Made by a program: the position numbers and the translations under genes. Positions 1 through 33,124 of a stretch of 33,124 nucleotides of DNA are shown here, piece after piece. This stretch comes from a virus: positions 1-33,124 of the IMG/VR virus record IMGVR_UViG_3300032242_002795. One strand, 5' to 3'. Numbering within the stretch: position 1 is the stretch's first letter; every line of letters starts with the position of its first letter. Below the pieces are notes generated by a model. The model searched no databases and had not been told where the DNA came from. It saw only the letters and a program-made list of their open reading frames with translations.

Positions 1-1035
1 ACCACTGCTTATCCCAATGCTACCAACAACGGTTCACATCGTACTGGCACTATTCCAACCTATACCAGCACATGGAGCAACGCCAGCGGACTGCAAAGCA
101 ACGGAACACCGTTCTCAGGACACATGGCACAACGCCAGATGGTGATCAAGGCTCTCAAGGCTGCGATTGACACCAACACTGACGTGCGTGAAGATCAGTA
201 TCAATTTGATCTTATCGTATGCCCAGGCTATCCAGAGTTGATTCCTAACATGAACAACTTGAACTTGGATCGTGCGCAGACAGCTTTTGTTATTGGTGAC
301 ACTCCAATGGATCTGACACCAGACACCGTGAGCATCACTGCTTGGAACAAGACAGAAACAACTCGTAACGAGTATGTGGCTGTTTACTATCCAGCTGGTT
401 TGACAACAGACTATAAAGGAAATGATATTGCTGTTCCTGCCAGCCACATGGCACTGCGCTCATACATCTACAATGATAACGTGGCCTACAAGTGGTTTGC
501 GCCAGCAGGCACCAAGCGTGGTGCTGTGAGCAACGCAAACAACATTGGTTACGTAAACTATGCTACTGGCGAGTTCGTCAAGACAGGTATTACACAATCA
601 CAGCGTGACGCTCTTTACAACCTGAATATCAATCCTATCAGCATGCTACCCGGCGCTGGTTTGACCATATTTGGTAACAAGACACGCTCTGCTGTGGCAC
701 AAGCCACAGACAGAGTCAACGTCAGCCGCTTGGTAACGTACATACGCACCGTGCTGTCAAAGATCACTAACCAGTATCTATTCGAACCAAATGATAAAGC
801 CACTAGAGACTCCATTGCCGCTAGCATTTCATCAGTGTTCAATGATTTGATTACCAAGCGCGGTATCTATGACTACGTTGTGGTCTGTGACACCAGCAAC
901 AATACAAGCTCTCGTATCACAGCCAACCAGCTGTGGGTAGATATTGCTATTGAGCCGATGAAGGATGTTGAGTTTATCTACATTCCAATCCGTTTGGAAA
1001 ATCCAGGCACAATCACAGCTTCAGCAAAACAATAA
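1..1035 (+). CDS. gp18: Contractile tail sheath protein, C-terminal part (5' truncated by window)
   Basis: The frame is open from base 1 to a TAA at 1033-1035, so the gene begins upstream; an internal Met at 124 is not the likely start. The protein is the outer contractile tube of the tail, which shortens to drive the inner tube into the host. The C-terminal half reads like T4-type sheath: ALRSYIYNDNVAYKWFAPAG, then a block around 'INPISMLPGAGLTIFGNKT', 'RLVTYIRTVLSKI' and a final strand 'FIYIPIRLENPGTI'. The tail tube gene follows directly, the order 18-19 seen in T4. A GC-rich hairpin lies just after the stop. Confidence 0.93.
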   Translation, partial: TTAYPNATNNGSHRTGTIPTYTSTWSNASGLQSNGTPFSGHMAQRQMVIKALKAAIDTNTDVREDQYQFDLIVCPGYPELIPNMNNLNLDRAQTAFVIGDTPMDLTPDTVSITAWNKTETTRNEYVAVYYPAGLTTDYKGNDIAVPASHMALRSYIYNDNVAYKWFAPAGTKRGAVSNANNIGYVNYATGEFVKTGITQSQRDALYNLNINPISMLPGAGLTIFGNKTRSAVAQATDRVNVSRLVTYIRTVLSKITNQYLFEPNDKATRDSIAASISSVFNDLITKRGIYDYVVVCDTSNNTSSRITANQLWVDIAIEPMKDVEFIYIPIRLENPGTITASAKQ

Positions 1036-1044
1036 TAGGCTAAC

Positions 1045-1073
1045 ATAATGGAGCGCCGGTGGCGCTTCATTAT
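1045..1073 (+). terminator. Hairpin after the sheath gene, weak terminator or processing signal
   Basis: A 13-bp stem (1045-1057 with 1061-1073, one G-T pair) closes on a 3-nt loop 10 nt after the sheath stop. No T run follows, so it is either an mRNA-stabilising 3' hairpin or a weak terminator. Confidence 0.5.
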
Positions 1074-1087
1074 TAGGCCCAAATAAG

Positions 1088-1094
1088 GTAAATA
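1088..1094 (+). promoter_or_regulatory. Late promoter (GTAAATA) of the tail tube gene
   Basis: T4-type late -10 element core TAAATA, 23 nt upstream of the tube ATG. An AGGAGA Shine-Dalgarno lies between motif and start, so a normal leader is expected. Confidence 0.55.
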
Positions 1095-1117
1095 AGAGTA
1101 ATAGGAGACAATACAAA

Positions 1118-1735
1118 ATGGCTGTCGCATCGTTAACAAAATTCACAGTGCCTTTGAGCAACAATCAAAGTGCATCTAATCAAGGTCTGTTGATGCCAAA
1201 GTTGGCCTACAGGTTCCGTATTACATTTACTGGATTTGGAGTCGACAATCAAACCACAGAACTTACCAAGCAAGTGATTGACTTCACTCGCCCACAGGTT
1301 CAGTTTGATGAAGTAACAATAGACGTTTACAACAGCCGTATCAAGATGGTTGGCAAGCCAGCATGGCAGGATATCACGATCAACCTTCGTGACGATGCAC
1401 AGGGCAATGTCAGCAAATTGGTCGGACAACAGGTACAGAAGCAGTTTGACTTTCTAGAGCAAAGTTCAGCGGCTGCTGGTATCAACTACAAGTTCACTAC
1501 CATCTGCGAAATGCTTGATGGTGGTAATGGTGCCAACACACCAAACGTGCTTGAAACATGGGAAATTTATGGTTGCTTGGTGAGCCAGGTACAATACGGC
1601 GAATTGGCCTACGGTACTAATGACCCTGTTAAAATCCAATTGAATGTCAAATTTGATAACGCATTACAAACACAGGGTGTTGCAGGTATCGGAGCGTCAG
1701 TAGGTCGCGCCATTGGCAGCACAGCTACTGGTTGA
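1118..1735 (+). CDS. gp19: Tail tube protein
   Basis: At 205 residues it is larger than T4 gp19 (163) but typical of marine T4-like tubes. Hallmark central block 'RIKMVGKPAWQDITINLRDD' is followed by 'AQGNVSKLVGQQVQKQFDF', then the conserved 'ETWEIYGCLVSQVQYGELAYG' strand near the C-terminus. It polymerises as hexameric rings inside the sheath and forms the channel for DNA. The start at 1118 has an AGGAGA SD (1102-1107) and an upstream late promoter. The gene sits between the sheath gene and a larger tube-like protein and is closed by a strong intrinsic terminator. Confidence 0.93.
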   Translation: MAVASLTKFTVPLSNNQSASNQGLLMPKLAYRFRITFTGFGVDNQTTELTKQVIDFTRPQVQFDEVTIDVYNSRIKMVGKPAWQDITINLRDDAQGNVSKLVGQQVQKQFDFLEQSSAAAGINYKFTTICEMLDGGNGANTPNVLETWEIYGCLVSQVQYGELAYGTNDPVKIQLNVKFDNALQTQGVAGIGASVGRAIGSTATG

Positions 1736-1765
1736 TCCAGACGACGATTTATACTTTATAGAGCT

Positions 1766-1794
1766 AAAGCCTGGATTCGTCCAGGCTTTTTTTT
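1766..1794 (+). terminator. Intrinsic terminator with UUCG tetraloop
   Basis: Perfect 10-bp stem (1766-1775 with 1780-1789), loop TTCG and an eight-T run at 1787-1794. It ends the sheath/tube late transcript and lies just upstream of the next late promoter. Confidence 0.9.
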
Positions 1795-1798
1795 GGTC

Positions 1799-1805
1799 AT
1801 AAATA
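1799..1805 (+). promoter_or_regulatory. Late promoter (ATAAATA) of the tube-like protein gene
   Basis: T4-type late promoter core, ending 18 nt before the ATG at 1824 and just after the terminator, so it restarts transcription for the following virion genes. Confidence 0.65.
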
Positions 1806-1823
1806 CATTAAATTGGATACCCC

Positions 1824-3476
1824 ATGGCAACCACAGTCAACACATCAGTAAACACAGGCAAACTTGAAAATCAACTCATTCAAGGCCTGCTGAGCACTCC
1901 TTCACTGCGGGACTGGCAACATGCCAGCAAGATCTTTACACCAGGATCGTTTGCACTGGTTCCTAAGTTTTCATTCAACTTCTATGTGTACTTTGATTAC
2001 GACCCACAGCCATTTGGTTTGCAAACACCCACAGCTTCGGCACAACTGATAGGTGCGCTGTGCAAGTCTGCACAGCTACCAAAGTTCACGTTTGAACACA
2101 AGACCCTGAATGCCTACAACAGGGTAGACAAGATACAGACCAAGGTCAAGTATGAACCGGTCACTCTCAAGTTTCATGATGACAGCAGTGATGTGATACG
2201 CAATTTTTGGTATGACTACTACAGTTTCTTCTATAGAGACGCTGACTATTCACCTGAGATATATCAGATGAAAACCAAATACCATGAAAGGCAAAAAGAC
2301 AAGTGGGGTTACACACCTCGTCCAGAAGCCAACGGATACATCAATGGTTTTGGTGGAGTCAACGTGCAGAATGGTGGACTGGGCGAAACCAATTACAATC
2401 CACTCAGGGCCATACGTATCTACTCCATGAGCAGGAAAAACTTCAGCGAGTATGTGTTGTTGAATCCCATGATCACATCATTCCAACACGGCGAGCATCA
2501 GATGGAAGGCTCTGGCTTGATGGAACATCAAATGACCATTGAGTACCAAGCAGTCAAGTATTACAAAGGCAAAGTGTCCGAGCAGGAATTTTCCAGCAGT
2601 TTCCTGTTGCTGTATGATCAAACCAAGAGTCCTTTGCAACAGGCTGGATTTGGTTCCAGCATATTTGGCGCAGGTGGTGTGGCTGACGGATTCAATACCA
2701 TTGGCAACGACCTGGCCAGTGGCAACGGAGCAGCCGCCTTGCTCAACTCGGCCAGGATCATACAACAGATACAACAAAACGGTGGTATACAAAACATGCT
2801 CCAGGTCGAGGCGCAGTCGGCAATACCTCAGCTGATTGAAGGCAACTTGCCTTCACAGTCTCCTTGGGCGGCACCTGCACCTGCAGACAATGTGGCATCC
2901 AGTGCAGCCAGCCAAGATGCAGGCATAGCTACCACACCAGCTTCAGCCGCGGCTGCCAACGAAACAGCAGTGGCAGCGCAGGCTGCACAACCACCTGCAC
3001 CTGTTGAGCAAGCACCTCCAGTGGTCACGGCTGATGCACAGGCCAAAGTCACATCTGGGTCTGACTCTGTGCTTTCAAAGACACAAGCATCGGTAGTAGC
3101 AGCCATAACAACTGTGCAAGCACCTGAAGTGGTGCCAGCAGTGTCTGCTCAACCAACTGTGGCTGATCTAGAAAAACAGTCAGCGGCAATTTCGCAACAG
3201 ATAGCTGCCAACTCTCGCAATGCATTTGATCCAGCACTCTCAGCAGAGCAAAGAGCCGCAAACTTGGCCACGTATCAACAGTTGCAAGCACAACAAAAAA
3301 TAGTCAATGATCAACTGTATCGAGCAGAACAAGCAGCCGCACCTGTCAACACAACTGCGACAGCCACGGCCGTTGGAGTTCGCACAGCAGTAGTTATGGC
3401 CACAATACCACCATCCACCTTGAACGATTCTCTATCAAGCACCAACAGCCAACAAGGTGTACCAAACAACAAGTGA
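1824..3476 (+). CDS. Tail-tube-like/baseplate structural protein with Ala-Gln-rich C-terminal extension
   Basis: 550 residues in two parts. Residues 1 to ~265 are a globular domain with tube-protein character: 'SFNFYVYFDYDP', a 'VKYEPVTLKFHDDSSDVIRN' strand followed by FWYDYYSFFY, then 'LLNPMITSFQHGEHQMEGSG'. Residues ~270-550 are low complexity, rich in Ala, Gln, Pro and Thr, and probably extended. Position just after gp18/gp19 and the tube-like domain suggest a gp54-like tube initiator or a second baseplate tube ring; that role is inferred. It has its own late promoter and follows a terminator. The SD is weak (GGAT). It could instead be an unrelated structural protein. Confidence 0.7.
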   Translation: MATTVNTSVNTGKLENQLIQGLLSTPSLRDWQHASKIFTPGSFALVPKFSFNFYVYFDYDPQPFGLQTPTASAQLIGALCKSAQLPKFTFEHKTLNAYNRVDKIQTKVKYEPVTLKFHDDSSDVIRNFWYDYYSFFYRDADYSPEIYQMKTKYHERQKDKWGYTPRPEANGYINGFGGVNVQNGGLGETNYNPLRAIRIYSMSRKNFSEYVLLNPMITSFQHGEHQMEGSGLMEHQMTIEYQAVKYYKGKVSEQEFSSSFLLLYDQTKSPLQQAGFGSSIFGAGGVADGFNTIGNDLASGNGAAALLNSARIIQQIQQNGGIQNMLQVEAQSAIPQLIEGNLPSQSPWAAPAPADNVASSAASQDAGIATTPASAAAANETAVAAQAAQPPAPVEQAPPVVTADAQAKVTSGSDSVLSKTQASVVAAITTVQAPEVVPAVSAQPTVADLEKQSAAISQQIAANSRNAFDPALSAEQRAANLATYQQLQAQQKIVNDQLYRAEQAAAPVNTTATATAVGVRTAVVMATIPPSTLNDSLSSTNSQQGVPNNK

Positions 3477-3482
3477 TCAAAC

Positions 3483-3848
3483 ATGCCAAGCACCAACCTC
3501 TCAACCAACACTGACGGAAGAGCTGACACCAGCACATACTTTACCAATCTGCATGGGTACACTCCACCTGTACCGGTCAACACTGATTCTGCTGTACATA
3601 CTTTTTTTGAAGAGTACACAGGTAACAAAGAAGCTGGAAAGTTGATGGCAGACGCAGTGATCTACACAGCACTGTCACGCAACATGAATCCCATGGAAGT
3701 GATTGCAGAGTTCAAGAAACTCAGCAGTGAAAAGCTCAGCGTGACCTTGGCCACGTTTCTAAACCAGTCTAGAGTCAATACCAGCTTTATTGGTGTGATG
3801 AATTCGCCCAAGACCAGTTTCTTTGTACAGCGTAGCATACTGGCATAG
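3483..3848 (+). CDS. Small virion-region protein of unknown function
   Basis: 121 residues, starting 6 nt after the previous stop and ending 5 nt before the gp4 ATG, so it is cotranscribed with tail and head-completion genes. The N-terminus is polar and Thr/Asn-rich (about residues 1-35), followed by a helical region 'VHTFFEEYTGNKEAGKLMAD' and 'NMNPMEVIAEFKKLSSEKLS', and a 'NSPKTSFFVQRSILA' tail. It resembles small conserved proteins next to structural genes in marine T4-like phages, but no function is known to me. It is a candidate neck or baseplate component by position only. Confidence 0.75.
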   Translation: MPSTNLSTNTDGRADTSTYFTNLHGYTPPVPVNTDSAVHTFFEEYTGNKEAGKLMADAVIYTALSRNMNPMEVIAEFKKLSSEKLSVTLATFLNQSRVNTSFIGVMNSPKTSFFVQRSILA

Positions 3849-3853
3849 GCATC

Positions 3854-4291
3854 ATGGCACGTAACTATGCATCAGGCAAGTTCCAGATAAAAAATCCCAC
3901 CAAGTACATAGGCAAGGGAACACCCACTTATCGATCTGGTTGGGAGTTTGCTTTCATGCAGTTTTGTGACAACAATCCAGCGGTGTTACAGTGGGCCAGC
4001 GAAAGTGTGAACATACCTTATCGCAATCCCTTTACCAACAAGAACACCATCTACGTGCCAGACTTCTTGATCATCTATGTGGACAAGAACAACCAAAAAC
4101 ATGCTGAACTGATAGAAGTCAAACCATCTACAGAAACCACGCTGGAGGCCGCCCGCAGTGTGCGAGACAGGGCATACGTGGCCTTGAACATGGCCAAGTG
4201 GCAGGCAGCCACTGCCTGGTGCAAGAACCATGGTCTTACCTTTCGGGTGGTGACGGAAAATGAGATCTTCCACCAAGGCCGCAAGCGGTAA
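3854..4291 (+). CDS. gp4: Head completion nuclease, T4 gp4 family
   Basis: 145 residues, close to T4 gp4 (~150). It carries the family signature 'YIGKGTPTYRSGWEFAFMQF', then 'QWASESVNIPY', and a PD-(D/E)XK core: Glu31 in SGWE, Asp70 in VPDF, and Glu88-Val-Lys90 in LIEVKP. T4 gp4 is needed to finish packaged heads before tail joining, probably by trimming or protecting DNA ends. It starts 5 nt after the previous gene. Its TAA stop (4289-4291) is also the start of the TAAATA late promoter motif of the next gene. Confidence 0.88.
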   Translation: MARNYASGKFQIKNPTKYIGKGTPTYRSGWEFAFMQFCDNNPAVLQWASESVNIPYRNPFTNKNTIYVPDFLIIYVDKNNQKHAELIEVKPSTETTLEAARSVRDRAYVALNMAKWQAATAWCKNHGLTFRVVTENEIFHQGRKR

Positions 4292-4294
4292 ATA
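4288..4294 (+). promoter_or_regulatory. Late promoter (GTAAATA) abutting the small terminase start
   Basis: The motif includes the gp4 stop codon and ends 5 nt before the ATG at 4300. With T4 late-promoter geometry the transcript would begin at the start codon; no SD precedes this ATG. Confidence 0.55.
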
Positions 4295-4299
4295 TCAGC

Positions 4300-4785
4300 A
4301 TGACAAAGAAACTAGAAGAACTGTTCAACCTGCCCGAAACTATGGAAGCAGGCCAAGAAGAAAGCGGACTGGCCAGCAAGCTGGAAACCATAACAGCCAT
4401 TGACGACGCCATTGACAAGATTGACGCAGCCTTGCCCACTGTGCGTGATCTTGAAGCCGCAGACTCAGAAATGGATGAGCTGGCTAAACTGGCCAGAGAT
4501 AAATTTGAAGATCTCATGGATCTGGGCATGAACGTGGAAGCTCGCTATGCAGGCGCAATACTGCAAACAGCAGGCACACTGCTAGGGCATGCCATTGTGG
4601 CCAAGCAGGCCAAACTGGACAAGAAACTGCGCATGGTGGATCTACAGCTTAAAAAAGCACGTTTGGATCAAATGGCTGCCAAAAATTCCAATGAACCCGA
4701 CGCACCCATTGATGGGCAAGGCGTGGTCCTGGACCGCAGTGCATTGCTCAAAGAGATATTGAGCCAGAATAAAAAAGCAGAATGA
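4300..4785 (+). CDS. gp16: Small terminase subunit
   Basis: 161 residues, matching T4 gp16 (164). It is nearly all helix, with a central pair of long helices about residues 48-130 ('DSEMDELAKLARDKFEDLMD', 'GMNVEARYAGAILQTAGTLL', 'LDKKLRMVDLQLKKARLDQM'), the arrangement expected for the coiled core of T4-type small terminase rings. It recognises concatemeric DNA and stimulates the gp17 motor. Unlike T4, gp17 is not adjacent but lies about 8.7 kb downstream. The start codon lacks an SD and sits 5 nt after a TAAATA motif, suggesting a leaderless late mRNA. Confidence 0.82.
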   Translation: MTKKLEELFNLPETMEAGQEESGLASKLETITAIDDAIDKIDAALPTVRDLEAADSEMDELAKLARDKFEDLMDLGMNVEARYAGAILQTAGTLLGHAIVAKQAKLDKKLRMVDLQLKKARLDQMAAKNSNEPDAPIDGQGVVLDRSALLKEILSQNKKAE

Positions 4786-4787
4786 GC

Positions 4788-4794
4788 ATAAATA
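4788..4794 (+). promoter_or_regulatory. Late promoter (ATAAATA)
   Basis: It ends 19 nt before the ATG at 4814, with an AGGA SD between, and just after the gp16 stop. Confidence 0.6.
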
Positions 4795-4813
4795 CTGGAT
4801 ATAGGATCAAGAC

Positions 4814-5428
4814 ATGAAAGCATTTAAGGATTACCTAACTGAAGGCAAACGAGCATACCCATTCCGTGTGCGCATTGCTGATGTTGACATTGACAGCGAC
4901 ATGCTTGACAGGATCGAGCGTGGACTGGCCCAATTTGAGCTGGCTGAAATCAGCAAGCCCAAGACACAGCCTGTAGCTCGCACCGCAGAATTCCAAGCCT
5001 TGGGCCCAGTTGCTCGCACACAGTTTGAAGTGGTATTGAACTACCCGACCAATCCAGACGGTGTGAGATATGCCATACATCATGCCTGTGGTATTCCACC
5101 AGACAACATCGTTGTGCGTTATCCTGGACAGGATGACCTAGTGGACGAACTGGAAGAAAAACCCAAGCACACTCCAAGCGGCAATGCCCTGCTGGTAGAT
5201 GGCGAACTGGGCGATGCTGACACAGACCATCAAGAACACGTGGGCGAAAAACGTGTGTTCAGTTTGCTCAAGAGTCTTGAAGCAACCAAGCATGGTGCAG
5301 AACAATACAAAGGTGTAAATGATCAACTGTTGGCCGCATCAGCGCCTGGCGGTGACAAACCCAAGACAACCAGCGATGATGCGCAAGGAAATACAAGTCC
5401 TGTAGCGCCGCGCCCCAAGAGAAAATAA
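4814..5428 (+). CDS. Unknown protein with a capsid-targeting-like N-terminus
   Basis: 204 residues. The N-terminus MKAFKDYLTE matches the shape of the T4 internal-protein capsid targeting sequence MKTYQEFIAE, including L/I-x-E at residues 8-10, the recognition pattern of the T4 prohead protease gp21. A compact domain follows (about 15-110) with 'FEVVLNYPTNPDGVRYAIHH' and 'GIPPDNIVVRYPG', then a charged disordered tail (about 115-204). I recognise no enzyme. Start 4814 has AGGA upstream and a late promoter. Packaging in the capsid is inferred from the leader alone. Confidence 0.8.
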   Translation: MKAFKDYLTEGKRAYPFRVRIADVDIDSDMLDRIERGLAQFELAEISKPKTQPVARTAEFQALGPVARTQFEVVLNYPTNPDGVRYAIHHACGIPPDNIVVRYPGQDDLVDELEEKPKHTPSGNALLVDGELGDADTDHQEHVGEKRVFSLLKSLEATKHGAEQYKGVNDQLLAASAPGGDKPKTTSDDAQGNTSPVAPRPKRK

Positions 5429-5439
5429 GGACCTCCGCA

Positions 5440-7821
5440 ATGAACCAAAACAACATTTATAGCATCTTGAGCAAGATGGCCGAGTTGGAAAAGAAATCCG
5501 AGACCAAGCCAGCTGTGATCAAAGAAGACAGCATGCTCAAAGGACTCAGCAGTGAAACCAGTGCGGTGGCCAATCGTTTGAACGAGCGTTACCTGGCTGA
5601 AAAAGACATGGGCAAGCACAACAATGGCACCACGGGCTTCAAGGCCCTGGCCAAGAAAGCAGGCGGTGGTGAAAAAGGTGCCAAGATTGCAGGCGCACAG
5701 TTCCAGAAGATGAAGAAAGCTGGACAGCTGGAAGAAGATGATGTGGAAGAAGGCAATGATTTCACAGGTGCAAGACTGGCTGCTGTCAAGGCCGGCAAGT
5801 CCACATTCTCAGTGGGTGGCAAGACCTACAAGGTCACTGGTGACACATCAGATGAAAAGATGATGGAGAACTTTGACTACAATGCCAGCATCACAGGCAA
5901 AGCGGCTGGAAATGACGAAGAGCACGAAGAGCACGAAGATGGTGAGTGCGAAGAATGTGGACATAGCCCATGTGAATGTGATGATGAACATGATGAAGTC
6001 GACGAGTCTGCAACTGATTCAATTGAAATCAACGGCAAGGCTGTGGACACCAGTTCACTGGAACTGGATGGTGTTGATCGCAAGGATCACCCTGATTACG
6101 CAGACGCATATTTCAGTCATGGCACTTTTGAAGACGGCACTCCATTGAGTGACCAAGAGCTGGACCAACTGACAGACGAACACGGAGACTTGGTAAACCA
6201 AATGGCACACGATTCATTGCATGAAGATGCACAAGAACCAGACACAGAGAGCATGCAAGAGTGTGATCCGCACAGTGCCTATGCACCGTTGCCAGGCATG
6301 CGTCCTACCAGCCCAGACGAGCACAGCGAATATCGCCATGCCGCACAGACACTGCGCAAGTGGATGCGCAAGCGTGGACACAACCCACACAAAGACTTTG
6401 TCAAGAGCTTGAGCTATATTGGCGACAACCTGGACGAAGATCACGATGACACACTCACACCAGATGTGTTTGATGCCTATCACACTGTGCAGAAGCATCG
6501 CCAGATCCACAAGATTGGCATGGTAGACGAAGGTCAGACCATCCAGACTAAAACTGGATTGATACACAAAGGCACATACGGCAGCGACTACGAAGAAGAA
6601 GGTGGCGAGGATGACTTTGATGAGCATGGCAACAAGAAAGTCAAAGCCGCTGGTCGTCCCAAGAAAGAAAAAGCACCTGAGCGTGTGACCAGCAAGGCCT
6701 GGAAGCACAAGGATGGTCGCAAGGTATCAGAAGGCACAGACATTGGCAACATTGTTGAAGACACCATCAGCGAACTGAAAGCCATGTTCGAAGGCAAGAA
6801 AGTAGACAGTTTTGTTGGCAAAGTCAAAGCTTCAGAAAAGAAAGCTGGACACTCAGACAAAGAAGCTGAAAGCATTGCCTGGGCCACTGCCAACAAGCGT
6901 GGCATGCTGGACAACAAGAACAAGAAGCTGGACGAAAGCGCCAGTGTTCGCAATCATCCTATCTACACAGACCAGTCAGCTTGGGATCACTACAAGAAAG
7001 AAATGGATGAAGAAGCAATGGCCAACGCAGCCGCAGAAGATCCACTTTCAGACCTGGCACGACTGGCAGGAGTAAACACCACTCCAATCACACATGTGCA
7101 TGAAGCAGGTTGCAACATGACAGCAGAAGGCCAGATGTGTCCTGTGCATGGCATGACAGAATGCTATGGCATGATGGAATCAGAAAACATGAGCCGCGCT
7201 GCCAAGGGTCACGAAAAATACGGCAAAGAAGGCATGAAAGCACTGGCTGATGCAGGCCGTGATGGCGCCAGCGAAGAAGAGCTGGACAAGATCCGCGACA
7301 AGTACGATCGTTATGACGACGAAGAAGTAAACGAAGACATGGGTGGAACCACACTGGAAGACCTATTGACATTGGCCAGCGGCAGCCACGGACTTCCTCC
7401 TGCCATGGGCAGTAGGGAAGTAACTGTGCTTGAACCAGAAGCACATGGATCAAGCATGAGCGATCTACTCAGCAAGCTGAGTGGATTTGACGGTGATGCT
7501 GAACATGATCATGATCATGATCATGAACATGATCATGAAGAAGGCGAGCCATGCCCAACTTGTGGTGCCTCACCATGCGGGTGTGACAGCGAAGAAGCTG
7601 ATCACTTGATGGGCGAAGAGTTTGCCAACGAACCACACGAAGAGTATGGCACTTTGCAGGCACAGTTGGATCAAGGCAATGACTTGAACAAGCGCAAGAC
7701 CATGTACAAGCACAACTACAAGGGTGGCGACAATCCAATGGGCAACAGCGACAACTTCATGGAAAATGATGACTATGCTCGCCTGACTGCATTGTACAGC
7801 CAGTTCAAGAAGATCAAATGA
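5440..7821 (+). CDS. Large acidic protein with paired Cys clusters and a His-Asp tract
   Basis: 793 residues, very rich in Asp, Glu, Lys and His. Two near-identical Cys clusters, C170-x2-C173-x4-C178-x-C180 and C705-x2-C708-x4-C713-x-C715, share the pattern CxxCGxSPCxC and look like metal sites. A HDHDHDHEHDH tract (689-699) precedes the second. Between them are 'AESIAWATANKRGMLDNKNK' and a P(L/I)xx(M/L)xRLAG motif (538-545). The function is unknown; the low hydrophobicity, repeats and position among late genes fit an internal or scaffold-like virion protein, which is inference. An AAGGA SD overlaps the preceding stop. The next gene overlaps by ATGA. Confidence 0.85.
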   Translation: MNQNNIYSILSKMAELEKKSETKPAVIKEDSMLKGLSSETSAVANRLNERYLAEKDMGKHNNGTTGFKALAKKAGGGEKGAKIAGAQFQKMKKAGQLEEDDVEEGNDFTGARLAAVKAGKSTFSVGGKTYKVTGDTSDEKMMENFDYNASITGKAAGNDEEHEEHEDGECEECGHSPCECDDEHDEVDESATDSIEINGKAVDTSSLELDGVDRKDHPDYADAYFSHGTFEDGTPLSDQELDQLTDEHGDLVNQMAHDSLHEDAQEPDTESMQECDPHSAYAPLPGMRPTSPDEHSEYRHAAQTLRKWMRKRGHNPHKDFVKSLSYIGDNLDEDHDDTLTPDVFDAYHTVQKHRQIHKIGMVDEGQTIQTKTGLIHKGTYGSDYEEEGGEDDFDEHGNKKVKAAGRPKKEKAPERVTSKAWKHKDGRKVSEGTDIGNIVEDTISELKAMFEGKKVDSFVGKVKASEKKAGHSDKEAESIAWATANKRGMLDNKNKKLDESASVRNHPIYTDQSAWDHYKKEMDEEAMANAAAEDPLSDLARLAGVNTTPITHVHEAGCNMTAEGQMCPVHGMTECYGMMESENMSRAAKGHEKYGKEGMKALADAGRDGASEEELDKIRDKYDRYDDEEVNEDMGGTTLEDLLTLASGSHGLPPAMGSREVTVLEPEAHGSSMSDLLSKLSGFDGDAEHDHDHDHEHDHEEGEPCPTCGASPCGCDSEEADHLMGEEFANEPHEEYGTLQAQLDQGNDLNKRKTMYKHNYKGGDNPMGNSDNFMENDDYARLTALYSQFKKIK

Positions 7822-8267
7822 GTAATTTCAAGCGTTTCCTAGAAGAAGCAGAATACGCATCACGCCATCCTATACCGGGTGACCAATTTGATATTGTGCT
7901 GGCTTCGGGACGCTTGATAGAGACCCGTGTGGTCAAGCTGGTTGACGATGGGTTTGTTGTGGAATCACTGCAAGCACGAAGTGGCGAGCAAGATTCAGAC
8001 AGCCCAATACCTGGCCAAGACGGCAAAGAAGATCAAGAGCTTACTGGGCGCATGAGTCCCATAAACGGCCATGCATTCACCGACTACGACATAAACAAAA
8101 ATCCTCGCAAGTGGTTCACTCGTGCAGGCACTCCATCAAACGTAAAACACAAGCAGGTGACCCTGATGGGTGTGCCCGGCCCTCTCAGCGAGAGCTGTGT
8201 GTATGTTCGCGATGCCCAAGGCACTGAACACAAAACAAAATGGCGATTTGTTTCGCCCAATAAGTAA
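7818..8267 (+). CDS. Unknown 149-residue protein with capsid-targeting-like leader
   Basis: The start overlaps the preceding stop as ATGA, so translation is probably coupled. The N-terminus MSNFKRFLEE again places L-x-E at residues 8-10, like the 4814 protein and T4 internal proteins. Residues ~20-50 ('GDQFDIVLASGRLIETRVVK') look like a small beta-barrel of SH3/KOW type, and the C-terminal half ('NPRKWFTRAGTP', 'SCVYVRDAQGTEHKTKWRFV') is also strand-rich. No catalytic motif is visible and no family was recognised. Confidence 0.78.
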   Translation: MSNFKRFLEEAEYASRHPIPGDQFDIVLASGRLIETRVVKLVDDGFVVESLQARSGEQDSDSPIPGQDGKEDQELTGRMSPINGHAFTDYDINKNPRKWFTRAGTPSNVKHKQVTLMGVPGPLSESCVYVRDAQGTEHKTKWRFVSPNK

Positions 8268-8287
8268 TCTATCAACGGAGATCTCAA

Positions 8288-9115
8288 ATGAAAAAACTAT
8301 TAGCAATCCTTGCCCTAGCTTTGATTGGCACCAGCCAGGCCTATGCATGGACGCAACGACCCCCACAACCAGTGGCCGCATGCCAAGTGCATGCTCCATA
8401 CGGCTTGCCAAATGTGCAAGGCACTATCCAACCTATCTGCCGCCAAGCATATCTAGTAGGATATGATGCGCCAGCCAAGCTACCACGCTTTGTGATGTGG
8501 ACGCTGACTCCACAGCATGCACTGGGTTGTGTAGCACGTTCAAATGCATTCGTAGCTGACCAAAGTATCCAGGGTGGTGCTGTACCGGGGGACTATGCAG
8601 GCACAGGCTACGACAAAGGACACATGGCTCCAGACGGTGATCAATCATGGGACCAACAGGTTGAGTACGAATCATTCCTAATGACCAACATGAGCCCACA
8701 AGCAGGCTCACTCAACCGTGGCATCTGGAAACTGCTGGAAACATCAGTGCGTGGTTGGGCAGTGCAAGGCAATCACACATTCAATGTAGTGTCGGGTGGC
8801 ATCTACACAGCACAAGACAAGAAGATTGGTGCTGGTGTTGTTGTTCCGCATGCTTTCTACAAGATCGTTATTGACGAAAACACAGGACAGTATGCTGGTT
8901 GGTTGTTTCCACACACAGCACCGTATCCCAACCTAGGCAACGACTTGACCAAGTTCCGTGTGCCAGTAGCGCAGATCACACAACAAGCTGGCGTACAGTT
9001 CCAGATCCCCAAAGGTGCAGTTGAACTGCAACCAGGCAAGGAATGGCCAGTAGACTTTGGAGCACTGACAAATGCCAAACGCAAACTCTGCGGCGCCAAC
9101 GCCACAGTCGACTGA
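8288..9115 (+). CDS. Secreted DNA/RNA non-specific endonuclease (NucA/EndoG family)
   Basis: 275 residues with a Sec signal peptide (KK at 2-3, hydrophobic core 4-14, AYA-W cleavage after residue 20), so it acts in the periplasm or outside the cell. The beta-beta-alpha metal nuclease core is complete: D109-K110-G111-H112-M-A-P, a variant of DRGHxAP with His112 as general base, then N134-x3-Q138-x4-N143-x3-W147, the Mg-binding helix. Such enzymes cut DNA and RNA without sequence preference. SD CGGAG lies just upstream. An exported nuclease is unusual in a T4-like phage; roles could be degrading released host DNA, viscosity reduction or attack on competing phage DNA. Confidence 0.9.
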   Translation: MKKLLAILALALIGTSQAYAWTQRPPQPVAACQVHAPYGLPNVQGTIQPICRQAYLVGYDAPAKLPRFVMWTLTPQHALGCVARSNAFVADQSIQGGAVPGDYAGTGYDKGHMAPDGDQSWDQQVEYESFLMTNMSPQAGSLNRGIWKLLETSVRGWAVQGNHTFNVVSGGIYTAQDKKIGAGVVVPHAFYKIVIDENTGQYAGWLFPHTAPYPNLGNDLTKFRVPVAQITQQAGVQFQIPKGAVELQPGKEWPVDFGALTNAKRKLCGANATVD

Positions 9116-9263
9116 TACAGACGAAAGACCATTGTACATATGGTTGAAGGAGCCTCAGGCTCCTTCCTCGCCTGCTGCCGATCAGGTTGATCAAAACACT
9201 TATCTAGTGTACAATGAGGATGACGGAACTGACCGTCCTCGAAACCCTTATGGACAACACTGA
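9072..9263 (+). CDS. Possible small protein overlapping the nuclease tail
   Basis: 63 codons in a different frame from the nuclease, overlapping it by 44 nt and ending 2 nt before the next ATG, which closes an otherwise empty 150-nt gap. GGAG at 9059-9062 precedes the ATG by 9 nt. The product is polar with a 'RPLYIWLKEPQAPSSPAADQ' segment. It includes an 8-bp hairpin (9147-9154 with 9158-9165) that could equally be a non-coding 3' hairpin of the nuclease mRNA. No family recognised. Confidence 0.4.
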   Translation: MPNANSAAPTPQSTDTDERPLYIWLKEPQAPSSPAADQVDQNTYLVYNEDDGTDRPRNPYGQH

Positions 9264-9265
9264 AT

Positions 9266-9709
9266 ATGAAAGCAAGTGAATTATTTGAAATGGACGCACC
9301 CAAGCTGAATGATGCTTGGTTCCAGGCCGGCGGATTCCACACATTCAAGAAACCTGCTGTGGAAACCTATGAGATTGCACCAGCTGATGGCACTATCCAA
9401 ACACTGGAAGGTCCTGTGAACTACAAGGCCGGCTACTACATACTCACTGGACCCAAGGGCGAGCAGTATCCTATACCACCTGAGAAGTTTCACGAGCTCA
9501 AGGATGATCAAGGCAAAGGCCGATGCACTCCAAAGAAGATTGACAAGATAGCCAAGCTGGCTGATCACGATGGTGTGGTAAACACCAGCTGGGGCGAGCC
9601 ACTGAACTATGTGGCAGGTGAAGATTATATTGTGCGACATGGCCCTGGTGACTATGGTGTGGTCAAAAAAGACATCTTCCGCAAAACATACGATACCAGC
9701 CAAGCATGA
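9266..9709 (+). CDS. Protein with two tandem 'GxYxxxGPxGEYxxxxxxF' repeats
   Basis: 147 residues containing an internal duplication. Repeat one (about 37-80) reads 'DGTIQTLEGPVNYKAGYYIL' followed by TGPKGEQYPIPPEKF; repeat two (about 100-143) reads 'DGVVNTSWGEPLNYVAGEDY' followed by IVRHGPGDYGVVKKDIFRKTY. This GDY/GYY strand unit, ending in an F..TY motif, is common in phage proteins of unknown role. The start is 2 nt after the previous small ORF and no clear SD is visible. The stop overlaps the next start (ATGA). Confidence 0.78.
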   Translation: MKASELFEMDAPKLNDAWFQAGGFHTFKKPAVETYEIAPADGTIQTLEGPVNYKAGYYILTGPKGEQYPIPPEKFHELKDDQGKGRCTPKKIDKIAKLADHDGVVNTSWGEPLNYVAGEDYIVRHGPGDYGVVKKDIFRKTYDTSQA

Positions 9710-9990
9710 CACAGCGTAGGTTCACATCAGCTGATTTTGTTCCTGAAGGAGAGACTGGTGATCCAGATGCTTTCCTTGATCCCAACGATCCCATACATGA
9801 GATGAAAAGACTAGCGGGATTACCGCGCCCAAGCACTCACAGTGATGGAAGCCCAGGAGCAGAAATGTCAGCACGTGGCACTGAACTGCATCAGTACGAA
9901 AGAGAACACAACATCCGTCCGGGCACTGATGAGTGGTTCCAGCTTTGGTTTGCCAAGCCCAAGCTCACCGGCGAGAACCCCAAGGGTTAG
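9706..9990 (+). CDS. Small unknown protein carrying the RLAG motif
   Basis: 94 residues, ATGA-coupled to the upstream gene. Residues 29-39 (DPIHEMKRLAGL is the core) match a linear motif also found in the 5440 protein and at the very C-terminus of the 15091 protein. The C-terminal half 'HNIRPGTDEWFQLWFAKPKL' is aromatic and probably folded. No enzyme motif was seen. The shared motif suggests a common binding partner, possibly a capsid component, but this is inference. Confidence 0.75.
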   Translation: MTQRRFTSADFVPEGETGDPDAFLDPNDPIHEMKRLAGLPRPSTHSDGSPGAEMSARGTELHQYEREHNIRPGTDEWFQLWFAKPKLTGENPKG

Positions 9991-9993
9991 TCA

Positions 9994-10530
9994 ATGCATG
10001 ATCTTTACCGAACTGTTGACTTTGACGATGTGCCAGCTATCACCAACAAGCTCAAGAAGTTTGTAAAGCTAGATCCTGCGCATGTGCAAGACTTTGATAC
10101 CAAGGTACTGCCACTAGATTTCATACGCCGCATCATGCCTGACTTTGTATCAGGGCTGGAGCACAGGTTCAATGATGTGCTGAACATGGCCAGACTGTTT
10201 TACACTCCGCCAACTGGTACACTGGACATACACACAGATGTGCGAGAACATCGCGGCGAAGTGTATGCATTGAACTGGCCCTTGTACAACTACTCCAACT
10301 CTGCCATGACATGGTACAGTGGCACAGCCGGAACCACACATGAGCACCCTGACTATGGAGTACTCAATCATTACGACCCAGCTGACTGTACAGAGATAGC
10401 AAGCACAGTGATCACAAGTCCCACCATTGTGCGCATAGACGTTCCGCATGCAGTGACCAACAGTGATACCAGCAGTGTGCGAGTGATACTGAGCTTTAGG
10501 TTTGAGAATGATCTGCGAGGATGGCAATGA
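9994..10530 (+). CDS. 2OG-Fe(II) oxygenase-fold protein A
   Basis: 178 residues. A jelly-roll dioxygenase pattern is visible: His80-Thr-Asp82 (LDIHTD), 'ALNWPLYNYSNSAMTWY' strands, His152 (DVPHAV) and Arg163 before the last strand 'VILSFRF', matching the H-x-D...H...R layout that binds iron and 2-oxoglutarate. The substrate is unknown. It forms a tandem paralogue pair with the next gene. It begins 3 nt after the preceding stop with AAGG upstream. Phage proteins of this class may hydroxylate proteins or nucleic acids, but catalytic activity is not certain. Confidence 0.75.
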   Translation: MHDLYRTVDFDDVPAITNKLKKFVKLDPAHVQDFDTKVLPLDFIRRIMPDFVSGLEHRFNDVLNMARLFYTPPTGTLDIHTDVREHRGEVYALNWPLYNYSNSAMTWYSGTAGTTHEHPDYGVLNHYDPADCTEIASTVITSPTIVRIDVPHAVTNSDTSSVRVILSFRFENDLRGWQ

Positions 10531-11075
10531 TGTACTTCAAAGAGCTGGATATCGACGGCCACGAAGAGATAACCAAGCGACTGCGCAAGTATGTGGCCAT
10601 ACCCACATCATATGATCTCACACACATAGCTCGGCGTTTCAGCAGAGACGAGTTCTTGAAGACCTGTCCAGATCTGGTGCAACAGGTGGATGACATGATG
10701 CAAGACGAACTGGACTTTGCCAGGACCTTTATCACAAGACCCCAGGACTCTCAACCCATACATGTGGATGGACATCCAGACGAAAATCATCTGCGCTATC
10801 TAGGACTCAATTGGCCCTTGTACTACTGTGAAGGCAGTTACATGCACTGGTATGATGCTGTGAGCAATGCCAAGCGTGATGATGGCAGCCGCAATGACTA
10901 TGGTGATTATCAGATGTACTATCCCGAGGATTGTGCTTTGGTATCAAGCCTGGAACTGGTCAAACCTACCTTGGTTCGTATCAATGTTCCGCACAATGTG
11001 GAAAATCTCAAGCCAACACCACGTGTGGTAATCAGCCTGCGTTTCAAGAACGACCTAAGACATATAAAGATCTAA
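10527..11075 (+). CDS. 2OG-Fe(II) oxygenase-fold protein B (paralogue of A)
   Basis: 182 residues from the ATG at 10527, which overlaps the previous stop as ATGA and has GAGG about 7 nt upstream; in-frame ATGs at 10521 and 10530 are alternatives. It keeps the same residues as its neighbour: His79-Val-Asp81, His156 in 'RINVPHNVEN', Arg166 before 'VVISLRF', and the shared 'GLNWPLYYCEGSYMHWY' block. The pair arose by tandem duplication. Its end overlaps the end of the minus-strand radical SAM gene by 4 nt. Confidence 0.75.
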   Translation: MMYFKELDIDGHEEITKRLRKYVAIPTSYDLTHIARRFSRDEFLKTCPDLVQQVDDMMQDELDFARTFITRPQDSQPIHVDGHPDENHLRYLGLNWPLYYCEGSYMHWYDAVSNAKRDDGSRNDYGDYQMYYPEDCALVSSLELVKPTLVRINVPHNVENLKPTPRVVISLRFKNDLRHIKI

Positions 11076-12940
11076 GATGTTTTGTGTTCTAGCGTTTCCC
11101 AACGTCGTGGGCTGGTAGAAGCGTATGTTTTTTTCACCATGCCTCTAACATCTCTTTCATTGTGAGGTTCCCAGGTTTCGTTTGCACCAACTGCTTGCCC
11201 TACTGTGTCAAAATCTGCTCCTACCAAGTGAGGATGTTTTTCTTGCACCACTTTGTAGGCAAGATGCTCTCCTAGCAAGATAGACAGGCCAACTTGAATT
11301 ATAGACCAAGCCGCATCGTAGGGATATATCTTGTCTCCCTTTATGACATAAAAAGGAATGACTCCGTATTTTTGATACTGCTCTCGCATGCGCTTGGCAT
11401 CTTGACATGCCACCTCCCACATCCTTGGACGAAGCTGTTTGTACATGGTTGCGGCCAATTTTTTGTTGCCATGGCATCTGGACTGCAATGCTGTCACGGT
11501 GCCCAATGCTATGTTTTGATAGCACAACTGTTCCCAGCTACTGGTATAGGTGTCCCAGGCAATGTCTGCGACGAATCCCATGGCAATAGATTTGACCAAC
11601 ATATCGCTGTGTTTTTCTGGATGCAAAAGCACATCCACCACCTCATCATGAGACAGATTTGCAAAACCCTTGTTGTCGATCCTATGATGGGTGGCATGCT
11701 CTAGAACAAATGTAGGGTATATCTTGATACCAAATTTTTCTTGGTATGCAGGATCTGATGCAGGGCTGTTGGGTAACACATGCCACATGTATTGCCAAAT
11801 TGAACTTAATGGTATCATGTCAATGAGTTCCAAGGCAGCATAGTCAATGCTTTCTCTAGTTTCTCCGGGCAGTCCTTGTATCATTTCAGGCCCTAGTCCT
11901 AGATCAGTATAACCTTCTGCCCGCAAACCATTCACAAACTCTTTGATATCCAGCCAGCTGGCACCTGGACGATCAATATTGTCCAGCACGACATCGCTCA
12001 GTGTTTGCACTGGCAACTTGATACCTGCACGACCATATTCACGAACTTCTTTGGCAATGATCTCAAAGACATTTTTTTTATGATTTTTTGCCCAGCTGGG
12101 CTCATGAGACATAATATTGTTTTTGTGCAGGGCCTCCAGCCACTTCCAATCGTCTGGAAACATGCCTACATTGGCATTGGATATGGTTATCGATAGATCG
12201 TATTTTTTGAACAGTTCAACTTCATCGATGGCATTGTATTTTTTTCTTGTGACCTTGTGATGCAGACCTGCAGACCAGTCACAGAAACTACAGTTATAGG
12301 GGCAGCCTCTGTCGAATTCCCACACATACCATATGGTTTCAATTCCCAAAGCTCTGGCCCTGGCAACGTCTCGTGCTAGATCAAACTCACAATGGAACAA
12401 CGCACTGACTTCGGTGAATATTTTTCCCTTGTACACTTCGTACTTGGTCTTGACTGGTTTGCCAGACTTGCTCCTGAAAAACAGATTTGGAACATTCATG
12501 AGATCCATGGTGCTGGTCTTGCCTTCAAGGTGTCGATCCATCAATTTGACAAATGAATCTTCGCCTTCTCCGTAGATAAAGTAATCATAGTACGGGTGTT
12601 CGTTGATGTAATTTTCATAGTCTTTCCAACGAACATCGGGTCCACCCAGTATCAAAGTAATGTGCGGGAAATGCTCTCGCACTTTTTTTGCAAGATCATG
12701 TATGAAGTCTGCGGTCCACAGATACAGAGAAAAACAGATGATGTCTGGTTGTTCATCAACTATTTCTTGCCATGCTAGTTCTGGAATACGTTTCCCAACA
12801 AAGTTAGGAAGCCATTCGATGGCTTCTGGGTACTTGCCTTCAAGATCATAGCCAGTTCGTAGTATATACTGTATCTGTGGCAGATGATGTTGACTGGCTG
12901 AGCTTGCGTAGAAAAATTTTATCTTCTTGGTCTGGATCAT
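11072..12940 (-). CDS. B12-binding-type radical SAM enzyme
   Basis: 622 residues. An N-terminal Rossmann-like domain (about 1-145) ends in 'LILGGPDVRWKDY' and 'YDYFIYGEGEDSF', typical of the cobalamin-binding domain of class B radical SAM enzymes, though no DxHxxG cobalamin ligand is visible. The radical SAM core holds C213-x3-C217-x2-C220 (CPYNCSFCDW) for the [4Fe-4S] cluster, followed by the (beta-alpha) barrel including 'LGLGPEMIQGLPGETRESID'. A long C-terminal domain follows. The substrate is unknown; relatives methylate, or build natural products and lipids. It lies on the opposite strand with the HNH gene and has a TTAAATAC motif 4 nt before its SD-less ATG. Confidence 0.88.
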   Translation of the reverse strand: MIQTKKIKFFYASSASQHHLPQIQYILRTGYDLEGKYPEAIEWLPNFVGKRIPELAWQEIVDEQPDIICFSLYLWTADFIHDLAKKVREHFPHITLILGGPDVRWKDYENYINEHPYYDYFIYGEGEDSFVKLMDRHLEGKTSTMDLMNVPNLFFRSKSGKPVKTKYEVYKGKIFTEVSALFHCEFDLARDVARARALGIETIWYVWEFDRGCPYNCSFCDWSAGLHHKVTRKKYNAIDEVELFKKYDLSITISNANVGMFPDDWKWLEALHKNNIMSHEPSWAKNHKKNVFEIIAKEVREYGRAGIKLPVQTLSDVVLDNIDRPGASWLDIKEFVNGLRAEGYTDLGLGPEMIQGLPGETRESIDYAALELIDMIPLSSIWQYMWHVLPNSPASDPAYQEKFGIKIYPTFVLEHATHHRIDNKGFANLSHDEVVDVLLHPEKHSDMLVKSIAMGFVADIAWDTYTSSWEQLCYQNIALGTVTALQSRCHGNKKLAATMYKQLRPRMWEVACQDAKRMREQYQKYGVIPFYVIKGDKIYPYDAAWSIIQVGLSILLGEHLAYKVVQEKHPHLVGADFDTVGQAVGANETWEPHNERDVRGMVKKTYASTSPRRWETLEHKTS

Positions 12941-12943
12941 ACT

Positions 12944-12951
12944 GTATTTAA
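12944..12951 (-). promoter_or_regulatory. Late promoter (TTAAATAC) abutting the radical SAM start
   Basis: Read on the minus strand, TTAAATAC includes the HNH stop codon TAA and its core ends 4 nt before the radical SAM ATG (12940). Geometry predicts a leaderless transcript. Confidence 0.5.
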
Positions 12952-13481
12952 CCCACTGCGTGTTGTTGGTCTTCGATTCCCAAATATTGGATCCAGCTGG
13001 GATGCTGTATGCTCACAGGACGATTGCGCCACTTGCCAACCAGCTGATAGTAATCAGGCTTGTAGGGCATGCGCAAAGGCTTCCACAGCTTGGTACCTTT
13101 CTTGTGGTTGCAGGTCTTGCAGGCTGTGACAGCATTTTCCCATGTGACTTTGCCACCGCTGGAACGTGGGATCATGTGATCGATAGTGAGATCATGTGGC
13201 TCAAACGTGTCGTGGCAGTACTGGCACTGATACAGGTCGCGCAGATACAGGTTGGCACGGCTGAAACGCACATTGCGCTTGGTGTTGAAATACTGCTTGG
13301 TTATGGCCACTGCTGGATAGTGGATCGTGAGGTGGCTACTGCGAGCAACGTGTTGCTCGTATGATTCAAGCACATGTATGCGATCCAAGAACATCAACTT
13401 GATGGCATGTTGCCAGTTGATGATGCTTAGAGGCAGGATAGAAATAGGCTCGTAGTTTGAGTTCAGTAGTAAGCAGTTCAT
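12948..13481 (-). CDS. HNH endonuclease
   Basis: 177 residues of the free-standing bacterial/phage HNH type. It starts 'MNCLLLNSNYEPISILPLS', then a zinc-supported HNH core: C86-x2-C89, D101-H102 (TIDHMIPRSSGG), N116 (WENAV), C121-x2-C124-N125-H126. It probably nicks or cuts DNA at a specific site and may be a homing-type element inserted with the neighbouring radical SAM gene, since both run against all surrounding genes. It is divergent from the gp17 gene; the 32-nt spacer holds a palindromic TTAAATACTATTTAA. No clear SD was seen. Confidence 0.88.
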   Translation of the reverse strand: MNCLLLNSNYEPISILPLSIINWQHAIKLMFLDRIHVLESYEQHVARSSHLTIHYPAVAITKQYFNTKRNVRFSRANLYLRDLYQCQYCHDTFEPHDLTIDHMIPRSSGGKVTWENAVTACKTCNHKKGTKLWKPLRMPYKPDYYQLVGKWRNRPVSIQHPSWIQYLGIEDQQHAVG

Positions 13482-13482
13482 G

Positions 13483-13497
13483 TTAAATACTATTTAA
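13483..13497 (+). promoter_or_regulatory. Palindromic late-promoter element between HNH and gp17
   Basis: TTAAATA-C-TATTTAA is a perfect 7-bp inverted repeat with a 1-nt centre, so it presents a TAAATA core on both strands. The plus-strand copy lies 24 nt before the gp17 ATG with an AGGA SD between. The minus-strand copy ends 9 nt before the HNH ATG, leaving almost no leader. Confidence 0.6.
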
Positions 13498-13513
13498 GTT
13501 AGGACAGAGACCA

Positions 13514-15076
13514 ATGGCATCAAATACCGAAGCAGTGATTGTAAAGAAACCTCATCAAAAGGAATCTTACACACAAGCACAGATACTGGAACTAGCGCGA
13601 TGCGCAGATCCTGTGTCTGGCCCGCAATACTTCATGGACAACTACTTTTATATACAACACCCTGTCAAGGGCAGTATACAGTACCATCCATTTGAGTACC
13701 AAGAGCGACTCATAGATACTTATCACAGCTACAGGTTCTCTATCAGCTTGATGCCTCGGCAGACCGGAAAGTCCACTTCGGCGGCGGGTTATTTACTGTG
13801 GTATGCCATGTTCATACCCGACAGCACCATCCTGGTTGCCGCACACAAATACCTGGGTGCGCAGGAAATCATGCAACGTGTACGATACGCCTATGAGAAC
13901 TGTCCGGACTTTATAAGGGCAGGTGTAACCAGTTACAACAAAGGCAGCATAGACTTTGAAAACGGCAGTCGCATTGTAGCACAGACCACAACAGAAAACA
14001 CCGGACGTGGTATGTCCATATCTCTGCTGTACTGTGACGAGTTTGCGTTCGTCCGTCCCACCATCGCTGAACAGTTCTGGACTTCCATCACCCCGACCCT
14101 GTCCACTGGTGGTAAGTGTATAATAACATCAACTCCTAACTCGGACGAGGATCAATTTGCCCTAATCTGGAAAGGTGCCAACAAGTGCATAGACGATTTT
14201 GGCAACGAAACCGAACTGGGCATAAACGGATTCAAGTCATTCCGTAGCGCATGGCAAGAGCATCCAGATCGCGATGACAAGTGGGCCGCTGAAATGAAGT
14301 CACAGCTGGGCGAAGAACGCTTCCGTCGTGAGATGGAATGCGAGTTCATTATCTTTGATGAAACGCTGATCAGTCCAACACACCTGGTGGAGATGGCCGG
14401 CATAGAGCCCATGGAGCGCCAGGGCCAGGTGCGCTGGTACAAGAAGCCACAAAAGGACTGCATGTATGTGGTAGCCTTGGATCCAAGCCTGGGCACCGGT
14501 GGAGATCCTGCGGCCATACAGATTGTTGAACTGCCCAGCATGATGCAGATTGGCGAGTGGCAACACAACAAGACGCCGGTACAGCGGCAAGTGGCCATCA
14601 TGAAGGAAATAACCACGTATCTAGTGGACCAGTGTGGATCCAGCACTGATGTGTACTACAGCCTTGAAAACAACACCCTGGGCGAAGCCGCCCTAGTCGT
14701 GGTGCGTGAGATTGGTGAAGAGAACATACCGGGCATTTTCCTCAGCGAGCCCAAACGTGCAGGCAGTACCAACAGCTGGCGCAAGGGCTTCAATACCACC
14801 AACAAGAGCAAGCTGGCAGCCTGTGCCAAGTTCAAGCAGTTGATTGAAACCAAGAAGCTGAAAATAGCCAGCAAGAACCTCATAAGCGAGCTGAAAACGT
14901 TTGTAGCCCGCGGCACAGGCTATGCAGCCAAGGAAGGCGAAACAGATGACCTTGTGATGAGCATGTTGCTGATAGTGCGCATGATCACCATGCTCAAGGA
15001 ATTTGACGCAAATCTAGACGAAATAGTCACAGACTCCAGCGAGTTCATTGAACCCATGCCGTTCATCATGGTGTAG
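13514..15076 (+). CDS. gp17: Large terminase subunit (packaging ATPase-nuclease)
   Basis: 520 residues, the motor that cuts concatemers and pumps DNA into the prohead. ATPase domain: Walker A M80-P-R-Q-T-G-K86-S-T, Walker B with D175-E176 (LLYCDEF), coupling motif T205-S-T-P-N209. Nuclease domain of RNase H fold: D323 (VALDPSLGTGGD), E385 (SLENNTLG) and D478-D479 (GETDDLVMS). It is shorter than T4 gp17 (610). It follows the divergent promoter region with AGGA SD. It is separated from gp16 by 8.7 kb of accessory and virion genes. Confidence 0.96.
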   Translation: MASNTEAVIVKKPHQKESYTQAQILELARCADPVSGPQYFMDNYFYIQHPVKGSIQYHPFEYQERLIDTYHSYRFSISLMPRQTGKSTSAAGYLLWYAMFIPDSTILVAAHKYLGAQEIMQRVRYAYENCPDFIRAGVTSYNKGSIDFENGSRIVAQTTTENTGRGMSISLLYCDEFAFVRPTIAEQFWTSITPTLSTGGKCIITSTPNSDEDQFALIWKGANKCIDDFGNETELGINGFKSFRSAWQEHPDRDDKWAAEMKSQLGEERFRREMECEFIIFDETLISPTHLVEMAGIEPMERQGQVRWYKKPQKDCMYVVALDPSLGTGGDPAAIQIVELPSMMQIGEWQHNKTPVQRQVAIMKEITTYLVDQCGSSTDVYYSLENNTLGEAALVVVREIGEENIPGIFLSEPKRAGSTNSWRKGFNTTNKSKLAACAKFKQLIETKKLKIASKNLISELKTFVARGTGYAAKEGETDDLVMSMLLIVRMITMLKEFDANLDEIVTDSSEFIEPMPFIMV

Positions 15077-15078
15077 AG

Positions 15079-15085
15079 CTAAATA
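15079..15085 (+). promoter_or_regulatory. Late promoter (CTAAATA) abutting the 15091 start
   Basis: The core ends 5 nt before the ATG and no SD is present, so a leaderless mRNA is predicted. Confidence 0.55.
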
Positions 15086-15090
15086 CAGCT

Positions 15091-16872
15091 ATGGCACAAG
15101 ATATTAAAAAGATAGCAGAAGCACTATTTGAAAAGATCCGCGGACGTTTCGAGGACGTGAGCATGGGTGACGAAAAAGCCCAGGCCACATCAGCGCCCGA
15201 AAATGCACGGTTTTTCAACTTCAACTATGTGAACGAAGCTGGCAAAAAGTACGGAAACGTAACAGTCAGCATCATTGACAATGACAGCCTCAAGGTGTAC
15301 TACAGCACCAACATCACTGAAAAACTAGAAAGTGATGAGAAAACAGAATGGTTTGACTTTCTCAAGGAATTGCGTTTCTTTGCCAGGCGCAACATGATGA
15401 CTTTCGACACTCGTGATGTCAGCCGCGCTATAACCATCAAGGACCTTAAGCAAGTGACCAAATCGCAACCAAAATTCACCTCAGGTGACGTGGAAGGACG
15501 TGTGACTGAAAGCCGCATGTACGGTACACCCAAGCACAGTTTTGAAAATGTTGGATCAGCTCGCATCCGCATCGTACATACCGAAAGCGTGAATCCTGAC
15601 AAGCGTGGTGATCGTGCCAGACACATCAATGCCATCTATGTGGAAAATGCACAGGGCGAACGATTCAAATTGGACACACGCAAGCTGTCAGGTGCCAGAG
15701 CCATGGCCCGACACATATCCGAAGGTGGCAATCCTTGGGACGACATTGGCCAGCACATCAATTCAGTGCTGAAAGAAATGAGCGAGCTGGGCATGTTTGT
15801 GCGTAGCATGCGAAACAGAACATTTGAAGACTCTGTGGCAACCAAGATGTTGGAAGCCGCAGTGAACCATTATGGCAACATGCACAGGCAACTGAACAAT
15901 CTAAAAGGTGGCAGAGCCTACCGTCAATTCGTTGAAAGTTTCAAACCACAAGCAGAGCAATTGGACGAAGTTGATATAAATCAGATCAAAGAACGTTTTG
16001 TAAAGAAAACATTTGACGACCGCATGACTGCGGCACTACCACATGTGTACAAGGCATATCAGCTACAAGAGCAATACAAAGAAGACCAACTAGACACAAT
16101 CTACAGCATACTTGAAGGGCAAGCTGAACTCACACTAGCTACCAACGAAGGCATGGATGAATACATGAAGATGCTCAGATTCGGCGATACTGCGCAGATG
16201 GTCAAGAAAATCCTAGAAGACATTGCGTCCCGCGCAGTCACCATGCCAGAGGTATCGGATTTTGCAAAGCACTGGGCAAAAAACTATGACATGATCGCAG
16301 AAGGTGATCAAGAACTTAACGAACACAAAGCACTGGCTGTTCAGCTTGCCACACACTACATACAAGATCTACGCAAGATCAAAGAAAACCGCAACCTACG
16401 AGTAGAAGCCGACAGTGAGTTCAGCCTGGTGTCTCCGGACATCTTGGAAGAAGGCACAGCGGCCATACCACAGACCTCTGAAGAGCTACAGGCCCTGCAT
16501 GACATACTCAGCAAGCCTATTCCGTTTGGCATGGACGCTACCACAGTGACCAGTGAACTGTCACATGTGCTGGCAGACGACACCTTGTTTGACATGCTAC
16601 ACAGCGGTGTAGAAGCCGAAGGCGAGCAGTCAGATGCTGTGCCCACTGTGCTGAACTATCTCAAGGATCATCAACCAGGCCTGTATCAGTCCTTGGGAAT
16701 CAAGATCCAAGAACCAGCACAACCACCAGCTGGCGAGCCTGATGCAGAAATGGACGAGCCGCCAGCGGCACCTCCGCCACCTCCGCCACCAGAAAATCCA
16801 CAAGGCCAGTATGGCCAGCCACAGGCACCAGGACCTTTGTCCGAAATGCGCAGATTGGCCGGACTCAGATAG
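15091..16872 (+). CDS. Large unknown virion-type protein, helical, with Pro-rich tail and RLAG end
   Basis: 593 residues. The N-terminus MAQDIKKIAE places I-A-E at residues 8-10, identical in position to the T4 capsid targeting leader. The body (about 20-500) is mixed then mostly helical, with 'KKYGNVTVSIIDNDSLKVYY' and 'WFDFLKELRFFARRNMMTFD'. Residues ~545-575 are Pro/Gln-rich with a seven-proline run, and the last ten residues SEMRRLAGLR carry a motif shared with two other window proteins. No enzyme motif was found. It lies between gp17 and gp32 and ends in a terminator. A head-internal or portal-bound role is inferred. Confidence 0.82.
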   Translation: MAQDIKKIAEALFEKIRGRFEDVSMGDEKAQATSAPENARFFNFNYVNEAGKKYGNVTVSIIDNDSLKVYYSTNITEKLESDEKTEWFDFLKELRFFARRNMMTFDTRDVSRAITIKDLKQVTKSQPKFTSGDVEGRVTESRMYGTPKHSFENVGSARIRIVHTESVNPDKRGDRARHINAIYVENAQGERFKLDTRKLSGARAMARHISEGGNPWDDIGQHINSVLKEMSELGMFVRSMRNRTFEDSVATKMLEAAVNHYGNMHRQLNNLKGGRAYRQFVESFKPQAEQLDEVDINQIKERFVKKTFDDRMTAALPHVYKAYQLQEQYKEDQLDTIYSILEGQAELTLATNEGMDEYMKMLRFGDTAQMVKKILEDIASRAVTMPEVSDFAKHWAKNYDMIAEGDQELNEHKALAVQLATHYIQDLRKIKENRNLRVEADSEFSLVSPDILEEGTAAIPQTSEELQALHDILSKPIPFGMDATTVTSELSHVLADDTLFDMLHSGVEAEGEQSDAVPTVLNYLKDHQPGLYQSLGIKIQEPAQPPAGEPDAEMDEPPAAPPPPPPPENPQGQYGQPQAPGPLSEMRRLAGLR

Positions 16873-16892
16873 TCTTTCCAAAAGATTCTACC

Positions 16893-16916
16893 AAAGGCGC
16901 ATTTTTTGCGCCTTTT
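16893..16916 (+). terminator. Intrinsic terminator after the 15091 gene
   Basis: A perfect 9-bp stem (16893-16901 with 16907-16915), five-T loop and a short T tract continuing into CTCT. Confidence 0.8.
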
Positions 16917-16929
16917 CTCTTGCACTGAG

Positions 16930-16936
16930 ATAAATA
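16930..16936 (+). promoter_or_regulatory. Late-type promoter (ATAAATA) upstream of gp32
   Basis: ATAAATATTAG lies 71 nt upstream of the gp32 ATG, just after a terminator, leaving a longer leader than elsewhere. A long gp32 leader could host the translational autoregulation known in T4; this is inference. Confidence 0.5.
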
Positions 16937-17007
16937 TTAGCGTACACTGCATGTTGTGTTGTGTACATCATGGCACAAAAATTATGGCAACTTTTAAGGA
17001 GAAAATC

Positions 17008-18015
17008 ATGGCCACATCTTTAGCGGATATCCGCGCAAAACTGCAAGCACAAGAAACCCGCACAGGCGGTAACTCAACAGGTGGCGACAATGCCATCTAT
17101 GCTCACTGGAACATTGCAGAAGGTTCCACAGCCAAAGTCCGTTTCCTTCCAGACGGCAATACCAAAAACTCTTTTTTCTGGGTAGAACGATTGATGATTC
17201 GTTTGCCTTTTGCTGGCATCAAAGGCCAAGCAGATAGCAAGCCTGTTATCGTGCAAGTTCCCTGTGTAGAAATGTACGGAGAGGCTTGCCCTGTGCTGGC
17301 TGAAGTACGCACATGGTTCAAGGACAAGAGCTTGGAAGAAATGGGTCGTAAGTATTGGAAGAAGAAGTCATATCTGTTCCAGGGCTTTGTACACGACAAC
17401 CCAATTGGTGATGACAAGACTCCGGAGAACCCAATCCGTCGTTTCATCATCTCACCACAGATCTTCAACATCATCAAGAATGCGTTGATGGATCCTGAAA
17501 TGGAAAACCTACCAACTGACTACACAGCAGGTCTTGATTTCAACATCAAGAAGACCAGCAAGGGTGGTTATGCTGACTACTCAACCAGCTCATGGAGCCG
17601 CAAGGAAACTGCGCTGACATCAGCTGAGCAGGCGTCAATTGATCAGTTTGGTTTGTTCAATCTAGCAGACTTCTTGCCCAAGAAGCCCAGCGACGTTGAG
17701 CTCAAGGTCATCAAGGAAATGTTTGAAGCATCTGTAGATGGTCAGGCATATGACCCAGATCGCTGGAGCCAGTACTACAAGCCTGCGGGCTTTGCTGGTG
17801 GCAACGATCGTCCTGCCGCATCCACTGCCAGTGCCGCACCTGTAGCACATGATGACGTGGATGAAGATGCTCCACCTGTGGCTGTGGCCAGGCCTGCTCC
17901 TGTAGCAGAACCTGACGCTCCGGTTGCAACTGCTCCGGTTGAGGCTCCAAAAGCTTCTAGCCAGAAAGCAGAAGACATCTTGGCCATGATTCGCAATCGT
18001 CAGAAATCAGCTTGA
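17008..18015 (+). CDS. gp32: Single-stranded DNA-binding protein
   Basis: 335 residues from ATG 17008, which has a strong AAGGAG 7 nt upstream; in-frame ATGs at 16984 and 16906 give N-terminal extensions but lack an SD. The OB-fold core covers about residues 30-240, with 'AKVRFLPDGNTKNSFFWVER', a cysteine-bearing 'VPCVEMYGEACPV' segment where T4 gp32 binds zinc, 'YLFQGFVHDNPIG' and 'RRFIISPQIFNIIKNALMD'. The C-terminal ~80 residues are Ala/Pro/Asp-rich, the acidic tail that contacts replication and recombination partners. It coats ssDNA during replication, and its next neighbour is UvsX. Confidence 0.9.
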   Translation: MATSLADIRAKLQAQETRTGGNSTGGDNAIYAHWNIAEGSTAKVRFLPDGNTKNSFFWVERLMIRLPFAGIKGQADSKPVIVQVPCVEMYGEACPVLAEVRTWFKDKSLEEMGRKYWKKKSYLFQGFVHDNPIGDDKTPENPIRRFIISPQIFNIIKNALMDPEMENLPTDYTAGLDFNIKKTSKGGYADYSTSSWSRKETALTSAEQASIDQFGLFNLADFLPKKPSDVELKVIKEMFEASVDGQAYDPDRWSQYYKPAGFAGGNDRPAASTASAAPVAHDDVDEDAPPVAVARPAPVAEPDAPVATAPVEAPKASSQKAEDILAMIRNRQKSA

Positions 18016-18023
18016 TCTGAGTC

Positions 18024-18052
18024 ACAAGAGGGCAGACATGCCCTCTTGTTTT
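18024..18052 (+). terminator. Intrinsic terminator between gp32 and uvsX
   Basis: A perfect 11-bp stem (18024-18034 with 18039-18049), loop GACA, followed by TTTC. It separates gp32 from the uvsX unit. Confidence 0.8.
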
Positions 18053-18055
18053 CTA

Positions 18056-18061
18056 TATAAT
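18056..18061 (+). promoter_or_regulatory. TATAAT -10 element of the uvsX promoter
   Basis: A perfect sigma70 -10 hexamer follows the terminator. No good -35 was found, so activation as in T4 middle promoters is possible. SD GAGAGGA precedes the uvsX ATG. Confidence 0.5.
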
Positions 18062-18084
18062 ACACTTGACGAGAGGAATCAACC

Positions 18085-19152
18085 ATGGCTAAACCATTTG
18101 ACGTTTCAAAATTTAGAAAAAGCATTACCAAGAGCATTGACGGCATCTCGGTAGGCTTCAAGGATCCAGATACCTGGATCAGCACAGGCAATCACACACT
18201 GAACTATCTTATCTCTGGAGACTTCCACAGAGGTATTCCAATGGGCAAGGTCACTGTGTTTGCTGGAGAATCAGGTGCAGGCAAATCATTCATTTGCTCA
18301 GGCAACTTGATCAAGAACGCACAAGCACAGGGCATCTATGTGATCCTGGTAGACAGTGAAAACGCACTGGACGAAGCTTGGCTCAAAGCACTGGAAGTAG
18401 ATACCAGCGAAGACAAACTGTTGAAGATCAACATGGCCATGATCGACGATCTTGCCAAGATGATTTCTGACTTTGTGAAAGAATACAAGACCATTCCCGA
18501 AGGCGAACGCCCTAAGGTGTTGTTTGTGATTGACAGTCTAGGCATGTTGCTCACTCCAACTGATGTGAATCAGTTTGAAGCAGGCGAGATGAAAGGCGAT
18601 CTTGGACGCAAGCCCAAGGCACTGACATCATTGGTGCGCAACTGTGTGAACATGTTTGGTGACCTAAACCTTGGTATGGTATGTACCAACCACACTTATG
18701 CCAGCCAGGACATGTTTGATCCTGATGACAAGATCTCAGGCGGTCAGGGCTTTATCTACGCCAGCTCAATCGTGGTTGCCATGCGCAAGCTCAAGCTGAA
18801 AGAAGATGAAGACGGCAATAAGATCTCCGAAGTCAAGGGCATCCGTGCCGCTTGCAAGGTCATGAAAACACGCTACTCCAAGCCGTTTGAATCAGTGCAG
18901 ATCAAGATTCCGTACGAAACAGGCATGAATCCTTACTCGGGCATGACAGACATGTTGGAATCAAAAGGTTTGTTGACCAAGGAAGGCAACAGTCTTAAAT
19001 ACACCCTGGGTGATGGTACTGTGATCAAGCAGTTCCGCAAGGCATGGGAACGCAACGACAACGGTACGCTTGACAAGGTCATGGAGGACTTTGTGAAGAA
19101 TCCACATCATGTGGTGGAGGCCCAGATTACTGACGAGGAGCCAACAGAATGA
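18085..19152 (+). CDS. uvsX: RecA-like recombinase
   Basis: 355 residues. Walker A G61-E-S-G-A-G-K67-S, then 'VILVDSENALDEAWLKALEV', Walker B 'KVLFVIDSLGMLL', and the loop-containing 'GMVCTNHTYASQDMFDPDDK' followed by 'ISGGQGFIYASSIVVAM', all standard for T4-type UvsX. It forms filaments on gp32-coated ssDNA for strand exchange, repair and recombination-dependent replication. The stop overlaps the next start (ATGA), giving a uvsX-small acidic-uvsY-like operon. Confidence 0.96.
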   Translation: MAKPFDVSKFRKSITKSIDGISVGFKDPDTWISTGNHTLNYLISGDFHRGIPMGKVTVFAGESGAGKSFICSGNLIKNAQAQGIYVILVDSENALDEAWLKALEVDTSEDKLLKINMAMIDDLAKMISDFVKEYKTIPEGERPKVLFVIDSLGMLLTPTDVNQFEAGEMKGDLGRKPKALTSLVRNCVNMFGDLNLGMVCTNHTYASQDMFDPDDKISGGQGFIYASSIVVAMRKLKLKEDEDGNKISEVKGIRAACKVMKTRYSKPFESVQIKIPYETGMNPYSGMTDMLESKGLLTKEGNSLKYTLGDGTVIKQFRKAWERNDNGTLDKVMEDFVKNPHHVVEAQITDEEPTE

Positions 19153-19394
19153 GCATTGATGTCGACGTATTGTGTGAAACTTTCATCTTGATGAAAGAGT
19201 ACATCAGTTCAAAAGACAGACAGGCAGTAGCGGATCATTTGTTCAGCATCTTGAGTGACATGGACGGTATCACCGAAAAAGATCTCAAGAGCTTTGCCGC
19301 GTGTGATACCTACCTGCAACGTGCCAGCGAAGAATACTTTGTGGACGACAGCGATGATGACGAGGACTACGACAATTACGATCAGGATGACTGA
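19149..19394 (+). CDS. Small acidic protein between uvsX and the uvsY-like gene
   Basis: 81 residues, ATGA-coupled to uvsX, with GAGGAG upstream. The N-terminal 60 residues look helical ('CETFILMKEYISSKDRQAVA'), and the last ~18 are almost all Asp/Glu/Tyr (DDSDDDEDYDNYDQDD), a DNA-mimic-like tail. The function is unknown; position suggests a modulator of recombination or of gp32/UvsX loading. Its TGA overlaps the next ATG. Confidence 0.8.
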   Translation: MSIDVDVLCETFILMKEYISSKDRQAVADHLFSILSDMDGITEKDLKSFAACDTYLQRASEEYFVDDSDDDEDYDNYDQDD

Positions 19395-19846
19395 TGTGGT
19401 ATAACAAAGTAGTCCAAGATCTTGGAAACTTGCCAGACTTTATCAACTACTACGAAGCAGAAATGATTTCAGCCAAGCGAGACGTTTCTGTTCATGGCAG
19501 GGTTGAGAAGAGTCTGGCAGACCTGCCTGGACTGACTGAACATCGTTTCAACCAACTGCAAGAGATCGAAGCAGTGTTGGAATATCTCAACATACAGTTG
19601 AGAAAGATCAGGCGCAAGCATTTCCAAAAGTATCTGGAAGCCTATCAGCGAGCACTTACCAGTCGCGATGCTGAAAAATACGTGGACGGCGAAGATGAAG
19701 TGATTGACTTTGAGACCTTGATCAACGAAGTGGCACTGCTACGCAATCGTTGGTTGGGCATACTCAAAGGACTTGAAAGCAAGAACTTCATGCTGGGCCA
19801 TGTAGTACGACTGCGAACTGCTGGCATGGAAGATGTCACTGTATGA
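19394..19846 (+). CDS. uvsY: UvsY-like recombination mediator
   Basis: 150 residues, close to T4 UvsY (137). The C-terminal segment 'LLRNRWLGILKGLESKNFML' with GHVVRLRTAG aligns in character with the T4 UvsY end (helix, K-S-R-x-F/Y, then a short amphipathic tail). A basic helix 'LNIQLRKIRRKHFQKYLEAY' sits mid-protein. UvsY loads UvsX onto gp32-covered ssDNA. Adjacency to uvsX in the same coupled operon supports the call; sequence similarity alone is modest. Confidence 0.62.
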   Translation: MWYNKVVQDLGNLPDFINYYEAEMISAKRDVSVHGRVEKSLADLPGLTEHRFNQLQEIEAVLEYLNIQLRKIRRKHFQKYLEAYQRALTSRDAEKYVDGEDEVIDFETLINEVALLRNRWLGILKGLESKNFMLGHVVRLRTAGMEDVTV

Positions 19847-20100
19847 TCAATCCCACACAACGTGCCGAAGAACTCTTGCATGAATGGAATCAGTGCAAGA
19901 ACGCCCGTCCACGTGGTGATGCTATCAATCTGCAGATCGAAAGAGACGACTTGGAAAAGTGGGCCAGACAACTGTCCTACTATGCCATGTGGGAAGGTGA
20001 TGAAATACACACCATTGAAACCATATACCAGTTTGAGTCACGCCTGAAAAGTTACAAGCAAAAAGTGATAATAGAGATACTGACACATGGCACAATTTAG
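19843..20100 (+). CDS. Small unknown helical protein
   Basis: 85 residues, ATGA-coupled to the uvsY-like gene and overlapping the next gene by 14 nt. It is mostly helical and charged ('RAEELLHEWNQCKNARPRGD', 'YQFESRLKSYKQKVIIEIL'). No family recognised. Its place in the operon suggests a DNA-metabolism accessory role only by association. Confidence 0.75.
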   Translation: MINPTQRAEELLHEWNQCKNARPRGDAINLQIERDDLEKWARQLSYYAMWEGDEIHTIETIYQFESRLKSYKQKVIIEILTHGTI

Positions 20101-20836
20101 CAACAATGAACAAAGCCATGAACACAGCCTTGAAGTACTGAGTCTCCTGCGCGAGCACGACACGTTCATGGAAAGTATCAGTAGCATGGCCGATATGGGT
20201 GCTGGCGGATGCCTGGACACTCGCTGGTGGGCCAGCCTCAGCACACGAGATGACAGTCCTGAGCCCTTGAACCTGCGTTGTTATGCTGTGGACCGTGCGC
20301 CCATGCGCATAGACTTTGATCAGCCAGAAAACATGACCTATGTGCAGAAGGATTTTGAGAAGCGTGTGCTTCCTGTGGACGTGGATGTGATCTGGTGCCA
20401 TGACGCTTTCCAGTATGCTGTGAATCCCATGAACACTCTCAAACTGTTCAGCCAACAGCTCAATGTCAATGGACTGCTGTACATTGGCATGCCACTGCCG
20501 CACTGGTCCTTGAACCGCCAGCAGGTCACGACCATAAAAAACTACGAATACTACAATCACAGTTTCCTCAGCATGGTGTACATGCTGGCTGTGAACGGCT
20601 TTGACTGCAAGGATGCCTACTTCCGCAAGCAGTCCAATGATCCATGGTTGCATGCGGCTGTGTTCAAGACCAACAACGAACCCATGGATCCTGCCGCCAC
20701 AACCTGGTACGATCTCATAGAAAAAGGACTCATACACGACAGCATCGTGCTGAGCCTGCGCCAATTTGGCATGATACGCCAGCAGGACGTGGTGTTTACA
20801 TGGCTAGACAAGAACATCTACCATATTGAAGATTAA
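20087..20836 (+). CDS. SAM-dependent methyltransferase-like protein
   Basis: 249 residues with a class I methyltransferase layout: motif I D36-M-G-A-G-G41 ('MADMGAGGCLDTRWW'), an acidic end of strand 2 at D69 (YAVDRAP), and strand 4 'VDVIWCHDAFQYAVNPMNTL' followed by 'VNGLLYIGMPLPHW' for strand 5. The family in T4-like marine phages is described only as a phage methyltransferase; the substrate is unknown. No DPPY-type DNA amino-methylase motif is present. It overlaps the preceding gene by 14 nt. Confidence 0.75.
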   Translation: MAQFSNNEQSHEHSLEVLSLLREHDTFMESISSMADMGAGGCLDTRWWASLSTRDDSPEPLNLRCYAVDRAPMRIDFDQPENMTYVQKDFEKRVLPVDVDVIWCHDAFQYAVNPMNTLKLFSQQLNVNGLLYIGMPLPHWSLNRQQVTTIKNYEYYNHSFLSMVYMLAVNGFDCKDAYFRKQSNDPWLHAAVFKTNNEPMDPAATTWYDLIEKGLIHDSIVLSLRQFGMIRQQDVVFTWLDKNIYHIED

Positions 20837-20840
20837 ACAC

Positions 20841-20847
20841 ATAAATA
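20841..20847 (+). promoter_or_regulatory. Late promoter (ATAAATA) abutting the 20852 start
   Basis: The core ends 4 nt before the ATG and no SD is present, so a leaderless mRNA is predicted. Confidence 0.55.
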
Positions 20848-20851
20848 CTGC

Positions 20852-22303
20852 ATGGACTTTCGTAAACTCATTGACCTTGTAGAATCCCGCCAAACACTTG
20901 CAGAACGTGCTAAACCGCGTTCACGTGCCAGTGAGCCAGCACAGCTACCCCCTGAATTTGATCCCGGCAACGAAGCAGATGCCACCATAGCCACGCATGA
21001 CAATCAGCCTGGACCCGACAATTTGGCCGGACTCAAAGCTGCCATTGGACACAAGATCAAAGAGTTGCCTCCTACCAAAGACAGCATCAAAGCACTGGAA
21101 GAAGTTGAAGACATCCTGTCCAGCATCAACATTGGCGGACGCCAGGGCAACGTGGGCAAGGATCTCGAAAGCATCGGTGACCGAGACGTACACAAGGCCA
21201 AGAAACTTCTGGCCATGTATGTGTTGAATCTGCCCATCAGTCCTGCACAGCGCAAGAAGCTGTTTGATGCTTGGCGCCAAGACAAGCTGGTTGATGTGGA
21301 TGCTCTGCGCACCTTGGGCACACACACTGTGAACGAGATCTTTCCTGAATACGGCAGTGCAGAAAATCCCGGCGTCAAGCTGTTGGTAGACGATCTAGCC
21401 ACGGTGAACTTTGTGGGCGTGGGCAAGGGCGAATTCCTGCTGTGCGTCATGAGCAAACGCATTACCAAAGAAGGCAAGGGCGACCTGCTGATCGACGGCA
21501 AGCACAAGGTAGAAGTCAAGACATCCGACGGTGGCAGTCCACGCATGACTGATGCTGACTCCAATCTTGCTCCGGGCTATCAGGCCGCGGTCAAGACTTT
21601 CTTGGCCAAATGGCACGATGATATCGTTGCTGTGACAACCATCAAGAAAAGCGGACTCACGCTACAGGATCTCATGCAAGTCGGCCACCAAATTGGTGAT
21701 CGCCGCCTGGCCAAGAAATACTGGGATGACGTTGAGCACATACTCAACAACATCTTCCCTGGGCAGGACGTGGAACCCATCATGAGTCCTTTGTTGGTCG
21801 GCAGCATTGGCCACGCCAAAGGTGCCTATGCAGAGACCAATCTCAACTACTATCTTTCAAGAAAATCTGAGCAGGGCATGCTGTTTATTGACTTGAAGAA
21901 AGCACTGCCTACCTTTGTGTTCTTCAACAGCATTGAAGAGCTGAATGCCGCTGGACTGAGACTGCATGCTGAAACCACATATCCTGTGACACAGCATGAC
22001 CTGCGCAATCCTTATCCACAAATGGCCATCAACAATATCAAAGGATTCCAGGCCGCTGATCCAACACCAGTTCCTTCAGCCAAACCAGGTCCAGAGAAAC
22101 CAGCAGGCACTCCCAGTGCCGCGCAGAAAAAGCAGATGAAGCAGGCTGCCACAGCACAACCCGTGGCACCAGAACCAGCGGCTGAACAACCAGCACCTGC
22201 ACCTGCACCAAGGCAGAAAAAAACCTATGGTGCTGCCAACACTCCCATGAACGAATGGGGTGTGCGAATAAGACCGATACTGGGACACAAGCCCAGATTC
22301 TAG
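20852..22303 (+). CDS. Virion-type protein with PD-(D/E)XK-like nuclease motif
   Basis: 483 residues. The leader MDFRKLIDLVE places L-V-E at residues 9-11, similar to capsid targeting sequences. The central domain has a restriction-nuclease-like signature: Glu194 ('GKGEFLLCVMSKRITKEGKG'), Asp211 in GDLLIDGK and Glu221-Val-Lys223 (KVEVKTSDGG), followed by helices to ~400. Residues ~395-465 are Pro/Ala/Gln-rich linker. If both readings hold, this is a nuclease packed in the head and delivered or used with the DNA, perhaps against host or rival DNA; that is inference. No SD is present. Confidence 0.75.
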   Translation: MDFRKLIDLVESRQTLAERAKPRSRASEPAQLPPEFDPGNEADATIATHDNQPGPDNLAGLKAAIGHKIKELPPTKDSIKALEEVEDILSSINIGGRQGNVGKDLESIGDRDVHKAKKLLAMYVLNLPISPAQRKKLFDAWRQDKLVDVDALRTLGTHTVNEIFPEYGSAENPGVKLLVDDLATVNFVGVGKGEFLLCVMSKRITKEGKGDLLIDGKHKVEVKTSDGGSPRMTDADSNLAPGYQAAVKTFLAKWHDDIVAVTTIKKSGLTLQDLMQVGHQIGDRRLAKKYWDDVEHILNNIFPGQDVEPIMSPLLVGSIGHAKGAYAETNLNYYLSRKSEQGMLFIDLKKALPTFVFFNSIEELNAAGLRLHAETTYPVTQHDLRNPYPQMAINNIKGFQAADPTPVPSAKPGPEKPAGTPSAAQKKQMKQAATAQPVAPEPAAEQPAPAPAPRQKKTYGAANTPMNEWGVRIRPILGHKPRF

Positions 22304-22307
22304 TCGG

Positions 22308-22336
22308 TTGACTTAAAAAGCAATCCCACATATACT
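22308..22336 (+). promoter_or_regulatory. Sigma70-type promoter of the first tRNA pair
   Basis: TTGACT, 17-nt spacer, TATACT, with predicted start about 22343, 5 nt before the first tRNA. Confidence 0.75.
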
Positions 22337-22347
22337 AGACATTCACC

Positions 22348-22423
22348 GGGCCTATAGCTCAGCGGTGAGAGCAGAGGACTCATAATCCTTTGGTCGTGTG
22401 TTCGAATCACACTGGGCCCACCA
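22348..22423 (+). tRNA. tRNA with CAT anticodon, probably tRNA-Ile2 (k2C)
   Basis: 76 nt, 7-bp acceptor GGGCCTA/TGGGCCC, loop CTCATAA, CCA encoded. The D-arm and anticodon region resemble bacterial tRNA-Ile2, whose CAT is converted by TilS to read AUA, more than tRNA-Met. No initiator features are present. Confidence 0.9.
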
Positions 22424-22430
22424 GATAAAT

Positions 22431-22507
22431 CTGCCCTTAGCTCAACTGGATAGAGCACGGGACTTCTACTCCCGGGGTTGAGGGTTCAAATCCTTCAGGG
22501 CAGGCCA
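22431..22507 (+). tRNA. tRNA-Arg (TCT)
   Basis: 77 nt, acceptor CTGCCCT/AGGGCAG, loop CTTCTAC, CCA encoded. Reads AGA/AGG. Confidence 0.93.
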
Positions 22508-22530
22508 CACCACGTATAAGTATCTTGTAT

Positions 22531-23031
22531 ATGGAACCAAAACCAAACTCAGCCAAGGGCAGGATCAGTTACGATGCAGATGTAGGCGGTGCGATCATTC
22601 CTTTTTTCAACAGGAATGTAAGCGAATATCCTACCGAAGCAGGCGGACCCAAGTTTGATCTAGTTCCGGTCACCAAGCAAAAAGATCTCATGATCAACCA
22701 TGCCAGGATGTATGCTCAACAGGAGTATGATCGTATCATGGAACTGGTAGCAGTGCTGGAAAAGCAGGCCCTGCAGATCAAGCGGCGCTTGGAGATCACG
22801 GATGCAGTGCATGCCGCAGTGTATCAGTTCCAGCCTGTGATGGGCAAGGAGTACTGGTTGGCCTGGGACAAGAGAAAGAACCATATGCTGTTGACACAGC
22901 ATGGTCCCAACGATTGGTCCAGTTCGGCGCCGGAAGACTACGAGTACCAGGCCCAGGTCCGGTACATGGGAGACCATACATGGCTTGAGCTGAATGTTGC
23001 AGAAATACAACAGTCGGTGGATCCAAAATAA
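22531..23031 (+). CDS. DUF2452-like protein
   Basis: 166 residues from ATG 22531 (an in-frame TTG at 22525 is possible). Pattern of DUF2452: 'EAGGPKFDLVPVTKQ', a long helix 'YDRIMELVAVLEKQALQIKR' continuing RLEI, then 'YQFQPVMGKEYWLAWDKRKN', 'SAPEDYEYQAQVRYMGDHTW'. The family is widespread and uncharacterised. It follows tRNA-Arg by 23 nt with no SD, so its mRNA 5' end may be made by tRNA 3' processing. Confidence 0.8.
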   Translation: MEPKPNSAKGRISYDADVGGAIIPFFNRNVSEYPTEAGGPKFDLVPVTKQKDLMINHARMYAQQEYDRIMELVAVLEKQALQIKRRLEITDAVHAAVYQFQPVMGKEYWLAWDKRKNHMLLTQHGPNDWSSSAPEDYEYQAQVRYMGDHTWLELNVAEIQQSVDPK

Positions 23032-23067
23032 ATTTTTAGGATTTTTGCCATTTTATCAAGAACTTGG

Positions 23068-23096
23068 TTGACACAAAGACTAAATAAACATATACT
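23068..23096 (+). promoter_or_regulatory. Sigma70-type promoter of a short transcript
   Basis: TTGACA, 17-nt spacer (which contains a TAAATA), TATACT; the -10 context TATACTAGACA is the same as in the 22308 promoter. A terminator lies ~260 nt downstream. Confidence 0.8.
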
Positions 23097-23145
23097 AGAC
23101 ACATAGGTTGCAGTAATGCTTCTTATACCAAAAACAGGAAAAACA

Positions 23146-23298
23146 ATGCAAGCACTTTCGTTATCACTCGTTAGCAAACATACAAGCCTATCATGCATAA
23201 GCATGCCAGTGGCCTTGTGGTCTGCGAATGAGATTTATGGTACGAATGATCGCCCACAAGGTTTTACCAAGGTCCAAGGAGATGAGCGGGATGTCTAG
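23146..23298 (+). CDS. Possible 50-residue peptide on a short early transcript
   Basis: ATG 23146 is preceded by AGGAA at 5 nt, giving a 50-residue product 'MQALSLSLVSKHTSLSCISM...'. An in-frame ATG at 23116 would add ten residues but has no SD. The ORF fills most of the unit between a near-ideal sigma70 promoter and an intrinsic terminator. The unit could instead be a small RNA. No family recognised. Confidence 0.45.
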   Translation: MQALSLSLVSKHTSLSCISMPVALWSANEIYGTNDRPQGFTKVQGDERDV

Positions 23299-23327
23299 TT
23301 AACTAGAACAACCAATCAACTTTAAGG

Positions 23328-23359
23328 ACCCTGGAACAGAAATGTTACCAGGGTTTTTT
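23328..23359 (+). terminator. Intrinsic terminator
   Basis: ACCCTGG (23328-23334) pairs with CCAGGGT (23348-23354), extended by AAC/GTT around a bulge, followed by a T run to 23359. Confidence 0.8.
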
Positions 23360-23546
23360 ATTGGGGTTAGGCAAGGCGCTTTCAAACGCAAGCCAGTGAT
23401 CCCCGAGTGTGAATATGAGGAAACGAGGTCCTCGCTGGGCACTATAACAGCCGGCAAACGGGCGGCCTACCGGATGAAACTGTGGCGAAAACGCAGGAGT
23501 ATAAATGGTAGCGTATCCAAGCACATCATCCTCATGGAGGAATCAA
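23360..23546 (+). other. Intergenic stretch, structured but unassigned
   Basis: Between a terminator and a short ORF. Several short hairpins can be drawn (GGGGTT with GATCCCC; GCG-AAAA-CGC). A Met-initiated frame at 23342-23596 begins inside the terminator and has odd composition, so I do not call it. A leader RNA for the following short ORF is possible. Confidence 0.3.
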
Positions 23547-23639
23547 ATGGTGTGCTTCGATACCCACATTGGATGGCCAAGCCTAACCGACTCTGAATCG
23601 GCTGGCGGCAGGTTGCGGACGCAACAACCAGTGTGGTAA
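23547..23639 (+). CDS. Possible 30-residue miniprotein with a strong SD
   Basis: ATG 23547 has a full GGAGG (23536-23540) at 6-nt spacing, the same arrangement as uvsX and the omega gene. It encodes 30 residues starting MVCFDTHIGWPSLTDSESAG and ending in QQPVW-stop. Its TAA stop is the first half of a TAAATA late promoter motif. No family recognised; the strong SD is the main support. Confidence 0.45.
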   Translation: MVCFDTHIGWPSLTDSESAGGRLRTQQPVW

Positions 23640-23642
23640 ATA
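23636..23642 (+). promoter_or_regulatory. Late promoter (GTAAATA)
   Basis: It ends 22 nt before the ATG at 23665, with a GAGGA SD between, and overlaps the stop of the miniprotein ORF. Confidence 0.5.
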
Positions 23643-23664
23643 ATACATTATTGAGGAACGCACA

Positions 23665-23883
23665 ATGAGCATTTATCTAGAACAGTACTACGGTGATGGC
23701 GACGCAGACCAAGCCAACTATTGCCGCAACTTGGAAATGAAGATCCATTACCTGATGCAACAGATGGCGGCCGCTGGCATCCTCAAAGACGTCAATGGCA
23801 AGAAGATCACAGCGGATCTGCCAGATGATGTCACAAGCGATGCTGAAGCTGTTAGGGCCAGCATTGATCCAGAAAATTTCTGA
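23665..23883 (+). CDS. Small unknown protein
   Basis: 72 residues with SD TTGAGGA and an upstream TAAATA. It is acidic with a helical middle ('NLEMKIHYLMQQMAAAGILK') and 'DVNGKKITADLPDD'. No family recognised. It is followed by a 7-bp hairpin (CTGTTGT/ACAACAG, 23885-23904) without a T run, then the promoter of the tRNA-Leu/large RNA unit. Confidence 0.7.
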   Translation: MSIYLEQYYGDGDADQANYCRNLEMKIHYLMQQMAAAGILKDVNGKKITADLPDDVTSDAEAVRASIDPENF

Positions 23884-23910
23884 TCTGTTGTTTCAAGACA
23901 ACAGCAGAGG

Positions 23911-23939
23911 TTGACGTAGCACCGCAATGGTGTTACACT
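23911..23939 (+). promoter_or_regulatory. Sigma70-type promoter of the tRNA-Leu / large RNA unit
   Basis: TTGACG, 17-nt spacer, TACACT. Predicted start about 23946, reading into tRNA-Leu and the structured RNA region with no terminator visible before it. Confidence 0.6.
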
Positions 23940-23991
23940 ATGAACTTGAACTGCTAACAAGCAGACGAAGATTGTTCATTAAAAATCAAAT

Positions 23992-24075
23992 GCCCCGGTG
24001 GTGAAATGGTAGACACGCTAGTCTTAGGAACTAGTGTCGAAAGGCGTGTCGGTTCGAGTCCGACCTGGGGCACCA
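23992..24075 (+). tRNA. tRNA-Leu (TAG)
   Basis: 84 nt, acceptor GCCCCGG/CTGGGGC, loop CTTAGGA, extended variable arm as expected for Leu, CCA encoded. The 21-bp stem of the next RNA element starts 3 nt after CCA. Confidence 0.93.
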
Positions 24076-24077
24076 TT

Positions 24078-24314
24078 ATTTCACATGTCAAACCACACAA
24101 GGTTGCCGGTGCCGTTAGGTACCCGGATGTAGTCATCAACTGGCTGACGGGCCAGCTACATTCGGTGTTACATGAAGCAGGGGGGCTGGGATAAGCTCTG
24201 AGTGACGGATCACACCTTGGATAGTAATGACGAAGACAACGAAGCAGTAGACGTTACTGTGGGACCCTGAGTGGTACTGTGTTGGAGTTCCTAGTGTGGT
24301 TTGACATGTGAAAT
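24078..24314 (+). ncRNA. 237-nt RNA element closed by a perfect 21-bp stem
   Basis: 24078-24098 and 24294-24314 are perfectly complementary over 21 bp. Inside, ATGTAG (24127-24132)/CTACAT (24156-24161) encloses CTGGC/GCCAG, and AGTAA/TTACT and GGTGT/ACACC pairs are possible. There is no convincing ORF. It starts 3 nt after the CCA of tRNA-Leu. It may be a stable small RNA comparable in position to T4 RNAs C and D, or the 5' domain of the larger RNA that follows. Confidence 0.65.
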
Positions 24315-25179
24315 TGAAAGTTTGGGGGCATAGCCTCTTTAAGATAAGCGTGGTGACACGCCCAAAGCAGATGAGTCCTACACTCCTGCGCCAGCAATGG
24401 TCTATCTATGCAAGCCTGCTCACTACCGCGAGGTAGCGATCACTGATAAGACCGGTGGTTGTAACAATGAAGCAAGTGTTGGGGAAAGAATGTGTATCGA
24501 CTGGCCCGCAAGGGAACCAGGGTGCATGAAAAGTAACAGGTGGTGCTGACTTCCCAACAAAACCAACTTGCCAATTGGTATGAGAAAGGGTAGTACATTG
24601 GTTCGAGGGGTTGCACCCAAGGGCTCGTGTGCAATGTGAGTGGTTGGTGGACCTAGCAATAGGGACACAGATCGCAAAACATCACTGATTACTCCGCAAG
24701 AGGAAAGGTATGTGGTGAGTTGTATTGTGTGGTTCAAAAGATCATACAGCAACTGAGTCAGCTCATCGCGGTAGGTTGTTATAGGCTAATGGTAGGCCAT
24801 TTCTCTGTTAAAGAAACGACTGTGGGTTCAACTCCCACTAACAAATCAAAAACGCAAAGACTGACTCGGTCATGTGTGAAAAGCATCTAACACTCGACAC
24901 GCAAGTGAATTGAGTTTAGTGAAGCTCGCAAGGTGACACTAATTTGTGAATGGGGGTTCGTAACGCCTTAGCGGGTGTGAATGGGTCGCAAGCTCAACGG
25001 AATGGATTTCACAGAGTAGCACATGATGACACGCCTACTGCCTGGCGTTAAAAACGGCGATGTTGGCAACAGACTGGGAGATCCGCAAGGACCCTAGTGG
25101 AAGTCGAGAGAAGGTATGCTCGCAAGGTGTACTATAATGCTCGAGGTGTTGTTGGGTTAGCATGTATTCTCAGTGCGCC
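24315..25179 (+). ncRNA. Giant structured RNA candidate (GOLLD/ROOL-like) with embedded tRNA-Asn
   Basis: 865 nt without a credible ORF in a genome that is otherwise tightly coding. GNRA-capped or closely similar hairpins recur: CGTG-GTGA-CACG (24349-24360, inside a TTTGGG/CCCAAA three-way junction 24321-24366), CTACC-GCGA-GGTAG (24423-24436), CCC-GCAA-GGG (24505-24514, extended by CTGG/CCAG), CAC-GCAA-GTG (24898-24907), TCC-GCAA-GGA (25082-25091, extended by CTGGG/CCTAG-type pairs). CGCAA pentaloops include TGGGT-CGCAA-GCTCA (24982-24996). A tRNA-Asn-like domain is bracketed by a 10-bp helix (24752-24761 with 24861-24870). Size, ornate folding, phage origin and tRNA context match GOLLD/ROOL RNAs; the exact ends and family are unproven. 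Confidence 0.7.
24775..24846 (+). tRNA. tRNA-Asn (GTT)-like domain inside the large RNA
   Basis: A complete cloverleaf: acceptor GTTGTTA/TAACAAA (first pair G-A mismatched), D stem GGCT/GGCC, anticodon stem TTTCT/AGAAA with loop CTGTTAA, 5-nt variable loop, T stem GTGGG/CCCAC. No CCA is encoded, unlike nearly all other tRNAs here, and a normal tRNA-Asn (GTT) exists at 28344. It may be a structural domain rather than a decoding tRNA. Confidence 0.8.
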
Positions 25180-25286
25180 ACTTTATATAAAAACACACTG
25201 AGCCTGGGAGTCGCGCTCCGGGTCGTTTCAGATAAGCAGAGACCTGAAAGCTATGGTCTAATTGGCAGTGTGTTTTTATATAAAGT
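25180..25286 (+). ncRNA. 107-nt RNA element with perfect 21-bp stem and possible pseudoknot
   Basis: 25180-25200 and 25266-25286 pair perfectly over 21 bp. Inside, TTTCA (25226-25230)/TGAAA (25245-25249) and AGACC (25240-25244)/GGTCT (25255-25259) interleave as an H-type pseudoknot, beside a GGAG/CTCC hairpin. It lies 5 nt upstream of tRNA-Tyr. It could be a separate stable RNA or the 3' domain of the large RNA. Confidence 0.65.
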
Positions 25287-25291
25287 TTCAT

Positions 25292-25378
25292 GGAGATGTG
25301 TGCCGAGCGGCGAAGGCAGCTGACTGTAAATCAGTGACATCAGAAACACCGTAGGTTCGATTCCTACCGTCTCCACCA
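25292..25378 (+). tRNA. tRNA-Tyr (GTA)
   Basis: 87 nt, acceptor GGAGATG/CGTCTCC, loop CTGTAAA, long variable arm as normal for bacterial Tyr, CCA encoded. Confidence 0.93.
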
Positions 25379-25385
25379 AGTTCAT

Positions 25386-25461
25386 GCACGGTTCGTCTAT
25401 CGGTTTAGGACACTGGCCTTTCACGTCAGTAAGACGGGTTCGATTCCCGTACCGTGTACCA
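25386..25461 (+). tRNA. tRNA-Glu (TTC)
   Basis: 76 nt, acceptor GCACGGT/ACCGTGT (first pair G-T), loop CTTTCAC, CCA encoded. Confidence 0.92.
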
Positions 25462-25467
25462 AGTTTA

Positions 25468-25542
25468 GGTCTCAAAGTGTTCATGGACGCACATCAGCCT
25501 GTCACGCTGAAAGAAGGGGATCGTTACCCCTTGAGACCGCCA
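25468..25542 (+). tRNA. tRNA-Asp (GTC)
   Basis: 75 nt, acceptor GGTCTCA/TGAGACC, loop CTGTCAC, CCA encoded. The T loop is ATCGTTA, with A in place of the usual T54. Confidence 0.92.
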
Positions 25543-25750
25543 AGTTTTGAGAGTGTCAGCAAGAGAAAGACTCGCTAGAAGGCTTCTTCGAAGAGCCGAC
25601 TAATGAAAAAGAAGGACGGGTTCGAGTCCCGTAAACGCATCGGAGCACCTTTGTCAAGTATCCCAAGTGGCGTACCGAGACCTTGCCGGCCTTGTATAAT
25701 AAGGTGAATGGTTCCGATAACATGGGCGGAACTACTCTCAAATTCAATAT
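25543..25750 (+). other. Inter-tRNA stretch with an orphan T-arm-like hairpin
   Basis: 208 nt without a tRNA or credible ORF. ACGGG-TTCGAGT-CCCGT (25616-25632) is a textbook T arm, but no matching acceptor, anticodon arm or CCA can be found around it. Other hairpins: GGCT...AGCC (25581-25597) and GTTCCG/CGGAAC (25711-25732). It may be a decayed tRNA or another structured RNA using a T-loop module. Confidence 0.4.
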
Positions 25751-25825
25751 GTATCCCTAGTGTTAACGGCAGCACGACAGTCTCCAAAACTGCTAGTGGG
25801 GGTTCGAATCCCTCGGGGTATGCCA
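25751..25825 (+). tRNA. tRNA-Trp (CCA)
   Basis: 75 nt, acceptor GTATCCC/GGGGTAT with two G-T pairs, loop CTCCAAA, CCA end encoded. Confidence 0.9.
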
Positions 25826-25834
25826 CTTCAACAT

Positions 25835-25911
25835 GCACAGGTACCAGAGCGACTAATGGCGCGGATTGCAAATCCGTTGATTCGTGGGTTTGAGTCCCAC
25901 CCTGTGCTCCA
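25835..25911 (+). tRNA. tRNA-Cys (GCA)
   Basis: 77 nt, acceptor GCACAGG/CCTGTGC, loop TTGCAAA, CCA encoded. Confidence 0.93.
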
Positions 25912-25916
25912 TATAT

Positions 25917-25992
25917 GCCAAGATAGCTCATCAGGTAGAGCACTAGTTTGAAGCACTAGGTGTGGCTGGTTCGAGTCCAGCTCTTGGTACCA
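25917..25992 (+). tRNA. tRNA-Phe (GAA)
   Basis: 76 nt, acceptor GCCAAGA/TCTTGGT, loop TTGAAGC, CCA encoded. Confidence 0.93.
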
Positions 25993-26000
25993 ACGGTTAT

Positions 26001-26074
26001 TGCGGGTAGGGTGGTCACCACTCCAGTCTCATAAGCTCGGAGCATCGTCAGTTCGAATCTGTCACCCGCTTCCA
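26001..26074 (+). tRNA. tRNA-Met (CAT), irregular
   Basis: 74 nt, acceptor TGCGGGT/ACCCGCT with an unpaired first position (T-T), loop CTCATAA, one mismatch each in anticodon and T stems, CCA encoded. The open 1-72 pair recalls initiator tRNAs, but the GGG/CCC anticodon-stem signature is absent. Confidence 0.8.
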
Positions 26075-26081
26075 ATATTAT

Positions 26082-26157
26082 CTCTCTGAAGCGTTATCTG
26101 GTTGCGTACACGGTTTGGGGCCGTGTGGTCAAGGTTCGAATCCTTGCAGGGAGACCA
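26082..26157 (+). tRNA. tRNA-Pro (TGG)
   Basis: 76 nt, acceptor CTCTCTG/CAGGGAG, loop TTTGGGG, CCA encoded. Confidence 0.93.
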
Positions 26158-26162
26158 ATCAT

Positions 26163-26236
26163 GCCCTTTTAGTTTAATGGTAAAACAACTGTTTTGTAAT
26201 CAGTTGATGGCAGTTCGATTCTGTCATGGGGCACCA
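26163..26236 (+). tRNA. tRNA-Thr (TGT)
   Basis: 74 nt, acceptor GCCCTTT/ATGGGGC with one mismatch, loop TTTGTAA, CCA encoded. Confidence 0.9.
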
Positions 26237-26241
26237 ATCAT

Positions 26242-26317
26242 GGGCGTATAACTCAGTAGGTAGAGTAGCTGACTCTTAATCAGTTTGTCGCGGGTTCGAT
26301 CCCCTCTGCGCCCACCA
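26242..26317 (+). tRNA. tRNA-Lys (CTT)
   Basis: 76 nt, acceptor GGGCGTA/TGCGCCC, loop CTCTTAA, CCA encoded. Confidence 0.93.
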
Positions 26318-26339
26318 ATTTTACAAGGAGGAAATTACC

Positions 26340-26381
26340 ATGGGAGATGATGGTAAATGTAACAAACGATTGTACCCTTAG
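26340..26381 (+). CDS. Possible 13-codon ORF overlapping tRNA-Lys (TTT)
   Basis: ATG 26340 has the strongest SD in the window (AAGGAGG, 26325-26331, 8-nt spacing). It encodes MGDDGKCNKRLYP, and its TAG stop lies at tRNA positions 8-10. It may be a leader peptide whose translation competes with tRNA maturation, or the SD may serve a structural role. Confidence 0.35.
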   Translation: MGDDGKCNKRLYP

Positions 26382-26448
26382 CTCAGTAGGTTAGAGCATC
26401 TGACTTTTAATCAGAGGGTCCTGGGTTCGAGTCCCAGAGGGTACACCA
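26372..26448 (+). tRNA. tRNA-Lys (TTT)
   Basis: 77 nt, acceptor GTACCCT/AGGGTAC, loop CTTTTAA, CCA encoded. Its 5' end overlaps the tiny ORF. Confidence 0.93.
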
Positions 26449-26459
26449 TTTGTTTACTA

Positions 26460-26526
26460 AAACACATTTGACTAAACTCGGGTTCATCCGTGTGGTCATT
26501 CAGTTGATCCTATATCAAGTGTGTTT
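26460..26526 (+). ncRNA. Small RNA element closed by a 12-bp stem between two tRNAs
   Basis: 26460-26471 pairs with 26515-26526 over 12 bp (one G-T), with a 43-nt interior. A further ATTTG/CAAAT pair lies outside. It is the third stem-bracketed element of the cluster and has no ORF. Confidence 0.45.
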
Positions 26527-26540
26527 CAATAAGCAAATAT

Positions 26541-26614
26541 GCCCGGATAGTTAAATGGTATAACGGTCGCTTGATAAGCGATTATTACAAGTTCAATTCT
26601 TGTTCTGGGCACCA
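26541..26614 (+). tRNA. tRNA-Ile (GAT)
   Basis: 74 nt, acceptor GCCCGGA/TCTGGGC, loop TTGATAA, CCA encoded. The final A of CCA is also the A of the next ATG at 26614. Confidence 0.92.
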
Positions 26615-27156
26615 TGACTGACAATAAGTACATGATGAAACAACCTTATCATGACACCAGCCAGTATCCTTTTGTCAAGGTGTTTGAAGACAACTGGGAT
26701 ATTATCAATCAAGAGTTCTTGCGTGTACAAAAGTACATGATAGCCTACACCGATGCCCACTTGTACAACCAAGGTTGGGAAGTGTTTGGTCTGTGGAGTT
26801 TTAGACATCATCACAAAGATGAACCCATGGTTGATAGCGAAATGAAGCTGAACACCAAGTTTTGTCCGCGCACCGCAGATCTTGTGAGAAAGCATGTGCC
26901 TTTGAATGGCAGTGTGGCTTTTTCAAGATTGGCCGCAGGCACAGTGATACAACCACACACAGGTGATGATTTTGGTTTCCTGCGCATGCATCTTGGTATC
27001 CAAGTGCCAGAAGGCGATATCGGGTTGCGTGTGCAGGGCGAAGATATCAAGTGGCAAACAGGAAAAGCCTTCATATTTGACGACAGTCTCATGCATGAAG
27101 CCTGGAACAGGACTGACCAAGACCGTGTGGTATTGATACTAGATTTTTATCCATGA
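26614..27156 (+). CDS. Aspartyl/asparaginyl beta-hydroxylase-like 2OG oxygenase C
   Basis: 180 residues from ATG 26614; alignment with its paralogue favours ATG 26632 or 26635. It shows the AspH-like signature: 'VAFSRLAAGTVIQPHTGDDF' with His115, 'FLRMHLGIQVPEGDIGLRV', and 'AFIFDDSLMHEAWNRTDQDR' with His161 and Arg171. This family uses two His for iron and 2-oxoglutarate to hydroxylate peptide side chains, but the substrate here is unknown. The first ATG overlaps the tRNA-Ile CCA. ATGA overlap with the next gene. Confidence 0.85.
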   Translation: MTDNKYMMKQPYHDTSQYPFVKVFEDNWDIINQEFLRVQKYMIAYTDAHLYNQGWEVFGLWSFRHHHKDEPMVDSEMKLNTKFCPRTADLVRKHVPLNGSVAFSRLAAGTVIQPHTGDDFGFLRMHLGIQVPEGDIGLRVQGEDIKWQTGKAFIFDDSLMHEAWNRTDQDRVVLILDFYP

Positions 27157-27659
27157 AACAAGCATTTTATGATACCAAGCAATGGCCTTTCGTTGCTGAA
27201 TTTGAAAAAAACTGGCAGACCATACTGCAAGAATACCTTCGTGTGAAGAAGTATTTCCAGACCTATCAAGACAACAACTGCCATGCAGGTGCTGAAGTGT
27301 TTGGGTTCTTTGGTTTTGCTGATGGTCGCAGTGGCGGCACTGAATACAAGACCAATACCAGATTCTGTCCGGCCACAGCACGATTGATCAAGGAACATGT
27401 ACCCATGCATGGCGCGGCCACATTCAGTCGACTGGCACCTCGCACACACATACAACCGCATGCAGGCAATGAGCCAGGACTGTTGCGCATGCACCTTGGC
27501 TTGGTCATACCACAAGGCAACTGTAGCATACAAGTGGATGGACATGTGCAATCATGGCAAGCTGGACAGGCTTTGGTTTTTGATGACAGTTTCATGCATG
27601 AAGCATGGAACAACACTGACCAAGAACGTGTGATACTGATCATGGACTTTAGACAATGA
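27153..27659 (+). CDS. Aspartyl/asparaginyl beta-hydroxylase-like 2OG oxygenase D
   Basis: 168 residues, a tandem paralogue of the preceding gene, ATGA-coupled at both ends. It keeps 'AATFSRLAPRTHIQPHAGN' (His103), 'LRMHLGLVIPQGN', and 'ALVFDDSFMHEAWNNTDQER' (His149, Arg159). The two differ throughout, so the duplication is old or fast-evolving. A peptide or small-molecule hydroxylase is likely; the target is unknown. Confidence 0.85.
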   Translation: MKQAFYDTKQWPFVAEFEKNWQTILQEYLRVKKYFQTYQDNNCHAGAEVFGFFGFADGRSGGTEYKTNTRFCPATARLIKEHVPMHGAATFSRLAPRTHIQPHAGNEPGLLRMHLGLVIPQGNCSIQVDGHVQSWQAGQALVFDDSFMHEAWNNTDQERVILIMDFRQ

Positions 27660-28246
27660 ATGTGCTCAAGTTGAACTTGCCTCCACCATCAGGTGTGTTA
27701 CGTGCCTTGGTTATGAGCAATCTAGATGAACTGCCAATGGATCCTGGTGCAAAGAAATGGCTGGACAATTTCCATGGTGGCATCAACTGTGTGGCACATA
27801 GATTTGATCGTGTGCAGAATCTAGAAATGCAATTGAACCTGGAATACAAACCATACTTTCCCAACAGAGACATTGGTGCAGTGATTGGTGTGATGAAGAA
27901 CACAGGCAGTGGCCTGGCCTGTCTGCCACCACACTGTGATCGAGGTCGTGCCATTGCCATCAACTATTATCTGGGTCTCGGGGGCAGTGGTGTTGAAACT
28001 GTGTTCTATGATCAAGAGAGGTCCACAGGTGACGAATCACACAACATTCTCTACCAGGATGTGTCAGAAATCAGCAGGCATCAGTTCCACGAGGGCTGGT
28101 ATGCCTACAACGTGTGTCGCGCACACAGTGTAGAGAAGATAGAGAACTTCAGGTACTTCTTGGCCATAGCATTCGCTGACAGCCAGTACCGAGTAGAAGA
28201 CTTTGCCAGAGAATATCCTTCACTGGTGGAGCAACAATATAAGTAA
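27656..28246 (+). CDS. 2OG-Fe(II) oxygenase-fold protein E
   Basis: 196 residues, ATGA-coupled to the AspH-like pair but of a different subtype. The jelly-roll pattern is His93-Cys-Asp95 (PPHCDRGRAIAINYYLGLGG), 'VETVFYDQ', and His157 (AYNVCRAHSVE) with Arg166 before 'YFLAIAF'. It resembles the unknown dioxygenase-fold proteins common in marine phages. tRNA-Gly follows 6 nt after the stop. Confidence 0.75.
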   Translation: MNVLKLNLPPPSGVLRALVMSNLDELPMDPGAKKWLDNFHGGINCVAHRFDRVQNLEMQLNLEYKPYFPNRDIGAVIGVMKNTGSGLACLPPHCDRGRAIAINYYLGLGGSGVETVFYDQERSTGDESHNILYQDVSEISRHQFHEGWYAYNVCRAHSVEKIENFRYFLAIAFADSQYRVEDFAREYPSLVEQQYK

Positions 28247-28252
28247 GAATAT

Positions 28253-28328
28253 GCGGGCGTAGCTCAGTTGGTAGAGCATTACCTTGCCAAGGTAAATGTC
28301 GTCGGTTCGAACCCGATCGCCCGCTCCA
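28253..28328 (+). tRNA. tRNA-Gly (GCC)
   Basis: 76 nt, acceptor GCGGGCG/CGCCCGC, loop TTGCCAA, CCA encoded. Confidence 0.94.
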
Positions 28329-28343
28329 AGTTTTAAGGTTTAT

Positions 28344-28419
28344 TCCGCAGTAGCTCAGTCGGTAGAGTAGATGACTGTTAATCATTTGGTCGGTGGTTCG
28401 AGCCCACCCTGTGGAGCCA
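28344..28419 (+). tRNA. tRNA-Asn (GTT), canonical
   Basis: 76 nt, acceptor TCCGCAG/CTGTGGA, loop CTGTTAA, CCA encoded. This is the regular Asn tRNA, making the one inside the large RNA redundant for decoding. Confidence 0.93.
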
Positions 28420-28424
28420 TATTT

Positions 28425-28499
28425 GGGGGATTGGCGTAATTGGGAACGCAGTAGCTTTGCAAGCTTCAGTCAGGAGTTCGAATCTCCTATTCTCCACCA
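28425..28499 (+). tRNA. tRNA-Ala (TGC)
   Basis: 75 nt, acceptor GGGGGAT/ATTCTCC with G-T pairs, loop TTTGCAA, CCA encoded. Confidence 0.9.
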
Positions 28500-28527
28500 A
28501 ATTTTACAAAAGTGTAATATATACTCA

Positions 28528-28560
28528 TATTATGAGAGCGTCCATAAATATCTCATAATA
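28528..28560 (+). promoter_or_regulatory. Late promoter inside a 10-bp inverted repeat
   Basis: TATTATGAGA (28528-28537) and TCTCATAATA (28551-28560) are perfect inverted copies flanking a 13-nt spacer that contains ATAAATA (28544-28550). It lies 15-47 nt before the glycosyltransferase ATG, which has an AGGAAA SD. It may be an operator or a leader hairpin. Confidence 0.55.
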
Positions 28561-28574
28561 CAGGAAATCCACAC

Positions 28575-29633
28575 ATGCCAGCCCGTGTACTATTCATTCT
28601 CAAGCGACGCGACGACTTCAACGCCACGGTACACTCACATGTGGGACTACAGACAGGACTTTACAACTCTGCCAAGTTCATGAATGACATGTTGCTGGAA
28701 CAGGGCGTGGAATCACGCATGGCCGTTGTGCCTGACAACAATGCCATTGACAGAGAAGTACATCAGTATCGACCCACGCATGTGATCATTGAAGCTGTGT
28801 GGGTCACTCCCAGCAAGTTTGCTGTGCTACAACGTCTACATCCCACAGTGACCTGGGTGATACGCATACATTCTGAAATGCCTTTCTTGGCCGGCGAAGG
28901 CAATGCCATAGACTGGATTGGTGACTACAGTGGATTCCGCAACATAGTGTTAGCCATCAATGCTCCACGCATGCTGAAGGAACTTACCTTCTATTTGCAA
29001 CAACGCAATGCCTGGAGCGATGAAGAAACAGCCAAGCGTGTGATATACCTGCCCAACTACTATCCACAAACATACAAGACCAAGGCCCTGGATCGCAACA
29101 AAGACACCATAGACATATCCTGTTTTGGTGCCATTAGACCCTTGAAGAATCACCTGGTGCAGGCTGTTGCAGCCACTGAGTTTGCTCAGCAGATTGGCAA
29201 GCGACTGCGATTCCATATCAATGCAGGACGCATAGAAATGCAAGGTGGACCGGTCATACGCAATCTAAAAAGCTATTTCCAACACTTGCACAAGACTGGT
29301 CATGAAATGATCAATCACATGTGGAGGCCTAGAGAAGGTTTCTTGGAACTGTGCAGTCAAATGGATCTGGGCCTGCAGGTCAGCTTCAGTGAAACGTTCA
29401 ACATTGTTGGCGCAGATTTGATCAGCCAAGGTGTGCCACTGATAGGCACCGAAAGAGAAATACCCTGGGCAGTTGGCCCGTTCTGTGCAGACCCGACCGA
29501 CGGACAGGACATCATAAAGAAACTGCATGTTGCATATGAATCCCCAGATCTCAACGTGCAAGTGCAACAGTGGTCCTTGACACGCTATACCACAGAGACT
29601 TCTGTGATCTGGGCTAAATACTTCAAAGGATAA
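28575..29633 (+). CDS. GT-B glycosyltransferase-like protein
   Basis: 352 residues. The C-terminal Rossmann half has 'ISCFGAIRPLKNHLVQAVAA' and the nucleotide-sugar-binding region 'MDLGLQVSFSETFNIVGADL' then 'ISQGVPLIGTEREIPW', where the Glu of SETFN is the usual GT4 acidic residue. The N-terminal half ('VLFILKRRDDFNATVHSHVG', 'PTHVIIEAVWVTPSKFAVLQ') is a degenerate acceptor domain. It may glycosylate phage DNA, virion proteins or host surface sugars. SD AGGAAA; the promoter lies in an inverted repeat. Confidence 0.8.
   Translation: MPARVLFILKRRDDFNATVHSHVGLQTGLYNSAKFMNDMLLEQGVESRMAVVPDNNAIDREVHQYRPTHVIIEAVWVTPSKFAVLQRLHPTVTWVIRIHSEMPFLAGEGNAIDWIGDYSGFRNIVLAINAPRMLKELTFYLQQRNAWSDEETAKRVIYLPNYYPQTYKTKALDRNKDTIDISCFGAIRPLKNHLVQAVAATEFAQQIGKRLRFHINAGRIEMQGGPVIRNLKSYFQHLHKTGHEMINHMWRPREGFLELCSQMDLGLQVSFSETFNIVGADLISQGVPLIGTEREIPWAVGPFCADPTDGQDIIKKLHVAYESPDLNVQVQQWSLTRYTTETSVIWAKYFKG
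29614..29620 (+). promoter_or_regulatory. Late promoter (CTAAATA)
   Basis: It lies within the last codons of the glycosyltransferase and ends 17 nt before the ATG at 29638, with AAAGGA between. Confidence 0.45.
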
Positions 29634-29637
29634 GAAT

Positions 29638-29862
29638 ATGGCAATCATGAGCGGCAAATCACACAAAGTACATTCACACCACTGGTATGATGGTGTACTG
29701 CATACCACTGAAGATTTCTTTGACAGCTTGTTTGAAGCCATGGACTTTATCAAACGAAGCGATGCTGATCATGTGAAACTGTATGATCACAACGAAGACC
29801 TAGTACACAGCACATCACCCAAGGCTCTACAGCCACAGGGTCAACAATCTACCTACGCCTAG
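29638..29862 (+). CDS. Small His-rich unknown protein
   Basis: 74 residues, SD AAAGGA. His-rich start (HKVHSHHWYDGVLHTTEDFF) and 'FEAMDFIKRSDADHVKLYDH', which reads like a small alpha/beta protein. No family recognised. It is followed by an intrinsic terminator before the next tRNA block. Confidence 0.7.
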   Translation: MAIMSGKSHKVHSHHWYDGVLHTTEDFFDSLFEAMDFIKRSDADHVKLYDHNEDLVHSTSPKALQPQGQQSTYA

Positions 29863-29886
29863 CACAGTAGCACAGCTTACTCAAAC

Positions 29887-29912
29887 AAGCCTGCTACTAG
29901 CAGGCTTTTTTT
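29887..29912 (+). terminator. Intrinsic terminator before the second tRNA block
   Basis: A perfect 9-bp stem (29887-29895 with 29899-29907), loop ACT, T run 29906-29912. tRNA-Gln begins 3 nt later, so the tRNAs need read-through or another promoter. Confidence 0.88.
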
Positions 29913-29914
29913 AT

Positions 29915-29988
29915 TGGGGAATCGTCTAAAGGTAGGACAACTGACTTTGACTCAGTTTGTGGTGGTTCGAATCCATCTTCCCCAGCCA
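29915..29988 (+). tRNA. tRNA-Gln (TTG)
   Basis: 74 nt, acceptor TGGGGAA/TTCCCCA, loop CTTTGAC, CCA encoded. Confidence 0.93.
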
Positions 29989-29993
29989 ATCCC

Positions 29994-30069
29994 GGCAGTG
30001 TAGCATAGCGACTAATGCAGTTCCTTCATACGGAAAAGATCGTGGGTTTGAGTCCCACCTCTGCCACCA
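29994..30069 (+). tRNA. tRNA-Met (CAT), probable elongator
   Basis: 76 nt, acceptor GGCAGTG/CTCTGCC with one T-T mismatch, loop TTCATAC, CCA encoded. It differs in its anticodon loop from the two other CAT tRNAs. Confidence 0.88.
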
Positions 30070-30073
30070 ACAT

Positions 30074-30151
30074 GCGACCTTAGCTCAGCTGGATCAGAGC
30101 ACTTGCCTACGAAGCAGGGGGTCGGGAGTTCGAATCTCTCAGGTCGCACCA
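30074..30151 (+). tRNA. tRNA-Arg (ACG)
   Basis: 78 nt, acceptor GCGACCT/AGGTCGC, loop CTACGAA, CCA encoded. Needs A34-to-inosine editing to read all CGN codons it normally covers. Confidence 0.93.
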
Positions 30152-30157
30152 CGTATT

Positions 30158-30235
30158 GCCCCCTTGGACAAATTGGTAAAGTCGGCTCTCTCAAAAGGAG
30201 CAGTTCTCACAGTTCGAATCTGTGAGGGGGCACCA
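30158..30235 (+). tRNA. tRNA with Leu anticodon (CAA) but short variable loop
   Basis: 78 nt, acceptor GCCCCCT/AGGGGGC, anticodon stem GCTCT/GGAGC, loop CTCAAAA, variable loop only 6 nt (30202-30207), CCA encoded. Bacterial tRNA-Leu normally has a long variable arm. Confidence 0.85.
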
Positions 30236-30241
30236 ACATAT

Positions 30242-30335
30242 CCTTCTGTAGTTTAGCGGTAAAACACCAGGCTTATACCCTGCATCGTCTCCAGATTAGA
30301 GAGCGTCCCTGGTTCGAATCCAGGCGGAAGGACCA
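30242..30335 (+). tRNA. tRNA with Ile anticodon (TAT) and long variable arm
   Basis: 94 nt, acceptor CCTTCTG/CGGAAGG, loop CTTATAC, ~24-nt variable arm with a TCTC/GAGA stem, T stem CCTGG/CCAGG, CCA encoded. A long variable arm is not expected for Ile. Decodes AUA. Confidence 0.82.
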
Positions 30336-30337
30336 AA

Positions 30338-30411
30338 GCTCTTATAGGTAAATGGTATACCGGCGCCATGGTAAGGCGCAATTCCAAGTTCAATCCTTGG
30401 TGAGAGCACCA
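30338..30411 (+). tRNA. tRNA-Thr (GGT)
   Basis: 74 nt, acceptor GCTCTTA/TGAGAGC, anticodon stem GCGCC/GGCGC, loop ATGGTAA, CCA encoded. Confidence 0.9.
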
Positions 30412-30428
30412 GTCAAGAGCACTTAGGT

Positions 30429-30499
30429 GTGGCCGTAGTGTAGCGGTAGCACCCGAGATTGTGATTCTCTTAGTATGGGTTCAACTCCCATCGGTCACC
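30429..30499 (+). tRNA. tRNA-His (GTG) without encoded CCA, on an extended acceptor helix
   Basis: 71 nt, acceptor GTGGCCG/CGGTCAC, loop TTGTGAT, discriminator C as expected for His. The 3' end reads CCCT, so CCA must be added. Outside the acceptor, CACTTAGG (30420-30427) pairs with CCTAAGTG (30500-30507). No G-1 is encoded. Confidence 0.88.
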
Positions 30500-30517
30500 C
30501 CTAAGTGTTTTGTCATT

Positions 30518-30594
30518 GCCTCCGTAGCTCAGTGGACAAGAGTAGTGCGCTTCGAACGCATGGGTCGGGGGTTCGAATCCCTCCGGGGGCTCCA
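30518..30594 (+). tRNA. tRNA-Arg (TCG)
   Basis: 77 nt, acceptor GCCTCCG/CGGGGGC, loop CTTCGAA, CCA encoded. Confidence 0.93.
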
Positions 30595-30599
30595 GCTTT

Positions 30600-30675
30600 G
30601 CCGTCATGGTGTCAGTGGCTAGCACATCAGTTTGTGGAACTGAGAGAGTTGGATCGAAACCAACTGGCGGTACCA
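30600..30675 (+). tRNA. Second GTG-anticodon tRNA (His), atypical
   Basis: 76 nt, acceptor GCCGTCA/TGGCGGT, loop TTGTGGA, T loop ATCGAAA, CCA encoded. The discriminator is A rather than C and no G-1 is encoded, so charging with His is uncertain. Confidence 0.85.
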
Positions 30676-30744
30676 GGTTATGTTAATAGTTTTGCGCTAA
30701 ACATTTTTGCTAAGTAACAAGCCCTCAAAACTATGGAGAATAGA

Positions 30745-31251
30745 ATGAGCATGGTAAAATCTATGGCGGTGTGTTTGTGCCTGTTCCTTGGAGGATGCGC
30801 AACGTCTGAACTAGCTGATACCGGGCGCTCTCGTCCAGTGGAAGAAGCCAAACGCTGGGTGGGCAAAGACGCACACCAAAATCGCAACGAGCTCAAGAAG
30901 CTGATGGCCAATGGCAATCGTGGAGCACCTGTTGACCCCACTGTGACACCTTGGTGTGCAGGTTTTATGAATGCTGTGTTGACCACCACTGGTTGGGGAT
31001 CGACCTACAGCTTGGCCGCACGTAGCTTTCTCAATTACGGAGCCAAGACCAAGGAACCCAGCGAAGGAGACATCGTGGTGCTTCGACGAGGCAGCAGTAA
31101 CTGGCAAGGACATGTGGGATTCTTCATGGGCTATGAATACTATGAAGGTGACAAGTATGTGAAGGTGCTGGGCGGCAATACCAACCGAGCAGTTGACACA
31201 GGATACTTTCCGGTCAACAAGATCCTGGGCTTTCGTCGACTAGACGGATAA
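30745..31251 (+). CDS. Envelope-hydrolase-like lipoprotein (NlpC/P60-CHAP type)
   Basis: 168 residues from ATG 30745, chosen because GGAG lies 6 nt upstream; ATG 30733 is in frame but overlaps that SD. N-terminal lipoprotein signal with lipobox LGGC and lipidated Cys18. The papain-like triad fits C71 (PWCAGF), H123 (GHVGFF) and N145 (LGGNTN), with 'EGDIVVLRRGSSNWQGHVGF' between, as in the TIGR02594-type hydrolase family. It probably cleaves peptidoglycan peptide bonds from the inner face of a membrane, for lysis or for blocking later phage entry; which one is unclear. Confidence 0.85.
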   Translation: MSMVKSMAVCLCLFLGGCATSELADTGRSRPVEEAKRWVGKDAHQNRNELKKLMANGNRGAPVDPTVTPWCAGFMNAVLTTTGWGSTYSLAARSFLNYGAKTKEPSEGDIVVLRRGSSNWQGHVGFFMGYEYYEGDKYVKVLGGNTNRAVDTGYFPVNKILGFRRLDG

Positions 31252-31254
31252 GCA

Positions 31255-31284
31255 TTGACACTGGGATGATTTCTGTGTTATAAT
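31255..31284 (+). promoter_or_regulatory. Consensus sigma70 promoter of the omega gene
   Basis: Perfect TTGACA and TATAAT separated by 18 nt; predicted start about 31291; SD AGAGGA then follows. It is the best match to consensus in the window, suggesting early expression by host polymerase. Confidence 0.85.
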
Positions 31285-31309
31285 AAGTTTTACACAAAGA
31301 GGATCAACC

Positions 31310-31537
31310 ATGTCAGGACGAACATCACAAGACGCGGCTCAGATGATTGGTGGCAATGTTTTTGAACTTGCTCTTATCGTGACCATTCGCGTGAGAGAAC
31401 TCAAAGCCGGTGCCACACCCAAGGTGCTGACCACAGCCGGCCCCAGTGTCACTGCCATGCTGGAAGTAGAACAGGGCATGATTGGCCGAGACTATTTGGA
31501 AAAAGTTCCTGGCTACGGCACAGGCCGTCGTCGATAG
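31310..31537 (+). CDS. rpoZ: RNA polymerase omega subunit homologue
   Basis: 75 residues. The order of conserved parts follows bacterial omega: SQDAAQMIGG (E. coli QDAVEKIGN), N-x-FELALIVTIRVRELKAG (FDLVLVAARRARQ), then P-x-V and 'SVTAMLEVEQGMI' (TTVIALREIEEGLI). Omega wraps the beta' C-terminus and aids assembly and promoter choice. A phage copy may swap into host RNAP to alter transcription; that is inference. It has its own consensus promoter and SD, and ends 6 nt before tRNA-Arg. Confidence 0.8.
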   Translation: MSGRTSQDAAQMIGGNVFELALIVTIRVRELKAGATPKVLTTAGPSVTAMLEVEQGMIGRDYLEKVPGYGTGRRR

Positions 31538-31543
31538 ACACTG

Positions 31544-31619
31544 GTCTCCGTAGCTCAGTGGATAGAGCACATTCCTCCTAAGAATGGGGTCGCAGGTTCG
31601 ATTCCTGCCGGGGACGCCA
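31544..31619 (+). tRNA. tRNA-Arg (CCT)
   Basis: 76 nt, acceptor GTCTCCG/CGGGGAC, loop CTCCTAA, CCA encoded. Confidence 0.93.
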
Positions 31620-31647
31620 TTGCATGCCAGCCATGCGCTAGATCAGG

Positions 31648-31676
31648 TTGTTTTGTGCGGTGCCGTATGCTATATA
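31648..31676 (+). promoter_or_regulatory. Possible sigma70 promoter of the DUF1127 gene
   Basis: TTGTTT, 17-nt spacer, TATATA, about 36 nt before the ATG at 31712. Weaker than the neighbouring promoters. Confidence 0.4.
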
Positions 31677-31711
31677 GTGTTGTATATGCAATGCAACATG
31701 GAGAGATAGCA

Positions 31712-31885
31712 ATGGAAAAAATATATAAAAAGATGATCAAGCGTTGGAAGCTACATGCTAGATATCGCAAGACTGTGAAAGAGCTCACACAGTTGACAGA
31801 TCGTGATTTGGCTGACTTGGGAATACATCGTACAGACATTGCCAGGATTGCCAAACAAAGTGTGTTGCGCCAACGAGTGCATTGA
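31712..31885 (+). CDS. DUF1127 family small basic protein
   Basis: 57 residues from ATG 31712, chosen for GGAGAG at 31700-31705; ATG 31655 lies inside the probable promoter. The DUF1127 core reads 'RKTVKELTQLTDRDLADLGI' followed by HRTDIARIAK. Bacterial relatives are small, Arg/Lys-rich and in some alphaproteobacteria bind RNA and affect RNA turnover. Its TGA stop is directly followed by the first base of tRNA-Val, so RNase P would cut right after the stop codon. A role in RNA metabolism during infection is inference. Confidence 0.82.
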   Translation: MEKIYKKMIKRWKLHARYRKTVKELTQLTDRDLADLGIHRTDIARIAKQSVLRQRVH

Positions 31886-31961
31886 ATTTCCTTAGCTCAG
31901 TTGGTAGAGCGTTACGTTGACATCGTAAAGGTCAGTGGTTCGAGTCCACTAGGAAATACCA
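31886..31961 (+). tRNA. tRNA-Val (GAC)
   Basis: 76 nt, acceptor ATTTCCT/AGGAAAT, loop TTGACAT, CCA encoded. It begins at the base after the DUF1127 stop. Confidence 0.93.
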
Positions 31962-32000
31962 CCAGGCCTGGCATGGTAAGTACTGTATGATAAGGATATT

Positions 32001-32092
32001 GGTGAGGTGGATGAGAGGCTTAAATCAACAGTTTGCTAAACTGTCGTAGGGGTTAAACTCTACCGCGGGTTCGAATCCCGCCCTCACCGCCA
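32001..32092 (+). tRNA. tRNA-Ser (GCT)
   Basis: 92 nt, acceptor GGTGAGG/CCTCACC, loop TTGCTAA, long variable arm as normal for Ser, CCA encoded. Confidence 0.94.
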
Positions 32093-32116
32093 ATATAATC
32101 AACAAGGAGTACTACA

Positions 32117-32536
32117 ATGCCTAAAGCGCCTACGTTAACATCAGACCTTGGCAATCAAGCAGTTGCCGTTGAAGGAAAAGTACATCAAGAACTGCTGGAT
32201 GTCAGCAACCACGCAGTGGACTACATCCGAGCAGAACTGGACACACACAAGCAGTTGCTGGCACATGTGACCAGTCTCAAAAGTCAAATTGACAGCTTGC
32301 ACAACGAACTCAGCACAGTCGGGGAAACCATGAAAAAAGATTGGTCCAAGATTGTGGCAGTTGAGCAGGCCACAGCAGAAATGACCAACAAGTTCATCGA
32401 CTCTATCAAGGCCGAAGAACAAGTGGTGGCACCTATTGTGTCGCGAGTGTGGAGCAAGCTACCACGCAAGGCTCAGGTTGGTATCGCACTGGTTGGTGTT
32501 GCTGTGGTGCTGTGGCTGGTGCTGAAGATCATCTAA
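32117..32536 (+). CDS. Coiled-coil tail-anchored membrane protein
   Basis: 139 residues with AAGGAG SD. Residues ~20-105 are long charged helices (coiled coil likely), and one hydrophobic segment at 119-139 (VGIALVGVAVVLWLVL) ends the protein, so the body faces the cytoplasm. There is no signal peptide. Possible roles are membrane remodelling, superinfection exclusion or lysis control; the size and topology do not match classic T4 holin. No family recognised. Confidence 0.8.
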   Translation: MPKAPTLTSDLGNQAVAVEGKVHQELLDVSNHAVDYIRAELDTHKQLLAHVTSLKSQIDSLHNELSTVGETMKKDWSKIVAVEQATAEMTNKFIDSIKAEEQVVAPIVSRVWSKLPRKAQVGIALVGVAVVLWLVLKII

Positions 32537-32565
32537 TAGATCAATCGCGCACTATAGATTTCTGG

Positions 32566-32594
32566 TTGACCTCTCCAGCACTAGGCTATATACT
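32566..32594 (+). promoter_or_regulatory. Sigma70-type promoter of the heptose kinase gene
   Basis: TTGACC, 17-nt spacer, TATACT ending 6 nt before the ATG at 32601, so the transcript should begin at or next to the start codon; no SD is present. Confidence 0.65.
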
Positions 32595-32600
32595 TTATCT

Positions 32601-33124
32601 ATGAACACTATTCAAGTGATTGGCGACCTCATACTGGACCAGTACATCAGCGGCACTGCTCGGCGGTTGAGCCCTGAAGCGCCTGTGCCTGTGCTGACCA
32701 GTATGGAGACCACATACGTGGCCGGCGGAGCAGCCAATGTGGCACGTAATCTTGCCAGCCTGGGTTGCCGTGTGGAACTATATGGCGCAGTGGGCGAGCA
32801 GGAAGAAACACGCACCTTGTGTGAGATGTTGCAAGCTGATCAGATTGAAATACGAGTGATCAGCAATGCCACAGCCAAGACCACAGTGAAAACACGCATC
32901 GTGGCTGACGGCCAGCAGTTGGTGCGTTTGGATGCAGAAAGCAGTCATCGAGATCTCAGCCCTGACATCACTGCTGCCTTGGCAGACACAGGCGGTGCAG
33001 ACATCGTGGTATTCAGTGACTACAACAAAGGTGTGCTGGATCAAAGCCGTGAGTTGATACGCAAAATCAAGCACAGCCGTGTGCTGGTAGATCCCAAGCG
33101 ACCCTTGGACAACTATGCAGGTGC
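32601..33124 (+). CDS. hldE: D-glycero-D-manno-heptose-7-phosphate kinase, N-terminal part (3' truncated by window)
   Basis: 174 codons open to the window end. PfkB/ribokinase fold with HldE/RfaE hallmarks: 'VIGDLILDQYISGTARRLSP' followed by EAPVPV, 'VAGGAANVARNLASLG', 'VVFSDYNKGVLD' and VDPKRP. The enzyme makes heptose-1,7-bisphosphate in the ADP-heptose pathway for the LPS inner core. The ATP-anion hole lies beyond the window, as would any adenylyltransferase domain. A phage copy may feed LPS change or nucleotide-sugar supply for the upstream glycosyltransferase. The mRNA appears leaderless. Confidence 0.9.
   Translation, partial: MNTIQVIGDLILDQYISGTARRLSPEAPVPVLTSMETTYVAGGAANVARNLASLGCRVELYGAVGEQEETRTLCEMLQADQIEIRVISNATAKTTVKTRIVADGQQLVRLDAESSHRDLSPDITAALADTGGADIVVFSDYNKGVLDQSRELIRKIKHSRVLVDPKRPLDNYAG

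Follow-up and report, generated by a model that had tools for sequence, protein, structure and literature searches.

The stretch of DNA analysed here, IMG/VR virus record IMGVR_UViG_3300032242_002795, is a virus fragment of 33,124 bases (the window), and its positions 24315-25179 specify a non-coding, highly structured RNA that is, with near certainty, a member of the known GOLLD family. The embedded tRNA in the linker of this GOLLD is a specialised, non-standard tRNA look-alike, and the comparison of related loci shows that this module is exchanged on a conserved GOLLD scaffold. The reading that we favour, and to which we would give an even chance, is that the RNA would form a cage and carry a tethered tRNA mimic, which would probably act as bait for a tRNA-recognising factor. 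For GOLLD a cage structure but so far no function has been described. A conserved, exchangeable tRNA-like payload points to where selection acts, and it raises the questions of what the module binds and why its anticodon loop changes between close relatives.

The Rfam covariance model RF02032 (GOLLD) matches positions 24712-25176 on the plus strand over its whole length (model positions 1-416) with 191.6 bits and an E-value of 1e-52 to 1e-53, well above the curated cut-off of 150 bits. A search with the ROOL covariance model, which had been proposed together with that for GOLLD, gave no match at E<=1 within 22500-26600. ROOL resembles the RNA described here in being a large phage RNA near tRNA genes and in forming a cage (PMC12286853), but its sequence and fold differ. 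The earlier note, made from the letters alone, had suggested a GOLLD/ROOL-class RNA or a new family of that kind; the Rfam results uphold GOLLD and rule out both ROOL and a new family. The Rfam model spans the 3' half of GOLLD alone, and the 5' half was assessed by gathering relatives. Besides the conserved 3' domain (24712-25176), the RNA comprises a 5' domain at 24320-24711 (plus strand), which corresponds to the cap domain in the env-38 structure, lies outside the Rfam model and was delimited by full-length alignment to 43 relatives. The resulting bounds, 24320-25176, hold to within about 30 nt and bear out the span of 24315-25179 originally proposed. The alignable 5' domain begins at approximately 24345, which leaves the start of GOLLD uncertain by about 30 nt. 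The closest relative, at locus L084, is 86% identical over 24344-25200, and a conserved 5' motif, ACAGGUGGUGCUG, also occurs in GOLLDs without a tRNA. In sum of its parts, namely a full-model 3' domain above the cut-off, a long 5' domain, a length of more than 800 nt, a phage context, a tRNA array and a variable linker capable of holding a tRNA, the RNA is like GOLLD RF02032/env-38. It differs from the latter in that its linker carries a CCA-less module belonging to a subclass with eroded acceptor stems, and in the long stalks on both sides.

The 865 nt lack a credible open reading frame, as had been noticed at the outset: each frame contains 10-19 stops, and the longest stop-free run measures 120 codons and lies on the minus strand. 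The stops in all frames, together with base-pair covariation, rule out a protein-coding reading of 24315-25179. At least five hairpins capped by GNRA tetraloops had been reported, and nine with stems of at least 3 bp were counted, compared with 2.25 +/- 1.46 (maximum 7) in 500 Markov shuffles. The hexamer CGCAAG occurs seven times where 0.2 occurrences are expected. The repetition of the CGCAA "pentaloops" described earlier is thus real, but they do not make up a separate class, as most are GCAA loops of the GNRA type with a closing C-G pair. The minimum free energy of the region is -295, against -262 +/- 14 (z -2.3). Stronger evidence for a conserved fold comes from an alignment of 44 full-length relatives (A1), the consensus of which has 213 predicted pairs, 159 of them with compensatory changes on both sides. 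Paired cells amount to 97.0% in this alignment, 78.1% after shuffling and 37-41% with the partners slid, and the covariation score is 0.560 compared with 0.200 +/- 0.004 in shuffled and 0.07-0.085 in slid alignments; none of 500 shuffles equalled the real alignment. Prediction and testing of the consensus structure used one and the same alignment, which favours it somewhat, but the margin is very large. Covariation, for which R-scape had been suggested, was hence confirmed with other statistics. Consensus helices 1-22 constitute the long, less conserved 5' domain, and nearly all of them show compensatory changes. These data support a conserved structure that spans both the 5' and the 3' GOLLD domains.

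GOLLD occurs in phages and prophages, often near tRNA genes, and the window conforms to this pattern. It encodes a tail sheath, a tail tube, a terminase, a single-strand-binding protein and UvsX, and ARAGORN predicted 31 tRNA genes. As first noted, the RNA lies inside a tRNA array (23992-26614), which surrounds it on the same (plus) strand. The terminase is most similar to those of PA5oct-type jumbo phages of Pseudomonas (53-54% identity), followed by Sinorhizobium phage Phosso and Agrobacterium phage Atu_ph07 (approximately 51%). The label "T4-like" used earlier is therefore right in a loose sense, but with a terminase 54% identical to those of PA5oct-type jumbo phages the virus does not, strictly speaking, count among the relatives of T4. 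In 50 records with a close UvsX (76-89% identity), mostly fragments, no GOLLD match was found, which suggests that this phage lineage does not carry GOLLD throughout. The search for relatives of a neighbouring protein of 483 amino acids found none, a promoter scan yielded a signal no higher than in shuffled sequences, and BLAST of the tRNA array against named phages returned mostly tRNA matches.

The tRNA-like module is located at 24775-24847 (plus strand), where ARAGORN calls a tRNA-Asn with anticodon GTT and the Rfam tRNA model scores 60.4 bits; six of its seven acceptor pairs are formed and no CCA is encoded. The Rfam alignment places it in the variable linker, and a 7-bp helix, GAGTCAG (24755-24761) with CTGACTC (24861-24867), closes the linker loop around it. 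In A1 this is helix 24, with 99.7% of its cells paired and compensatory changes at three pairs. The D, anticodon and T arms of the module correspond to helices 26-28; because they are about 99% paired and contain many compensatory changes, the module is upheld as a structure. The "tRNA domain" of the earlier note is accordingly present, but it is not an ordinary tRNA. In a census of 58 distinct modules parsed from related, mostly phage GOLLDs, none encodes CCA, whereas 616 of the 638 other tRNAs at the same loci do (97%), as do 29 of the 30 other tRNAs in the window. Nor is a 7-bp acceptor stem found across the subclass: pairs 1-3 are formed in 45-55% of the modules and pairs 4-7 in 93-98%, compared with 94-100% at each acceptor position of the free tRNAs (n=638). 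ARAGORN selects for pairing, so that the contrast in CCA is cleaner than that in acceptor pairing. The module of this phage is among the less eroded ones, and all seven pairs exist in some others, for example at L172 and L221.

Such a module could still be functional in translation if GOLLD served as its carrier or precursor, with RNase P and 3' nucleases excising it and CCA being added before it took part in decoding as a working tRNA. This is unlikely in our view. Nearly all 58 modules have intact arms and a U33, ARAGORN calls most of those tried, and the six acceptor pairs in this phage would suit such a role; Kretsch et al. also refer to linker tRNAs as tRNAs, which an opened cage could expose (PMC12286853), and the missing CCA could, in principle, be supplied by a CCA-adding enzyme of the host. 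The uniform lack of an encoded CCA next to free tRNAs that nearly all possess it, and the unpaired outer acceptor in about half of the modules, argue against decoding. Furthermore, the phage already has an ordinary tRNA-Asn(GTT) with an encoded CCA at 28344-28419 (plus strand; ARAGORN), and thus needs no embedded module for this anticodon. In Mycobacterium aubagnense, GOLLD likewise sits in a tRNA cluster with a tRNA inside, which is degenerate there and was termed pseudo-tRNA, and no separate transcript of it was detected by Northern (PMC6582537). That is a single bacterial case; here about 58 distinct sequences, most of them from phages, follow the same rule and show module exchange and an anticodon bias. 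We consider it fairly probable that the module is not released as a working tRNA; it would then remain attached and play no decoding role.

tRNAs in the GOLLD linker have already been published (PMC12286853). A pattern that joins a T arm to a downstream GOLLD motif matched 101 stretches in IMG/VR, and GOLLD was present in 77 of the 79 records scanned from this pattern, 72 of them above the cut-off. GOLLDs retrieved with a tRNA-independent motif mostly span about 400 nt, which means that they contain no tRNA; tRNA-free GOLLDs mostly reach 220-335 bits, unlike the approximately 200 bits of the RNA described here. A linker tRNA also occurs in the phages Phosso, phiCbK, CcrKarma and DSS3_MAL1, whose GOLLDs score above the cut-off, and in a Mesorhizobium phage, which was recognised by its arrangement. 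The GOLLDs of the Caulobacter phages phiCbK and CcrKarma and of Phosso (165.3, 171.2 and 186.6 bits, respectively) likewise have this tRNA-like module in the linker, but with anticodons other than that found here, and Phosso has no further tRNA gene within 4 kb of its GOLLD. Those of phiCbK and CcrKarma are annotated merely as tRNA-Gly and tRNA-Lys, respectively. A tRNA-Gly, tRNA-Lys or tRNA-Asn annotated within a GOLLD calls for proof before it is taken to decode. Since phiCbK-like Caulobacter phages are long-standing laboratory phages, the arrangement is directly testable. In Bacteriophage DSS3_MAL1 (L165, 1500-2475) the GOLLD with its embedded tRNA-Arg is directly followed by a phage tmRNA gene. 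A contig of Thalassospira xianhensis (L273, 4919-5785, minus strand) shows that a bacterial genome, too, can contain the tRNA joined to the GOLLD motif. As judged by this pattern rather than by an Rfam score, it is presumably the GOLLD of a prophage; its module has anticodon CGT, all seven acceptor pairs and no CCA.

The exchange of modules is most evident at L209 and L211: their modules are only 60% identical, yet the sequence before the module (at least 231 nt) and after it (about 480 nt) is essentially the same. L172 and L188, as well as L178 and L215, display the same contrast at a higher background divergence. Over about 475 nt, phiCbK and CcrKarma differ almost solely in the anticodon loop (CGTCCTA versus CTCTTAA), and in BL57, an isolated phage with the same RNA, this loop reads CATCCTA. 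Chimeric assembly could explain an individual pair from metagenomes, but phiCbK, CcrKarma and BL57 are isolates, to which this does not apply. The modules of phiCbK and BL57 lack the universal U33, and the G33 or A33 found instead would be abnormal for decoding. NUU anticodons are carried by 47 of the 58 modules compared with 8% of the free tRNAs, and by 13 of 24 modules when each 85% cluster is counted once (p 2e-8, not corrected for phylogeny). Half of the modules fall into one cluster, and the anticodon bias thus partly reflects shared ancestry. The tRNA is not the sole variable part of GOLLD. This idea was ruled out by a divergence profile, in which other hairpin tips are equally variable between close relatives, and exchange is therefore not unique to the module.

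Alternatively, the linker might be a loop under no constraint, open to any insert, and the tRNA a passive filler derived from the surrounding array. The existence of tRNA-free GOLLDs and the disorder of the linker in the solved env-38 cage (PMC12286853) would be in line with this explanation. However, the module occupies one fixed site in dozens of contigs, its three arms show compensatory changes, and its pool is separate from that of the free tRNAs: among 638 free tRNAs compared with the modules, no pair was 80% identical over 60 nt. This speaks against random refilling of the module from the array, and we doubt that passive filling is the right explanation. Nor is there support for the module having been taken up recently from tRNAs nearby, as no close copy exists among the free tRNAs sampled. 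To judge from these comparisons, the module pool looks GOLLD-specific.

On both sides, GOLLD is directly adjoined by inverted repeats of 21-25 bp (24078-24102/24290-24314 and 25180-25200/25266-25286), which had been missed on first reading. The upstream repeat, 25 nt long and 96% complementary, delimits element C (24078-24314, plus strand), an unclassified structured RNA of about 237 nt that abuts the 5' end of GOLLD and has a fold z-score of -5.6. Homologues of element C, several of them near-identical, were found at about 14 loci. These loci include tRNA arrays of the phage contigs L084, L145, L154, L135, L149, L248 and L256, where the arms of 20-25 bp differ in sequence and still pair. Of 57 consensus pairs, 38 show changes on both sides in 11 sequences, some of which are weakly alignable. 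Element D (25180-25286, plus strand; z -5.7) abuts the 3' end and consists of a 21-bp stalk with fully complementary arms and an interior of 65 nt. Of 58 related GOLLDs, 44 have a stalk of 13-20 Watson-Crick pairs just downstream, nearly always within a few bases, whereas 12 pairs were attained in only a single one of the 58 shuffled controls; the arms of these downstream stalks, AAAACACAUU/AGUGUGUUU, are conserved and their interiors very different. Upstream, a stem of at least 12 Watson-Crick pairs is present within 330 nt in 34 of 49 GOLLDs versus 8 of 49 controls. The AAAACACAUU/AGUGUGUUU stalks recur elsewhere in GOLLD loci (in L084 and others, and at 26452-26540 in the window), with up to eight per locus by pattern count. 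By reading, element D resembles its counterpart in L226, and the interior that follows the GOLLD of L225 resembles that of the stalk at 26452-26540. Some interiors are common to distant contigs, as if exchanged.

Expression that rises during lysis is a trait of the GOLLD family. The GOLLD described here may be transcribed together with the tRNA array and could then be freed from the long array transcript by RNase III-like cleavage at the flanking stalks, in analogy to rRNA precursors. By analogy with env-38, the one GOLLD with a solved structure, which forms a homo-14-mer cage of D7 symmetry in cryo-EM (PMC12286853), it is likely to assemble into a cage. The linker of env-38 is disordered and faces the cage interior (PMC12286853), and the same D7 assembly would here direct up to 14 tRNA-like modules inwards. 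A serious rival to the bait reading is that the cage holds ribosomes, either to store those of the host or to shut them off, and that the module is a tether docking in a tRNA site. It is favoured by pull-downs in which ribosomes reportedly bound GOLLD, and by the size of the cage, which exceeds that of a ribosome (PMC12286853). The module, moreover, keeps the anticodon arm and not the acceptor end. We nevertheless rate ribosome docking as improbable; most GOLLDs found independently of the tRNA, at about 400 nt, lack the module, which makes a tRNA dispensable for a general GOLLD role. A bait or mimic fits better than a decoding tRNA, because the anticodon arm is kept, the charging end is lost and the anticodon loop changes between close relatives. 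That the factor baited is one that reads the anticodon is a tentative proposal, for which a precedent exists in phage tRNAs proposed to counter anticodon nucleases via changes in the anticodon loop (PMC10264068). Candidate targets would include an anticodon nuclease of the host, an enzyme that modifies or binds tRNAs, and the ribosome. More speculatively still, GOLLD cages could be scaffolds with an exchangeable tRNA-mimic payload, drawn from a GOLLD-specific, CCA-less, short-acceptor and NUU-biased pool with a fast-changing anticodon loop and swapped between phages as bait for those host factors that recognise anticodon arms. The AAAACACAUU/AGUGUGUUU stalks could then represent another group of small-RNA cassettes, exchangeable as well and processed from the transcript that contains GOLLD.

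Further upstream in the array, element B (23360-23660, plus strand) is a conserved non-coding stretch with 86% identity to L084 over 89 nt. It contains the motif GGATGGCCAAGCCTAACCGACTC...GGCAGGTTGCGGACGCAA and has homologues at about 19 loci (nhmmer). Neither element B nor element C matched any Rfam family, and BLAST found no match to them among named phages. A small open reading frame upstream of the array (23146-23298) encodes a peptide containing MPVALWSANEI, which is conserved in L084 (NMPVALWSATEI). The segment at 25543-25660 is tRNA-like with a clear T arm (GGACGGGTTCGAGTCCCGT) and was not called by ARAGORN; it may be a tRNA-Ser whose body is unusual or interrupted. Among the free tRNAs called in the window only one lacks CCA, a tRNA-His (GTG) at 30429-30501, which ends in ACCCC, and a second tRNA-His, with CCA, is located at 30600-30675.
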